Assembly: GCF_900104095.1 (NCBI RefSeq) | Contig: NZ_FNJO01000011.1 | Coordinates: forward strand, 124,001-188,000 | Length of the DNA: 64,000 bases | Direction: 5' to 3' | From: Ralstonia sp. 25mfcol4.1 | GTDB lineage: Bacteria; Pseudomonadota; Gammaproteobacteria; Burkholderiales; Burkholderiaceae | In this document: positions 1 to 64,000 of the stretch, one piece after another | Numbering within the stretch: the stretch's first letter is position 1 | Layout: every line of letters starts with the position of its first letter | Notes under the pieces: model-generated | Databases searched by the model: none | Told to the model about the DNA's origin: nothing | What the model saw: the letters and a program-made list of their open reading frames with translations, nothing else | Program-made: the position numbers and the translations under genes

Positions 1-411
1 CCTGGCCGCGGCGTGATCGTGCTGTGCCGCACGTCGAACCCGGGCGGTTCGGACGTCCAGTTCCTGCAGGTCGACGGCAAGCCGCTGTATCAGGTAGTGG
101 CCGAAGCCGCGCGCGAACGCTGGAACACCAATGGCCAGATGGGCCTGGTGGTGGGCGCGACGTTCCCGAACGAAATCGCCAAGGTGCGCCAGATCGTGGG
201 CGACATGCCGCTGCTGATTCCGGGCATCGGCGCCCAGGGCGGCGACATCGAGGCCACGGTGAAGGCGGGCCGCACGGCCGATGGCACCGGCATGATGATC
301 AATTCGTCGCGCGCGATCCTGTACGCCAGCCGCGACAAGGACTTTGCCGCCGCCGCCCGCAACGTGGCGCTGCAGACGCGCGAGACGATCAACCGGTATC
401 GCCACGGCTGA
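1..411 (+). CDS. pyrF: Orotidine 5'-phosphate decarboxylase, C-terminal part (5' end outside window)
   Basis: The enzyme decarboxylates OMP to UMP in the last step of de novo pyrimidine synthesis, in the cytosol. Only the last ~136 residues are present; the reading frame is open to base 1, so the gene begins before the window. The segments [22 protein letters not shown] and [11 protein letters not shown] match the C-terminal half of the longer (type 2) PyrF proteins found in Burkholderiales and mycobacteria. The catalytic Lys/Asp cluster lies upstream and cannot be checked. It converges with pncC. Confidence 0.93.
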
Positions 412-437
412 TATTGCTGCATTTGTGTTTTTTCCCC

Positions 438-453
438 CTCCCGCATGCGGGAG
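438..453. repeat. Perfect 16-bp palindrome between pyrF and pncC
   Basis: CTCCCGCATGCGGGAG is self-complementary and sits in the convergent gap between pyrF and pncC. The T-run lies on the wrong side for a standard pyrF terminator, so the role is unclear. Similar C/G-rich CTC...GAG hairpins occur in other intergenic gaps of the window (around 25193-25227 and 46469-46492), which suggests an extragenic palindromic element. Confidence 0.4.
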
Positions 454-494
454 CGGGGAGCAAAGCCACGCCTGTCCCTTTTCTTATTCCGAGT

Positions 495-992
495 TTATTC
501 CTCGTTCCGGATCAGTTCGATCAGCCCGCGCATCGCGTGCTCGGCCGCCTGGCGGCGGATCTGGGCGCGGTCGCCCTTGAATCGCTGGGTCTCGGTGCGG
601 GTGGTGATGCGGTTGCTCCAGCCGAAGCAGACCATGCCTACCGGCTTCTCGGGCGAGCCACCGTTCGGTCCCGCCACGCCAGTGATCGACAGCGCCACCT
701 GGGCGCGGCTGTTCAGCAGCGCACCCTCGGCCATGGCATGGGCTACCTCCTCGCTGACCGCGCCGTGGTCGCGGATCAGCTTGGCGGGCACGCCGATCAT
801 GGTGGTCTTGGCTTCGTTCGAGTAAGTCACGAAGCCCCGCTCGAACCAGCCCGACGACCCCGATACATCGGTGATGGCCGCCGCCACCAGCCCGCCTGTG
901 CAGGACTCGGCGGTGGCCAGCATGAGCGAACGTTCGGCGAGGACGGCTCCGGCCTGGATGGCAAGCTGGTCAAGCAGGCGGCTGACGGACAT
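495..992 (-). CDS. pncC: Nicotinamide-nucleotide amidohydrolase PncC (CinA C-terminal family)
   Basis: The protein (165 aa) is the stand-alone CinA C-terminal domain, which deamidates nicotinamide mononucleotide to nicotinate mononucleotide in NAD recycling. Family signatures are visible: ATAESCTGG near residue 26, VTYSNEAK near 55, the segment GAVSEEVAHAMAEGA, and SITGVAGPNGG near 102. The length is normal for the single-domain form. It is the last gene of a minus-strand group thiL-pgpA-pncC, a common order in Burkholderiales. Confidence 0.9.
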   Translation of the reverse strand: MSVSRLLDQLAIQAGAVLAERSLMLATAESCTGGLVAAAITDVSGSSGWFERGFVTYSNEAKTTMIGVPAKLIRDHGAVSEEVAHAMAEGALLNSRAQVALSITGVAGPNGGSPEKPVGMVCFGWSNRITTRTETQRFKGDRAQIRRQAAEHAMRGLIELIRNEE

Positions 993-1052
993 GGCGACGG
1001 TTCCCCGAGATCCTGATGCAGTGATGAAGGAAAGATAAAAAGGGGCGGGCGC

Positions 1053-1634
1053 TCAGAACGAGCGCCACAGGGCGAAGACGAGCAGCGTATAGAACGCCGC
1101 GAAGATATCGTCGAACATCACGCCGAACGCGCCGGTGAAACCGGGGCCCTTGAGCGTCCGGTCGTAGTACCGGATTGGCGCCGGCTTGACGATATCGAAG
1201 AAGCGGAACCACAGGAAGGCGGCGAACTGGCCCCAGAAGCCGGTGGGCATGACAAACACCAGCACCAGCCAGAAGGCGACGATTTCATCCCAGACCATGC
1301 TGCCGTGGTCGTACACGCCCATGTCGCGCGCGGTACGCAGGCAGGCCCAGATGCCGACCAGGAATCCGCCGGCGATGATCCACAGCCACGTGTTCGGCTC
1401 GATCCACATCGAGATCACGACGTACGACAGCCAGCCATACAGCGTGCCGACCGTGCCGGGGCTCACCGGCGACAGGCCTGAGCCAAAGCCCAGCGCAATC
1501 AGGCGGGCGGGATGGCCGAGCATGAAGCGGGCGGTCGGGCGCATGACCTTGGCGGTCTGGCCGGCTTCCAGCGTGACGGGCTCGGCAGGATTGGCGGGAT
1601 CGCGTGGCGCGGCCCCGGGGGGATAAGCGGACAT
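1053..1634 (-). CDS. pgpA: Phosphatidylglycerophosphatase A
   Basis: An inner-membrane enzyme that dephosphorylates phosphatidylglycerol phosphate to phosphatidylglycerol. The 193-residue product carries the PgpA signatures GSGLSPVSPGTVGT (about residues 53-66), VWDEIVAFW (near 114) and FRFFDIVKPAPI (near 146), with several hydrophobic membrane segments. The ATG at 1634 is preferred to the TTG one codon upstream. It lies 102 bp downstream of thiL on the same strand and 60 bp upstream of pncC. Confidence 0.93.
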   Translation of the reverse strand: MSAYPPGAAPRDPANPAEPVTLEAGQTAKVMRPTARFMLGHPARLIALGFGSGLSPVSPGTVGTLYGWLSYVVISMWIEPNTWLWIIAGGFLVGIWACLRTARDMGVYDHGSMVWDEIVAFWLVLVFVMPTGFWGQFAAFLWFRFFDIVKPAPIRYYDRTLKGPGFTGAFGVMFDDIFAAFYTLLVFALWRSF

Positions 1635-1736
1635 CAAGAACCTGGCTCGACTTTCTAGTGATATATGGCGCGCAAGTTTGCAGCTCTCCCTGTTGCGCGC
1701 ATGCCTGGCATCATGACACGCCTTGCACGCGAAGTG

Positions 1737-2717
1737 TCACGGGGCGCTGAAATGATCGAATGACGCGCCCGTGAACGTGAACGGGTCGCCGTTGCCATCG
1801 ACGATGCGCAGGCCGGCTTCCGATGTGATCGAGCCGGCACGTGTGAGCGGCAGGCCCAGCTGCCGGCTGATGGCTGCGATGGCCTCGCGATTGCCCGCCG
1901 GGGCGGTAAAGCACAACTCGTAGTCATCGCCGCCGGCCAGTACGCATTCGCGCTGCAGCGCCAGCGGCTGCGCAGCGAGGATCTCCGAGCGGGGCAGCGC
2001 ATCGACGTCCAGGATGGCGCCGACCGACGAGCGCGCCAGGATATGGCCCAGGTCGCCGATCAGGCCATCGGAAATATCCAGTGCGGCATGCGCCACACCG
2101 CGCAGTGCCATGCCCAGTGCCACGCGCGGGGTCGGCATATCCATGCGCGGGCGGATCACCGTGAAGTCGGGCTCGGGCAGCAGCCACTCGCCGCGGCAAT
2201 CGCCCAGCGCCAGCCGGGCATCGCCGAGCGTGCCGGAGATCCAGATATCGTCGCCGGGGCGCGCGGCGTCGCGGCGCAGGGCCTGGCGCGGCGGCACGTC
2301 GCCAAACACGGTGATCGACAGTGTCAGCGGCCCCTTGGTGGTATCGCCGCCGATCAGTTCGCAGCTGTGGTGGTCGGCCAAGGCCAGCATGCCGCCCGCA
2401 AACGCTTCGAGCCAGGCGGGATCGGCGTCCGGCAGCGCCAGCGCCAGCGTGAAAGCGCGCGGTTCGGCGCCCATCGCGGCCAGGTCTGACAGGTTCACGG
2501 CCAGCGCCTTGTGCCCCAGCGCGCGCGGCGGCACGTCCGGAAAGAAGTGGCGCCCGCTGACCAGCATGTCGGTGCTGATGGCAAGCTGATGGCCCGGCCG
2601 GGCGTCGATCAGGGCGCAGTCGTCGCCCACGCCCAGCGCGGCCTTGCGGACGGGACGCGTGAAGAATCGGCGAATCAGGTCGAATTCGGACAGGGAAGCG
2701 GGCGAGGGATTTGGCAT
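1737..2717 (-). CDS. thiL: Thiamine-monophosphate kinase
   Basis: ThiL phosphorylates thiamine monophosphate to the active cofactor thiamine diphosphate. The 326-residue product has the N-terminal EFDLIRRFF segment, the Mg/ATP site GVGDDCAL (about 29-36), the STDMLVSGRHF segment (48-58) and the C-terminal GGDDYELCFT motif near 265. The frame stays open upstream, but the ATG at 2717 gives the usual family N-terminus (MPNPSPASLSEFDL). The gene is divergent from maeB, with about 230 bp between the start codons. No TPP riboswitch was recognised upstream. Confidence 0.93.
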   Translation of the reverse strand: MPNPSPASLSEFDLIRRFFTRPVRKAALGVGDDCALIDARPGHQLAISTDMLVSGRHFFPDVPPRALGHKALAVNLSDLAAMGAEPRAFTLALALPDADPAWLEAFAGGMLALADHHSCELIGGDTTKGPLTLSITVFGDVPPRQALRRDAARPGDDIWISGTLGDARLALGDCRGEWLLPEPDFTVIRPRMDMPTPRVALGMALRGVAHAALDISDGLIGDLGHILARSSVGAILDVDALPRSEILAAQPLALQRECVLAGGDDYELCFTAPAGNREAIAAISRQLGLPLTRAGSITSEAGLRIVDGNGDPFTFTGASFDHFSAP

Positions 2718-2802
2718 CAGGTGGGGCGCATACCGGCTGGTCAAGCCCATCGGCATGCGGCATATTGTACCGAAACGCAAAGGTGCCCCGCGCAAAACGC
2801 CC

Positions 2803-2832
2803 ATTGTGAAATAGTTTTTCACAATATAAAAT
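2803..2832 (+). promoter_or_regulatory. Palindromic operator candidate overlapping the maeB promoter
   Basis: A perfect inverted repeat, ATTGTGAAA (2803-2811) then five bases then TTTCACAAT (2817-2825), runs directly into TATAAAAT (2825-2832), a good -10 element. TTGTGA in the left arm is a plausible -35 at about 15-bp spacing. A protein bound here would block maeB transcription and could also affect divergent thiL. TGTGA and TCACA are 9 bp apart rather than the 6 of a CRP site. The regulator is unknown. Confidence 0.55.
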
Positions 2833-2951
2833 GCGCCATCCTTAAGCGTGCAAATCTTAAGCGCGTACAAGCGGAGACGACGGGTTCGTGGAGCCGGCCC
2901 TTGATCTCCCAGCGTTATTCAGTGCGGCTCCACCGATCGGAAGATGCGCAG

Positions 2952-5276
2952 ATGACAAGCCCTCAGCAGTCCCCGTCCCAAGACGATCTGAAACAGCAGC
3001 AGCGTGAGGCGCTGCGCAAGGCCGCACTCGAATATCACGAGTTTCCGACCCCCGGCAAGATTTCCGTCACCCCGACCAAGCCGCTGTCGAACCAGCGCGA
3101 CCTGGCCCTGGCCTATTCGCCGGGCGTGGCTGCCGCGTGCGAGGAAATCGTCGCCAACCCGGCCGATTCATTCCGTTACACCGCCCGTGGCAACCTCGTG
3201 GCCGTGATCACCAACGGCACCGCCGTGCTGGGCCTGGGCAATATCGGCGCCGCGGCGTCGAAGCCGGTGATGGAAGGCAAGGCCGGCCTGTTCAAGAAGT
3301 TCGCCGGGATCGACGTCTTCGACATCGAAATCGACGAGACGGACCCCGAAAAGCTGGTTGACATCATCGCGTCGCTGGAGCCGACCTTCGGCGGTATCAA
3401 CCTGGAAGACATCAAGGCGCCGGAATGCTTCTACGTGGAGCGCAAGCTGCGCGAACGGATGAAGATTCCCGTCTTCCACGACGATCAGCACGGTACCGCC
3501 ATCGTGGTGGGCGCCGCCGTGATCAACGGCCTGAAGGTCGTGGGCAAGGACATCTCGAAGGTCAAGCTGGTGGCCTCGGGCGCTGGCGCCGCCGCGCTGG
3601 CCTGCCTGGACCTGCTCGTCGACCTGGGCCTGCCCATCGAGAACATCTGGGTGACGGATCTGGCCGGTGTGGTCTACGAAGGCCGTACCGAGCTGATGGA
3701 CCCGGAAAAGGCACGCTTCTCGCAGAAGACCGACAAGCGGCGCCTGGCCGAAGTCATCGACGACGCAGACATCTTCCTGGGCCTGTCCGCCGCCGGCGTG
3801 CTCAAGCCCGAGATGGTGCAGAAGATGGCCGACAAGCCGCTGGTGCTGGCGCTGGCCAACCCGAATCCGGAAATCATGCCGGAACTGGTCAAGGAAATCC
3901 GTCCGGACGCCGTGATGGCCACGGGCCGCACCGACTACCCGAACCAGGTCAACAACGTTCTCTGCTTCCCGTTCATCTTCCGTGGCGCGCTCGATTGCGG
4001 CGCCACCACGATCACGCGTGAAATGGAAATCGCCGCCGCCAATGCCGTGGCGGAACTGGCGCGCCAGGAACAGAGCGACATCGTGGCCTCGGCCTACGGT
4101 ATCCAGGATCTGTCGTTCGGTCCCGAATACCTGATCCCGAAGCCGTTCGATCCGCGCCTGATCGTCAAGATCGCACCGGCCGTGGCCGAGGCCGCCGCCA
4201 AGTCGGGCGTGGCCGCGCGTCCGATCGAGGACATGGACGCCTACCGCCTGCAGCTGCAGCAGTTCGTCTACCACTCGGGCACGCTGATGAAGCCGATCTA
4301 CGCGGCCGCGCGCAAGGTGGAGATGGAAAAGAAGCGCATCGTCTTTGCCGAGGGCGAAGAAGAGCGCGTGCTGCGTGCCGTGCAGGTGATCGTCGATGAA
4401 AAGCTGGCCAACCCGATCCTGATCGGCCGTCCGGCCGTGCTGTCGCACCGCATCGAACGCTTCGGCCTGCGCCTGCGCATGGGCGTGGATTTCACCGTGG
4501 TCAACCCCGAGCACGACGACCGCTTCCGCGACTATTCGGACGCCTACTACCGCATGATGGCCCGTGAAGGCATCACGCAGCAGTACGCCAAGCTGGAAAT
4601 GCGCCGCCGCACCACGCTGATCGGCGCGATGCTGGTCAAGCGGGGCGAGGCCGACGGCATGATCTGCGGCACGGTCAGCACGACTGCGGCCCACCTGCGC
4701 TACATCGACCAGGTGCTGGGCGGTACCAACTGCGTCTACGCCGCGATGAACGGCCTGGTGCTGCCGGGCCGCCAGATCTTCCTGGTGGACACGCACGTCA
4801 ACATCGATCCGACCGCCGCCGAGCTGGCCGAGATCACGCTGATGGCCGCCGAAGAGCTGAAGCGCTTCGGCATCGAGCCCAAGGTTGGCCTGCTGTCGCA
4901 CTCGAACTTCGGTACGTCGGAGGCCCCGTCGGCCCGCAAGATGCGCGAAACGCTGGCCATTCTGCGCGAGCGCGCGCCTGAACTGGAAGTCGACGGCGAA
5001 ATGCACGGCGACAGCGCGCTGGACCAAAAGCTGCGCGATTCGCTGGTGCCGGACGGCTCGCTCAAGGGCGAAGCCAACCTGCTGGTGTGCCCGAACATCG
5101 ACGCGGCCAACATTTCGTACAACCTGCTCAAGGTGGCGGCCGGCAACAACGTGGCCATCGGCCCGATCCTGCTGGGCGTAAAGGCGCCGGTTCACATCCT
5201 GACGCCGTCGGCCACGGTGCGCCGTATCGTCAACATGACGGCGCTGGTGGTGGTGGACGCTGCCGCCAAGGCCTGA
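2952..5276 (+). CDS. maeB: NADP-dependent malic enzyme with C-terminal phosphotransacetylase-like domain
   Basis: The enzyme decarboxylates malate to pyruvate with NADP+ reduction. The 774-residue product is the long MaeB type: malic-enzyme and NAD(P)-binding domains over about residues 20-430 (LAYSPGVA at 53-60, FHDDQHGTA at 175-183, GAGAAAL near 215) and a phosphate-acetyl/butyryltransferase-like domain over about 445-774, which in this family usually binds acetyl-CoA for regulation rather than catalysing. The ATG at 2952 is chosen because the upstream open frame covers the divergent promoter. A Rho-independent terminator follows. Confidence 0.95.
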
Positions 5277-5599
5277 TCGGCCGTTTTACCGGCGGCCGAC
5301 TGCGACCGCCGGGCCATGTGGTGCAAGAGCCGGGTTCGCCCGGCTTTTTTCATGCCCGCGTCAAATCGCCGCCTGCGCGGTTAGTATGCGCACACATATC
5401 AATAACATGTTGAAACAATTGAGGAAATTCGGGCTCGCCGGGCGCAGGGATTGATTAATGATGGACTTGCGCGTAACCTTACGCCTTTGAATGCGGACGC
5501 TCGCCTGGGCGTACCGGTAGCCGCTGGGGGTCCGAAAAGAGACTGAAGCGATGCCGGAATGACCCACCATCAACTTTCGCCAACGATTCATTCACTATC
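5277..5599. other. Intergenic stretch maeB to RNase gene
   Basis: Apart from the maeB terminator at 5328-5350, no gene is supported in these 323 bases. From about 5385 the DNA is richer in A and T (for example TATCAATAACATG and TTGAAACAATTGAGG), so it probably carries the promoter of the RNase/barstar pair. No clear -35/-10 pair could be fixed. Confidence 0.4.
5328..5350 (+). terminator. Rho-independent terminator of maeB
   Basis: Stem AGCCGGG / CCCGGCT with a TTCG loop, followed by a run of T, 52 bp after the maeB stop codon. Confidence 0.85.
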
Positions 5600-6052
5600 G
5601 TGGGTTCCCGGATTTCACAAAGCCAGTCGCAGCGGCAGTCACATTGGCAGTCCCTGAGCCTGGCACGAAGCCTGGGCCACGTGTTGGCCGGCGCGGCGCT
5701 ATCGATGGCGCTGGTCCTGTCGCCGCAAGGCGCGATGGCAAGGCAGTCGCCCGACGTGCTTGGGGTGGGAACCATCCCGGCACAGCAGTTGCCCAACGAA
5801 GCGCGGCAAACGCTGGACCTGATAGAGGCCGGCGGCCCGTTTCCGTATGACAAGGATGGTTCGCGGTTCGGCAACTACGAACGCATCCTGCCGCAGCAGC
5901 CTCGCGGGTATTACCGCGAATACACCGTCAAGAACAGCAAAAGCCGGAATCGGGGAGCCAAGCGGATAGTTTGCGGTGGTGATCAACGCGCCGCGAACGA
6001 CTGCTACTACACGGAAGACCACTACAACAGTTTCAAACGGATAACCAAATGA
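5600..6052 (+). CDS. Secreted guanyl-specific ribonuclease (RNase Sa/barnase superfamily)
   Basis: The product (150 aa from a GTG start) has an Arg/Ser/Gln-rich N-terminus, a hydrophobic segment at about 25-42 ending in AMA (likely signal-peptidase site near 46-47), and a mature domain of about 100 residues closely resembling Streptomyces RNase Sa. Segments include GPFPYDKDG (79-87) and GYYREYTV (103-110). Catalytic counterparts are Glu107, Arg118, Arg122 and His141 (TEDHYNSF). Cys125 and Cys135 may pair. Such enzymes cleave RNA after guanosine. The stop codon overlaps the start of the barstar-like gene by ATGA, so enzyme and inhibitor are co-translated. The exact start is uncertain. Confidence 0.88.
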   Translation: MGSRISQSQSQRQSHWQSLSLARSLGHVLAGAALSMALVLSPQGAMARQSPDVLGVGTIPAQQLPNEARQTLDLIEAGGPFPYDKDGSRFGNYERILPQQPRGYYREYTVKNSKSRNRGAKRIVCGGDQRAANDCYYTEDHYNSFKRITK

Positions 6053-6657
6053 TGACTGACATTTTCGGATTGGGCGACGCCCTTGCCGCCCGCGAGGAGC
6101 GCGGCGCCGGAGATGGCTGGCAACGGGCTCACCATCAGGCCCAGAACCTTTACGACAACGTGCTGATGATGCCGCGCCAGGATCTGACGCCACGACTTCC
6201 GCCCGCCTGTGCCCCTGTCATGGCCACATGGGCTGACGACGGCACCAACGAGGGAGCCATGAATCTGTTCAAGACGGTGCGCCCTAACATCGTCCAGTCG
6301 ATCCGCGCATTCCGCGTGCCCGAGCTGGCTCAGGCAGCCGCCGCGCTGAATCAGCATTTCCTGTACGCGAACTGTGCCGACTGCGCGAGCAAGGCCGAGA
6401 TTCTTGAGCGGATCGCCACCGAGTTCACCTTCCCGAAGCATTTCGGCAAGAATTTCGATGCCTTGTCTGACTGCCTGACCGACATGATCCACAAGGCGGG
6501 GCCGCAGCCCGGTTTCGTGATCGTGCTCGAAGGCCTGCCGATCGCGCAGAAGTTCGACAAGGAAGCCCGCGAAGTGCTGCTGGATGTGTTCCGCGACGCA
6601 GCCGAGTTCTGGAGCGAGCGCAAGGTGCAGTTCCGGGTGTTCTATTCGTTCGCCTGA
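6049..6657 (+). CDS. Barstar-family RNase inhibitor with N-terminal extension
   Basis: The C-terminal ~98 residues are a barstar domain. FGKNFDALSDCL (132-143) aligns with the barnase-binding helix, with Asp137 and Asp141 at the positions of barstar Asp35 and Asp39; FVIVLEGL (156-163) is the following strand. Classical barstar is ~90 residues, whereas this product has 202, with a ~100-residue N-terminal extension of unknown role. An internal ATG at 6259 (Met71), preceded closely by GAGGGAG, could yield a shorter form. ATGA overlap with the RNase gene supports a toxin/protector pair, the inhibitor shielding the cytoplasm before RNase export. A strong terminator follows. Confidence 0.88.
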   Translation: MMTDIFGLGDALAAREERGAGDGWQRAHHQAQNLYDNVLMMPRQDLTPRLPPACAPVMATWADDGTNEGAMNLFKTVRPNIVQSIRAFRVPELAQAAAALNQHFLYANCADCASKAEILERIATEFTFPKHFGKNFDALSDCLTDMIHKAGPQPGFVIVLEGLPIAQKFDKEAREVLLDVFRDAAEFWSERKVQFRVFYSFA

Positions 6658-6679
6658 CGGCTCGAACGAATCGCCCATG

Positions 6680-6709
6680 AAAAAGCCCGCTGGTGTCAGC
6701 GGGCTTTTT
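6680..6709. terminator. Terminator after the RNase/barstar operon
   Basis: AAAAAGCCCGCTG and CAGCGGGCTTTTT form a 13-bp perfect stem around GTGT. A-run and T-run on both sides mean it can also serve the convergent yidB-like gene. Confidence 0.9.
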
Positions 6710-6748
6710 GTTTGTTCTTCCGGATCGTCCCTGGCCGGGAGCGACGCC

Positions 6749-7372
6749 TCAGGCCGCGGGAGGAACCTCGCCGGTCGGTGTCAGGCGGTCGATCAGCTCG
6801 GGCAGGCCTTCGCTGAGACTGGCGGCCACATCGTCCGACGACATGCCGGTGGTTTCAGCCAGCGACTGCAGCGCGCCGGTATTGCCCAGCGCCGCCGACA
6901 GGTCATTGGCGCTGACGGCCTGATTGGCGCCGGTGCCAATCCAGGAGTCCACCTGCTGGCCCAGCCCGGCCTGCGCCAGGATGTCGCGCAGCGCGCCGAT
7001 GCCGCCGCTGGCCGCGCCCATCGCCTGGGCCGATGCGCCGGCTTCGCCCTGTCCGCCGAGCAGCCCGCCCAGCAGCGAACCCAGATCGAGCCCGCCCGGA
7101 GCCGGTGCGCTGCCGCCACCCAGCATGCCGCCGAGCATGCCACCCAGCCCACCGAGGCCACCGAGGCCACCGGCGCCACCGATCGGATTGTCGCCGGCAT
7201 CGGCCGGCGCCACGCTGCCGTCGGCGCCCTGGCTCTTGTGCCGCATGGCCAGCATCGCCAGCAGGCCCAGGGCCATCATCAGCTTCGGATTGACGCCGCC
7301 GGACTGGCCTTCCTGCTGCTGGCCGCCAAGCTGGCCGAGCACGCCACCGAGTACGCTATCGAGTAGTCCCAT
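6749..7372 (-). CDS. YidB-like DUF937 protein
   Basis: A 207-residue protein of the YidB/DUF937 family, whose function is not established. It begins MGLLDSVLGGVLGQLGG, as is typical, has a short hydrophobic stretch (about 29-42), a Gly/Leu/Met-rich low-complexity middle (about 65-105, including repeated GGL units from a 9-bp repeat near 7150-7170), and a conserved C-terminal helical part (LRDILAQAGLGQQVDSWIG, then LQSLAETTGMSSDDVAASL). It lies just upstream of rsmE in transcription terms but is not known to be linked to it. Confidence 0.8.
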   Translation of the reverse strand: MGLLDSVLGGVLGQLGGQQQEGQSGGVNPKLMMALGLLAMLAMRHKSQGADGSVAPADAGDNPIGGAGGLGGLGGLGGMLGGMLGGGSAPAPGGLDLGSLLGGLLGGQGEAGASAQAMGAASGGIGALRDILAQAGLGQQVDSWIGTGANQAVSANDLSAALGNTGALQSLAETTGMSSDDVAASLSEGLPELIDRLTPTGEVPPAA

Positions 7373-7387
7373 CTCAGACTCCTTATC

Positions 7388-8131
7388 TCAAAATCCGCCA
7401 AGAATGGCGTTCAGCGTTGCCAGGCAAGCCAGCCCGGCGGTTTCCGTGCGCAGGATGCGCGGTCCGAGTGACACGCCGATAAAACCGGCACGCCGCGCGG
7501 CGTCTTCTTCGTCCGGGGAAAGGCCCCCTTCGGGGCCGATCAGCAGCGTCACCCCTTCGGCACGCCAGGCGTCGCGATGCGCCTGCGCAAGCTCGGGCAG
7601 CGACCCCGTGGCCCGCGGCGACAGCAGCAGCCGGGCCCCCGTGGCGGGCGCAGCCGCCAGCCACGCTTCAAAAGTAGCGACCGGCGCCAGCCGCGGCAAG
7701 CGATTGCGGCCACATTGTTCGCACGCGGCCTGCACCAGCGCCTGCCAGTGTGCCTGCCGCTTGAGCGCGCGGTCGCCGGACAGGCGCACTACCGAGCGGG
7801 CGGCCTGCAGTGGCTGGATGGCGGCCACGCCCAGTTCGACGGCCTTTTCGATCAGCCAGTCCATCTTGTCGCCGCCGGCCAGGCCTTGCGCCAGCGTGAT
7901 TGCGAACGGCGTTTCGGCTTCGGCGGCGTCATGCGCGCCAATCTGCGCGGTGGCGTGACGCTTGCCGATCTCGGCGAGGGTGGCGGCATGGCTGCCGCCC
8001 TGGCCGTTGAACAGCGTGATGGCGTCGCCCGGGGCCAGGCGCAGCACCTGCACGTGGCGCGCCACGGCGTCGGGCAAATCCAATACGGCATCGGCGGCCA
8101 GCGCCGCATCGACAAAGAATCTGGGAGGCAT
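7388..8131 (-). CDS. rsmE: 16S rRNA (uracil1498-N3)-methyltransferase
   Basis: RsmE methylates U1498 of 16S rRNA in the 30S subunit using SAM. The 247-residue product has the N-terminal MPPRFFVD / HVQVLRLAPGD part (PUA-like) and the SPOUT-fold C-terminus with LLIGPEGGLSPDEEDAA near 190-206 and LGPRILRTETA near 217. The ATG at 8131 gives the normal family start; its A is also the last base of the VOC gene's stop codon (TGATG), indicating translational coupling to that gene. Confidence 0.94.
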   Translation of the reverse strand: MPPRFFVDAALAADAVLDLPDAVARHVQVLRLAPGDAITLFNGQGGSHAATLAEIGKRHATAQIGAHDAAEAETPFAITLAQGLAGGDKMDWLIEKAVELGVAAIQPLQAARSVVRLSGDRALKRQAHWQALVQAACEQCGRNRLPRLAPVATFEAWLAAAPATGARLLLSPRATGSLPELAQAHRDAWRAEGVTLLIGPEGGLSPDEEDAARRAGFIGVSLGPRILRTETAGLACLATLNAILGGF

Positions 8132-8565
8132 CAGGGGGTGGGTTTGGCGTCCGGAGCCTTGGCCAGCGGCGTGGCAAAGCCCCATCGGTATCCATCGGGA
8201 TCTTCGACCATGCAGTATCTGTCGCCCCAGAACTGGTCGGCGGGCGGCATGACGCTGGTTGCACCGGCGCCAGTCGCCTGTGCGTACAGCGCGTCGACGT
8301 CCTCGCAATACAGGTAGAACGTCTGCGGCGCTTCGACGCCCATGGAGCGGGGCGTGCGGGCCGTGCTGCCCCACGCGCCCTCGGGCGCGAACATGATGAC
8401 GATCTGGCCCTGGTAGTGCATTTCGGCGTGGGTGGGCACGCCGTTCTCATCGACGACATGCCCGGCTTTGAAGCCGAATGCCCTTTGATAGAAATCGAGG
8501 GCGGCGCGTCCGCTGGCGACCGTGAGATAGGGCGTCAGCCAGGGCGTGTTGAGCGGTCTGGACAT
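8131..8565 (-). CDS. VOC (glyoxalase/bleomycin-resistance) family protein
   Basis: A 144-residue vicinal-oxygen-chelate protein. It starts with LTPYLTVASGRAALDFYQRAFG, then GAWGSTARTPRSMG, and ends with FWGDRYCMVEDPDGYRWGF, the PhnB/YdcE-like pattern. The substrate cannot be told from sequence. It overlaps rsmE by one base and is probably co-transcribed with it. The ATG at 8565 is preferred because the frame upstream shows no family similarity. Confidence 0.85.
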   Translation of the reverse strand: MSRPLNTPWLTPYLTVASGRAALDFYQRAFGFKAGHVVDENGVPTHAEMHYQGQIVIMFAPEGAWGSTARTPRSMGVEAPQTFYLYCEDVDALYAQATGAGATSVMPPADQFWGDRYCMVEDPDGYRWGFATPLAKAPDAKPTP

Positions 8566-8627
8566 GCGGGTCTCCCGGATGGCACGAAAGCCCCGCGCGC
8601 ACGGCGGCGGCGGGGCGTTTGTGCATG

Positions 8628-9602
8628 TTACGCGGGACGGCCTGCGCTGTCGAAGATCGCCTGCAAATGGCGCGGATGGTTGAACAGTGTCGGGTGCAGC
8701 CCGGCGTGGTAGGCCCGCAGCAGGCCATCGAGCTTCCACTGTTGCAGGCGCGACCCAATCCGCTCGGGCGGGTGGGCCGCGATGTCCAGCGTATCGCTGG
8801 CCAGCGCGATTCCCCACAGCGCACCGTACGCCGGCACGAACGTGGCCAGCGGCGCCACGTTCCGGAATACCTGGCGCAGGCGCGCCAGCAGCAGCCGCGC
8901 GGCCTCGGGGCGGTGCCAGGGCGGACCCAGATGCAGCGACATCGCCCCACCGGCGCTCAGGCAGCGCCGTGCCGTCTGAAGCCCGTGCGGGGAGAACAGC
9001 GCGGCGGCCGGGCTGCCGTCGTCGGCCTCGGTCAGGTCATAGACAATCAGGTCGAACTGGCGGCCGGCCCGCGCAAACGCCTCCATCAGGCCCAGGCCGT
9101 CGCCAATGGCCAGGTGCAGGCGCGGATCGCCGGGCTCGTCGAGGGCGCCACGGTGAATGCCGGGCAGCCATTCGCGCGCCAGGCGGACGACTTCAGCATC
9201 GAGCTCGGCCACCACCACTTCCCGCATGGTGGGAATTCGCAGCAGTTCGAAGGCCGATCCGCCGTCGCCGCCGCCCACTACCAGCGCGCTGCGTGGCGAA
9301 CCGTGCACTGCGGCCATCGGCACGGTCATCAGTTCATGCTGGATATGGGCGTCGGCTTCGGTGCTCATCACGCGTCCATCCAGCCGGAAAATGCGGCCAA
9401 ATTTCGCATTCTCGCCAATTTCGACCTGTTGGTGGGCAGTGCGCGCCGCAGCCAGCACGGTGATATCGCACAGCGTGGTGCCCACACCGGGCGCCAGCCA
9501 TTCGGTCCACGTCTGAGACCCCCTTCGGGGCGCGTCTGCGCGTCCGGAAATGCCGCCTGCTTCTGCTAAAATTGCGGTTTTCCCGCCGTCAGGTTCTCGC
9601 AT
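8628..9602 (-). CDS. Spermidine synthase-like (polyamine aminopropyltransferase family) protein
   Basis: A Rossmann-fold protein of the SpeE family: [18 protein letters not shown] (near 105-122) is the nucleotide-binding loop, followed by [11 protein letters not shown] and [14 protein letters not shown], with the [18 protein letters not shown] segment near 75. SpeE transfers an aminopropyl group to putrescine; with no speD or speA nearby the substrate is uncertain. The start is unclear: ATG at 9602 overlaps the tkt start codon on the other strand, while the first conserved segment (TEWLAPG) starts only ~90 bp inside. A GTG at 9485 is a shorter alternative. Confidence 0.8.
9567..9573 (+). promoter_or_regulatory. 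Possible -10 element of tkt
   Basis: TAAAATT lies about 30 bp before the tkt start codon. The same TAAAAT-type hexamer precedes purB, the NUDIX gene and oxyR in this window. No convincing -35 was identified. Confidence 0.3.
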
Positions 9603-11637
9603 GTCTGCCCTCGCCCATCCCGCCACCAGTCCTTTCGCCAATCAACCCGTCAAGCTGATGGCCGACGCCATCCGCGTGCTTGCCATGGATGCCGTCCAGC
9701 AGGCCAACTCCGGTCACCCCGGCGCGCCGATGGGTATGGCGGACATCGCCGTGGCGCTGTGGGGGCGGCACCTGAAGCATAACCCGGTCAATCCGCACTG
9801 GGCCGACCGCGACCGCTTCGTGCTGTCTAACGGCCACGGATCGATGCTGATTTATGCCTTGCTGCATCTGACCGGCTACGACCTGCCGGTGGAAGAGCTG
9901 CGCAACTTCCGCCAGCTGCACAGCAAGACCGCCGGCCACCCGGAATACGGCATCACCCCGGGTGTGGAAACGACCACCGGTCCGCTGGGCCAGGGCATCA
10001 CCAACGCGGTGGGCATGGCACTGGCCGAGCGCCTGCTGGCCGAGGAATTCAACCGCCCCGGTTTCGACATCGTCAACCATCACACCTACGTGTTCATGGG
10101 CGACGGCTGCCTGATGGAAGGCATCAGCCACGAAGCCTGCTCGCTGGCCGGCACGCTGAAGCTGAACAAGCTGATCGCGCTGTGGGATGACAACGGCATC
10201 TCGATCGACGGCGACGTGGTGCACTGGTTTGCCGACGATACGCCGAAGCGTTTCGAGGCCTACGGCTGGAATGTGATCCGCGGTGTGGACGGCCACGACG
10301 TGGTGGCGGTCGATAACGCCATCGCCCAGGCCAAGGCCAGCGACAAGCCGACGCTGATCTGCTGCCGCACGATCATCGGCAAGGGCGCGCCCAACAAGGC
10401 CGGCGGCCACGACGTGCACGGCGCCCCGCTGGGCGGCGCCGAAGTACTGGCCACGCGCGAGGCGCTGGGCTGGGCCCACGCCCCGTTCGAACTGCCGGAA
10501 GACGTGTACAACGCCTGGAACGCCAAGGCCACCGGCAGCGCGCTGGAAAAGGCGTGGGACGCGCTGTTCGACGCCTACGCCGAAGTGCATCCGTTTGAAG
10601 CCGGTGAATTCAAGCGCCGCATGCGCGGCGAACTGCCGGGCGCGTTCGATGCCGCGGTGGATGCCTTCATCGCCAAGTGCGAGGAAAAGGCCGAGACGAT
10701 CGCCACGCGCAAGGCCAGCCAGAACACCATCGAGGCGTTCGCGCCGGTGCTGCCGGAATTCCTGGGCGGCTCGGCCGACCTGACCGGCTCGAACCTGACC
10801 AACTGGTCGGGCACCCAGGCCGTGCGCGTGGATGCATGGGGCAACCACATCAACTACGGTGTGCGCGAGTTCGGCATGAGCGCCATCATGAACGGCATCA
10901 CGCTGCATGGCGGCTACGTGCCCTACGGCGCCACGTTCCTGACGTTCTCGGACTACAGCCGCAATGCGCTGCGCATGGCCGCGCTGATGAAGATCCGCAC
11001 GCTGTTCGTGTTCACGCACGATTCGATCGGCCTGGGCGAAGACGGCCCGACGCACCAGTCGATCGAGCACGTGGCCAGCCTGCGCCTGATTCCGAACATG
11101 GACGTCTGGCGTACCGCCGACACGACCGAAACGGCCGTGGCCTGGGCCGAGTCGATCCGCCGCACGAACGGCCCGAGCTGCCTGATCTTCAGCCGCCAGA
11201 ACCTGCCGTTCCAGAAGCGCGACGATGTCACGCGTGCCAATATCGCACGCGGCGGCTACGTGCTGCGCGATGCAAAGAACCCGCGCACCAAGCGTCCGGA
11301 CGCCGTGATCCTGGCCACGGGCTCGGAAGTGGGCCTGGCCGTGGGCGCCGCCGATGCGCTGGCCGCCGAGGGCGTGCATGTGCGCGTGGTCTCGGTGCCC
11401 GCCACGACGGTGTTCGACAAGCAGGACGCCGCCTACAAGGCGAGCGTGCTGCCGGCCGGCGTTCCGCGCATCGCCGTGGAAGCCGGCGTGACCGATTTCT
11501 GGTGGAAGTACCAGGTCCAGGCGGTCGTCGGCATCGACACGTTCGGCGAATCGGCTCCGGCTGGCGTGCTGTTCAAGCACTTCGGCTTCACGGTAGACAA
11601 TGTGGCCGACACCGTTCGCGCCACGCTTGCCCAGTAA
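9601..11637 (+). CDS. tkt: Transketolase
   Basis: Transketolase moves two-carbon units between sugar phosphates in the pentose phosphate and Calvin-type pathways. The 678-residue product has the TPP/Mg site GDGCLMEG (167-174) with DDN (196-198), the N-terminal [12 protein letters not shown] (37-48), SNGHGSML (76-83), and the C-terminal pyrimidine-binding segment [12 protein letters not shown] with [16 protein letters not shown]. Length is normal. It is followed 85 bp later by gap, a conserved pairing in Ralstonia and Cupriavidus. Confidence 0.96.
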
Positions 11638-11713
11638 TTTCCGCCCGCGCGGTCAGCCGGTGCGATGCGCCGGCGACCGGCGCCGGCTACCGGCTTTATC
11701 GATTGCACTCTAG

Positions 11714-12721
<1,008 letters not shown>

Positions 12722-12738
12722 TTGGTGCTCGCGTCATG

Positions 12739-12767
12739 AAAAAACGCGCCTTCGGGCGCGTTTTTTT
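12739..12767. terminator. Terminator after gap
   Basis: CGCGCC-TTCG-GGCGCG stem flanked by A6 and T7, so it can stop both gap and the convergent flavin reductase gene. Confidence 0.9.
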
Positions 12768-12786
12768 ATTTTCGGCCGCAGGGGGA

Positions 12787-13383
12787 TCAGGGTGTCAGCG
12801 GTTTTGCATCCACGGCATCGCCGTCCACCAGGAAATGGCCGCCCGCCACATGGTGAATGGTGCGCAGGCTGTCATGGCCGGTAAAGTGCCAGCGGCCTTC
12901 GCTGAAGACCCGGCTGTCGGCATGGGCGGCCACCACTTCGCCCAGGAACAGGTCGTACCCGGCCTGGATGGCGGGTTCGGGCAGCAGCCGGCATTCGAGC
13001 CAGGCCGCGCAGCCTTCCAGCAAGGGCGCGCCGATCACGCTGCCGGTAAACGTCTGCAGCCCGTAGGCGGCGAACTTGTCGATGCCTTGCTGTTCCAGCA
13101 TGGTCAGGCCGGAACTGGAGCCCAAGGCCTGGGTGATGTCGACCTGGCTGACCGTGGGCACCTGCAGGGCGAACTCGCCGCTGGCTTCCAGCAGGCGGCG
13201 CGTCCAGGTGGCCTTGTCCAGCACGACCGCCACCTTGGGCGGCGCAAAATCGAGCGGCATTGCCCAGGCGGCCGCCATGATGTTGCGCTGGCCGCCGTGG
13301 GCTGCGCTAACCAGTACCGTGGGACCGTGATTGAGCAGCCGATAGGCTTTGGCAAGATCAACGCCGAGACGAGGGGAAGTCAT
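12787..13383 (-). CDS. Flavin reductase-like (FMN-binding split-barrel) protein
   Basis: A 198-residue member of the flavin reductase/FMN-binding split-barrel family. It starts near NHGPTVLVSAAHGGQRNIMAAAW, a segment close to the FMN-binding loop of family members, followed by PPKVAVVLDKATWTRRLLEASGEFALQVP. The substrate is unknown. The ATG at 13383 is preferred to an ATG 14 codons upstream. It is divergent from phcA across a 294-bp gap holding a long interrupted palindrome. Confidence 0.82.
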   Translation of the reverse strand: MTSPRLGVDLAKAYRLLNHGPTVLVSAAHGGQRNIMAAAWAMPLDFAPPKVAVVLDKATWTRRLLEASGEFALQVPTVSQVDITQALGSSSGLTMLEQQGIDKFAAYGLQTFTGSVIGAPLLEGCAAWLECRLLPEPAIQAGYDLFLGEVVAAHADSRVFSEGRWHFTGHDSLRTIHHVAGGHFLVDGDAVDAKPLTP

Positions 13384-13483
13384 GATGCACGTCCGAAAAT
13401 TCCGAGGTAATGTGAGTGGGCGCAAGGCAGGATCGAGCCCCTTCAGGTCAATATAGCGGGCCTCGCGCGCGCCGGGATCGCGG

Positions 13484-13517
13484 TTTTTGACATTATCTGT
13501 CCCAATGTTGTCAAAAA
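13484..13517. promoter_or_regulatory. Interrupted palindrome between flavin reductase gene and phcA
   Basis: TTTTTGACA (13484-13492) and TGTCAAAAA (13509-13517) are perfect 9-bp inverted arms separated by 16 bp. Each arm contains an outward-reading TTGACA, a consensus -35 hexamer, but no clear -10 follows at 16-18 bp on either strand. An operator in the divergent promoter region is the simplest reading. The site is ~160 bp from the phcA start. Confidence 0.45.
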
Positions 13518-13677
13518 TCCCTCGATTACCGATTCGCGTAGTGCGAGAAATGCCGAATTTGCTTTTCCCTGCCGTTTTTTTCTCTTACACTCGGAAGAAT
13601 CTGTTGAAATCTGATGTGCAGCCAGTGAAAGTGGTGGGGCCATCCAGAAGCGCGAGACATAACAACCGGGCCTGATC

Positions 13678-14682
13678 ATGGTGAACGTGGATACCAAGCT
13701 GCTGGTGATTTTTACCGAGCTGCTAAGCAAGCGAAACGCCACTTATGTGGCGGAGAAAATGCATATGACGGCGCCCGCCGTATCGCATTCGCTTGGCCGC
13801 CTGCGCGAAATTTTCGACGACCCCCTCTTTATCCGCGTGCCGCATGGGCTGACACCCACGCCCCGTGCGCTGGAACTGGGTCCCAAAATCCGTGACATGC
13901 TCGACCTGTGGTCGTCCATCAACGAGGGCGATGCAGACAATTTTGACCCCGCGGTTGCCACCGGCACCCTGAGCATCGGCTTTGCGGCCGAACTGGGCGA
14001 TACCGTCTTCAATCGTTTCGTGCTGCGTATCAAGCAGCTGGCGCCGGACCTGCATATCCGGCTCGTGGAATCGCATTCGTGGGAAAGTGACGTGGCGTCC
14101 ATGCGCGCCAATGAGCTGGACCTGGCATTTTCTCCATTCCCGACCCGCCATCCGGAAATCGTCGAGGAAATGGTGACCTCGCTGAACCTGTGGGTGTGCG
14201 CGCGCAAGAATCATCCACTGCTCAAGAACGATTGCACGCTGGAGCAATACCTGGAGTGCAGCCATATCTTCATGGCGCATTCGGGCGGCACAGGCCGACC
14301 GGCGCCGGCGCTGATTCCGCTGGACTACGCGCTGCAGCAGCGCGGTCTGAAGCGCAATGCCACGCTGACGGTGCATTCGTGGCGTGCCCAGGCCGAACTG
14401 GCGGCGCAGACGGACATGATCTTCACGGGCAACGCGCTGACCAAGGACATGGCGTGCGAAACCTACGGGCTCAAGGCGTTCCCGCTGCCGGCGGAACTGA
14501 ACACGACGCTGGGCCTGAACATGTTCTGGCACCGCAGCCGGAATACGCATCCGATGCTGGTCTGGGCCCGACACCTGTTTCGTCAGGTCGTTGGAGAATT
14601 TGTGGGCCTGCCTCAGATAGCCGCGGCACGTACCCTGCGCGTTGTGACCGAAGCCGAACAGGACAATCTGCCGCAGGAATAA
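13678..14682 (+). CDS. phcA: LysR-type virulence/cell-density regulator PhcA homologue
   Basis: A 334-residue LysR-family regulator. The winged HTH lies at about residues 8-65 (NATYVAEKMHMTAPAVSHSL at 20-39, then FDDPLFIRVPHGLTPTPRA) and the ligand-type domain from about 95. The N-terminus and the tkt-gap-phcA neighbourhood match what I recall of PhcA of Ralstonia solanacearum, the output regulator of the Phc quorum-sensing system; a functional PhcA homologue has been reported in R. eutropha (Cupriavidus). The phcBSRQ operon at 41.5-46.5 kb supports this. A generic NodD/LeuO-like LysR is the alternative. It has its own terminator. Confidence 0.85.
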   Translation: MVNVDTKLLVIFTELLSKRNATYVAEKMHMTAPAVSHSLGRLREIFDDPLFIRVPHGLTPTPRALELGPKIRDMLDLWSSINEGDADNFDPAVATGTLSIGFAAELGDTVFNRFVLRIKQLAPDLHIRLVESHSWESDVASMRANELDLAFSPFPTRHPEIVEEMVTSLNLWVCARKNHPLLKNDCTLEQYLECSHIFMAHSGGTGRPAPALIPLDYALQQRGLKRNATLTVHSWRAQAELAAQTDMIFTGNALTKDMACETYGLKAFPLPAELNTTLGLNMFWHRSRNTHPMLVWARHLFRQVVGEFVGLPQIAAARTLRVVTEAEQDNLPQE

Positions 14683-14708
14683 GCGGCCGGCCGAGTCGGC
14701 ACGCCCAA

Positions 14709-14741
14709 CAAAAAACCGGCGCCAGGGCGCCGGTTTTTTGT
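14709..14741. terminator. Bidirectional terminator phcA / fur
   Basis: AACCGGCGCC and GGCGCCGGTT form a 10-bp stem around AG, with A-run before and T-run after, in the convergent gap. Confidence 0.9.
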
Positions 14742-14783
14742 TGCCTGCATGGTGAGGACCGGATCATGCCAGCCCCCCGCGGC

Positions 14784-15215
14784 TTATCGTTTGGGTCGGT
14801 GGGGGCAGTCGTTCTTGGTGCAGTTGCCGTACAGCGACAACGCATGTTCCTGCAATGCAAAGCCCCGCTCGCGCGCAATGCTCTGCTGGCGCTGCTCGAT
14901 ATCGCCGTCAAAGAATTCCTCGACGCGGCCGCAGTCCAGGCACACCAGGTGGTCGTGGTGCTTGCCTTCGTTGAGTTCGAAAATCGCCTTGCCCGATTCA
15001 AAGTTGTTGCGGGACAGCAGGCCCGCCTGTTCGAACTGGGTCAGGACGCGATAGACCGTGGCGAGCCCGATATCCATGTGCTCGTTGAGCAGGATGCGGT
15101 AAACGTCTTCTGCGCTCAGATGGCGCTGTTCGCTGGTCTGGAAGATTTCAAGAATCTTCAGGCGGGGGACGGTCGCCTTCAGGCCGATATTTTTGAGGTC
15201 CGCCGGACTCGGCAT
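14784..15215 (-). CDS. fur: Ferric uptake regulator Fur
   Basis: Fe2+-dependent repressor of iron-uptake genes. The 143-residue product begins with [19 protein letters not shown] (HTH), then [24 protein letters not shown], the metal-binding [13 protein letters not shown] (about 85-97) and a C-terminal Cys pair (NCTKNDC). Length and motifs are typical of beta-proteobacterial Fur. It is divergent from bamE, a widespread arrangement. Confidence 0.96.
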
Positions 15216-15415
15216 GGGCGTGACTCCCTAGAGTACAATGTCTGGATAGTTGAATCATAAGGGTTTTGGCGACAAAAGTCGCCCCGGTGCCATGGCGCCC
15301 GGCCGTCACCCGCAAGGTGGCGTACCCGCGATGCGCCTGGCCGTGCCGGCCGCCTCCGTTTGTCCGCGGAGCGTCGGTACCGGCACAGAACCATTCCCGT
15401 CTGGAAGCGAGATAC

Positions 15416-16030
15416 ATGCGTTCATTCCGTTCGTCCGCCATGCGCCCCGCGCTGGTGTCTTCCCTGCTGGCCGCCGCGCTGCTGGCCGGCGCCTGCTCGG
15501 CCTACGACAGCACGTCGCGCAAGGTGGCAGAGGCCATCACGCCATATCGCATCAACATCGTTCAGGGCAACTTCGTGTCCCGCGAGGCGGCTTCGCAACT
15601 GCGCGAAGGCATGACGCGCGACCAGGTCCGCTTCCTGCTGGGTACGCCTCTGCTGCAGGACGTGTTCCACGGCAATCGCTGGGACTACTATTTCTCGTTC
15701 CGCCGGGGCAGCACGCCGGTGGTGCAGTCGCGCCAGTTCACGGTTTTCTTCGATGACGACAAGCTGGTGAAGTGGCAGGGCGCTGATTTGCCGTCGGAAT
15801 ACGAGCTGATTGCCGAAATCGACGGCATGAAGGCCGCGCAACGCAACCAGAAGATCGGCATTGCGACGTCCAGCGCCAGTACTGCCCAGCCGGCGTCCGC
15901 ACCGGCCGCCACGGGTGCCTCGGCTCCGGAAGCCGCGCCGGCGCCGGCCGCCGAATCGACGCCTCCTGCCTCGGAGCCGGCCGCCCAGGCACCGGCCACG
16001 AGCGCCACCCCGGACAAACCGGCCAGCTGA
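15416..16030 (+). CDS. bamE: Outer-membrane assembly lipoprotein BamE (SmpA/OmlA)
   Basis: BamE is a lipoprotein of the BAM complex that inserts beta-barrels into the outer membrane. The 204-residue product has an N-terminal signal with candidate lipid Cys27 in LLAGAC (position -3 is Ala, so the lipobox is not ideal), then the SmpA/OmlA domain at about 40-130 ([36 protein letters not shown]). From about residue 145 a tail rich in Ala, Pro, Ser and Glu extends for some 60 residues, longer than the ~110-residue E. coli protein. Divergent from fur; dapB follows 104 bp later. Confidence 0.93.
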
Positions 16031-16134
16031 TCGGGAGCCGGCTCCGGCCGGTTGCCGCCCATCGCATCCGTGCGCCCGGCCTGTATGGCCGGGTCGCAGC
16101 CTTCCCAGTCTTTCCGACACCGCAACGCCACGCC

Positions 16135-16932
16135 ATGAAAATCGCCATCGCAGGTGCCTCCGGCCGCATGGGCCGCATGCTGATCGAAACCGTTCTGAAT
16201 ACCGAGGGCGTCACGCTGGCGGGTGCGCTGGAGCATGCCTCGTCGCCCGCGCTGGGCCAGGATGCCGGCTTGTTCCTGGGCCGCGACACGGGCGTCAAGA
16301 TCTCGTCCGATATCGACGCCGTGCTCGGCGCCGCCGATTGCCTGATCGACTTCACGCGCCCCGAAGGCACGCTGGTCCACCTGGACGCGGCAAAGCGCCT
16401 GGGCAAGAAGATCGTGGTCGGCACGACGGGCTTCGACGCCGCCGGCAAGCAGGCCCTGGCCGACGCCGCCAAGTCGATCGGGGTGGTGTTCGCGTCGAAC
16501 TTCAGCGTGGGGGTGAACGCCACGTTCAAGCTGCTCGAAGTGGCCGCCAAGCTGCTGTCGACGGGCTACGACATCGAAGTGATCGAAGCGCATCATCGCC
16601 ACAAGGTGGATGCGCCGTCGGGCACTGCGCTGACGATGGGGGAGGTGATCGCGAATGCGCTTGGCCGCAACCTCGACGACTGCGCCGTATATGCCCGCGA
16701 AGGCCACACGGGTCCGCGCGATCCGAAATCGATCGGTTTTGCCACGATCCGCGGCGGCGATATCGTGGGCGACCATACGGTGATGTTCGCCGGTATCGGG
16801 GAGCGCATCGAGATCAGCCACAAGTCGTCCAGCCGCCAGTCGTACGCCGATGGCGCGGTGCGCGCCGCCCGCTTCCTGTCCGACAAGCCCAGCGGCATGT
16901 TCGACATGCAGGATGTGCTGGGCCTGAAGTAA
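16135..16932 (+). CDS. dapB: 4-hydroxy-tetrahydrodipicolinate reductase
   Basis: Second committed enzyme of the diaminopimelate/lysine pathway, reducing the DapA product with NAD(P)H. The 265-residue product shows the nucleotide-binding loop [13 protein letters not shown] (4-16), VVGTTGFD near 97 and the substrate-binding [16 protein letters not shown] near 152-167. Length and motifs are typical. A DapA-family gene lies 14 kb away but is probably not the main dapA. Confidence 0.96.
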
Positions 16933-17017
16933 CCCGCTGCCGCGCGGCTCGCCATGGCGGGCTGCTCGCGCCTTTGGGCGCCGCCGTGGCAGGGCCGGAA
17001 TCGTCGTCGGCCACGGT

Positions 17018-17023
17018 TATAAT
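17018..17023 (+). promoter_or_regulatory. -10 element upstream of leuS
   Basis: A perfect TATAAT lies about 85 bp before the leuS start. The -35 region is not distinct. Confidence 0.45.
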
Positions 17024-17080
17024 CGTCTCTTTCGCTTTTCCGATCCCCCCGGCCGCCGGCGCGCCAGTCGCCGCGCGTGA

Positions 17081-19729
<2,649 letters not shown>

Positions 19730-19755
19730 GCCACACAGCCAGGAAGACACAAGCA

Positions 19756-20271
19756 ATGGATCGACCGGACATGGGACGCCGCGGATTTCTCGCCATCGGG
19801 GCTGCAATGGCGGCGGCCGGCTTGCTGGCCGGCTGCGGCTTTCACATGCGCGGGAACGCCGATTTCGCATTCAAGCGGCTCTACATCGGCCTGCCGCCCA
19901 ATTCGCTGATGGGCGCCGACCTGCGCCGCAATATCCGCAACGGCTCCGACACGAAGGTCGTGGAGGAGCGCGAGGAAGCGGACGCGTTGCTGGACGTGCT
20001 GGCCGATACGCGCGGCAAGTCGATCCTGTCGATCACGGCCCAGGGCGTGGTGCGCGAATACCGGCTGACCCAGCGTTTCAGCTTCCGGCTGCGCGATGCC
20101 GCCGGCAAGGAACTGATTCCGGCGTCGACGCTGGTCCTGACGCGCGACCTGACGTACAACGAAGCCAATACGCTGGCCAAGGACTACGAAGAGCAGCAGC
20201 TGTACCGCGATATGCAGAAGGACATCGTGCAGCAGCTGATGCGCCGCCTGGCAGCGGTCAAGACGATCTGA
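19756..20271 (+). CDS. lptE: LPS-assembly lipoprotein LptE
   Basis: LptE plugs the LptD barrel that delivers lipopolysaccharide to the outer leaflet. The 171-residue product has an N-terminal signal and clear lipobox LLAGC (Cys27) followed by GFHMRGN, the usual LptE N-terminus, then the LptE domain (FKRLYIGLPPNS, YRLTQRFSF, LTYNEANTLAKDYEEQQLYRD in two parts) and the C-terminal VQQLMRRL helix. Position between leuS and holA confirms the assignment. Confidence 0.95.
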   Translation: MDRPDMGRRGFLAIGAAMAAAGLLAGCGFHMRGNADFAFKRLYIGLPPNSLMGADLRRNIRNGSDTKVVEEREEADALLDVLADTRGKSILSITAQGVVREYRLTQRFSFRLRDAAGKELIPASTLVLTRDLTYNEANTLAKDYEEQQLYRDMQKDIVQQLMRRLAAVKTI

Positions 20272-20314
20272 TCGCGGCCGCGCGCGGATCGCTTCGCAGG
20301 CACAGGGCAACACG

Positions 20315-21385
20315 ATGCAGCTCAAGCTCGACGGACTCGATGCACACCTGAAGCAGGCCCAGGCCAGGGGCCTGGCGCCGCTCTACGTGGTGCATGGCGA
20401 CGAGCACTTGCTGGTGCTGGAGGCGGTGGACCGCCTGCGCCGCGCGGCGCGGGACTCGGGCTTTACCGAGCGCGAAGTGCTGGTGGCCGAGCGCGGCTTC
20501 CAGTGGGGCCAGGTCACCGAGGCCCAGCAGTCGATGTCACTGTTCGGCGACCGCAAGATCGTGGAACTGCGCGTGCCGTCGGGCAAGCCCGGCAAGGATG
20601 GCGGCGAGGCATTGCGCGCCGTGGCAGCCCAGCCGTCACCGGACGTGGTGATGCTGGTCACGTTGCCAAGGCTCGACTTCGCCACGTCGAAATCGGCCTG
20701 GTTCCAGGCGCTGGAGTCGGCCGGGGTATCGATCAAGGTGGATGCCGTGGACCGCACGCGCCTGCCTGCCTGGGTGGGCGAGCGGCTGGCCCTGCAGCAG
20801 CAGCGCGTGGAACCGGGCGAGCCCGGCCGGCGCTCGCTGCAGTTCATCGCCGACAAGGTGGAAGGCAACCTGCTGGCCGCGCACCAGGAAATCCAGAAAC
20901 TGGGGCTGCTGTACCCGGCGGGCGTGCTGACGTTCGACAAGGTGCACGACGCGGTGCTGAACGTGGCCCGCTACGACGTGTTCAAGCTGTCAGAGGCGAT
21001 GCTCGGCGGCGATGTGCCGCGCCTGACGCGCATGCTCGAAGGGCTGCGCGGCGAGGGCGAGGCCACGGTGCTGGTCCTGTGGGCGTTGACCGAGGAAATT
21101 CGCGTATTATCCAAGGTCCGGCAAGGGCTGGCGGCTGGCAAGCCGGCGGGTGTGCTGATGCGCGAACTGCGCGTCTGGGGCCCGCGTGAGCGCCTGGTGC
21201 CACAGGCTGCGCAACGGTTGTCGATGCCGCAGCTGGAGGCCGCGCTGGCCATGGCCGCGCGGCTGGACCGCCAGGTCAAGGGCCTGGCCGACCTGCCAGG
21301 CGCCGGTGGCGCGGCGGGCAGCCTGCCAGCCGAACCATGGGACGGCCTGCTGCAGCTTGCGCTGCTGATCGCGCGGCCAGCCTGA
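20315..21385 (+). CDS. holA: DNA polymerase III delta subunit
   Basis: Clamp-loader subunit that opens the beta sliding clamp. The 356-residue product begins with MQLKLDGLDAHL, then LAPLYVVHGDEHLLVLEAVD and a SLFGDRKIVELRVPSGKPGK segment, as in HolA. C-terminal helices include the DVFKLSEAMLGGD stretch. Length is normal, and the leuS-lptE-holA order is conserved. Confidence 0.95.
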   Translation: MQLKLDGLDAHLKQAQARGLAPLYVVHGDEHLLVLEAVDRLRRAARDSGFTEREVLVAERGFQWGQVTEAQQSMSLFGDRKIVELRVPSGKPGKDGGEALRAVAAQPSPDVVMLVTLPRLDFATSKSAWFQALESAGVSIKVDAVDRTRLPAWVGERLALQQQRVEPGEPGRRSLQFIADKVEGNLLAAHQEIQKLGLLYPAGVLTFDKVHDAVLNVARYDVFKLSEAMLGGDVPRLTRMLEGLRGEGEATVLVLWALTEEIRVLSKVRQGLAAGKPAGVLMRELRVWGPRERLVPQAAQRLSMPQLEAALAMAARLDRQVKGLADLPGAGGAAGSLPAEPWDGLLQLALLIARPA

Positions 21386-21490
21386 CGTCCCGGACCCAGG
21401 CAGCGAACCAACCAGATTACTGCCGGCAGCCGCGCCGGCGCTTCGACATCGCGGCACCCACAGCAGACCGGGCTGGACCCGGACACCATC

Positions 21491-22771
21491 ATGACCGAGT
21501 TCGATCTCCACGCTTACATGAACCGCGTCGGCCAGCAGGCCCGCGCGGCATCGCGCGCCATGGCGCGGGCCTCCACGGCCGACAAGAACCGTGCGCTGCT
21601 GACGATTGCCGCGGCCATCCGGCGCGATGCCGGCAAGCTCAAGGCCATCAACGCGCGCGACGTGGAGCGTGCCCGCGCCAACGGCCAGGACGCCGCCTTC
21701 GTGGACCGGCTGACGCTGTCCGACAAGGCCATCGACACCATGGCCGCCGGCCTGGAACAGATTGCCGCGCTGCCGGACCCGATCGGCGAGATCAGCAACA
21801 TGAAGTTCCGCCCGACCGGTATCCAGGTGGGCCAGATGCGCGTGCCGCTGGGGGTGATCGGCATCATTTACGAATCGCGCCCGAACGTGACCATCGACGC
21901 CGCGGCGCTGTGCCTGAAGTCGGGCAACGCCACGATCCTGCGTGGCGGCTCCGAGGCGATCGAATCGAACACGGCGCTGGCCGCGCTGGTGGCCGAGGGC
22001 CTGGCGGCCGCCGGCCTGCCGGGAGAGGCGGTACAGGTCATCGAGACCACGGACCGCGCTGCCGTTGGCCGCCTGATCACGATGAACGAATACGTCGACG
22101 TGATCGTGCCGCGCGGCGGCAAGAGCCTGATCGCGCGCCTGATCGAGGAAGGCCGCGTGCCGATGATCAAGCACCTGGACGGCATCTGCCATGTCTATAT
22201 CGACGACGATGCCGACGTGGAAAAGGCCGTGCGCATCTGCGACAACGCCAAGACGCAGCGTTACGCGCCCTGCAACACGATGGAAACGCTGCTGGTGTCG
22301 CGCCAGATCGCGGCCACCGTGCTCCCCCCGCTGTGCCGCATCTACCAGGAAAAGGGCGTGGAACTGCGCGTCTGCGCCGATACGCGCGCCACGCTGGAAG
22401 CCGCCGGCTTCAGCGGCCTGGTTGACGCCACCGAGGAAGACTGGCGTCTGGAATACCTGGCGCCGGTGCTTGCCATCCGTACCGTGGATGGTCTGGACGC
22501 GGCGATTGCGCATATCAACACCTACGGGTCGGCCCACACCGATTCGATCGTGACCGAGAACTACAGCGCCGGCATGCGCTTTATCCGCGAAGTGGACTCG
22601 GCCAGCGTGATGATCAATGCCTCGACGCGATTTGCCGACGGCTTCGAGTACGGCCTGGGCGCCGAAATCGGCATCTCGAACGACAAGCTGCACGCCCGTG
22701 GCCCGGTAGGGCTGGAGGGGCTGACGTCGCTCAAGTACGTCGTGTTCGGTCACGGCGAAGTGCGCACGTAA
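21491..22771 (+). CDS. proA: Gamma-glutamyl phosphate reductase
   Basis: Reduces gamma-glutamyl phosphate to glutamate semialdehyde in proline synthesis. The 426-residue product has the aldehyde-dehydrogenase-like fold with [16 protein letters not shown] (119-134), [11 protein letters not shown] (150-160) and catalytic Cys261 in [32 protein letters not shown] lies near the C-terminus. proC, the next pathway enzyme, is at 58 kb. Confidence 0.96.
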
Positions 22772-22789
22772 GGGAAGGCGGGAACGCAG

Positions 22790-23212
22790 ATGCTCTGGGT
22801 CAAGGCTTTCCATATCCTGTTCGTCGTCTCCTGGTTCGCGGGCCTGTTCTACCTGCCGCGCATCTTCGTCAACCTGGCCATGGAAACCGATCCGGCCAGC
22901 GTGCGCCGCCTGCTGCTGATGGCGCGCAAGCTGTTCCGGTTCATGACCATGCTGGCAGTGCCGGCCGTGGTGTTCGGCCTGTGGCTGTTCCTGGGCTACG
23001 GCATCGGGCGCGGCGCGGGGCAGGGCTGGATGCATGCCAAGCTGGCGCTGGTGGTGGTGCTGATCGGCTATCACCACGGCTGCGGCGTGCTGCTGCGCAA
23101 GTTCGAACGCGGCGCCAACACGCGCTCGCACGCGTTCTACCGCTGGTTCAACGAGCTACCGGTGCTGGTGCTGTTGGCCATCGTGATTCTGGTTGTCGTA
23201 AAGCCGTTCTAA
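22790..23212 (+). CDS. HemJ-like/CopD-family membrane protein (possible protoporphyrinogen IX oxidase)
   Basis: A 140-residue membrane protein with about four transmembrane segments. It starts MLWVKAFHILFVVSWFAGLF-YLPR, resembling the HemJ (UPF0093) family of oxygen-dependent protoporphyrinogen oxidases that bind haem b. His8 and Lys84 sit where HemJ proteins have invariant residues. CopD-type annotation is an alternative. It starts 19 bp after proA and is probably co-transcribed. Confidence 0.78.
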   Translation: MLWVKAFHILFVVSWFAGLFYLPRIFVNLAMETDPASVRRLLLMARKLFRFMTMLAVPAVVFGLWLFLGYGIGRGAGQGWMHAKLALVVVLIGYHHGCGVLLRKFERGANTRSHAFYRWFNELPVLVLLAIVILVVVKPF

Positions 23213-23247
23213 GCTGTCGGATTCCTACTGTTTTCGATGAGGTCGTG

Positions 23248-23853
23248 ATGAGCAAGCAGGTCGAATACTTCCTGGCGCCGCAGTCGCCGTTCGTCTACCT
23301 GGGCCATGCCCGCTTTGTGGAAATCGCCAACCGCCACCAGGCACAGGTGCTGCTGAAGCCGGCCGATCTGGGCAAGGTGTTTTCGGTTTCGGGCGGACTG
23401 CCGCTGGCGCAGCGTCCGCCGCAGCGCCAGGCATACCGGCTGGTCGAGCTCGAACGCTGGAGCAGCTTCCTGGGCATTCCGCTGAACCTGCATCCGACGT
23501 TCTTCCCGGTGTCGGGCGATGCCGCCGCCAAACTGATCATCGCGGCCCAGCTGGCGCATGGCACGGCCCGTGCGCTGACGCTGACCGGTGCCATCACGCG
23601 GGCGGTCTGGGCCGAACAGCGCAATATCGCCGACGGCGCGACGCTGGCGCAGATCGCCGACGAGAACGATCTCGATGGTGCCAGCCTGCTCAAGGCCAGC
23701 GAAGGCCAGGCGGTGCAGGCCGCTTATGCGCAGAACACGCAGGATGCGATTTCCGCCAATGTGTTCGGCGCGCCGTGGTTCGTCTACGACGGCCAACCGT
23801 ATTGGGGCCAGGACCGGCTCGACTTCCTTGACCGCGCGCTGGCGGCAGGCTGA
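23248..23853 (+). CDS. 2-hydroxychromene-2-carboxylate isomerase-like DsbA-fold protein
   Basis: A 201-residue member of the kappa-GST/HCCA-isomerase (NahD) branch of the DsbA-like fold. VEYFLAPQSPFVYLGHARFVEIA is the N-terminal thioredoxin-fold strand, with Ser in place of a CXXC active site (SPFVYLG), and NVFGAPWFVYDGQPYWGQDRLDFL is the conserved C-terminal segment. Such enzymes are glutathione-dependent isomerases; no naphthalene genes are near, so the substrate is unknown. A terminator follows. Confidence 0.85.
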   Translation: MSKQVEYFLAPQSPFVYLGHARFVEIANRHQAQVLLKPADLGKVFSVSGGLPLAQRPPQRQAYRLVELERWSSFLGIPLNLHPTFFPVSGDAAAKLIIAAQLAHGTARALTLTGAITRAVWAEQRNIADGATLAQIADENDLDGASLLKASEGQAVQAAYAQNTQDAISANVFGAPWFVYDGQPYWGQDRLDFLDRALAAG

Positions 23854-23879
23854 TCGGCACACCGGACCCACGCCTTGCC

Positions 23880-23901
23880 CGTCCGCGATGCGGACGTTTT
23901 T
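23880..23901 (+). terminator. Terminator after the DsbA-fold isomerase gene
   Basis: CGTCCGC-GAT-GCGGACG followed by TTTTTG, placed between the isomerase gene and the RNA methyltransferase gene. Confidence 0.75.
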
Positions 23902-23921
23902 GTTTTCTGGAAAGACTCGCC

Positions 23922-25184
23922 ATGACCCAAGCCTTCTTTGCACCTTGCCCGCGTGGCCTTGAACCGGCACTGGCCGAGGAGCTGCGCGAGATTGCGCAGT
24001 ACCCGGCCGTGGTGGCAGCGGCACCGTTCGAGGTGCATCGCGAAATGCCGGGCGGCGTGACGTTTTCGGGCGAGATGGCCGCGGCCTATGCGGTCAACCT
24101 GCATTCGCGGATTGCCAGCCGCGTGCTGCTGCGCGTGGCGCAGCGCGGCTACCGCCACGAGGACGATATCTATTCGCTGACGCGCCAGCAACGGTGGGAG
24201 CAATGGTTCTCGCCGGACGAGACGCTGCGCGTGGACATCACCGCCCACAAGTCGCAACTGCGCAGCCTCAATTTCACGGCGCTGCGCGTCAAGGACGGGG
24301 TCTGCGACGCCATGCGCGAGCGCCTGGGCGCACGCCCGAGCGTCGATACGGTCAGTCCGGACGTCCGCATCTATGCACACCTGACCGAGACCGACTGCAC
24401 GCTGTACCTGGACACCACGGGCGAACCGCTGTTCAAGCGCGGCTGGCGCATGGAGAAAGGCGAGGCGCCGCTCAAGGAAAGCCTTGCCGGAGGCATCCTG
24501 CGCCTGGCTGGGTGGGTGCCTGGCCAGACCGGCCGGCCGTTCTTCGATCCGATGTGCGGCAGCGGCACGTTCCTGGTGGAAGCCGCGCAGGTGGCGCTCG
24601 GCATCGCGCCGGGCGTGGGCCGCACGTTTGCGTTCGAGTGGCTGAAGGGGGCGGACACCAAGGTGTGGCAGGCGTTGCGTGCCGATGCGCAACGCGCGCG
24701 CGAATCGGCCGCCAGCCGCGCCGCGACGCTGCAGATCGCCGGTTCCGATATTTCGACGGACATGCTGGCGATGGCGCAGGCCAACTGGCAGCGTGCCGGC
24801 CTGCCAGGCGATATTTCGCTGAAGCAGGTGGATGCACGTTTCGTCCAGCCGCCGTTTGCGGAGCCGGGCCTGATGATGATGAACCCGCCCTACGGCGAGC
24901 GGATCGCCGTGCGCGGCAATCGCCGCGATGCGATGCAGGACGCGCCGCCCGACGAAGTGGAAGAGGCCGCCGCCAACCAGTTTGCCAGCGCCTTTGCCAC
25001 TACGCTCAAGCAGAATTTTGCGGGCTGGCAGGCGTGGGTGTTCACGGGCGATCTGTCCATCCCCAAGCGGCTTCGGCTGAAGGAATCGCGCCGCACGCCC
25101 CTTTACAACGGCAATATCGAATGCCGGCTGTTCCGGTTCGACATGGTGCGCGGCGGCAATCGGGAAGGCCAGAAGAAGGATTGA
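23922..25184 (+). CDS. THUMP-domain class I RNA methyltransferase (RlmL/YpsC family)
   Basis: A 420-residue SAM-dependent RNA methyltransferase. The N-terminal THUMP region (about 1-165) starts FFAPCPRGLEPALAEEL; SAM-binding FFDPMCGSGTFLVEAAQ (near 200-216) and the catalytic MMNPPYGER (near 320-328) follow. This architecture corresponds to the N-terminal methyltransferase half of E. coli RlmL or to the stand-alone YpsC type, expected to make N2-methylguanosine in 23S rRNA. The target has not been shown for this shorter form. Confidence 0.88.
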   Translation: MTQAFFAPCPRGLEPALAEELREIAQYPAVVAAAPFEVHREMPGGVTFSGEMAAAYAVNLHSRIASRVLLRVAQRGYRHEDDIYSLTRQQRWEQWFSPDETLRVDITAHKSQLRSLNFTALRVKDGVCDAMRERLGARPSVDTVSPDVRIYAHLTETDCTLYLDTTGEPLFKRGWRMEKGEAPLKESLAGGILRLAGWVPGQTGRPFFDPMCGSGTFLVEAAQVALGIAPGVGRTFAFEWLKGADTKVWQALRADAQRARESAASRAATLQIAGSDISTDMLAMAQANWQRAGLPGDISLKQVDARFVQPPFAEPGLMMMNPPYGERIAVRGNRRDAMQDAPPDEVEEAAANQFASAFATTLKQNFAGWQAWVFTGDLSIPKRLRLKESRRTPLYNGNIECRLFRFDMVRGGNREGQKKD

Positions 25185-25255
25185 GGCGTCTTGCTCCTCT
25201 GTCCCGCAGCATGGGGAGAGGGGGCGAGCGCAAACAGGCGGGCGCAGGAGCCCGA

Positions 25256-26305
25256 TCAGACCAGCCTGTTGCGCCCGGTCATCGCCGCGCCGTTGCGCGA
25301 AAACTCCGACAGGAAGCTTTGCAGGCTGACCACCGGCTCCTGCAGCATGTGGCGCGGCAGGTCGAACAGCGCGTAGAAATATTCCTCGTTGCCCTCGCAG
25401 CGTTCCGCTGGCAGGCAGTATTGTTCCCAGTCCATGCAGGCCGGCGTGTACATGCCGTTGCCAGGCCAGAAGAACGGCACGATGCGGCCCTCGCGCAGCC
25501 CTTCGATCAACGCCGCGGGCGCCTCGTACGCTTCGGCCGACTCCACCTGGGTCATCAGCCCGGCGCGCGTTTCGATCACCATCAGCGTGGCATGGCCCTG
25601 TGCGGTCAGCAGCAGCATGCCTACCGGGTTCGGGAACAGGTAGTACTCGATAAAGCCATAGCGCGCCGCCGTCTGGCGTACGCGGTCAGCCATGACCGGA
25701 TCCGACAGGAACGAGTACGAATGGCGCGTGAGCAGGTCGCGCAGCGTGCGCGAGATCGACGCGAAGTATTGCTGCTGGAGCGCGTCGATTTCGTCGTTCA
25801 GCCGCGCCACCATGTTCGGATCGTGCTTCTTCACGTAGCGGTCGATCAGCCCGTGGTTGAAGCCCTGCACGGCGATGCTTTCATCGGCCGTACCCGTCAG
25901 CAGGATGGTCTTGCACGGCAGGTCTTCCAGCGCCTGGCAGAATTCAAGTCCGTCCATCTGCGGCATGGAGTAGTCAACCACGACCACTCCGGGTTGCAGG
26001 AAGCGATGCACATCGTGGATCTGACGATGGATGCGGTCGACATCGAGCTGCACCGTGCGGCGTTCGGACAGGAAGGTCAGGTCGTCGTGCGTGACGCGCA
26101 CCGGCAGGAAGGCGGGATGCCGCGTGGCATACGCTTCGCGAATCCACGTCAGCGCGTCGCGCGGATCGGTGAAGCTGACCACCGCGCGCGATGCATCCAT
26201 CTGGAAAGCCAGGCTGTCGATAAACGACTTGCTGTCGTCCACCAGTACCGTCAGTACTGGGTGATGGAAAACCGACAGGTTCCGGTCGTGCGCGGGGAAT
26301 GTCAT
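25256..26305 (-). CDS. Response regulator with expanded receiver domain and unassigned C-terminal domain
   Basis: A 349-residue protein. Receiver features are the acidic pair Asp23-Asp24 (LTVLVDDSK), the probable phosphoacceptor Asp111 in VVVVDYSMPQMDG, LLTGTAD near 135-141 and Lys159/160. The acidic pair and Asp111 are 87 residues apart, about 40 more than in CheY, so the receiver carries an insertion (about residues 55-100). The C-terminal ~150 residues have no recognised output domain; no HTH, GGDEF or HD-GYP motif is visible. No partner kinase is adjacent. The ATG at 26305 is chosen over an upstream ATG whose extension has no receiver similarity. Confidence 0.8.
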   Translation of the reverse strand: MTFPAHDRNLSVFHHPVLTVLVDDSKSFIDSLAFQMDASRAVVSFTDPRDALTWIREAYATRHPAFLPVRVTHDDLTFLSERRTVQLDVDRIHRQIHDVHRFLQPGVVVVDYSMPQMDGLEFCQALEDLPCKTILLTGTADESIAVQGFNHGLIDRYVKKHDPNMVARLNDEIDALQQQYFASISRTLRDLLTRHSYSFLSDPVMADRVRQTAARYGFIEYYLFPNPVGMLLLTAQGHATLMVIETRAGLMTQVESAEAYEAPAALIEGLREGRIVPFFWPGNGMYTPACMDWEQYCLPAERCEGNEEYFYALFDLPRHMLQEPVVSLQSFLSEFSRNGAAMTGRNRLV

Positions 26306-26525
26306 GGTGCGATCAAATCTGGCCGCCGGCCGCAAGGGGAAAAAGAACGGGGCAAGCCAGTATAGCGCCTGCACCTGCATGCGCAACCAGACCACGCAAA
26401 AGGAAACGGCCAGCGTTGGTTGCTGGCCGCACTACTTCGATTTTATTGATTTCAGGTCTGCGCGTTTCTTTATTCACTTGGCAGAACTGCGGGCCTGACG
26501 GCCACTGCCGAAGATTAACGGCAGC

Positions 26526-27998
26526 TTATTCCACGGCCTTGAACATGTCCTCCACCACCTTCTTGGCGTCGCCGAACACCATCATGGTCTTGTCCATGTA
26601 GAACAGCTCGTTGTCCAGGCCCGCGTAGCCGGCGGCCATCGAACGCTTGTTCACGATGATGGTCTTGGCCTTGTAGGCTTCCAGGATCGGCATGCCGGCG
26701 ATCGGCGATTTCGGATCGGTCTTGGCAGATGGGTTCACCACGTCGTTGGCGCCCAGCACCAGCACCACGTCGGCCTGCCCGAATTCGCTGTTGATGTCCT
26801 CCATCTCGAAGACCTGGTCGTACGGCACCTCGGCCTCGGCCAGCAGCACGTTCATGTGGCCCGGCATGCGGCCTGCCACGGGGTGGATGGCGTACTTCAC
26901 CGTCACGCCGTGCTCGGTCAGCTTTTCGGTCAATTCTTTAAGTGCATGCTGCGCACGGGCCACCGCCAGGCCGTAGCCGGGCACGATGATCACGGTCTCG
27001 GCGTTGCTCATCACGAACGCGGCGTCGTCGGCCGAGCCGGACTTCACGTTCCGCTGCGCCTGCGCGCCAGCGGGGCCGGCAGCAGACGCCTCGGCGCCGA
27101 AGCCGCCCAGGATCACGTTGAAGAACGAACGGTTCATCGCGCGGCACATGATGTACGACAGGATGGCACCCGAGGATCCCACCAGCGAGCCGGCGATGAT
27201 CAGCATCGGGTTGTTCAGCGAGAAGCCGATGCCCGCTGCCGCCCAGCCCGAGTACGAGTTCAGCATCGACACCACCACGGGCATGTCGGCGCCGCCGATC
27301 GGGATGATGATCAGCACGCCCAGCACGAAGGCGATGGCCAGCATGATCAGGAACGGCAGCCACGACTGCGACAGGAAGAAGATCACGCCGAAGCCGAGCA
27401 TGGCGATGGCGAGCAGCAGGTTCAGCCAGTGCTGGCCCGGGAACACTACCGGCGCGCCCTGGAACAGGCGGAACTTGTAGCGGCCCGACAGCTTGCCGAA
27501 CGCGATGACCGAGCCCGAGAACGTAATCGCCCCCACGAAGCAGCCGATGAACAGCTCGATGCGGTTGCCCAGCGGGATCAGGTGCGTACCGGCCGGCGTG
27601 ATGCCGAACGCGGCCGGCTCCGCCACGGCAGCCACGGCGATAAACACCGCGGCCAGACCGATCAGCGAGTGCATCGCCGCCACCAGTTCCGGCATCTTGG
27701 TCATTTCGACCTTGCGTGCCACGTAGGCGCCAATGCCGCCGCCCACCACCAGCGCGCCGAAGATCAGCGCCAGGCCGGTGCCGACCGACGACTGCGCGGC
27801 GCCCACGGCCAGGAACTCGTTCTTGAGCTTGACGATCAGCACCAGCGTGGTCACCACGGCAATCGCCATGCCGATCATGCCGAACGCGTTGCCCTTGCGG
27901 GCCGACGCCGGGTGCGACAACCCCTTCAGGGCCTGGATGAAGCAGACCGACGCCACCAGGTACAGCAGCGTCACAAGGTTCATGCTGATGCCTTCCAT
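26526..27998 (-). CDS. pntB: NAD(P) transhydrogenase subunit beta
   Basis: Proton-pumping transhydrogenase subunit carrying most membrane helices and the NADP(H)-binding domain III. The 490-residue product has an N-terminal region of about eight or nine hydrophobic segments (from MNLVTLLYLVAS to about 290) and the C-terminal NADP site with VIIVPGYGLAVARAQHAL, VAGRMPGHMNVLLAEA and LVLGANDVVNPSA. The ATG at 27998 shares a base with the pntAB stop codon (TGATG), so the two are coupled. Last gene of the pntAA-pntAB-pntB operon. Confidence 0.96.
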   Translation of the reverse strand: MEGISMNLVTLLYLVASVCFIQALKGLSHPASARKGNAFGMIGMAIAVVTTLVLIVKLKNEFLAVGAAQSSVGTGLALIFGALVVGGGIGAYVARKVEMTKMPELVAAMHSLIGLAAVFIAVAAVAEPAAFGITPAGTHLIPLGNRIELFIGCFVGAITFSGSVIAFGKLSGRYKFRLFQGAPVVFPGQHWLNLLLAIAMLGFGVIFFLSQSWLPFLIMLAIAFVLGVLIIIPIGGADMPVVVSMLNSYSGWAAAGIGFSLNNPMLIIAGSLVGSSGAILSYIMCRAMNRSFFNVILGGFGAEASAAGPAGAQAQRNVKSGSADDAAFVMSNAETVIIVPGYGLAVARAQHALKELTEKLTEHGVTVKYAIHPVAGRMPGHMNVLLAEAEVPYDQVFEMEDINSEFGQADVVLVLGANDVVNPSAKTDPKSPIAGMPILEAYKAKTIIVNKRSMAAGYAGLDNELFYMDKTMMVFGDAKKVVEDMFKAVE

Positions 27999-28330
27999 CA
28001 CGCACCTCCCTTGGCGGCTTCAGCCCCGGCCTTGGCGCGTGGCTCCTTCTTCTTGAACATCTCCAGCATGCGCTGGGTCACCAGGAAGCCACCGAACACG
28101 TTCACCGCGGCCAGTGCCACGGCCAGCGTGCCCATCACGCGGCCCACGCCGCCTTCGGTCAGGCCGGCCGCCAGCATGGCACCGACGATGATGATGGCCG
28201 AGATCGCATTGGTCACGGCCATCAGCGGGGTGTGCAGCGCGGGCGTGACCGTCCACACCACGTGGTACCCCACGTAAATTGCCAGCACGAAGATGATCAG
28301 GTTGATCACCGTGTGGTTCACCATCTCCAT
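27998..28330 (-). CDS. pntAB: NAD(P) transhydrogenase subunit alpha, membrane part
   Basis: A 110-residue protein with three hydrophobic segments, beginning with [19 protein letters not shown] and including [18 protein letters not shown]. It is the separate C-terminal membrane portion of the alpha subunit (alpha-2), which in E. coli is fused to domain I. It overlaps pntB by one base and lies 142 bp after pntAA. The Lys/Ala-rich C-terminus ([18 protein letters not shown]) is cytoplasmic by prediction. Confidence 0.94.
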
Positions 28331-28472
28331 CGACTTCTCCTCCGTTGCTTTTGAATACTGCCGAGCGTCGCGTCCGCGCAGGCGGGCTGGAACTGCAGGA
28401 TCAAGCTTGCCGGGGACGCGGCGGGCCGTGGCGCAGGGCTCTTTCAGCGCCGCGGCATCTTCAGACGGGATG

Positions 28473-29597
<1,125 letters not shown>

Positions 29598-29937
29598 CGT
29601 CAATTTCTCCTGTCTGGCGTCGTTCGTAATCTGGTCGGGCCAACGTCCTCGCCCGTTGATGCATTGCAAAAGAATGCGTCAATTTTTGCGCAGCTTACCC
29701 GAAACTTACGTTCGGTGGTGACTCGCCGGTCGGGTATATGTGCTTTCACCGAAACTCATCTTTTCTGCTCATGAAATGACTCGTTTGATGCACATCGGAT
29801 TACCCTGAATTCCGCCATTGATGGAATGGCATCGGCGTCACCTGCAATCTTGACGCCGATTTGATACGGGGCTGCGTATCGTGGCGTCCACGTCTCTTTC
29901 GAGGCGTTTTTTCCAATTCGTCCACGGTTTTTCATTC
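29598..29937. promoter_or_regulatory. Divergent intergenic region pntAA / porin
   Basis: No gene is supported in these 340 bases. It must hold the promoters of both the pnt operon and the porin. Small inverted repeats are visible: GCCAT...ATGGC at about 29814-29830 and GATAC...GTATC at 29863-29880. No -35/-10 pair could be fixed with confidence. Confidence 0.4.
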
Positions 29938-30732
29938 ATGATTGCAACCCGCCTGATGACCTCGGCGCCGGCCTCGCTGGCCGCCGCCATCCTGCTTGCC
30001 GCCCCGTTTTCCAACGCCTTCGCGCAGCAGGCGGCCCCGGACGCCCCGCAGCCAGCGTCGCCGCACACCTTCACGGCCAACGTGTCGGTGGTGTCCGATT
30101 ACCGCTACCGCGGGATCAGCCAGACCGACCGTCGCCCGTCCATCCAGGGCGGCTTCGACTACGCGCACGTGAGCGGCTTCTACGTCGGCAACTGGAACTC
30201 GAGCATCAGCTGGCTGGGCGATGCCGACGCGTCGGTGTCCGCGCCCGTCGAGATGGATTTCTATGGCGGTTTCAGGAATACGTTCAAGCTGGCCGACCAG
30301 GAATTCAACTATGACCTGGGCGTGCTGGAGTACTACTATCCGGGCGGATACACGGCCACGCGTCCGTACACCACCGAGTTGTATGCCGGCATCGGCTGGG
30401 GGCCGGTCTTCCTCAAGTACTCGCACGCGGTGACCAACCTGTTCGGGTTCGCCGACAGCAAGAACAGTTACTACGTCGATCTGACGGTCAACGTGCCGCT
30501 GAATGTGTGGGGCCTGACGCTGAACGCGCACGTCGGCTACCAGGGCGTGCAGCATTTCAGCGACGCCTCGTACACGGACTGGAAGGTTGGGCTGACGAAG
30601 GACCTGGGTAGTGGCTTCTCGCTGGCCGTGGCCTATCTCGACACGAACGCCAGCAAGGCTGCCTACACGAACACGCGCGGACGCTACCTGGGCAAGGCGA
30701 CGGCCTTGGCGTCGATCACGAAGACGTTCTGA
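29938..30732 (+). CDS. TorF-family putative porin (Gcw_chp family)
   Basis: A 264-residue secreted protein. The N-terminus is a signal peptide with probable cleavage after NAFA (about residue 29). The mature part begins with FTANVSVVSDYRYRGISQTDRRPSIQGGFDYAH, which is the hallmark of the Gcw_chp/TorF family (given here as two joined segments: VSDYRYRGISQTDRRP and SIQGGFDYAH), with alternating aromatic strands and a C-terminal Phe (ITKTF) typical of outer-membrane beta-barrels. Solute is unknown. GTG at 29881 is a longer alternative start but would put 19 extra residues before a good signal peptide. Confidence 0.85.
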   Translation: MIATRLMTSAPASLAAAILLAAPFSNAFAQQAAPDAPQPASPHTFTANVSVVSDYRYRGISQTDRRPSIQGGFDYAHVSGFYVGNWNSSISWLGDADASVSAPVEMDFYGGFRNTFKLADQEFNYDLGVLEYYYPGGYTATRPYTTELYAGIGWGPVFLKYSHAVTNLFGFADSKNSYYVDLTVNVPLNVWGLTLNAHVGYQGVQHFSDASYTDWKVGLTKDLGSGFSLAVAYLDTNASKAAYTNTRGRYLGKATALASITKTF

Positions 30733-30872
30733 GCGCCGGATACGTGCTGGCGGCCCGCATCTTTACGCGTTCTTGATGGCGGGCCGGCCAAACGCTGCAT
30801 CAAATTGAGGCCAGTCTCCCTAGCATGGAACCATGTTCAACAGACGATCCGCCCCGCGCGGATCTTCGCTTC

Positions 30873-31193
30873 ATGCGACAGTCATCGAGTCTCGCCGTGG
30901 CGTTTGCATCGGTTCCGCGACGCCGTGCCATTGCCCAGGATCCATGGATTCGCCTGCGGCTGGCCGTCTCGTCGTCACAGGTCTTCGCGCTGCGCCAGAC
31001 GCTGCATCGCGCGATCGGCAACATGGCCCGGATCTACGTGGTGGAAGTGGATCATCGCAACGGCGAGACCGCGCTGCACGTGGAGGTGGAGCGCGGCGAC
31101 CGCGACGCGGCCATGCACGCAATCATGGCGGCCTTGCCCGCGGCCGAATTTGGCGTGGCGACGATGCTCGGGGACGACCATGGCACGCATTGA
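30873..31193 (+). CDS. Small unassigned protein with ACT-like strand/helix pattern
   Basis: A 106-residue protein I do not recognise. After a basic N-terminus the pattern reads strand (RLRLAVS), helix (FALRQTLHRAIGN), strand (ARIYVVEVDHR), strand (TALHVEVERGD), helix (DAAMHAIMAALP), strand (EFGVATML), the beta-alpha-beta-beta-alpha-beta order of ACT/ferredoxin-like domains. The 3' end overlaps the DapA-family gene by 14 bp, so the two are translationally coupled; a regulatory partner role is inferred, not shown. An ATG at 30825 would give 16 more residues. Confidence 0.65.
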   Translation: MRQSSSLAVAFASVPRRRAIAQDPWIRLRLAVSSSQVFALRQTLHRAIGNMARIYVVEVDHRNGETALHVEVERGDRDAAMHAIMAALPAAEFGVATMLGDDHGTH

Positions 31194-32088
31194 CCCGCAG
31201 CGCGGCGCAATTGCCGATGGCCTGTGGCTGCCGATGGTCACGCCGCTGCGCAACGACCAGGTGGATATCGATGACGCCCAGCGCCTGGCGTCGCACTACG
31301 CGGCGGCCGGTGTCGATGGCCTGATCGTGCTGGGCACGACGGGCGAGGGCGGCCTGCTGACCGATGCCGAGCGGTTCATGCTGACGGCGGCGGTGCTCGA
31401 AGCCGTCGACGGCGCGCTGCCGGTGATGGCCGGCGTGGGCGGCGTGGCCACCCACGCCGTGTGCGATCAGGTGCGCCGGCTCGACCGCCTGCCGCTGGCC
31501 GGCTACCTGGTGCCGCCGCCGTACTACCTGCGCGTGTCCGACGAAGGCATCGCCTGGCATATGCGCAGCGTGGCGGCCCAGACTGGCAAACCGCTGATGC
31601 TCTACAACGTGCCCAAGCGCACCGGCTGCACGATTTCTCCCGAACTGGCGTGGCGCCTCGCCGCCCATCCGCAGATCGTGGCCGTCAAGGAATGCGACCC
31701 GGCCGGCATGCGCTCGCTGGCCATGCAGGACCTGATCGGCGTGTATTGCGGCGACGATGCGTCGATGCTCGACCACCTGCTGCGCGGCGGCCAGGGCATC
31801 GTGCCGGCTGCGGCGCACGTACGCCCCGACCTGTTCGTACGGCTGCTGCATCTGGCGCGCACCGGACGCGACGAGGCCGCGCGGGCCCTGTTCCGGCAGC
31901 TGTCGCCGCTGATCGGGCTGATGTTCGCCGAGCCCAATCCGGCACCTGTGAAAGCCGCGCTGGCGCTGGCCGGCATGACCACGGCCGAGGTGCGTCGCCC
32001 GCTGATGCCGGTGTCGAAGTCACTTGTGGCCCGCATCGACGCGGCCATCGCCGAGCTGCCCCCCATGCTGACGGCCGAGGCGGCCTGA
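31180..32088 (+). CDS. DapA/N-acetylneuraminate lyase-family aldolase
   Basis: A 302-residue class I aldolase of the dihydrodipicolinate synthase family. Thr53-Thr54 lie in LGTTGEGG, Tyr142 and Arg147 in YNVPKRTG, and the Schiff-base Lys170 in VAVKECD, all at family positions; the Arg in the YNVPxRTG motif favours DHDPS-like chemistry. It is coupled to a small ACT-like ORF. A second, dedicated dapA is likely elsewhere, so the substrate is uncertain. Confidence 0.85.
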   Translation: MARIDPQRGAIADGLWLPMVTPLRNDQVDIDDAQRLASHYAAAGVDGLIVLGTTGEGGLLTDAERFMLTAAVLEAVDGALPVMAGVGGVATHAVCDQVRRLDRLPLAGYLVPPPYYLRVSDEGIAWHMRSVAAQTGKPLMLYNVPKRTGCTISPELAWRLAAHPQIVAVKECDPAGMRSLAMQDLIGVYCGDDASMLDHLLRGGQGIVPAAAHVRPDLFVRLLHLARTGRDEAARALFRQLSPLIGLMFAEPNPAPVKAALALAGMTTAEVRRPLMPVSKSLVARIDAAIAELPPMLTAEAA

Positions 32089-32156
32089 AACTCCGCGCGC
32101 CATGCACGTTCGAACGGCAACCGGTAAAATGCCGGATTGCTTAAAAAATGTGCATC

Positions 32157-32702
32157 ATGTCACGTGAATGGATTGCCAGCGTCACGGTTGCCGCCGTCAT
32201 TGAACGCGGCGGCCGCTTTCTGCTGGTGGAAGAGGAAACGGCAGATGGCCTGCGTCTGAACCAGCCGGCGGGCCACCTGGAGCCGGGCGAGAGCCTGATC
32301 CGCGCCGTTGTCCGCGAAACGCTCGAAGAAACCGCCCACACGTTCGAACCCCGCGCGCTGCTCGGCTGCTACATGAGCCGCGGCCGGTCGTCGCGCGACG
32401 GTGGCGATACCACCTATATCCGCTTCGGCTTCACGGGCGACCTGGGCTCGCTCGACGCCGGCCGCCAGCTCGATACCGGCATTGTCCGCACGGTCTGGAT
32501 GACCGCCGAGGAATTGCGCGCCTGCGCCGATCGACATCGCTCGCCGCTGGTCATGGCATGCGTCGACGATTACCTGGCCGGCAAGCGTTTTGCGCTCGAC
32601 GTGCTGCATACCCATCCCACCGCCATCGCCGGCGCCACCGATGCTGCCCTGGCCGCGGTGACGGGGCAGGCACCGGGGCAGGCACCGGGAGCGGCATCGT
32701 GA
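32157..32702 (+). CDS. NUDIX hydrolase
   Basis: A 181-residue NUDIX protein. The Nudix box is complete: Gly39, Glu45, Arg53, Glu54, Glu57 and Glu58 in GHLEPGES...RETLEETA. The sequence and the position before mnmA match the NudJ type (thiamine-diphosphate/HMP-PP phosphatase in E. coli), but the substrate is inferred from position and family. The C-terminus ends in a GQAPGQAPG repeat from a 12-bp duplication. The stop overlaps the mnmA start by GTGA. An ATG three codons upstream (32148) is possible. Confidence 0.88.
32663..32686 (+). repeat. Two 12-bp direct repeats at the 3' end of the NUDIX gene
   Basis: GGGGCAGGCACC occurs twice in tandem just before the NUDIX stop codon and the mnmA start. 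It adds Gly-Gln-Ala-Pro units and keeps frame whatever the copy number. Confidence 0.7.
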
Positions 32703-33778
32703 GCGGCAAGCGGGTGGTTGTGGGCATGTCGGGGGGCGTGGATTCGTCGGTCACGGCATGGCTGCTCAAGCAGCAAGGGTATGAGGTCATCGGCCTGTTC
32801 ATGAAGAACTGGGAAGACGATGACGACAGCGAGTATTGCTCCACGCGGCAGGACTGGCTCGACGTGGCGTCCGTGGCCGACGTGATCGGCGTGGACGTGG
32901 AAGCCGTCAACTTCGCCGCCGAATACAAGGACCGCGTGTTCGCCGATTTCCTGCGCGAATACTCGGCGGGCCGCACGCCGAACCCGGACGTGCTGTGCAA
33001 CGCCGAAATCAAGTTCAAGGCCTTCCTGGACCATGCGATGTCGCTGGGCGCCGAACTGATCGCCACCGGCCACTATGCGCGCGTGCGCCAGGCCTCCAAC
33101 GGCAGGTTCGAACTGCTCAAGGCGTTCGACCATACCAAGGACCAGAGCTATTTCCTGCACCGGCTGAACCAGGCGCAACTGTCGCGCACGATGTTCCCGC
33201 TGGGCGAAATGCCGAAGACCCGCGTGCGCGAGATCGCCGCCGAAATCGGCCTGCCGAACGCGAAGAAGAAGGACTCCACGGGCATCTGCTTCATCGGCGA
33301 ACGCCCGTTCCGCGACTTCCTGAACCGCTACCTCCCGACCAAGCCCGGCCCGATGGTGACCGACGAAGGCAAGGTCGTCGGCGAACACATCGGCCTGGCG
33401 TTCTACACGCTGGGCCAGCGCAAGGGCATCGGCCTGGGCGGCAGCAAGGACGGCAGCGGCGATGCGTGGTACGTGGCGCGCAAGGACATGGCATCGAACA
33501 CGCTCTACGTCGTGCAAGGCCACGACCACCCCTGGCTGCTGAAGCCGGAACTCGACGCGGCAGACCTGTCGTGGGTCGCCGGCGAACCGCCGGCCGCGGG
33601 GGCGACGATGTCGGCCAAGACCCGATATCGGCAAAGCGACGCGCCGTGCACGGTCGTCAAGGCCGAAGGCGATGAACTGCGGCTGTCGTTTGCCGAGGCG
33701 CAGTGGGCCGTGACGCCTGGGCAGTCGGCCGTGCTCTATGACGGGGAGGTTTGTCTGGGTGGGGGGATTATCCGGTAG
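32699..33778 (+). CDS. mnmA: tRNA-specific 2-thiouridylase MnmA
   Basis: MnmA adds sulfur to U34 of tRNA-Lys, -Glu and -Gln. The 359-residue product (GTG start, coupled to the NUDIX gene) has the ATP P-loop [10 protein letters not shown] (9-18), catalytic Cys100 in PNPDVLCN and Cys197 in [11 protein letters not shown], and the C-terminal [13 protein letters not shown] segment. Size and motifs are normal. A bidirectional terminator follows. Confidence 0.96.
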
Positions 33779-33782
33779 GGGG

Positions 33783-33805
33783 AAAGGGCCGTTGGGCCCT
33801 TTTTT
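33783..33805. terminator. Bidirectional terminator after mnmA
   Basis: AAAGGGCC-GTT-GGGCCCTTTTTT lies immediately after mnmA and 9 bp before the end of the convergent lipoprotein gene. Confidence 0.85.
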
Positions 33806-33813
33806 CGTCGTAT

Positions 33814-34659
33814 CTAGAATTCCCCGACGGGTTTGACCGCGCTCTCGCCTGTCAGCAAATCGACACCCAAGGTCGTTCCCCCGGTAACTTTTACGGGCCC
33901 CGCGTTGGCTGCCAGCCACAACGTCCCTTCGAATAGGGTATTCAGCAGCGGCATTCTGCTGGAGTCGTAATAGCTCACCTTGAGCTTGCAGGCATCCTCA
34001 TACCGGGATTCCCGGGCAGAGATGGATTCGCGGCCCAGATACTGCACGGTCACGTGGGTGCGCCGGGCCTCTATATCGAGAGCCAGGCCGTCCAGATGCC
34101 CGCGCCGGCTGTCCGGATCCGGATCGGGCCTTGCTTCGTTGTACTCAATCAGTATCAGCGATAAGCTTTCATTTGCCTTCATGCCCACCAACGTCGGTAC
34201 GCCGACTTTGCCGGTCACTCGATTTTGGTATTCGAAACGACGGTATTTGCTGACGTTGCGGTCGTATCCCCATTGAACGACGCCGAGCGGAAATATCATT
34301 TCGCTCGGATCAACATAGACATCTGTATAGATCGGGAAGGAGTCGGGCCGGTAGGCAACCCTATCGTAGAGTGTCAGCTTTTTTACTTCCTGCCCGCGAA
34401 ACTGCGTATCGACCAAGTCCTTCGCGCCGAATTCGATCATACCTTCGAACTTCCACAGGTTGACCAGCGCCTGGATCATCTGGCCGTCCGGTATGGTCTT
34501 CGTCAGACACGATTCGTCAAAATCGGCGTGCCGCGCAACCGGCGGCGTATCGCCGGGAGGGATGTTTCCTCCGGCCAGACCATCCTGCTTCTCATCGTTG
34601 GACCCGCCACAGGCGGCGGCAATGCCTGCCACCAGTACTAGTGCGCATGTTCTCTTCAT
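33814..34659 (-). CDS. Hypothetical lipoprotein in accessory island
   Basis: A 281-residue protein I do not recognise. The N-terminus MKRTCALVLVAGIAAACGGSN looks like a lipoprotein signal with lipid Cys17, although position -3 is Ala rather than Leu, followed by a Gly/Asn/Pro-rich linker. The rest is probably globular, rich in beta-prone segments (LTLYDRVAYR, YTDVYVDPSEM, RRFEYQNRVTGK), with no known motif seen. Base composition is lower in GC than the neighbouring core genes. It is the last gene of the 33.8-36.3 kb minus-strand island, 84 bp after the immunity-like gene. Confidence 0.7.
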   Translation of the reverse strand: MKRTCALVLVAGIAAACGGSNDEKQDGLAGGNIPPGDTPPVARHADFDESCLTKTIPDGQMIQALVNLWKFEGMIEFGAKDLVDTQFRGQEVKKLTLYDRVAYRPDSFPIYTDVYVDPSEMIFPLGVVQWGYDRNVSKYRRFEYQNRVTGKVGVPTLVGMKANESLSLILIEYNEARPDPDPDSRRGHLDGLALDIEARRTHVTVQYLGRESISARESRYEDACKLKVSYYDSSRMPLLNTLFEGTLWLAANAGPVKVTGGTTLGVDLLTGESAVKPVGEF

Positions 34660-34743
34660 TTTCCAGAAACTCCGGGAAGGGTTGAAGGGGCGCGTGGATT
34701 CTCGGTGGTCTGGTGCCACCTTGTTTATGAGTTCAACTACACT

Positions 34744-35175
34744 TCATTGGCCGATCGCGGTCAGGACAAATTCTTTTTCCCCGACAATATACGTATCTGC
34801 AACCACACCCGGTCTCAAGATGAAACCTTTCAGTGTCGGTGAAAACATTATGCAATCGCTTAGATTAAGTTTAAGCCATTGTTCGTCTTGAAATTTCTCT
34901 ACCCCTTCTGCATTCGAGGTGAAAGGGAATGTCCGTGGAAGCTCTTCATGAAAAAGATCAAATACACTAACCACAAAGAAATGCGATGAATGGTCCAAAG
35001 CTAGAGCATTGGAAATAAATTTCGCATCGTCATCAAAGATGGCCTTGTCATCGATCGTGTCCACAAGCCATCCTCGCGCTTCGATCGCAGAAACAATCAG
35101 ATGCCCTTCAGGGGCGACATACTGTTTAAGTTTCATGAGGGCGTCGTTCAGTTCGTGATTCCTATTTTTTGCCAT
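34744..35175 (-). CDS. Putative CdiI-type immunity protein
   Basis: A 143-residue acidic cytosolic protein (MAKNRNHELNDALMKLKQYV...), no recognised domain, no signal or membrane segment. It starts 14 bp inside the end of the toxin-like tail upstream, the usual cdiA-CT/cdiI overlap. GC is low: bases 34861-34920 hold 23 G/C in 60, against 45 in 60 at 35401-35460. Position, size and composition suggest immunity against the matching toxin; this is inference from context. A start at 35220 (15 extra residues) lies deeper in the overlap. The frame is intact. Confidence 0.6.
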   Translation of the reverse strand: MAKNRNHELNDALMKLKQYVAPEGHLIVSAIEARGWLVDTIDDKAIFDDDAKFISNALALDHSSHFFVVSVFDLFHEELPRTFPFTSNAEGVEKFQDEQWLKLNLSDCIMFSPTLKGFILRPGVVADTYIVGEKEFVLTAIGQ

Positions 35176-35395
35176 ATCTGATCTCCCGTTTCGTTCTGCC
35201 CCTTCCGTTCTGGAATTCAATCGTAGTCCGTCCGTCCTTGCTTGGCCGCAAAATCACTTTTGACGCGTCGTCGAGTGTCCCGATCTTCACTGGTCCCCTC
35301 TTAGTGATTTCCGTTCGCACGCCTTGAGGGTTAAGCGCCCTGAAATCCCGATTCGCAGTGTCGTCACTACTGTTCGGTACTGACTCAATTGAAGT
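35162..35395 (-). other. CdiA-CT / haemagglutinin-type toxin tail fused to the transporter remnant
   Basis: The last 77 codons (starting TSIESVPNSSDD) do not belong to the transporter. They end ILRPSKDGRTTIEFQNGRGR and KREIRYGKK, a pattern seen at the C-termini of large filamentous-haemagglutinin/CDI and other polymorphic toxins. GC drops across the join: 45 of 60 at 35401-35460 against 30 of 60 at 35341-35400. The toxin family cannot be assigned from so short a piece, and its N-terminal part is lost. The immunity-like gene overlaps its 3' end by 14 bp. Confidence 0.6.
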
Positions 35396-36313
35396 GCCCC
35401 GCGTGCCGCGCGCGCCGGGGTCGCCTCCGCCGAGGTCGTGGTTCAGGCTCGCGTAGAACAGGTCGTTGAGCGTCCACCAGTCGTCGAACGAAAGCGTCAC
35501 GCTGCCCAGGTACTTGCCGGTCTGGCTGCTGCCCGAGTCGTCGACCGTGGCGCTGATGCGAAACGGGATGCCCTGATGCCAGCGGATGACCAGGTCGCTT
35601 TCGCCGGGCCGTGCGCCGGCGTCGTCGGCCGGCACGATCTGGATATCGGCCTCGGCCGTGGGGACGCGCTTGAAGTTCTCCAGCCCCTGTTCGATGTCGC
35701 GCAGGTTCAGGATGTCGCCGGGCCGTGCCGGGAGCGCATTTCACTGGGTGGCGCGCGGATTGGAATCTTCGGTGAAGCGGATCGCGCGGATGCGGCCGGG
35801 CAGCACGGTCAACGTCAGCGTGCCCGATTTCAGGTCCTGCGGCGCGGCCAGTACGCGTGTGGTGACATAGCCTTTCTGCACCAGCGCGTTCTGCACGCGG
35901 GCCATCACGATATTGATGCCGTGCGAGCCCAGGCAGCGGCCGGTTGCCGCATCCGCCGGCAGACTGGCTGCGGCAAGCGCCCATTGGAAGCGCTCGGCGG
36001 CGTCGCCCGCCAGCGACAGGTGATCGATCCGGAAGCAGGGGGATTCGTCGGCGGGAAGCGCCTCGGTGGCCGTGGCGGCAGGGCGTTGCAGCCGGACGTC
36101 GGTCTCCGGCTCCATGCGCTCGCGCAATGCGCGCTCGCGCTCCTGTTGCCGGATCAGTTCAGGCGTATTTGAATCGCGTGGTGGTGCGCCGGGCGCCGGC
36201 TGCGCAAGGGCCATGCCGGCAAGGCCGGGCAGGGTAACGATACTGGCGACCAGCCGCCATAGCCGGTAAAGATGCGCGAATCCGCGCGCGTTACGATGAC
36301 TTGTCCTGACCTG
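35162..36313 (-). pseudogene. Two-partner-secretion transporter (CdiB/FhaC/ShlB type) remnant fused to a CdiA-CT-like tail
   Basis: The frame encodes in order a signal-peptide-like stretch (LYRLWRLVASIVTLPGLAGM), a POTRA_2 domain (PCFRIDHLSLAGD ... VMARVQNALVQKGYVTTRVL), and the beginning of the ShlB barrel domain (LRDIEQGLENFKRVPT, WTLNDLFYASLNHDLGGGD, then GTRG). Three lesions are visible: a TGA at 35741-35743 where the frame otherwise continues without shift (ATQ*NALPARPGD); no ATG, GTG or TTG between the upstream TAA (36314-36316) and Met at 36214, so the signal has no start; and a join after GTRG at 35395/35396 to an unrelated 77-residue tail. About 300 residues of barrel are missing. 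Confidence 0.85.
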
Positions 36314-36316
36314 TTA

Positions 36317-36562
36317 ATGCCCCACGTCGCGGCTCCGAAGCTGAATCGGCGCATTGGGATGCAATGAGACAGGAGGTGAACATTGCGTCCACCGATCGTC
36401 CGCGCGCCAGATCAGCGCGGGACGTTAGCGAGAGGCGCTAGAGGTGAAAATCGTAGAACGCTTGAAGTCTTCCGAACAACGGTGGAAAAATGCTTACCGT
36501 TGTATTGCGCCTACGATGTGTGTCAGATCGGCGGACAATCTGTCTCGGACTTTTCCGAAGGT
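36317..36562. other. Intergenic stretch between island and GST gene
   Basis: No gene, terminator or repeat could be supported in these ~245 bases. It may contain the eroded promoter and start of the transporter remnant. Confidence 0.35.
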
Positions 36563-37177
36563 TCAACCCTTCGGCGGCTCCGTATCGATGAACGACTGGC
36601 GCTTTTCGATCTTGTCCTGGAAGGCAACCAGGTTCGGGTACTGGTCGCGCCAGGCGATGTCCGGGAAGCGGAAGTCCAGGTACGCCAGCGCGCAGCCCAC
36701 GGACACGTCGGCCAGGGTGTAGTGGATGCCGGTGCACCACGGCTTGTCGGCCAGGCCCTTCGACATGGCGGCCACGGCGGCGTCGATCTTGCCGCGCTGG
36801 CGCGCGACCCAGCTTTCGCTGCGTTCGGCGGGCTGGCGCTGCGTGGTTTCCAGGCGAACCAGCAGGGCGGCGTCCAGCAGCCCATCGGCGAGGGCTTCCC
36901 AGCAGCGCACTTCCAGGCGCTCGCGGCTGCCCTGCGGAATCAGGCGGCTGACGGGCGACAGCGTGTCGGCGTACTCTGCAATCACGCGCGAATCGAAGAC
37001 CGCGCCACCGTCTTCCATGATCAGGCACGGCACCTTGCCGAGCGGGTTGAACTGGCCAATGATGGTGTCGGGCGACCAGACGTTCTCCTCGATCATCTGG
37101 TAGTCGATCTTCTTCTCCGCCAGCACCACGCGCACCTTGCGCGCATACGGGCTGGTCTGGGACGCATACAGCTTCAT
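36563..37177 (-). CDS. Glutathione S-transferase family protein (YibF-like)
   Basis: A 204-residue GST with the N-terminal thioredoxin fold MKLYASQTSPYARKVRVVLAE (Ser9 in the usual catalytic region), the cis-Pro segment GKVPCLI (near 48) and FDSRVIAEYAD (near 61), and an all-helical C-terminal domain with YTLADVSVGCALAYLDFR. Substrate unknown. It is divergent from purB across ~380 bp. Confidence 0.9.
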   Translation of the reverse strand: MKLYASQTSPYARKVRVVLAEKKIDYQMIEENVWSPDTIIGQFNPLGKVPCLIMEDGGAVFDSRVIAEYADTLSPVSRLIPQGSRERLEVRCWEALADGLLDAALLVRLETTQRQPAERSESWVARQRGKIDAAVAAMSKGLADKPWCTGIHYTLADVSVGCALAYLDFRFPDIAWRDQYPNLVAFQDKIEKRQSFIDTEPPKG

Positions 37178-38936
<1,759 letters not shown>

Positions 38937-39293
38937 CCGCCGCCAGGCGCGCCGCGATATGCCGCGGCGCCGCAATGTAATGGAAGAGGGCTGACCCGAA
39001 GGGGTTGGCCCTTTTTGTTTGCCGCGCAAGTTTCGAAAGAAATGACCCGGCTGATGCCAGCGGCCCGTGCCGCGTGGCGCCCGGGCGCGTTACGATCGGT
39101 TCCCGGGCGGCGGGTGCGACATCTCGACACATCAAATGATTTGAACAACATCATGAAGTTCGGCGCTTCCAACGCACAGCCGGGCACCTAATAATGCGAG
39201 AATTGGCAGCGAATGACCGGACGGCTACTGCAAGAGACTGTCTTGGCGCCGACATAGCAGAATAAGTAATAAGGATCGAAGGGATTGACTGAC
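38937..39293. other. Intergenic stretch purB to cytochrome b561
   Basis: It contains the purB terminator (38987-39016), an 11-bp palindrome CAAATGATTTG (39133-39143) and an AT-rich TAATAAT (39189-39195) that may be a -10 for the downstream cytochrome/YceI operon. No gene is supported. Confidence 0.4.
38987..39016 (+). terminator. Terminator after purB
   Basis: AGGGCTGACCC pairs with GGGTTGGCCCT (two G-T pairs) around a short loop, followed by TTTTTGTTT. Confidence 0.75.
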
Positions 39294-39857
39294 ATGGGTT
39301 TCAAAGCATCCGGGCCGGGGGGCCAGGCGACGTACACAGCCACCGCCATCGGCCTGCACTGGCTGATTGCCTTTGGCATCTTTGCCGCGTTCGGGCTAGG
39401 CCTGTACATGACGGGCATTCCGGGGCTGACGCCGACCAAGCTCAAGCTGTTCTCGTGGCACAAGTGGCTGGGCGTGACGATTTTCGTGGTGGCCGTGCTG
39501 CGCGTGCTCTGGCGCGCCACGCATGCCGCCCCGCCCGTGGCGCCCGGTACGCCGGCCTGGCAGGCCAGGGCCGCCGCCGCCGCGCACCATCTGCTCTATC
39601 TGCTGATCCTGATCGTGCCGATCACCGGCTATCTCTACAGCTCGGCCGCCGGCGTGCCGGTGGTGTACCTGGGCCTGTGGAAGCTGCCGTCGCTGATCGA
39701 AGCCAGCGACACCCTGAAGCCGATCCTGAAGTCCGCCCATATCTGGCTGAACTACACCATGGCCGTGATCGTGGTGGTCCATGCCGCCGCCGCCATCAAG
39801 CATCAGGTGGTGGATCGCGACGGCACGCTGGGTCGCATGATCCCGTTCCTGCGCTGA
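39294..39857 (+). CDS. Cytochrome b561 (di-haem inner-membrane electron carrier)
   Basis: A 187-residue membrane protein with four hydrophobic segments and conserved haem-ligand histidines: His in IGLHWLIAFGIFAAF, in FSWHKWLGVTIFVV, in AHIWLNYTMAVIVVVHAAAA. It matches the prokaryotic cytochrome b561 (YodB/CybB) family, which passes electrons from quinol. Two YceI proteins follow; cytochrome b561-yceI linkage is common, and YceI binds isoprenoid quinones. The ATG at 39294 has GAAGGG about 10 bp upstream; TTG at 39285 is less likely. Confidence 0.9.
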   Translation: MGFKASGPGGQATYTATAIGLHWLIAFGIFAAFGLGLYMTGIPGLTPTKLKLFSWHKWLGVTIFVVAVLRVLWRATHAAPPVAPGTPAWQARAAAAAHHLLYLLILIVPITGYLYSSAAGVPVVYLGLWKLPSLIEASDTLKPILKSAHIWLNYTMAVIVVVHAAAAIKHQVVDRDGTLGRMIPFLR

Positions 39858-39927
39858 TTCGCCGCCGTACCGCAACCGCTTTGCCTGACCAACCGGCCGT
39901 GATGGCCAGTCACCACTGGAGTCTCAG

Positions 39928-40503
39928 ATGAAACGCATGTCCCGTCCCGGCACGATCTTCGTGGCGGCCGCCCTGGCAACGGCTGGCCTGGCCGCAAACC
40001 TGGCGTGGGCCCAGATCGATGCCGCCAAGAGCTCGGTCACGGCCACCGCCAGGCAGATCGGCGTGCCGATGGAAGGCAAGTTCAGGAAGTTCGACGCCAC
40101 CGTCGACTTCGATCCGGCCAAGCTGGCCACGTCCTCGGCCAAGGTCGAGATCGACGTGTCCACCTTCGAGATCGGCGATGCCGAGACCACGAAGGAAGTG
40201 AAAGGCAAGGACTGGTTCGACGCCGGCAAGTATCCGAAGGCCGTGTTCCAGTCGACCAGCATCAAGGCCGGCGCCGCCGGCAAGTACGACGTGGCCGGCA
40301 AGCTGACCATCAAGGGCAAGACCGTCGATGTGACCGTGCCCGCCACGTACAAGCAGGAAAACGGCAGCCAGGTGTTCGATGGCGTGCTGCCGATCAAGCG
40401 TACCACGTTCAACATCGGTGACGGCGAGTGGAAGGACACTTCCGTCGTGGCCGATGAAGTCCAGATCAAGTTTCACCTTGTGACCCCGGCAAAGAAGGGC
40501 TGA
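39928..40503 (+). CDS. YceI-family periplasmic protein (first copy)
   Basis: A 191-residue protein with a signal peptide cleaved probably after AWA (about residue 28) and a YceI lipocalin-like domain ([42 protein letters not shown]). YceI proteins bind long polyisoprenoids. This copy lacks the usual HSxxxF-type opening and resembles the shorter YceI proteins paired with cytochrome b561. It starts 70 bp after the cytochrome gene. Confidence 0.9.
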
Positions 40504-40583
40504 GGCGGGCTTGTTCCGCTCACAGCTCCTTGGCCGTTTTTTTTACCGACCTTCCTCTCCAACTTCTTGACGGGAGACTCAAC

Positions 40584-41174
40584 ATGAAAATCCGTACCCT
40601 GATCGCCGCAGTTGCCGCAGCCTCCGCCGCTCTCGCCGCCGGCACCGCCATGGCCAACGCCACGACGTACAACATCGACCCGACCCACACTTACCCGAGC
40701 TTCGAGGCCGACCACCTGGGCGGCCTGTCGAAGTGGCGCGGCAAGTTCGACAAGTCCAGCGGCGTGGTGACGCTGGACCGCGCGGCCAAGGCCGGCACCG
40801 TCGATATCAAGATCGACGCCGCATCGATCGATTTCGGCAACAGCAAGCTGAACGAGCACGCCAAGGGCCCCGAAATGTTCGATGTCCAGGCCTTCCCGGA
40901 TGCCACGTACAAGGGCAAGTTCTCGAAGTTCAAGGGCGACGTGCCGACCGAAGTGGATGGCGTGCTGACGCTGCGCGGCGTGTCGAAGCCGGTGAAGCTC
41001 GAGATCAAGGAATTCAAGTGCATCCAGCACCCGATGCTCAAGCGTGAGGCTTGCGGCGCCGACGCCGTGGCCCAGTTCAACCGTGCCGACTTCGGCATCG
41101 ACTACGGCGCCAAGTACGGCTTCAAGCAGGACGTGAACCTGGCCATCCAGGTGGAAGCCGTCAAGGCCGACTGA
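40584..41174 (+). CDS. YceI-family periplasmic protein (second copy)
   Basis: A 196-residue paralogue of the preceding gene, with signal peptide (cleavage near AMA, residue 24) and the classical YceI start [20 protein letters not shown], plus [15 protein letters not shown] and the C-terminal [16 protein letters not shown]. It has the Cys pair [16 protein letters not shown] that many full-length YceI proteins share. The operon ends at a strong terminator 73 bp later. Confidence 0.92.
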
Positions 41175-41563
41175 TCACGGCAGGACACTTCTGGCGGAAG
41201 TTGCGCCAGTGGGGAAGTTGTCATTTCTCCAATACATGATGGAAACATGAGCCAGCAGCGTTGCTGGCTCATTTTTTTTGCCGTTTGCATACCCCCCTTC
41301 ATGCAGCAGGTGGACTGTTGTACGGTTCAGAATTGCCACAGTACAATGGTTCGCCGCAGTCCCACCCTCAGGGGCGGCGTTCGCCCCGGTTTCCGCCGGC
41401 TGGCGCGCGCGTCCCGCAAACAGGTCACGCGCATCGATATGAGCATTGGCTGCATTCCCTGATTGGTAGTTTCGCCGCAAGACCCTTGCCTTGAGCTGTA
41501 CCCGGCCGACGCCCGCGGGCGCCGTGTCCCGCAGCGTTTCTCGGAATTCCCTGGCGCGATACC
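41175..41563 (+). promoter_or_regulatory. Intergenic region with phcB promoter and long leader
   Basis: After the yceI terminator, TTGTAC (41318-41323) and TACAAT (41342-41347) at 18-bp spacing form a good sigma-70 promoter; the outer bases also make an inverted repeat (TTGTAC / GTACAA). Transcription would start near 41354, leaving a leader of about 210 bases before phcB. No small ORF in the leader is convincing. Confidence 0.5.
41248..41279 (+). terminator. Terminator after the second yceI
   Basis: TGAGCCAGCA-GCGT-TGCTGGCTCA perfect 10-bp stem followed by eight T. Confidence 0.92.
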
Positions 41564-42955
41564 GTGTACTCCAAAACGCAAATCGATCCGGTAGTTAGCT
41601 TCCGCAACTCGCAGGGCGAGCAGGTGCGGGGCACGATCATCAATCTCCAGCGCAAGTCGCTGGTGATGGAAATCTACAATCCCTACTCGATTGTCCAGGT
41701 CAGCGAAGTATTGAGCGAGCTGAGCGTGCGCATGGGCGCGAAGAACGCGTACCTGGGCAAGGCAGTGGTCATGAGCCTGGTGAACACGGGCCTGACCGCC
41801 GTGGTGTCGCTGACGCTGATCGACGAGTGGCGCGAACTGACCGACGTGAACGATGCACCGAAATCGGTTGCACGCGAAGCCGAAATGTTCGTGCAGGACT
41901 GGGATACGCGCTTCAATATCCGCCGCGACTACCAGATCGTGGTCAACGAGATGCGCGCCTATCTGTCGGAAGTGTCGCGCTGGGTGGAGCAGGTGGACCT
42001 GACCGAGTCGCTGCCCAAGAAGGAAGGGCGGTTGCGCGAGGACGTGTTCTACGAACTGGCAACGCCCCTGATGGGGAAGGTGAAGACTTACCTCGACTGG
42101 CTCGAGGATGAGGCCCAGCGCGTGGACCAGGAAGTGGCGCCGGTGCATCGCACCTATGCCCAGGCCGCGCTGCATCCGTTGCTGCTGCGCGCGCCGTTCG
42201 TTTATCGCACCTTCACGAAGCCGCTCGGCTACGCGGGCGACTACGAGATGGTGAACCAGATCCTGAGCGATCCACAGCAGGGTCCCACCACTTACTTCCA
42301 GATCGTCAACACGGCATTCCTGAAGGCGGCGGTGGCCACGGCGCACCGTAACCGGATCGACCTGCTGGTGGATTACCTGACCCGCCAGGCTGAAAGGGCG
42401 CGCGCCGAAGGCCGCCAGTTCCGCGTACTGAACGTGGGATGCGGGCCGGCGTTCGAGATTCAGCGGTTCGTGCGCGAGTACCCGAATCCGGAGCTGCTGT
42501 CGTTCCAGCTGGTCGACTTCAGCGAGGAAACGCTCGGCTACACGCGCGCGTCGGTGGAGCGTGCGGCCGCCGGGGCGGGCCATAAGGTATCGGTCGAAAT
42601 GGTGCACCAGTCGGTGCACGACCTGCTCAAGCGCCGCATTGCGGCGGACGATCCGAGCGTGCGCGAATTCGATGCCGTCTACTGCGCCGGGCTGTTCGAC
42701 TACCTGTCCGACAAGGTCTGCGCGCGCCTGCTCCAGTATTTCGCATCGCGCTCGAAGCCCGACGGTCAGGTGCTGGTCACCAATGTCCACTCGGACAATC
42801 CCGAGAAATTCGGGATGGAGCATTTGCTCGAGTGGTATCTGATCTATCGCGACGAGGCCGGGATGTCCTCGCTCTTGCCGGAGAACTCGCATGCCCACCG
42901 ACTCTATGTCGATGAAACCGGCGTCAATGTCTTCGCCGAAGCCACTATCCGCTGA
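41564..42955 (+). CDS. phcB: SAM-dependent methyltransferase PhcB, quorum-signal synthase
   Basis: A 463-residue protein: an N-terminal region (about 1-90) of PilZ-like strands, a helical middle, and a class I SAM methyltransferase domain with VLNVGCGPAFEIQ (288-300). In R. solanacearum PhcB methylates a 3-hydroxy fatty acid to make the volatile signal 3-OH PAME or 3-OH MAME. The assignment rests on the domain and on the following HK-RR/HK-RR gene order phcS-phcR-phcQ. The GTG at 41564 is the only usable start giving the whole N-terminal domain. Which chain length it uses cannot be told. Confidence 0.88.
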   Translation: MYSKTQIDPVVSFRNSQGEQVRGTIINLQRKSLVMEIYNPYSIVQVSEVLSELSVRMGAKNAYLGKAVVMSLVNTGLTAVVSLTLIDEWRELTDVNDAPKSVAREAEMFVQDWDTRFNIRRDYQIVVNEMRAYLSEVSRWVEQVDLTESLPKKEGRLREDVFYELATPLMGKVKTYLDWLEDEAQRVDQEVAPVHRTYAQAALHPLLLRAPFVYRTFTKPLGYAGDYEMVNQILSDPQQGPTTYFQIVNTAFLKAAVATAHRNRIDLLVDYLTRQAERARAEGRQFRVLNVGCGPAFEIQRFVREYPNPELLSFQLVDFSEETLGYTRASVERAAAGAGHKVSVEMVHQSVHDLLKRRIAADDPSVREFDAVYCAGLFDYLSDKVCARLLQYFASRSKPDGQVLVTNVHSDNPEKFGMEHLLEWYLIYRDEAGMSSLLPENSHAHRLYVDETGVNVFAEATIR

Positions 42956-42995
42956 GGTTCCGGACGCCGAAGACCCGGCACCACCCGCCAAGGTC

Positions 42996-44327
42996 ATGAG
43001 CCCGAATCAACTTTACGCCGGATACCAGTCCGAGCTGGCCGACTTTCGCCTGGCGTTCAGCCGGGGCGGCGCCTACACGGCCATTGCGCTGGTGCTGCTG
43101 GGCGTAGGGTTGGACTACGGCCAGTATCCGCACTTGCAGCTGCCGTTCGCGATTGCGCGCGTGGTGGTCTCGCTGATGATCGCCGGTGTCATCGTGGCGC
43201 TGTACAGCCAGGCTGGGCGGCGCTTCGCGCCGTGGCTGACCATGACGTGGCTGCTGCTGCCGCAGATCATGATTGCCTGGATGATCTCGCAGACCGAAGG
43301 CGTCGAATCGCCGTATTACGTGGGCCTGAACCTGGCAATCTTCGCGTCGGGTATCGCGTTGCCATTCGGGCTCTGGCAAAACCTCGTGTTCGGCATCCTG
43401 TCGTACGTGCTCTACGCGGCCGCGTGCCTGCTGCATCCGGGCGGCGTCGAACCGATGGGCACATTTATCGTCAATTCGCTATTTCTGCTGTTTGCCGCGG
43501 CGGCCAGCGGCGTGTACACGTTCTTCAATGAACGTGCACGTTTCATGCTGTTCCGGCTGAAGGCCGAGGTGGCCGACAAGAATACCGAGCTGGAAGTCAT
43601 CAACCGCAAGCTGGTCGACATCAAGGGCCAGATGCTGCAGCAGGAAAAAATGGCGGCCATCGGTACGCTGGCGGCGGGCCTGCTGCACGAGGTCAACAAC
43701 CCGGTGAACTTCTGCCTGATGGCCATCGAGGTGGCCATGGAAGAGCCGGCGGCCAAGTCGGAGCCGATGCTGCAGGAATGCCTGGTCGACGCCAAGCAGG
43801 GCATGCAGCGCATCCAGCATATCGTGTCCGATCTGAAGACGTTCGCCTATCGCAAGCCTGGCGCCGAGGTCGAAGGCACGCCGTTCCTGTTCGAGAAGGC
43901 GCTCGATTCGTCGCAGCGGCTGACCGCGCACGAACTGCGCGGCGTCAAGATGACGCGCGAAATGCCTGACGATACGCTCGTGATGGGCGACGAAGCGGCC
44001 ATTATTGGCGTCCTGATCAATTTGTTCTCCAATGCGGCGCTGGCCATGCGCAAGGCAGGCACCAAGGATCCGGCCATCCATACGACCGTGCGCTGGCAGG
44101 ACAAGCGCCTGCATGTGACCGTCAAGGACAACGGCCCCGGTATCGCCGCCGAACACCTGGCGCGCGTGTTCGAGCCGTTTTTCACCACGCGCGAGGTAGG
44201 GCAGGGGCTGGGTCTCGGCCTGTCGATCAGCTATGCGGTGATCGAGCGCCACGAAGGCGTGCTGTTCGCCGAAAGCGAAGTCGGCCACTGGGCCGCTTTC
44301 AGCTTCGACCTGCCGCGTGCGGAGTAA
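42996..44327 (+). CDS. phcS: Membrane sensor histidine kinase PhcS
   Basis: The N-terminal ~180 residues form about six hydrophobic segments (YTAIALVLLGVGL to NSLFLLFAAAASGVY); the kinase core follows with the H-box LLHEVNNPVNF (His231 from this start), N-box VLINLFSNAALAMRK, and G-boxes DNGPGIAAEHL and GQGLGLGLSIS. PhcS senses the PhcB product. ATG at 42996 is preferred: it lies 40 bp after phcB, whereas ATGs at 42891 and 42927 would overlap phcB and add residues of no clear kinase character. The true start is not certain. Confidence 0.87.
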   Translation: MSPNQLYAGYQSELADFRLAFSRGGAYTAIALVLLGVGLDYGQYPHLQLPFAIARVVVSLMIAGVIVALYSQAGRRFAPWLTMTWLLLPQIMIAWMISQTEGVESPYYVGLNLAIFASGIALPFGLWQNLVFGILSYVLYAAACLLHPGGVEPMGTFIVNSLFLLFAAAASGVYTFFNERARFMLFRLKAEVADKNTELEVINRKLVDIKGQMLQQEKMAAIGTLAAGLLHEVNNPVNFCLMAIEVAMEEPAAKSEPMLQECLVDAKQGMQRIQHIVSDLKTFAYRKPGAEVEGTPFLFEKALDSSQRLTAHELRGVKMTREMPDDTLVMGDEAAIIGVLINLFSNAALAMRKAGTKDPAIHTTVRWQDKRLHVTVKDNGPGIAAEHLARVFEPFFTTREVGQGLGLGLSISYAVIERHEGVLFAESEVGHWAAFSFDLPRAE

Positions 44328-44334
44328 CGCTGTC

Positions 44335-45468
44335 ATGACCGATACCACGCAGCCGCGCCCCACCATCCTCTACGTCGATGACGAAGAGATGGCCTGCAAG
44401 TATTTCGCGCGCGCAGTGGGTAGCGAATACGAAGTACTGTCGGCCAACGGTGCCGACGAGGCGGTTGGCATCCTGCGCGCGCACCATGCCCGGATATCGG
44501 TGCTGGTGACGGACTTCCGCATGCCCGGCCGCGACGGCGGCGACCTGCTTCGGCAGGTGGCCCAGGAGTATCCGCAGATCGTGCGCATCCTGGTCACCGC
44601 CTATGCCGACAAGGACATGTTGCTCCAGACCGTCAATTCCGGCGAGGTGTTCCGCATCCTCGAAAAGCCGATTGGCGTGGCCGATGTCCGCGAGATCCTT
44701 CGGCTGGCGGGCGACCGCTTCCGCGAGCGGGCGGTGCGCCAGCAGCGGCTGATGGCCATCGACGAGACGCTGGCCTTCCTGGCGCACGAACTGAACACGC
44801 CGCTGGCGGCCATCGCCAATTTCGCGCTCGGTATCGGGTCGCGGGTCGATGCCGAGTACAGCCAGCAGCGTCAGCAGGAAATCGGCCGGGCGGCCAGCGC
44901 AATGCACGACAACGCCCAGTATTGCCTGGCGGTGCTGTCGTCGTTTCTCCAGTCGGTGCGCAGCAGCGCGGGCGGCGCCCCGCCGAAGCCGGGCGCCGGA
45001 CAGGAAGTCAGCGCCGGTGCGCTGGTGGCGTCGTTGCTGGATACCTATCCTTTTGCCGATAACCAGCGTAGCTGGGTGCAGGTGGAGCTGGAGGGCGATT
45101 TTCCGGTGCCCACGCTGCCCAACTGCGTGGCACTGGTGCTGTCGTCGGTCATGAGCAACGCGTTGCGCGCGTTGGCCGAGGTTGGCAACCCGTCGCTGCG
45201 CTTCGTGGTGGTGGCGGGCGAGCGCCCCGAGATCCGCATTGCCGACAACGGCCCGGGCATTCCGCCCGAAATCATGGGACGCCTGCTGGTGGATCCGGTG
45301 ACCACGCACGCATCGGCGGGCGGTAGCGGGATGGGCATGATCTTCTGCAACCGGGTGATGCAGTCGTTTGGCGGCGGCATCCGGATTGCGTCGGCATCCG
45401 GCGCGGGCACCACCGTAACCCTTGATTTCCCAAATTTCAAGAATCGTATGCACAGGAGTGATCGATGA
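44335..45468 (+). CDS. phcR: Response regulator/histidine kinase hybrid PhcR
   Basis: A 377-residue soluble protein with an N-terminal receiver (Asp15-Asp16, phosphoacceptor Asp60 in LVTDFRMPG, Lys111 in EKPIG) followed by a histidine-kinase core (His151 in LAHELNTPLAAI; N-box VLSSVMSNALRAL; DNGPGIPPEIMG; SGMGMIFCNRVMQSFGGG). A receiver preceding a kinase is typical of PhcR, which takes the signal from PhcS. It starts 7 bp after phcS and ends in an ATGA overlap with phcQ. Confidence 0.87.
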   Translation: MTDTTQPRPTILYVDDEEMACKYFARAVGSEYEVLSANGADEAVGILRAHHARISVLVTDFRMPGRDGGDLLRQVAQEYPQIVRILVTAYADKDMLLQTVNSGEVFRILEKPIGVADVREILRLAGDRFRERAVRQQRLMAIDETLAFLAHELNTPLAAIANFALGIGSRVDAEYSQQRQQEIGRAASAMHDNAQYCLAVLSSFLQSVRSSAGGAPPKPGAGQEVSAGALVASLLDTYPFADNQRSWVQVELEGDFPVPTLPNCVALVLSSVMSNALRALAEVGNPSLRFVVVAGERPEIRIADNGPGIPPEIMGRLLVDPVTTHASAGGSGMGMIFCNRVMQSFGGGIRIASASGAGTTVTLDFPNFKNRMHRSDR

Positions 45469-46457
45469 CCGAACCGAATACCACGCAGGCACCCCCGGCG
45501 ATTCTGTTCGTCGACGACGAAGCAACTGCGGTCAAGTATTTCCAGCGTGCCATTGGCCAGCTGGCGCCGGTGGTGACCGGCCAGTCCGTGGAAGAGGGCA
45601 AGGCCATGCTGGACGCCCATGCCGACAGCCTTGCCGTGCTGGTGTCCGACCAGCGCATGCCGGGCGAGTACGGCAACGAACTGCTGCGGTATGCGCGCGA
45701 GCGGTATCCGCATATTGTGCGCATCCTGACCACGGCCTATTCCGAACTCGACCAGACCGTCGAGGCCGTGAACCAGGGCCAGATCCATCGCTATATCAAG
45801 AAGCCGTGGGACATTACCGCGCTGCGCATGGAACTGAAGCAGGCGCTGGAGTTGTCCGGGCTGCGCAAGGAGCGCGACCAGCTGGTGCGCGAAAAGCTGA
45901 TGGTGCTGCAAAAGCAGACCGTGTCGTCGCGCGTGGGCATGATCCACGCCCTGTGCGCCAGCCTGATTGGCCCGGGACGCTTCCAGCCGGTGGAGACCTA
46001 TCTGTCCGGCACCTATCTGGCGGGCGCGCACAACGCCGAGCCGGACTGGCAGCGCCTGGACTATGCCGATCTGGTGGGCGCGGAAAGCCAGCGCAGCGGT
46101 TCGTTCGGCCATGCCGTCAGCACCACGCTGACGAAGCTGCGCGGCGCTGGCCGCTCCGCTGGCGACGCGGCGGCGGTACTGGCCGAAACGCTGGGCGCCT
46201 CGGTCCGCCGCGACGGCGACGTGATTACCTGGACATCACCTGACACGCTGAACGAATTCGTGTCCCGTCCCGTGGCCGAAGCGGTATCGGCCCAACATGC
46301 CGGATGGCTGGCCGTGCTGCTGTGGCTGGAGGAAGCCGGTGGCGCGCTGCACCTTGTGCGCGAAGGCGACGCCATTGCCGCACGCGCCGGCACCCGGGCA
46401 GATTCGTTCGCCGCGGACCGCCTCGCGGTGTGGATCGAGCAGCTGACCGAGGCATAG
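45465..46457 (+). CDS. phcQ: Response regulator PhcQ
   Basis: A 330-residue protein with an N-terminal receiver (Asp17-Asp18, Asp62 in LVSDQRMPG, Thr89/90, Lys112-Lys113 in YIKKPWD) and a C-terminal ~200-residue part without DNA-binding or GGDEF/HD-GYP motif. It overlaps phcR by 4 bp (ATGA) and closes the phcBSRQ operon. In R. solanacearum PhcQ is a main link from the sensor genes to PhcA activity. The YIKKPWD end of the receiver is also seen in RpfG-type regulators, but no HD-GYP follows. Confidence 0.85.
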   Translation: MTEPNTTQAPPAILFVDDEATAVKYFQRAIGQLAPVVTGQSVEEGKAMLDAHADSLAVLVSDQRMPGEYGNELLRYARERYPHIVRILTTAYSELDQTVEAVNQGQIHRYIKKPWDITALRMELKQALELSGLRKERDQLVREKLMVLQKQTVSSRVGMIHALCASLIGPGRFQPVETYLSGTYLAGAHNAEPDWQRLDYADLVGAESQRSGSFGHAVSTTLTKLRGAGRSAGDAAAVLAETLGASVRRDGDVITWTSPDTLNEFVSRPVAEAVSAQHAGWLAVLLWLEEAGGALHLVREGDAIAARAGTRADSFAADRLAVWIEQLTEA

Positions 46458-46500
46458 CACTGGTTTGTTCACCTCTGCCGCCGCGCGGCAGAGGGCAGGC

Positions 46501-46536
46501 AAAGAAAAAGGCACCCGAAGGTGCCTCTTTCTTTTG
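46501..46536. terminator. Bidirectional terminator phcQ / secF
   Basis: AGGCACC-CGAA-GGTGCCT stem, extended by A/T-rich flanks AAAGAAAA and TCTTTCTTTT, in the convergent gap. A further imperfect hairpin (CTCTGCCGC...GCGGCAGAG) lies just upstream at 46472-46492. Confidence 0.85.
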
Positions 46537-46556
46537 CCGCTCGGGCTCTCGAACCG

Positions 46557-47531
46557 TCAGGCCTGCGCCCCGTAGTTCGGATCGTTGCGGTCGGGAGCAT
46601 CGCCGCCTTTCTTCTCGCCCTTGACCAGGTCTTCGCGCTTCACGCCCAGCCACATGGCCAGCGCTGCCGCCACGAACACCGACGAATAGATACCGAACAG
46701 GATACCCACCGTCAGGGCCAGTGCGAAGTAGTGCAGCGTCGGGCCGCCGAAGAAGAACATCGACAGCACCATCATTTCGGTCGAGCCGTGGGTGATGATG
46801 GTCCGCGACATCGTGCTGGTAATCGCGTGGTCGATCACCTCGTGCGTGCTCATCTTGCGGTACTTGCGGAAGGCCTCGCGAATCCGGTCGAAAATCACCA
46901 CCGACTCGTTCACGGAGTATCCCAGCACCGCCAGGATGGCTGCCAGCACCGACAGCGAGAATTCCCACTGGAAGAACGCGAAGAAGCCCAGGATGATGAC
47001 CACGTCGTGCAGGTTGGCGATGATGCCGGCCACCGCAAACTTCCACTCGAAGCGGAACGACAGGTAGATCACGATACCGGCTACCACGCACAGCAGCGCC
47101 AGCAGGCCGTCGGTGGCCAGTTCCTTGCCCACCTGCGGACCGACGAACTCCACGCGCTGCAGTTTCACGTCAGGCGTGGCCGCCGTCAGGGCGCCCATCA
47201 CCTGCTCGCTTTGCTGCGCCGACGTCACTTGCTTGCCGTCCGGACCCTTCTGCAGCGGCAGGCGGATCATCACGTCGCGCGAGGTGCCGAAGTTCTGCAC
47301 CTGCACGTCGGTGTAGCCGAGCTTGCTGACCTGGCCCCGGATCTTTTCCAGATCGGCGGTCTGCTGGTAGTTGACCTCCATCACCGTGCCGCCCGTGAAC
47401 TCGATCGACAGGTGCAGGCCCTTGTGCCAGAGGAAGAAAACAGCGGCGGCAAACGTCAGGAAGGACACCACGTTGAAGATCAACGCGTGCTTCATGAACG
47501 GAATGTCGCGCTTGATGCGGAAGAATTCCAT
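46557..47531 (-). CDS. secF: Protein translocase subunit SecF
   Basis: Inner-membrane RND-type subunit that, with SecD, uses the proton gradient to pull secreted proteins. The 324-residue product starts EFFRIKRDIPFMKHALIFNVVSF, has a periplasmic loop (about 40-130) and five further helices including LAAILAVLGYSVNESVVIFDRIRE and TSTMSRTIITHGSTEMMVLSMFFFGG, the SecF signatures. It begins 24 bp after secD. Confidence 0.97.
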   Translation of the reverse strand: MEFFRIKRDIPFMKHALIFNVVSFLTFAAAVFFLWHKGLHLSIEFTGGTVMEVNYQQTADLEKIRGQVSKLGYTDVQVQNFGTSRDVMIRLPLQKGPDGKQVTSAQQSEQVMGALTAATPDVKLQRVEFVGPQVGKELATDGLLALLCVVAGIVIYLSFRFEWKFAVAGIIANLHDVVIILGFFAFFQWEFSLSVLAAILAVLGYSVNESVVIFDRIREAFRKYRKMSTHEVIDHAITSTMSRTIITHGSTEMMVLSMFFFGGPTLHYFALALTVGILFGIYSSVFVAAALAMWLGVKREDLVKGEKKGGDAPDRNDPNYGAQA

Positions 47532-47555
47532 GATGTGTTCCTGATATGTCCTGGC

Positions 47556-49418
47556 TTACTTGGCGACCGGTGCGTCCGCATCCGGCTTCCAGACCTGGCC
47601 GATGGCCAGGCTCTGGAGCTTCTTCTTGCGGCCATACCAGAGGTTGACCAGGCCGCGGTTGAAGAAGACCGCCGAGAACATCGAGGTCAGAATACCCAGG
47701 CAGTGCACCACGGCGAACCCGCGCACCGGGCCCGAGCCAAAGGCCAGCAGCGCCAGGCCGGCGATCAGCGTGGTCACGTTCGAGTCCAGGATGGTGGCCC
47801 ACGCGCGGTCGAAGCCGATGGCGATGGCCATCTGCGGCGACGCGCCGGCACGCAGTTCCTCCCGGATCCGTTCGTTGATCAGCACGTTCGCGTCAATGGC
47901 CATACCCAGCACCAGCGCGATAGCGGCGATACCCGGCAGCGTCAGCGTGGCCTGCAGCATCGACAGCACCGCGATCAGCAGCAGCAGGTTGACACCGAGC
48001 GCGAACACCGAGAATACGCCGAACAGCATGTAGTACAGGATCATGAACGCCGCGATGGCCGCAAAGCCGTAGGCCACCGAATCGAAGCCCTTCTGGATAT
48101 TGTCGGCACCCAGCGACGGGCCGATCGTGCGTTCCTCGATGATTTCCATCGGGGCAGCCAGCGAGCCGGCGCGCAGCAGCAGGGCCAGGTCGTTGGCGGC
48201 TTCGGTCGAGTACGAGCCGGTGATCTGGAAGCTGGAACCGAGTTCGGACTGGATCGTGGCCACGGTGAGCACTTCGCCCTTGCCCTTTTCGAACAGGACG
48301 ATGCCCATCGGTTTGCCGATGTTCTCGCGCGACACGTCGCGCAGCACGCGGCCGCCCTGGGCGTCCAGCTTGATGTTCACGGACGGGCGCTGGTTCTGGT
48401 CGAAGCCGGCCGAGGCGCTTTCGATGCGGTCGCCGGTAAAGATCACCTGCTTGCGCAGCATGACGGGGGCACCGTTGCCTTGCGTGAACAGTTCGTCACC
48501 GAACGGCACGGGGTCGCCCGGACGCGGATTGCGCACGGCCGGGTCGGCCAGGCGGGCTTCCAGCGTGGCGGTGCGGCCGATGATGTCCTTGGCCTTGGCG
48601 GTGTCCTGCACGCCCGGCAGCTGCACGACGATACGGTCGGCGCCTTGCTGCTGGATCACGGGTTCGGCCACGCCGAGTTCGTTCACGCGGTTGTGCAGCG
48701 TGGTGATGTTCTGCTTGACCGCGGCGTCCTGCACCGCCTTGCGGGCGGCCTCGGTGAACACGCCCACCACGTTGGTGCCGTCGATCGAGAAGGCCAGCTC
48801 GCGCAGGTTGTCGGCCAGGATGCCGCGCGCGCGGTTGGCGTCGTCGGCGTTGCCGAAGCGCACGGTCAGGCGGTCGCCATCGCGCTCGATGCCGCTGTGG
48901 CGCACGTTCTTGTCGCGCAGCAGCGTGCGCGCATCGCCGGACAGGCTGTCGAGCTTCTTGTCGACGGCGCCCTTCATGTCCACCTGCAGCAGGAAATGCA
49001 CGCCGCCGCGCAGGTCCAGGCCCAGGTACATTGGCAGCGCGTGCAGCGCGGTCAGCCAGTGCGGCGAGCCCGACAGCAGGTTCAGTGCGACCACGTAAGT
49101 GGCATCGTTGGCGTCGGGATTCAGCGCGCGCGACAGCACGTCCTTGGCCTTGAGCTGCTCGTCGGTGGTGCGGAAACGCGCCTTGACCGAGCCCGATTGC
49201 CCGGAGACGTCAAAAAAGACGCCGTCCGGCTGCAGCTGGTTCTGCGCCAGGATTTCCTCCACATGCTTCTGCATGGACAGGTCGACCTTGACCGTGGCCT
49301 TGGCCGACGATACCTGGACAGCGGGAGCCTCGCCGAAGAAGTTCGGCAGGGTATAGGTGATGCCGATGGCGAGGGCCACCAGGATCACGATGTATTTCCA
49401 AAGCGGATAGCGATTCAT
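47556..49418 (-). CDS. secD: Protein translocase subunit SecD
   Basis: The partner of SecF. The 620-residue product has an N-terminal helix (YIVILVALAIGITYTLPNFFG), a large periplasmic domain with LGLDLRGGVHFLLQVDMK (about 151-168), and a C-terminal bundle with LPGIAAIALVLGMAIDANVLI near 505 and AIAIGFDRAWATILDSNVTTL. Size is normal. It follows yajC by about 210 bp. Confidence 0.97.
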   Translation of the reverse strand: MNRYPLWKYIVILVALAIGITYTLPNFFGEAPAVQVSSAKATVKVDLSMQKHVEEILAQNQLQPDGVFFDVSGQSGSVKARFRTTDEQLKAKDVLSRALNPDANDATYVVALNLLSGSPHWLTALHALPMYLGLDLRGGVHFLLQVDMKGAVDKKLDSLSGDARTLLRDKNVRHSGIERDGDRLTVRFGNADDANRARGILADNLRELAFSIDGTNVVGVFTEAARKAVQDAAVKQNITTLHNRVNELGVAEPVIQQQGADRIVVQLPGVQDTAKAKDIIGRTATLEARLADPAVRNPRPGDPVPFGDELFTQGNGAPVMLRKQVIFTGDRIESASAGFDQNQRPSVNIKLDAQGGRVLRDVSRENIGKPMGIVLFEKGKGEVLTVATIQSELGSSFQITGSYSTEAANDLALLLRAGSLAAPMEIIEERTIGPSLGADNIQKGFDSVAYGFAAIAAFMILYYMLFGVFSVFALGVNLLLLIAVLSMLQATLTLPGIAAIALVLGMAIDANVLINERIREELRAGASPQMAIAIGFDRAWATILDSNVTTLIAGLALLAFGSGPVRGFAVVHCLGILTSMFSAVFFNRGLVNLWYGRKKKLQSLAIGQVWKPDADAPVAK

Positions 49419-49630
49419 CTTCGGCCAGTCATTGCAGTTGGCATGCCGACAAGTCGCGCACGAGGCGCGCCGGTTCGGCTGGACCGGTTGGCAAACAGCC
49501 GCCTGGCAGCCCGGTCACGCGTCCGGAAGGAGCGTGGAGGCTGGTGCAGGCGGCTGCGCAGGGCAGGGTCGGCGGAGCGTCTGGCGCCACACGACACCTG
49601 CCGGGATCAGGCTGGGAAGACCGTCCGGGA

Positions 49631-49957
49631 TCAGAGCGACTTCAGCGAGCCCTTCGGCAGCACGGTGGTCACGGCGTTCTTCTGCACGGTGATTTCCGTG
49701 CCTTCGGCCACTTCCAGCGTCACGTAGTTCTCGTTGACCTTGGTCACACGGCCCAGGATACCGCCGGCGGTCACGACTTCGTCGTTCTTTGCCAGGGCTT
49801 CCAGCATGGCCTTCGATTCCTTCTGGCGCTTCATCTGCGGGCGGATCATGATGAACCACAGCACCGCGAACATCAGGATGATCGGCAGGAAGCTCATCAG
49901 GCCACCGGCCGCGCCGCCGGCACCGGCGGTCTGCGCAAAAGCGTTCGAAATCAGCAC
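49631..49957 (-). CDS. yajC: Preprotein translocase subunit YajC
   Basis: A small single-span accessory of SecDF. The 108-residue product (GTG start with a good GGAG ribosome-binding site) has one hydrophobic segment, LMSFLPIILMFAVLWFIMI, then RPQMKRQKE and the conserved GGILGRVTKVNENYVTLEVAEG. The order tgt-yajC-secD-secF is the standard proteobacterial one. Confidence 0.96.
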   Translation of the reverse strand: MLISNAFAQTAGAGGAAGGLMSFLPIILMFAVLWFIMIRPQMKRQKESKAMLEALAKNDEVVTAGGILGRVTKVNENYVTLEVAEGTEITVQKNAVTTVLPKGSLKSL

Positions 49958-50178
49958 GTTACTTCTCCGTCACAAAGGTCAATCAGGGAATCGGGCATTC
50001 TATCACCCGGTTGTTGTCCCGCCTTGGCATTCTAGGGCGAATTACGGGTTTGTTCGGGGTGCTTTACAAGTACTTTGCGTACGTTGCAGATAACACCCCG
50101 CAGGCTTCCGTTGCGGGCAGTTATTCGACCAGCAGGCCGCCAAAAGTTCGGTTGCCTGTCTGGTTTTCAGAACATTCT

Positions 50179-51342
<1,164 letters not shown>

Positions 51343-52395
51343 TCAGTCGCGGCGGGTCAGCAGCATGGCGTCGCCGTAGCTGAAGAAGCGGTAGCGTTGC
51401 GCCACGGCATGGCGATAGGCGGCGCGGATGGCCTCGACGCCGGCAAGGGCGGACACCAGCATCAGCAGCGTCGACTTGGGGAGGTGGAAGTTCGTGATCA
51501 GCGCGTCCACCGCGCGGAAACGATAGCCGGGTGTAATGAAGATGTCGGTGTCGCCGTTGCCGGGGCGCAGCGTGCCGTCCTCGGCCGCGGCCGATTCCAG
51601 CGCGCGCAGCGACGTGGTGCCCACCGCGATCACCCGGCCGCCGCGGGCGCGTGTGTCGCGCACGGCATCGGCCAGTTCCGGGGTCACGGCGTACCACTCC
51701 GAGTGCATCTTGTGCTCGGACAGGTCTTCGGTGCGCACCGGCTGGAAGGTGCCGGCGCCCACGTGCAGCGTCAGGAAGGCGCGGCGGATGCCGGCGGCGT
51801 CCAGTCGCGCAAACAGCGCATCGTCGAAATGCAGGCCGGCCGTCGGCGCGGCCACCGCGCCCGGGTTGCGCGCGTACACGGTCTGATAGCGCGTTTCATC
51901 ATAGGCGTCGGGATCGTGCGTGATGTACGGCGGCAGCGGCAGCCGGCCATAGCGTTCGATCAGGTCGAGCGCGGGTTCCGGGAAGCGCAGCGTGAAGAAC
52001 TGGTCCACGCGCGGGCCCACGGTGACCGTGAAGGCGCCATCGGCCAGGTGCAGCGGGCTGCCTTCGGCCGGCGTCTTCGACGCGCGCACCTGGGCCAGCA
52101 CGGTATGGCTGTCCACCACGCGCTCGACCAGCACTTCGATCCGGCCCCCGCTGGGCTTCTGGCCGAAAAAGCGCGCCTTGATCACGCGCGTGTCGTTGAA
52201 GACCAGCAGGTCGTCGGGGCTCAGGTATTCGAGGATGTCGCTGAACGCGCGGTCCACCAGCCGCACCGCATCGGCGGTGTCATCCGGCGCCGTCCGCTCT
52301 ACCACCAGCAGGCGGCTGGCGCTGCGGTCGGGCAGGGCAGACTGCGCGATCAGTTCGGGCGGTAGCGGGAAATCGAAATCGGACAGGGTCAGCAT
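51343..52395 (-). CDS. queA: S-adenosylmethionine:tRNA ribosyltransferase-isomerase QueA
   Basis: Converts preQ1 in tRNA to epoxyqueuosine using the ribose of SAM. The 350-residue product begins [27 protein letters not shown] (given as a family landmark: [11 protein letters not shown]), then LPPYITHD near 175, [15 protein letters not shown] near 195 and the C-terminal [15 protein letters not shown]. It is the first gene of a queA-tgt-yajC-secDF run and is divergent from recG. Confidence 0.96.
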
Positions 52396-52578
52396 TGCGG
52401 TTCAGCGGGGAATTCGGGGGCAAAGCGCCAGGCAATACGCGAGCGGGGCAGCACTCCGGAACGAAGTGCCGCCGCAGGCATCGGTACGGCATGGGTACAA
52501 TCGGCGAATCCGACATTGTAAGGCTTGGGCGCCCGGCTTCGCCCGATGCCCGCTTGTGACCCCTATATTCCCGCGCTG

Positions 52579-54855
52579 ATGCCAGGCACCGCCACCGACC
52601 CGATCGACGATCCTGCCCCGACGGCCGCACAGTCCACGCCGCCCGCCACGACTGGCGGCAAGCCGGCGGGGCGCGGCGCGGCCAGGGCCGATGCCAAAGG
52701 TGATGCCAAGGCCGGCCAAAAGGGCGGCGACAAGGCCGGTGAAAAGGCCGGTGAAAAGGCCGGCGAAAGGGCCGGCGACAAGCCCAAGCCGTCGTCGGCC
52801 GTGGCCCGGCTGGCCAAGCTGGGCCTGCGGCGGCCGGTCGACCTGGTGTTGCACCTGCCGCTGCGCTACGAGGACGAAACCACGCTGGAGCCAATCCGCG
52901 ACGCCATCCGCCGTGCCGGCATGGGGCTGGCTGCGCAGGTCGAAGGCGAGGTGGTGTCGAATGAGGTGACGTTCCGCCCGCGCCGCCAGCTGGTGGTCAA
53001 GATCGCCGACGAAACCGGCGAACTGACGCTGCGCTTCATCAATTTCTACGGCAGCCAGACTAAGCAGATGGCCGAAGGCGTGCGCCTGCGCGTGCGCGGC
53101 GAGATTCGCGGGGGCTTCTTCGGCGCCGAAATGGTCCATCCCACGGTACGGCCGATCACGCCCGACGAACCGCTGCCCGACCGCCTGACGCCGGTCTATC
53201 CGGCCACGGCCGGCATTTCGCAGGCCTATCTGCGCAAGGCCATCGGCGGGGCGATGTCGCGCACGCCGATGCCGGAGACCCTGCCCCAGGCCATCCTGCG
53301 CGGACCGCTGGCGCCGCTGAAGCTGACCCCGCTGATCGACTGCCTGCGCCTGCTGCACAACCCGCCGCCGCAGGAAAGCGAGGCCGCGCTGGCAGATCGC
53401 TCTCATCCGGCCTGGGTCCGCATCAAGTTCGACGAACTGCTGGCGCAGCAGATCTCGCTGCGCCGCTCGCAGGCCGCGCGCAAGGAAAAGAACGCCCCGT
53501 CGATGCCGCGCCGCGCGGACGGCCTGCTGACGCGCTTCCTGGCGGCGCTGCCGTTCCGGCTGACCGGGGCGCAGCAACGCGTGGTGGAGGAAATCGCCGC
53601 CGACATGGCGCTGCCGCACCCGATGCACCGGCTGTTGCAGGGCGACGTGGGCAGCGGCAAGACCATCGTGGCCGCGTTGGCCGCCTGCCAGGCCATCGAC
53701 GCGGGTTACCAGGCCGCGCTGATGGCGCCGACCGAAATCCTGGCCGAACAGCACTACCGCAAGTTGTCGGCCTGGCTGGAGCCGCTGGGCGTGCCCGTGG
53801 CGTGGCTGGCCGGCAGCCTCAAGACGAAGGCCAAGCGCGAAGCCGTGGCGCGGGCCGAATCGGGCGAGGCCCGGCTGGTGATCGGCACGCACGCGCTGAT
53901 CCAGGACGGCGTGAAGTTCGCCAACCTTGGCCTGGCCGTGGTCGACGAGCAGCACCGCTTTGGCGTGGCGCAGCGGCTGGCGCTGCGCGGCAAGGCGGCC
54001 GAAGGCGACGCGCCGGCGCCGGTCGACGAAAAGGTGCCCCACCAGCTGATGATGTCGGCCACGCCCATTCCGCGCACGCTGGCGATGACCTACTACGCCG
54101 ACCTGGACGTGTCGGTGATCGACGAATTGCCGCCGGGCCGCACCCCGATCGTGACGCGGCTGGTCAACGATGCACGCCGCGACGAGGTGATCGAGCGCGT
54201 GCACCATGCGGCTGCCGAAGGGCGCCAGGTCTACTGGGTGTGTCCGCTGATCGAGGAAAGCGAGGCGCTGCAGCTGCAGACCGCCGTGGAGACCTTCGAG
54301 ACGCTGGTGGCCGCGCTGCCCGACCTGCGCGTGGGCCTGGTCCATGGCCGCCTGCCGCCGGCCGAGAAGGCGGCCGTGATGGACGATTTCAGCGCCAACC
54401 GCCTGCAGGTGCTGGTGGCCACGACCGTGATCGAAGTGGGCGTGGATGTCCCCAATGCATCGCTCATGGTGATCGAGCATGCCGAGCGTTTCGGCCTGGC
54501 GCAGTTGCACCAGCTGCGTGGTCGCGTGGGCCGTGGCAGCGCGGAATCGGTTTGCCTGCTGATGTACCAGGCGCCGTTGTCACCCACGGCGCGCGAACGC
54601 CTGGCGACGATGCGCGAGACGACCGACGGCTTTGAAATCGCCCGGCGCGACTTGCAGATCCGGGGTCCGGGCGAATTCCTGGGGGCGCGGCAGTCGGGAG
54701 AGGCCATGTTGCGCTTTGCCGACCTGGAGACCGACGCCTGGCTGGTCGATTACGCCCAGGAAGCCGCCGAACAGATGCTGGACCGGTTTCCGGAGGCGGT
54801 GGAAGCACATTTATTGCGCTGGCTTGGCGGGCGCGAGCACTTTCTCAAGGCTTAG
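52579..54855 (+). CDS. recG: ATP-dependent DNA helicase RecG
   Basis: Branch-migration helicase that remodels stalled forks and Holliday junctions. The 758-residue product has an N-terminal ~70-residue Ala/Gly/Lys-rich tail with four AGEK-like repeats, then the wedge domain (LHLPLRYEDETTLEPIRDA), Walker A LLQGDVGSGKTIVAALA, DEQH box VVDEQHRFG, SATPIPRTLAMTYYADL, and TTVIEVGVDVPNASLMV with QLRGRVGRG. The start is uncertain; ATG at 52546 would add 11 residues. oxyR follows, a conserved neighbour pairing. Confidence 0.95.
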   Translation: MPGTATDPIDDPAPTAAQSTPPATTGGKPAGRGAARADAKGDAKAGQKGGDKAGEKAGEKAGERAGDKPKPSSAVARLAKLGLRRPVDLVLHLPLRYEDETTLEPIRDAIRRAGMGLAAQVEGEVVSNEVTFRPRRQLVVKIADETGELTLRFINFYGSQTKQMAEGVRLRVRGEIRGGFFGAEMVHPTVRPITPDEPLPDRLTPVYPATAGISQAYLRKAIGGAMSRTPMPETLPQAILRGPLAPLKLTPLIDCLRLLHNPPPQESEAALADRSHPAWVRIKFDELLAQQISLRRSQAARKEKNAPSMPRRADGLLTRFLAALPFRLTGAQQRVVEEIAADMALPHPMHRLLQGDVGSGKTIVAALAACQAIDAGYQAALMAPTEILAEQHYRKLSAWLEPLGVPVAWLAGSLKTKAKREAVARAESGEARLVIGTHALIQDGVKFANLGLAVVDEQHRFGVAQRLALRGKAAEGDAPAPVDEKVPHQLMMSATPIPRTLAMTYYADLDVSVIDELPPGRTPIVTRLVNDARRDEVIERVHHAAAEGRQVYWVCPLIEESEALQLQTAVETFETLVAALPDLRVGLVHGRLPPAEKAAVMDDFSANRLQVLVATTVIEVGVDVPNASLMVIEHAERFGLAQLHQLRGRVGRGSAESVCLLMYQAPLSPTARERLATMRETTDGFEIARRDLQIRGPGEFLGARQSGEAMLRFADLETDAWLVDYAQEAAEQMLDRFPEAVEAHLLRWLGGREHFLKA
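52735..52782 (+). repeat. Four 12-bp tandem repeats in the recG 5' end
   Basis: Units of GCCGGTGAAAAG with slight variation repeat four times and encode AGEK, AGEK, AGER and AGDK. Repeat length is a multiple of three, so copy changes preserve frame. Confidence 0.75.
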
Positions 54856-54978
54856 CAGCCTTCAGGGCGAGTTGTCTGATGCGTCAGTAAAAGTGGTGCA
54901 TGCCTGACATTGCGTCGCCGATCTGACAGACGACACAATCGAAGCTAAAATCTATCGCCTAACCGGATTTGATTAATC

Positions 54979-55935
54979 ATGACGCTCACCGAACTCAAGT
55001 ACATCGTCGCCGTAGCGCGCGAGCGCCATTTCGGCCGGGCGGCCGAGGCGTGCTTCGTTTCGCAGCCGACGCTGTCGGTTGCCATCAAGAAGCTGGAAGA
55101 CGAGCTCACCGTGCAGATTTTCGAGCGCGGCACGTCCGAGGTGTCCGTGACGGCCATCGGCGAACAGATCGTGGCGCAGGCCCAGCGCGTGCTGGAGCAG
55201 ACCATGGCGATTCGTGAAATCGCCAAGCAGGGCAAGGATCCGCTGGCCGGACCGCTGCGCGTGGGCGTGATCTACACGATCGGGCCGTACCTGTTGCCGG
55301 CGCTGGTCAAGCAGATGATCGACACCGTGCCGCAGATGCCGCTGATGCTGCAGGAAAACTACACGAACAAGCTGATCGAGCTGCTCAAGCAGGGCGAAAT
55401 CGACTGCGCGATCATGGCCGAGCCGTTCCCGGATTCGGGCCTGACGGTGCGTCCGCTCTATGACGAGCCGTTCGTGGTGGCCGTGCCGCGGGGGCACAAG
55501 CTGGCCGAGCAGACCAAGGTGGACCCGGACGAACTGAAGCAGCAGACCATGCTGCTGCTGGGCAGCGGCCATTGCTTCCGCGATCACGTGCTGGGCGTTT
55601 GTCCGGAGCTGTCGCGCTTCTCGCAGGCGGCAGACGGCATCCAGAAGACGTTCGAGGGCTCGTCGCTCGAAACCATCCGCCACATGGTGGCCAGCGGCGT
55701 GGGCATCACCGTGCTGCCGCGCACGTCGGTGCCCGATCTCAAGCCGCGCAACGACATGCTGTCGTATGTGCCGTTTGCCGAGCCCGTGCCCGACCGCCGT
55801 GTGGTGCTGGCCTGGCGCAAGAGCTTCACGCGCCTGCCCGCCATGGAGGCGCTGGCCAACGCCGTGACGGCGTGCGATCTGCCCGGCGTGCGCAAGCTCA
55901 GCAGCACACAGGCCGAGGAAGCCGTGGCGGCCTGA
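54979..55935 (+). CDS. oxyR: Hydrogen-peroxide regulator OxyR
   Basis: A 318-residue LysR-type sensor of peroxide. The HTH lies at about 18-37 (HFGRAAEACFVSQPTLSVAI), and the redox cysteines Cys199 and Cys208 (SGHCFRD...GVCPE) sit at the same numbers as in E. coli OxyR. LPRTSVPDLKPRND and the C-terminus follow the family. A TAAAAT element about 25 bp upstream may be its -10. dps lies 500 bp downstream with a candidate OxyR operator between. Confidence 0.95.
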   Translation: MTLTELKYIVAVARERHFGRAAEACFVSQPTLSVAIKKLEDELTVQIFERGTSEVSVTAIGEQIVAQAQRVLEQTMAIREIAKQGKDPLAGPLRVGVIYTIGPYLLPALVKQMIDTVPQMPLMLQENYTNKLIELLKQGEIDCAIMAEPFPDSGLTVRPLYDEPFVVAVPRGHKLAEQTKVDPDELKQQTMLLLGSGHCFRDHVLGVCPELSRFSQAADGIQKTFEGSSLETIRHMVASGVGITVLPRTSVPDLKPRNDMLSYVPFAEPVPDRRVVLAWRKSFTRLPAMEALANAVTACDLPGVRKLSSTQAEEAVAA

Positions 55936-56041
55936 TTTGCCAGCGCCGGCAATGACATCGAATGGCAGGGGGAACCCTGCCGTTTTGCTTTGGGTGCCGT
56001 ATTCTCCACCCGTGAAGCAATCCCATACCTGGCACAGGGAT

Positions 56042-56093
56042 ATAGTCACGCGCTATTCGATAGGTTGAAATTATCAAATAGCCACATCGATAG
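56042..56093 (+). promoter_or_regulatory. Candidate OxyR binding array
   Basis: Six ATAG/CTAT-type tetramers occur within 52 bp: ATAG 56042, CTAT 56053, ATAG 56060, TTAT 56071, ATAG 56078, ATAG 56090. The first two pairs are ATAG-N7-CTAT and ATAG-N7-TTAT, the half-site pattern of the OxyR consensus. Spacing between the pairs is 3 bp rather than the consensus 7, so the fit is partial. It lies 83 bp before a small membrane ORF and about 350 bp before dps. Confidence 0.5.
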
Positions 56094-56175
56094 CGCGGAA
56101 TTAGACTTCTTCCATCGGTCGTGGGGCACGTCAGGCGGATGTGCCGGACCCCCGGAAACCAGTTGGAGAATCGTC

Positions 56176-56361
56176 ATGGCAATGCTGAATCTTTTCGTGA
56201 GCGAATTCCGGCAGCTCAAGGCCGACGCGGCGCGCGACGGCGGCGCCGGACGGCTGCACCGCAAGGTGGTGCGCAAGGAAATCGGCATGGCCGTCGTTGC
56301 CCTGGGCGCGATGGTCATGTTCCTCGATGCGGCCCGGGGCCTGTCCGTCCTTGTGACTTGA
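56176..56361 (+). CDS. Small single-span membrane protein of unknown function
   Basis: A 61-residue ORF with a plausible ribosome-binding site (TTGGAGAA). The N-terminal half is basic and hydrophilic (VSEFRQLKADAARDGG, then RLHRKVVRKE); the C-terminal half is one hydrophobic segment (IGMAVVALGAMVMFLDAARG). I do not recognise a family. It sits between oxyR and dps, directly after the ATAG/CTAT array, so peroxide regulation is possible. Small size keeps confidence modest. Confidence 0.55.
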   Translation: MAMLNLFVSEFRQLKADAARDGGAGRLHRKVVRKEIGMAVVALGAMVMFLDAARGLSVLVT

Positions 56362-56444
56362 ACCTGATACGATAATGGCCGCTGCTCGTCCGTGTAGCGC
56401 GGGCGGTCGATCCTCGTGGCCAGACCAGAATGGAGCTTAGAAAA

Positions 56445-56930
56445 ATGGCAAAGAAGAATGAGATGAGCGTGAACATCGGTATTTCGGACAAGGACCGCAA
56501 GAAGATCGCGGAAGGCCTGAGCAAGCTGCTGGCTGACACCTACACCCTCTATCTCAAGACCCACAACTTCCACTGGAACGTGACGGGCCCGATGTTCAAC
56601 ACGCTGCATACCATGTTCGAGACGCAGTACACCGAACTGGCGCTGGCGGTTGACGCGATTGCCGAGCGCATTCGCGCGCTGGGCTACCCGGCACCGGGCA
56701 CCTACAAGGAATACGCGAAGCTGTCGTCGATCGCCGAGGAAGAGGGCGTGCCCGAAGCCACCGAGATGATCCGCAAGCTCGTGGAAGGCCAGGAGGCCGT
56801 GGTGCGCACCGCTCGTTCGCTGTTCGCGGTGATCGACGCTGCCGGCGACGAGCCGTCGGCCGACCTGCTGACCCAGCGCATGCAGACGCACGAAAAGACC
56901 GCGTGGATGCTGCGCTCGCTGCTGGCCTGA
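56445..56930 (+). CDS. dps: DNA-protecting ferritin-like protein Dps
   Basis: Dps forms 12-mer cages that bind DNA and oxidise iron with peroxide. The 160-residue product carries the inter-subunit ferroxidase ligands His43 ([11 protein letters not shown]), His55, Asp70 and Glu74, offset by a constant eight from E. coli Dps. The Lys-rich N-terminus (MAKKNEM) may contact DNA. Closeness to oxyR and the ATAG/CTAT array suggests OxyR control. Followed by a strong terminator. Confidence 0.95.
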
Positions 56931-56966
56931 TTCCGGCCATGCCGCACACCGGTTGAACCGGTACGA

Positions 56967-56997
56967 CGCGCCTTCGGCATGCCGAAGGCGCGTTTTT
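56967..56997 (+). terminator. Terminator after dps
   Basis: CGCGCCTTCGGCA / TGCCGAAGGCGCG is a perfect palindrome followed by TTTTT. Confidence 0.85.
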
Positions 56998-57048
56998 GCT
57001 TTGTATTGCCGGTAGTATTGCCGGAAGTTTCGTCAGAAGTCCGCCGCC

Positions 57049-57933
57049 ATGTCCCATCCCTCCGCCGCCCCCCATCATCCGAGCCGTCTTGCGCTGTATG
57101 CGCGACTTGTGCGCATCGACAAGCCAATCGGCACGCTGCTGCTGCTGTGGCCCACGCTGTGGGCGATGTGGATGGCCGCCGGCGGGCCGCCGTCCTGGCA
57201 GATTTTCTGGATCTTCTTCGCCGGCACGTTCCTGATGCGCTCGGCGGGCTGCGCCATCAACGACTGGGCCGATCGCGATTTCGACAAGCACGTGAAGCGC
57301 ACGAAGGAGCGGCCGCTGACCGCCGGGCTGATCGCCAGCTGGGAAGCCCTGGCCGTGGCCGCTGTGCTGGCGCTGATCGCGTTCGCGCTGATTTTGCCGC
57401 TCAACGGGCTGACCAAATGGCTGGCCGTGGTGGCGGCGGTGCTGGCCGGAACCTACCCATTCTTCAAGCGGTTCTTTGCGATTCCGCAGGCGTACCTGGG
57501 CATCGCCTTCGGGTTTGGCATTCCGATGTCGTTCGCCGCCATCCAGGGCGAGGTGCCTGCCGTGGCCTGGCTGATGCTGCTGGGCAATGTGTTCTGGGCG
57601 GTGGCCTACGACACGGCCTATGCGATGGTCGATCGTGACGACGACCTGCTGCTCGGCATGAAGACGTCGGCCATCACGTTCGGACGCTTCGACGTGGCGG
57701 CGATCATGATCTGCTACGCGGCCTTTCTGGCGCTGATGGCCTGGGCCGGCACGCTGCTGGGCCTGGGCTGGGCCTACTACGCGGGGCTGGCGGCGGCCGC
57801 CGTGCTGGCGGGTTACCACTACACGCTGATCCGCGAGCGGGACCGCATGAAGTGCTTTGCCGCCTTCCGGCACAACAACTGGCTGGGCGCCTGCGTGTTT
57901 GCGGGCACCTTTGCGGCTTACCTGCTGAAATAG
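57049..57933 (+). CDS. ubiA: 4-hydroxybenzoate octaprenyltransferase
   Basis: Attaches the polyprenyl tail to 4-hydroxybenzoate in ubiquinone synthesis. The 294-residue membrane protein has about eight or nine hydrophobic segments, the first Asp-rich motif in [24 protein letters not shown] (NDWADRDFD, near 68-76) and the second in [20 protein letters not shown]. Motifs and size are typical. Two GTATTGCCGG direct repeats lie just upstream (about 57003-57026). Confidence 0.96.
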
Positions 57934-57984
57934 ACCTGTCGTTTTCTCCGCTGGCCCATGAAACGGGCGAGCGGAGAAATCACG

Positions 57985-58803
57985 TCAATCCTTGCCGAAC
58001 TCGGCACCCATCTCGCGTCCGCGCGTGGCGGCGGCATGCATGGCCTTGACGAAGGCGTCCTTCATGCCGCTGGCGTCCATCGCCGTCAAGGCGGCATAGG
58101 TGGTGCCGCCCTTGGACGTGACGCGCTCGCGCAGCGTGGCCACCGGCTCGGGCGATTCGGCCGCCAGCGCCGCCGCGCCGCGGAACGTTTCCACGGCCAG
58201 TTGGCGGCCCTGGTCGGCGGACAATCCCATTTCCACCGCCGCGCGCTCCATCGCTTCCACAAAATAGAACACGTAGGCCGGCCCGCTGCCCGAGATCGCG
58301 GTGACGGCGTCGATCTGGTCGTCATTGTCCACCCAGACGCACTGGCCGACGGCTTCGGCCACGGCCGTGGCGATATCTCGGTCGGTGCCGGACAGCCCCG
58401 GGGCTGCGGCCAGGCCGGTCATGCCCATGCCGGCCAGCGCAGGCGTGTTCGGCATGGCGCGCACCAGACGGCTGCGGCCCAGCCAGCGGGCCAGGTCCTG
58501 CAGCCGGATGCCGGCCGCGACGCTGATGATGAGGTTGTCGGTCAGCAGCGGCGCAAGCGGGGCGATGGCATCGCGGAACTGCTGCGGCTTGACGGCCAGC
58601 ACGATCACGTTGCTGGCGCCAAAGGCGGCATCGGGCGCAGCCAGCGCCTTGACGCCGCTCTGGGCCAGACGCTGGCGGGCATCTTCCGAGGGGTCGACCA
58701 CGCGGATCGAGCCGGCCGGCACGCCACGGGCCACCAGGCCGCCGATCAGGGCGGAGGCCATGTTGCCGCCGCCGAGGAAGCCGAAGGTGAGGGAATCGAG
58801 CAT
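57985..58803 (-). CDS. proC: Pyrroline-5-carboxylate reductase
   Basis: Final step of proline synthesis, reducing P5C with NAD(P)H. The 272-residue product has the Rossmann start FGFLGGGNMASALIGGLVARG (loop GGGNMA), VLAVKPQQF near 79, RAMPNTPALAGMGMTG near 120 and the C-terminal signature TAISGSGPAYVFYFVEAM with VTSKGGTTYAAL. The ATG at 58803 gives the family N-terminus. It forms a minus-strand pair after yggS. Confidence 0.96.
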   Translation of the reverse strand: MLDSLTFGFLGGGNMASALIGGLVARGVPAGSIRVVDPSEDARQRLAQSGVKALAAPDAAFGASNVIVLAVKPQQFRDAIAPLAPLLTDNLIISVAAGIRLQDLARWLGRSRLVRAMPNTPALAGMGMTGLAAAPGLSGTDRDIATAVAEAVGQCVWVDNDDQIDAVTAISGSGPAYVFYFVEAMERAAVEMGLSADQGRQLAVETFRGAAALAAESPEPVATLRERVTSKGGTTYAALTAMDASGMKDAFVKAMHAAATRGREMGAEFGKD

Positions 58804-58895
58804 CAAGTTTCCTGGTATGCCGGCGCGATACATGTCGGCCAGCGTTTTTTATGTCATGGGGTGCGAAAGACCGGCGCGGACCCTGCCGGGGGCCA

Positions 58896-59585
58896 TCAGC
58901 TCCGCGCGCCGAAAATCGCGGTGCCGATACGCACCAGCGTGGCGCCCTCGGCAATGGCCGCGTCCATGTCGGCGGACATGCCCATCGAGAGCGTGTCCAC
59001 GTTTAGCCCGGATTGCCGCAGTTGATCAAGCAACGCACGGAGGGCGGCAAATGGTTGACGCTGGGCGGCAGGGTCGGCCGCCGGCGCCGGAATGGCCATC
59101 AGGCCGCGCAGCTGCAGGTTCGGCAGCGCCGCGATGGCCTGGGCCAGCGCCGGCACCTCGGCCGGCGCCACACCGCTCTTGGTGTCCTCGTTGCTGATAT
59201 TGACCTGCAGGCAGACCTGCAGCGGCGGCAGCCCGGCCGGACGCTGGGCAGACAGCCGCTCGGCGATCTTCAGCCGGTCGATGGCATGGACCCAGTCGAA
59301 CTGCTCGGCCACCGGCCGCGTCTTGTTGCTTTGGAGGGGGCCGATGAAATGCCACTGGATCTGGCCGCGCAGGGCGTCCAGCGTGGCAATCTTTTCCACC
59401 CCTTCCTGGACGTAGTTCTCGCCGAAAGCCCGCTGGCCGGCGTCGAAGGCCTCGCGGATCCGATCCGCAGAAACCGTCTTGGAAACCGCCAGCAATGTGA
59501 CATCGGCAGGTGCCCGGCCGGCATGTTGTGCGGCCGCCGCGATGTCATTTTTCACGGCTTGCAAGTTGGCGGCGATTACAGACAT
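58896..59585 (-). CDS. yggS: PLP homeostasis protein (YggS/PROSC family)
   Basis: A 229-residue PLP-binding alpha/beta-barrel protein without known catalysis, involved in vitamin B6 and amino-acid balance. The PLP Lys is in TLLAVSKTVSADRI (near 36-38), followed by FGENYVQEG, WHFIGPLQSNKTR and the C-terminal LSMGMSADMDAAIAEGATLVRIGTAIFG. The yggS-proC pair diverging from pilT is conserved in many proteobacteria. Confidence 0.95.
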   Translation of the reverse strand: MSVIAANLQAVKNDIAAAAQHAGRAPADVTLLAVSKTVSADRIREAFDAGQRAFGENYVQEGVEKIATLDALRGQIQWHFIGPLQSNKTRPVAEQFDWVHAIDRLKIAERLSAQRPAGLPPLQVCLQVNISNEDTKSGVAPAEVPALAQAIAALPNLQLRGLMAIPAPAADPAAQRQPFAALRALLDQLRQSGLNVDTLSMGMSADMDAAIAEGATLVRIGTAIFGARS

Positions 59586-59697
59586 AATCCAGCGGAAATA
59601 TTCGAAGAAGTACAACTAGAAGTACAACAATAAACCTTTGAAGGCCCGGCAAATCGATATTCCCGCCAGGGCCTCTTTTAGGGTGGGGTCATTATAG

Positions 59698-60741
59698 ATG
59701 GACATCGCACAGCTTCTGGCCTTCGCGGTCAAGAACAAGGCATCCGATCTTCACCTTTCGGCCGACATGCCGCCGATGGTGCGTATTCACGGGGACATGC
59801 GCCGCATCAACGTCGCGGCGATGACGCACAAGGACGTCCACGCCATGGTGTACGACATCATGAGCGACGTTCAGCGCAAATCCTATGAAGAACGGCTGGA
59901 AATCGATTTCTCGTTCGAGATCTCGGGCCTGTCCCGTTTCCGGGTCAACGCCTACACCACGCAGCGCGGCTCGGCCGCCGTATTCCGTACCATTCCGTCG
60001 AAGGTGCTGACGCTCGACGACCTGCACGCGCCGGCGGTGTTCGCCGACCTGTGCATGAAGCCGCGCGGGCTGGTGCTGGTGACGGGGCCGACGGGTTCGG
60101 GCAAGTCCACCACGCTGGCGGCGATGGTCGACCATCGCAACGACAACGACATGGGCCACATCCTCACGGTGGAGGACCCGATCGAATTCGTCCACAACTC
60201 GAAGAAGAGCCTGATCAACCAGCGTGAGCTGGGGCCGCACACGCATTCGTTCGCCAACGCACTGCGCTCGGCGCTGCGTGAAGACCCGGACGTGATCCTG
60301 GTGGGCGAATTGCGTGACCTGGAAACGATCCGCCTGGCGCTGACGGCGGCGGAAACCGGCCACCTGGTCTTTGCCACGCTGCACACCAGTTCGGCCGCCA
60401 AGACCATCGACCGGGTGGTGGACGTCTTCCCGCCCGAGGAAAAGGACATGGTCCGGACCATGCTGTCCGAATCGCTGGAGGCCGTGATCTCGCAGACGCT
60501 GCTCAAGACGCGCGACGGCAACGGCCGAACCGCGGCGCACGAGATCATGATCGCCACGCCGGCCATCCGCCACCTGATCCGCGAGAACAAGATCGCGCAG
60601 ATGTACTCGATGATGCAGACGTCCAGCGGCATGGGCATGCAGACGCTGGACCAGTGCCTGGGCGACCTGATCAAGCGCGGCATGATCAACTACAACGATG
60701 CACGGGCGATTGCGAAGAACCCGGACGCATTCATGGGCTAA
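59698..60741 (+). CDS. pilT: Type IV pilus retraction ATPase PilT
   Basis: Hexameric ATPase that pulls pili back for twitching motility. The 347-residue product has the N-terminal PAS-like region with ASDLHLSADMPP, Walker A TGPTGSGKSTT (129-139), the Asp-box EDPIEFVHNSKKSLINQRELG, Walker B VILVGELRDLETI and the AIRNLI-like retraction motif here as PAIRHLIRENK. pilU follows 9 bp later. Confidence 0.97.
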   Translation: MDIAQLLAFAVKNKASDLHLSADMPPMVRIHGDMRRINVAAMTHKDVHAMVYDIMSDVQRKSYEERLEIDFSFEISGLSRFRVNAYTTQRGSAAVFRTIPSKVLTLDDLHAPAVFADLCMKPRGLVLVTGPTGSGKSTTLAAMVDHRNDNDMGHILTVEDPIEFVHNSKKSLINQRELGPHTHSFANALRSALREDPDVILVGELRDLETIRLALTAAETGHLVFATLHTSSAAKTIDRVVDVFPPEEKDMVRTMLSESLEAVISQTLLKTRDGNGRTAAHEIMIATPAIRHLIRENKIAQMYSMMQTSSGMGMQTLDQCLGDLIKRGMINYNDARAIAKNPDAFMG

Positions 60742-60750
60742 GGGGTGATC

Positions 60751-61890
60751 ATGCTCGACCGCGAATCCGCATCGAAGTACATCAACGACCTGCTCGAGCT
60801 GATGGTGAACAACCGCGGCTCGGATCTGTTCATTACCTCCGAATTCCCGCCGGCCATCAAGGTCGACGGCAAGATCACGCCGGTATCGCAGCAGCCGCTG
60901 AACCCGACGCAGGCCCTGGGCCTGGTGCGCTCGATCATGAACGAGCGCCAGGCGAAGGAGTTCGACGACACGCGCGAATGCAACTTCGCGATCACGGCGC
61001 CCAACGCGGGCCGCTTCCGGGTGTCGGCGTTCATCCAGCAGGGCCGCGCCGGCATGGTGGTGCGGACCATCAACACCCGCATCCCGTCGGTGGAAGACCT
61101 GGACCTGCCGCAGTCGCTGCATGAGATCGTGATGTCCAAGCGCGGCCTGGTGATCGTGACCGGCGCCACGGGCTCGGGCAAGTCGACTTCGCTGGCGGCC
61201 ATGCTGGACCACCGCAACGCGCATTCGTACGGCCACATCATCACGATCGAGGACCCGATCGAATACGTGCATGCGCACCAGAACTGCATCGTCACGCAGC
61301 GCGAGGTGGGCATCGATACCGAGTCGTGGCACATCGCGCTGAAGAACACGCTCCGCCAGGCGCCCGACGTGATCCTGATCGGCGAAATCCGCGACCGCGA
61401 GACGATGGAGTACGCGATGCAGTACGCCGAGACGGGCCACCTGTGCCTGGCCACGCTGCACGCGAACAACGCCAACCAGGCCATCGACCGGATCGTCAAC
61501 TTCTTCCCCGAGGAAAAGCGCCAGCAACTGCTGATCGACCTGTCGCTGAACCTGAAGGCGATGATTTCGCAGCGCCTGCTGCCGCGCGCCGGCCGCAAGG
61601 GCCGTGTGCCGGCCGTGGAAATCATGATCGGCACGCCGCTGGTGGCCGACCTGATCTTCAAGGGCGAGATCCACGAGCTCAAGGAAGTCATCAAGAAATC
61701 GCGCGAGCAGGGCATGATCTCGTTCGACCAGGCGCTGTTCGAACTGTACGAGGCCGAGAAGATCACCTACGAGGACGCGCTCAAGAACGCCGACTCGCTG
61801 AACGACCTGCGCCTGATGATCAAGCTCCATGGCGCGCGGCATCGCGACGCCGACCTGGGCGCTGGCACCGAACACCTGAACGTGATCTGA
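60751..61890 (+). CDS. pilU: PilT-dependent pilus ATPase PilU
   Basis: A 379-residue paralogue of PilT that assists retraction. Walker A is TGATGSGKSTS (137-147), the Asp-box TIEDPIEYVHAHQNCIVTQRE and Walker B VILIGEIRDRETM follow. The GTG at 60745 is possible, but the ATG at 60751 has AAGGGG at the right distance, so it is preferred. Co-transcribed with pilT. Confidence 0.96.
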   Translation: MLDRESASKYINDLLELMVNNRGSDLFITSEFPPAIKVDGKITPVSQQPLNPTQALGLVRSIMNERQAKEFDDTRECNFAITAPNAGRFRVSAFIQQGRAGMVVRTINTRIPSVEDLDLPQSLHEIVMSKRGLVIVTGATGSGKSTSLAAMLDHRNAHSYGHIITIEDPIEYVHAHQNCIVTQREVGIDTESWHIALKNTLRQAPDVILIGEIRDRETMEYAMQYAETGHLCLATLHANNANQAIDRIVNFFPEEKRQQLLIDLSLNLKAMISQRLLPRAGRKGRVPAVEIMIGTPLVADLIFKGEIHELKEVIKKSREQGMISFDQALFELYEAEKITYEDALKNADSLNDLRLMIKLHGARHRDADLGAGTEHLNVI

Positions 61891-61945
61891 CGCGGGCGGC
61901 CGGGGCGCGGTATCCTTGCGCCCATTACCTTTCAGGAGACCGACG

Positions 61946-62440
61946 ATGAGCAACGTCTACCAGTTCGAAGCCCGTTCGCTGGCGGGCCAGCCGGTGCCGC
62001 TGAGCGACTTCCAGGGCAAGGTGCTGCTGATCGTCAACACGGCCAGCGAGTGCGGCTTCACGCCCCAGTATGCCGGCCTGCAGTCGCTGCAGGACAGCTA
62101 CCAGACGCGCGGGTTCGATGTGCTGGGCTTTCCGTGCAACCAGTTCGGCAAGCAGGAACCGGGCGATGCCGAACAGATCGGCGCGTTCTGCGAATCGCGC
62201 TTCCACGTCACCTTTCCGATGTTCGGGAAGATCGACGTCAACGGCGCCGACGCGCACCCGCTCTACAAGTGGCTGACGTCGGAAAAGCCGGGGCTGCTGG
62301 GCACCCAGGCCATCAAGTGGAATTTCACCAAGTTCCTGCTGCGCCGCGACGGCACGATCTTCAAGCGTTATGCGCCGACCACCAAGCCCGACGAGATTCG
62401 TGGCGACATCGAGACACTGCTGAGCGATCCGGGCGCCTGA
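61946..62440 (+). CDS. Glutathione/thioredoxin peroxidase (GPx family)
   Basis: A 164-residue non-selenium peroxidase. The peroxidatic Cys36 is in NTASECGFTPQY, followed by LGFPCNQFGKQEPG and WNFTKFLLRRDG, the three GPx signatures with the Gln and Trp of the catalytic triad. It should reduce peroxides with thioredoxin or glutathione. A clear AGGAG ribosome-binding site precedes the ATG. Confidence 0.93.
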   Translation: MSNVYQFEARSLAGQPVPLSDFQGKVLLIVNTASECGFTPQYAGLQSLQDSYQTRGFDVLGFPCNQFGKQEPGDAEQIGAFCESRFHVTFPMFGKIDVNGADAHPLYKWLTSEKPGLLGTQAIKWNFTKFLLRRDGTIFKRYAPTTKPDEIRGDIETLLSDPGA

Positions 62441-62466
62441 AACGGGCTGGCCGGCGCGGCCGGCCG

Positions 62467-63159
62467 TCAGCCGTGCGAGTCCGCCCGGACCGCGCGCAGG
62501 AAGCCGTTGAGCGAACGCTCCGGCGTTTCGTGGAAATGCTCGGCCAGCATGGTCAGCTTGCGGCAGCGGTCCAGCCGGAAACTGCGGTAGTCCTCCCGCG
62601 CCGTACACCAGGCGGCCACCAGCCAGACATTGCCCCAGAAGAACAACCCCAGCGGCTGCACCACGCGCACGGTGTCGCGCTGCTGCGCATCGGAATAGTC
62701 GATCTGCAGCAGCCGCTGCGCGCCGATGGCCGTGTGGACGATGTCGAACGCCTCGCGCACGGCAGGGTGGTTGGCATATTCGGGCGCGAAGATGCGACTC
62801 TGCTGCGCGGCCAGGCGCCGTTGCGGCGGCAGGGCGGCCATCAGCTTTTCCAGCGACGGCTCGGCCGCAGCGGCCAGCGCGCCGCCGCCCCAGGCCTTGA
62901 GCAGGCGCAGGCCCGCCACCATGGCCTCCACTTCCATCGACGTGAACATCAGCGGCGGCACATCGTAATCCGGCCGCAGACGGTAGCCGATGCCGGCTTC
63001 GCCCTCCACGGGTACGCCTGACAGCGACAGCGCCTGGATGTCGCGGTAGACCGTGCGTTCGGACACGCCCAGCCGCTGCGCGAGCAGGGCCGCGGTGGTC
63101 AGGCGGCGCCCGCGCAGGACCTGGACGATCTGGAAAAGGCGGTCGGCGCGTCGGCTCAT
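62467..63159 (-). CDS. YafY-type transcriptional regulator (HTH-11 + WYL domain)
   Basis: A 230-residue regulator with an N-terminal winged HTH (MSRRADRLFQIVQVLRGRRL, then LLAQRLGVSERTVYRDIQAL at about 24-43) and a WYL domain around 130-215 (IDYSDAQQRDTVRVVQPLGLFFWGNVWLVAAWC and YRSFRLDRC). Such proteins respond to an unknown ligand. It directly follows the VOC gene on the same strand (7 bp) and may control it. The ATG at 63159 gives the family start. Confidence 0.88.
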   Translation of the reverse strand: MSRRADRLFQIVQVLRGRRLTTAALLAQRLGVSERTVYRDIQALSLSGVPVEGEAGIGYRLRPDYDVPPLMFTSMEVEAMVAGLRLLKAWGGGALAAAAEPSLEKLMAALPPQRRLAAQQSRIFAPEYANHPAVREAFDIVHTAIGAQRLLQIDYSDAQQRDTVRVVQPLGLFFWGNVWLVAAWCTAREDYRSFRLDRCRKLTMLAEHFHETPERSLNGFLRAVRADSHG

Positions 63160-63166
63160 GGCGGTG

Positions 63167-63571
63167 TCAGTGCGCGACGGCGGCGGGCGCGGCAACCATC
63201 GCCGGCTCGTGCAGGCCGATCCGGTTGCCTTCGCTGTCGGTGATATGGGCGAAGCGGCCCATGTTGTCGGGCAGCTGCACCGGCCCGCGCACGGTGCGGC
63301 CACCGGCATAGGTGACCCGCGCCAGCACGTCGTCGAGTTGGGGGGCGTTGAGATACGGCACCGGGCCGTAGAACGCGCTGGACCGGTACTGCTCGCCGCG
63401 TACCAGCGCACCGGCCGAGCTGGCATGGGTGAATACGGCGAGGTCGACGTCGCCCACGGTCTCGCGACGCAGCGGATGCTCGAACACCGTTTCGTAGAAC
63501 TGCATTGCGCGTTTCATGTCGGTCACCGGGATTTCCAGCCAGTTGACCAGGGCATCGGACGGGTTGGCCAT
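63167..63571 (-). CDS. VOC family protein
   Basis: A 134-residue VOC-fold protein. It opens with NWLEIPVTDMKRAMQFYETVF, then GPVQLPDNMGRFAHITDSEGNRIGLHEP, the pattern of the small YkcA/PhnB-like VOC proteins. Substrate unknown. It is a close neighbour of the WYL regulator, which probably belongs to the same operon. Confidence 0.88.
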   Translation of the reverse strand: MANPSDALVNWLEIPVTDMKRAMQFYETVFEHPLRRETVGDVDLAVFTHASSAGALVRGEQYRSSAFYGPVPYLNAPQLDDVLARVTYAGGRTVRGPVQLPDNMGRFAHITDSEGNRIGLHEPAMVAAPAAVAH

Positions 63572-63667
63572 GGTGGCGCTCCTCTTCATCGTGTCGGGAG
63601 ACCGGATCATGCGCGGGCACTCCTGACAGCGTGCTGTCAGCAGCATGTCAGTGGCCGGGGTGAGGCC

Positions 63668-64000
63668 TCAACGCGGCATCCAGGCCGCCATCACCGGCAC
63701 CAGGATGGCCGTCAGCACGCCGTTCAGCCCCATGCCGAGCGCCGAAAATGCGCCAGCTTCCTGGCTGACCTGAAACGCGCGGGCCGTGCCGATGCCGTGC
63801 GCCGCCACGCCGGTGGCAAAGCCGCGCACGGTGTAGTCGCGCACGCCCAGCAGGTTCAGCAGGCCGGTGGCGCTGACCGCCCCGATGATGCCCGTGGCCA
63901 TCACCAGCACGGCGGTCAGCGACGGCAGGCCGCCGATCTTCTCGGACACGCCCATCGCGATCGGGATCGTCACCGACTTCGGTGCCAGCGACAGCACCAC
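63668..64000 (-). CDS. lrgB: LrgB/CidB-family membrane protein, C-terminal part (5' end outside window)
   Basis: The last 111 codons of an LrgB-type protein; the frame is open to the window edge. LAPKSVTIPIAMGVSEKIGG is the family hallmark, followed by LTAVLVMATGIIGAVSATGLLNLLGV and GVAAHGIGTARAFQ. LrgAB/CidAB proteins act in murein hydrolase control or as carboxylate transporters. lrgA, if present, lies beyond the window. Confidence 0.9.
   Translation of the reverse strand: MVLSLAPKSVTIPIAMGVSEKIGGLPSLTAVLVMATGIIGAVSATGLLNLLGVRDYTVRGFATGVAAHGIGTARAFQVSQEAGAFSALGMGLNGVLTAILVPVMAAWMPR

Follow-up and report, generated by a model that had tools for sequence, protein, structure and literature searches.

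Does a stretch of minus strand that carries the beginning of a transporter gene, the end of a toxin gene and a small intact gene record the disarming of a contact-dependent inhibition (CDI) locus, and could the cell have kept a shield against a weapon that it no longer carries? In the window (the whole 64,000-nucleotide stretch of DNA analysed), such a locus is very probably the remnant of an E. coli-type cdi locus, in which cdiB, cdiA and cdiI stand in this order (B-A-I), with most of it deleted and cdiI kept. If the toxin tail belonged to the resident cdiA, a deletion of about 7.5-8.5 kb would have cost the locus the barrel half of cdiB and, but for the toxin's final 77 codons, the whole of cdiA, and would have fused cdiB and the toxin end in frame at Arg-Gly codons. 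The cell would thereby be without secretion or delivery of this toxin, and would have kept the overlapping cdiI together with the cdiB leader region and a ribosome-binding site in the last codons of the toxin. The role of CdiI would be to bind the cognate toxin of armed relatives and block it. The immunity gene would then be expressed, would protect the cell and may have been retained for that protection.

Anatomy of the locus

Read along the minus strand, the locus opens with a 5' piece of cdiB (35744..36214) that contains the end of the signal peptide and the first POTRA domain (POTRA_2; Pfam E-value 3.6e-18) and that runs to an in-frame TGA (35741..35743), which interrupts the cdiB remnant; a second piece (35396..35740) contains POTRA_3 (2.6e-17) and the first 64 of the 311 columns of the ShlB barrel (7.8e-15). 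The first-pass annotation had described a transporter remnant with POTRA domains and the start of a barrel, which is what the Pfam matches on the minus strand give, but the single continuous frame starting at 36316 that it proposed does not hold: the TGA at 35743-35741 splits the POTRA parts, 36316 is the position of an in-frame stop, and the next in-frame ATG, GTG or TTG is the ATG at 36214, which falls where the signal peptide of relatives aligns. With its POTRA parts there, its barrel halted after 64 of 311 columns and a TGA in frame, the remnant is not a complete CdiB.

After the residues GTRG, the frame runs directly into the 77-residue CdiA-CT tail, whose first residues (TSIESVPN) follow the cdiB codons immediately and whose last codon ends at 35165; tail and stop codon together occupy 35162..35395. 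The tail stop codon is overlapped by 14 bp by an intact open frame of 143 codons (34744..35175), the putative cdiI, and a ribosome-binding-site-like GGGAG lies inside the tail ahead of it; join and overlap are both as first described. G+C content falls from 69.1% in the cdiB piece through 51.1% in the tail to 44.1% in the 143-codon gene, the window standing at 65.0%. Three queries found no CdiA body (TPS domain and hemagglutinin repeats) in the window, so that the rest of the barrel and the large cdiA, which the annotation had listed as the missing pieces, are indeed missing. No sigma-70-like promoter was found in 33700-36650, where 1.3 were expected from shuffled sequence.

The tail has no Pfam match and no ATG within its own codons. 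A toxin fragment without its own start codon, followed by an intact immunity gene, is a trait of orphan cdiA-CT/cdiI modules and is present here; a pretoxin motif (VENN or similar), described as typical at the start of an orphan fragment (PMC9086364), is absent from the start of the tail. Since the tail lacks this motif and starts right after cdiB codons, the locus was not classed as a standard orphan module. It is very unlikely that the fused frame makes a working protein, be it a POTRA protein with a toxin domain or an internal toxin-antitoxin module: the junction is in frame, the conserved toxin end is complete from the Arg-Gly-Thr point onward and the immunity gene is linked to it, whereas a TGA stands between the POTRA parts, the first start lies inside the signal-peptide region and the tail could not be initiated at an ATG of its own.

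Beyond the immunity gene lie a lipoprotein-like gene of 301 codons (33814..34719, minus strand) and then, on the opposite strand, mnmA. Relatives of the lipoprotein-like gene (33-39%) adjoin TpsB genes in G035 (contig C10), G061, G064 and the genome's own contig C44, and no TpsB gene was seen within 1.5 kb of those in G013 and G080. The gene has no name and goes along with some two-partner secretion loci. At about 1315-2337 of locus L023 (G021, contig C17), the start of a TpsB gene seems, by eye, to be fused to another relative and may be a cdiB-type scar.

The same chromosomal slot in relatives and the deletion junction

The genome of the window (6.34 Mb in 44 contigs) belongs to Cupriavidus, and relatives of the 143-residue protein are carried by Cupriavidus plantarum LMG 26296 (G026) and Cupriavidus agavae ASC-9842 (G004). 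The locus occupies a slot in the order purB-GST-mnmA; between GST and mnmA, the genomes G079 and G006 hold cdiB, cdiA (frames of 2655 and 2624 aa, respectively) and an immunity-type gene, which is the E. coli-type B-A-I order and agrees with the earlier proposal of a deletion between cdiB and the cdiA-CT region of a B-A-I locus. From purB to 35396, the window DNA is 92.8% identical to G079 and 81.3% identical to G006; the match stops there and resumes in mnmA. The first cdiB piece is 94% identical to the G079 cdiB and the second is 96% identical to G079, 88% to G006 and 83% to G009 and G004; the last two have their cdiB elsewhere in the genome, and the match to them ends at the same base, 35396. 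In G079, cdiB is frame-shifted (L058 near 10960) within an otherwise full cdiBAI locus, so that this armed-looking strain may not secrete its own CdiA.

Matches to the window DNA at 36450-37300 (GST and flank) were found in 59 of the 60 genus genomes, G078 matching over 31 bases only. Among the best 30 loci, mnmA adjoins GST in 26, i.e., the slot is empty, and the four occupied slots are those of the window, G079, G006 and G035. Two of these four (the window and G035, from close species) have been disarmed by different deletions and the other two have a long cdiA. Neither G079 nor G006 matches the toxin tail or the immunity gene of the window; regarding protection against siblings, which the annotation had suggested, there is thus no armed strain with the matching toxin known at this slot.

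Similarity to the four cdiB genes ends at the deletion junction (35395..35396), with the toxin tail running from 35395. At this point, the four cdiB relatives read Thr-Arg-Gly-Tyr-Thr and the window reads Thr-Arg-Gly-Thr-Ser; six tail relatives reach the junction, with Ser-Arg-Gly-Thr-(Ser/Lys) in G500, G468 and G486, Thr-Arg-Gly-Met in G518, Lys-Gly-Arg in G004 and Ser-Gly-Thr in G558. Since Arg-Gly is encoded here by the cdiB relatives and by most of the tail relatives, the crossover would lie at codons probably present in both partners, an arrangement that may reflect deletion by short homology. If the tail is the end of the resident cdiA, the loss amounts to about 8.3-8.5 kb by comparison with G079, G006 and G004 and to 7.5 kb by comparison with G009. 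Past the same codon, the four cdiB relatives run into other sequence, and the tail was not found as a normal part of a transporter family, a finding that would have told against the proposed deletion. Each side of the junction has its own, independent homologs as well as synteny, which makes the arrangement more than a chance one. Selection for the in-frame fusion itself was considered and is not adopted as the main reading, since two in-frame cases out of two are expected about 1 time in 9 by chance and both frames are interrupted.

An assembly artefact that joined two separate loci is extremely unlikely. Some contigs of this assembly do end within two-partner-secretion genes (C3/C40 and C15/C38), but the junction lies within a 216-kb contig, with purB-GST and mnmA at either side as in G079 and G006, the other two cdiB-type matches in the genome are only 53% and 41% identical, the tail matches once, and a congener (G035) has a comparable scar. 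The genome's own three TPS-domain matches are all on contigs other than that of the window. Within this assembly, broken as it is at two-partner-secretion genes, tail and immunity gene were each found once only.

Toxin tail, immunity gene and the retention of immunity

Within the genus, the tail occurs in 3 of 60 genomes, own genome included: the window, G026 (70%) and G004 (50%, in a 3119-aa frame). A profile of it matches 8 of 299 genomes of the family (G000, G004, G026, G468, G486, G500, G518 and G558). It ends frames of cdiA size in G486 (2445 aa), G518 (3125), G558 (3785) and G004 (3119), in agreement with the earlier reading of the tail as a CdiA C-terminus, and it stands in shorter frames in G026, G500 and G468; G518 has a complete cdiB (619 aa), a cdiA of 3118 aa and a relative of the immunity gene. 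Relatives of the 143-residue protein come directly after the tail, and overlap it, in five of the six other full-length cases and the sixth is preceded by the tail's last bases only; in C. agavae, the gene is kept and the toxin is down to its last bases. A downstream gene that mostly lacks a toxin-type neighbour was therefore not found, this neighbour being present in 7/7 full-length cases, in one of them as the tail's last bases only. Decayed relatives of the immunity gene lie at 1471-1679 of L080 (G073), where the fragment has a CdiA-like end on one side and a TpsB gene on the other, and at 1525-1635 of L079 (G005).

Judged by this linkage, the 143-residue protein is probably a CdiI immunity protein. 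Neither it nor the tail has a match at E < 0.01 among Pfam, NCBIfam, PADLOC and PDB sequences, and the pair appears to be a toxin-immunity family absent from the libraries searched. The predicted fold of the 143-residue protein is closest to a CdiI chain, that of E. coli A0 34/86 (PDB 5t86 chain I), with a Z at a level that chance can give; the two proteins are 13% identical and have no sequence match, and 5T86 gave no match in the open-licence literature. Many solved CDI toxins are reported to have a BECR-type nuclease fold (PMC9086364); the model of the toxin tail gave no usable structural match.

Two further loci are comparable with the window. In G035, the same slot holds a 359-codon frame in which cdiB, kept to about codon 110, continues in frame into the middle of cdiA; the remainder of cdiA was found only as a 28-residue piece and an eroded end of the toxin. 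Orthologs of three immunity-type genes of G006 are open in G035 (61-65% identity over 141/141, 113/131 and 152/156 residues). Two fragments lie inside the array of small genes in this slot, one of 55 bp (82%) from the window's immunity gene and one of 19 residues (84%) from the window's lipoprotein; the window and G035 loci thus probably share an ancestral array, and the window's immunity gene was not kept in G035. The lipoprotein-like gene is likely part of the old cdi locus. On another stretch of DNA, C. plantarum has, in this order, the 5' fragment of a different TpsB, another small gene, the tail and an intact relative of the immunity gene, and three CdiA/TpsA queries run over the first 57,900 of the 80,007 bases of the contig found no CdiA body. 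The three loci without a full cdiA (window, G035 and C. plantarum) all have full-length immunity genes of some kind.

Such arrays bear on the question of where the tail and the immunity gene came from. The two may have been an orphan module further downstream, with a deletion that ran from cdiB through cdiA and its own toxin and immunity gene; this is a serious possibility, if one that falls short of an even chance, and it is compatible with the remnant of a B-A-I locus except in the size of the deletion and in the immunity lost. Arrays of small immunity-type genes follow cdiA in G006 and G004, the G035 slot of a close species holds the two fragments within such an array, and a published deletion has fused an orphan module to an upstream cdiA (PMC3150448). 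Against this, the same tail/immunity pair is the main end of cdiA in G486 and G518, and a downstream origin would predict that immunity to the resident toxin was lost.

The age of the scar limits what an intact gene can say about selection. The dN/dS of the cdiB remnant against G079 is 0.156, that of G079 against G006 is 0.178, and GST and purB stand at 0.10; as the remnant is near the level of an intact gene, the deletion is recent. In a young scar, the immunity gene should be intact with or without selection, and its intactness is thus no proof of selection. The immunity orthologs of G006 and G035 give dN/dS values of 0.137 and 0.169, the third not being computable, at a dS of 1.4-2.1 or saturated, and an mnmA comparison in which 2 codons aligned was discarded; neither dN/dS test (cdiB remnant against flanks, G006-G035 orthologs) shows selection on the window's immunity gene. 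It is accordingly conceivable, at somewhat worse than an even chance, that the locus is a neutral fossil whose immunity gene has stayed intact through shortness of time only, is silent and protects against nothing. The intact-gene dN/dS of the remnant fits this, as do its one stop in about 270 codons, with which an undamaged 143-codon neighbour is unsurprising, and the decayed relatives of the gene in G035, G073 and G005; the full-length immunity genes kept at all three loci without a full cdiA, and the C. agavae gene, kept where the toxin is down to its last bases, speak against it.

A broader reading, which we regard as rather unlikely, is that losing the weapon and keeping the shield is a recurrent exit from CDI in Cupriavidus. 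As armed kin would kill the cells that also lose immunity, the deletions that survive would be those with ends in the 5' part of cdiB and inside cdiA. If so, in-frame fusions into cdiA at this slot would keep ribosomes running toward the immunity gene, and the slot would be a natural test of the CDI surveillance model.

Comparison with known systems

CDI has been proposed to police its own loss, in that siblings kill the cells that have lost the locus and, with it, their immunity (PMC4927057); this model predicts the survival of loci without toxin machinery but with immunity, and the slot described here permits the disarmed state to be dated, counted and directly assayed. The locus is classed as an orphan CdiI kept without its CdiA: an intact gene of a toxin-linked family, with no full matching toxin gene in the assembly. 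A side issue is raised by the ends of contigs C3 and C40 (end and start, respectively) and of C15 and C38, where a system of TpsA, small gene and TpsB is split by contig ends. If it is a CDI system, the genome would join the Burkholderia-type order to E. coli-type remains, two types that an account of 2012, as far as its available part goes, had not found together in one genome (PMC3415462).

Among the matches listed, the titles and abstract openings of open-licence papers make no mention of a cdiB::cdiA-CT scar, and the closest precedents, as described in the available parts of the accounts, are of three kinds. Orphan cdiA-CT/cdiI modules have been published and proposed to be retained for immunity (PMC3150448, PMC4927057, PMC6336857); they share with the window a startless toxin fragment and, behind it and oriented alike, an immunity gene. 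In the window, by contrast, there is no cdiA upstream and the fragment, devoid of a pretoxin motif, is fused to the 5' half of cdiB, so that the locus is wholly disarmed. In Yersinia pestis Microtus 91001, a deletion fused an orphan module to cdiA (PMC3150448); there too, a deletion within a cdi locus brought a downstream toxin/immunity module beside upstream cdi sequence, but cdiA survived with a new toxin, whereas in the window the deletion reaches up into cdiB and has taken cdiA with it. An islet of Salmonella Typhi is reported to contain an orphan CdiI in a genome otherwise without cdi genes (PMC9086364), where the immunity gene likewise stands without the toxin system that matches it. Unlike that case, the window has a legible history, with the same slot in relatives that have a long cdiA, an exact junction and the toxin end still present; the known systems are extended by this cdiB scar whose history can be read, by another scar in the same slot and by a toxin-immunity family outside the libraries searched.
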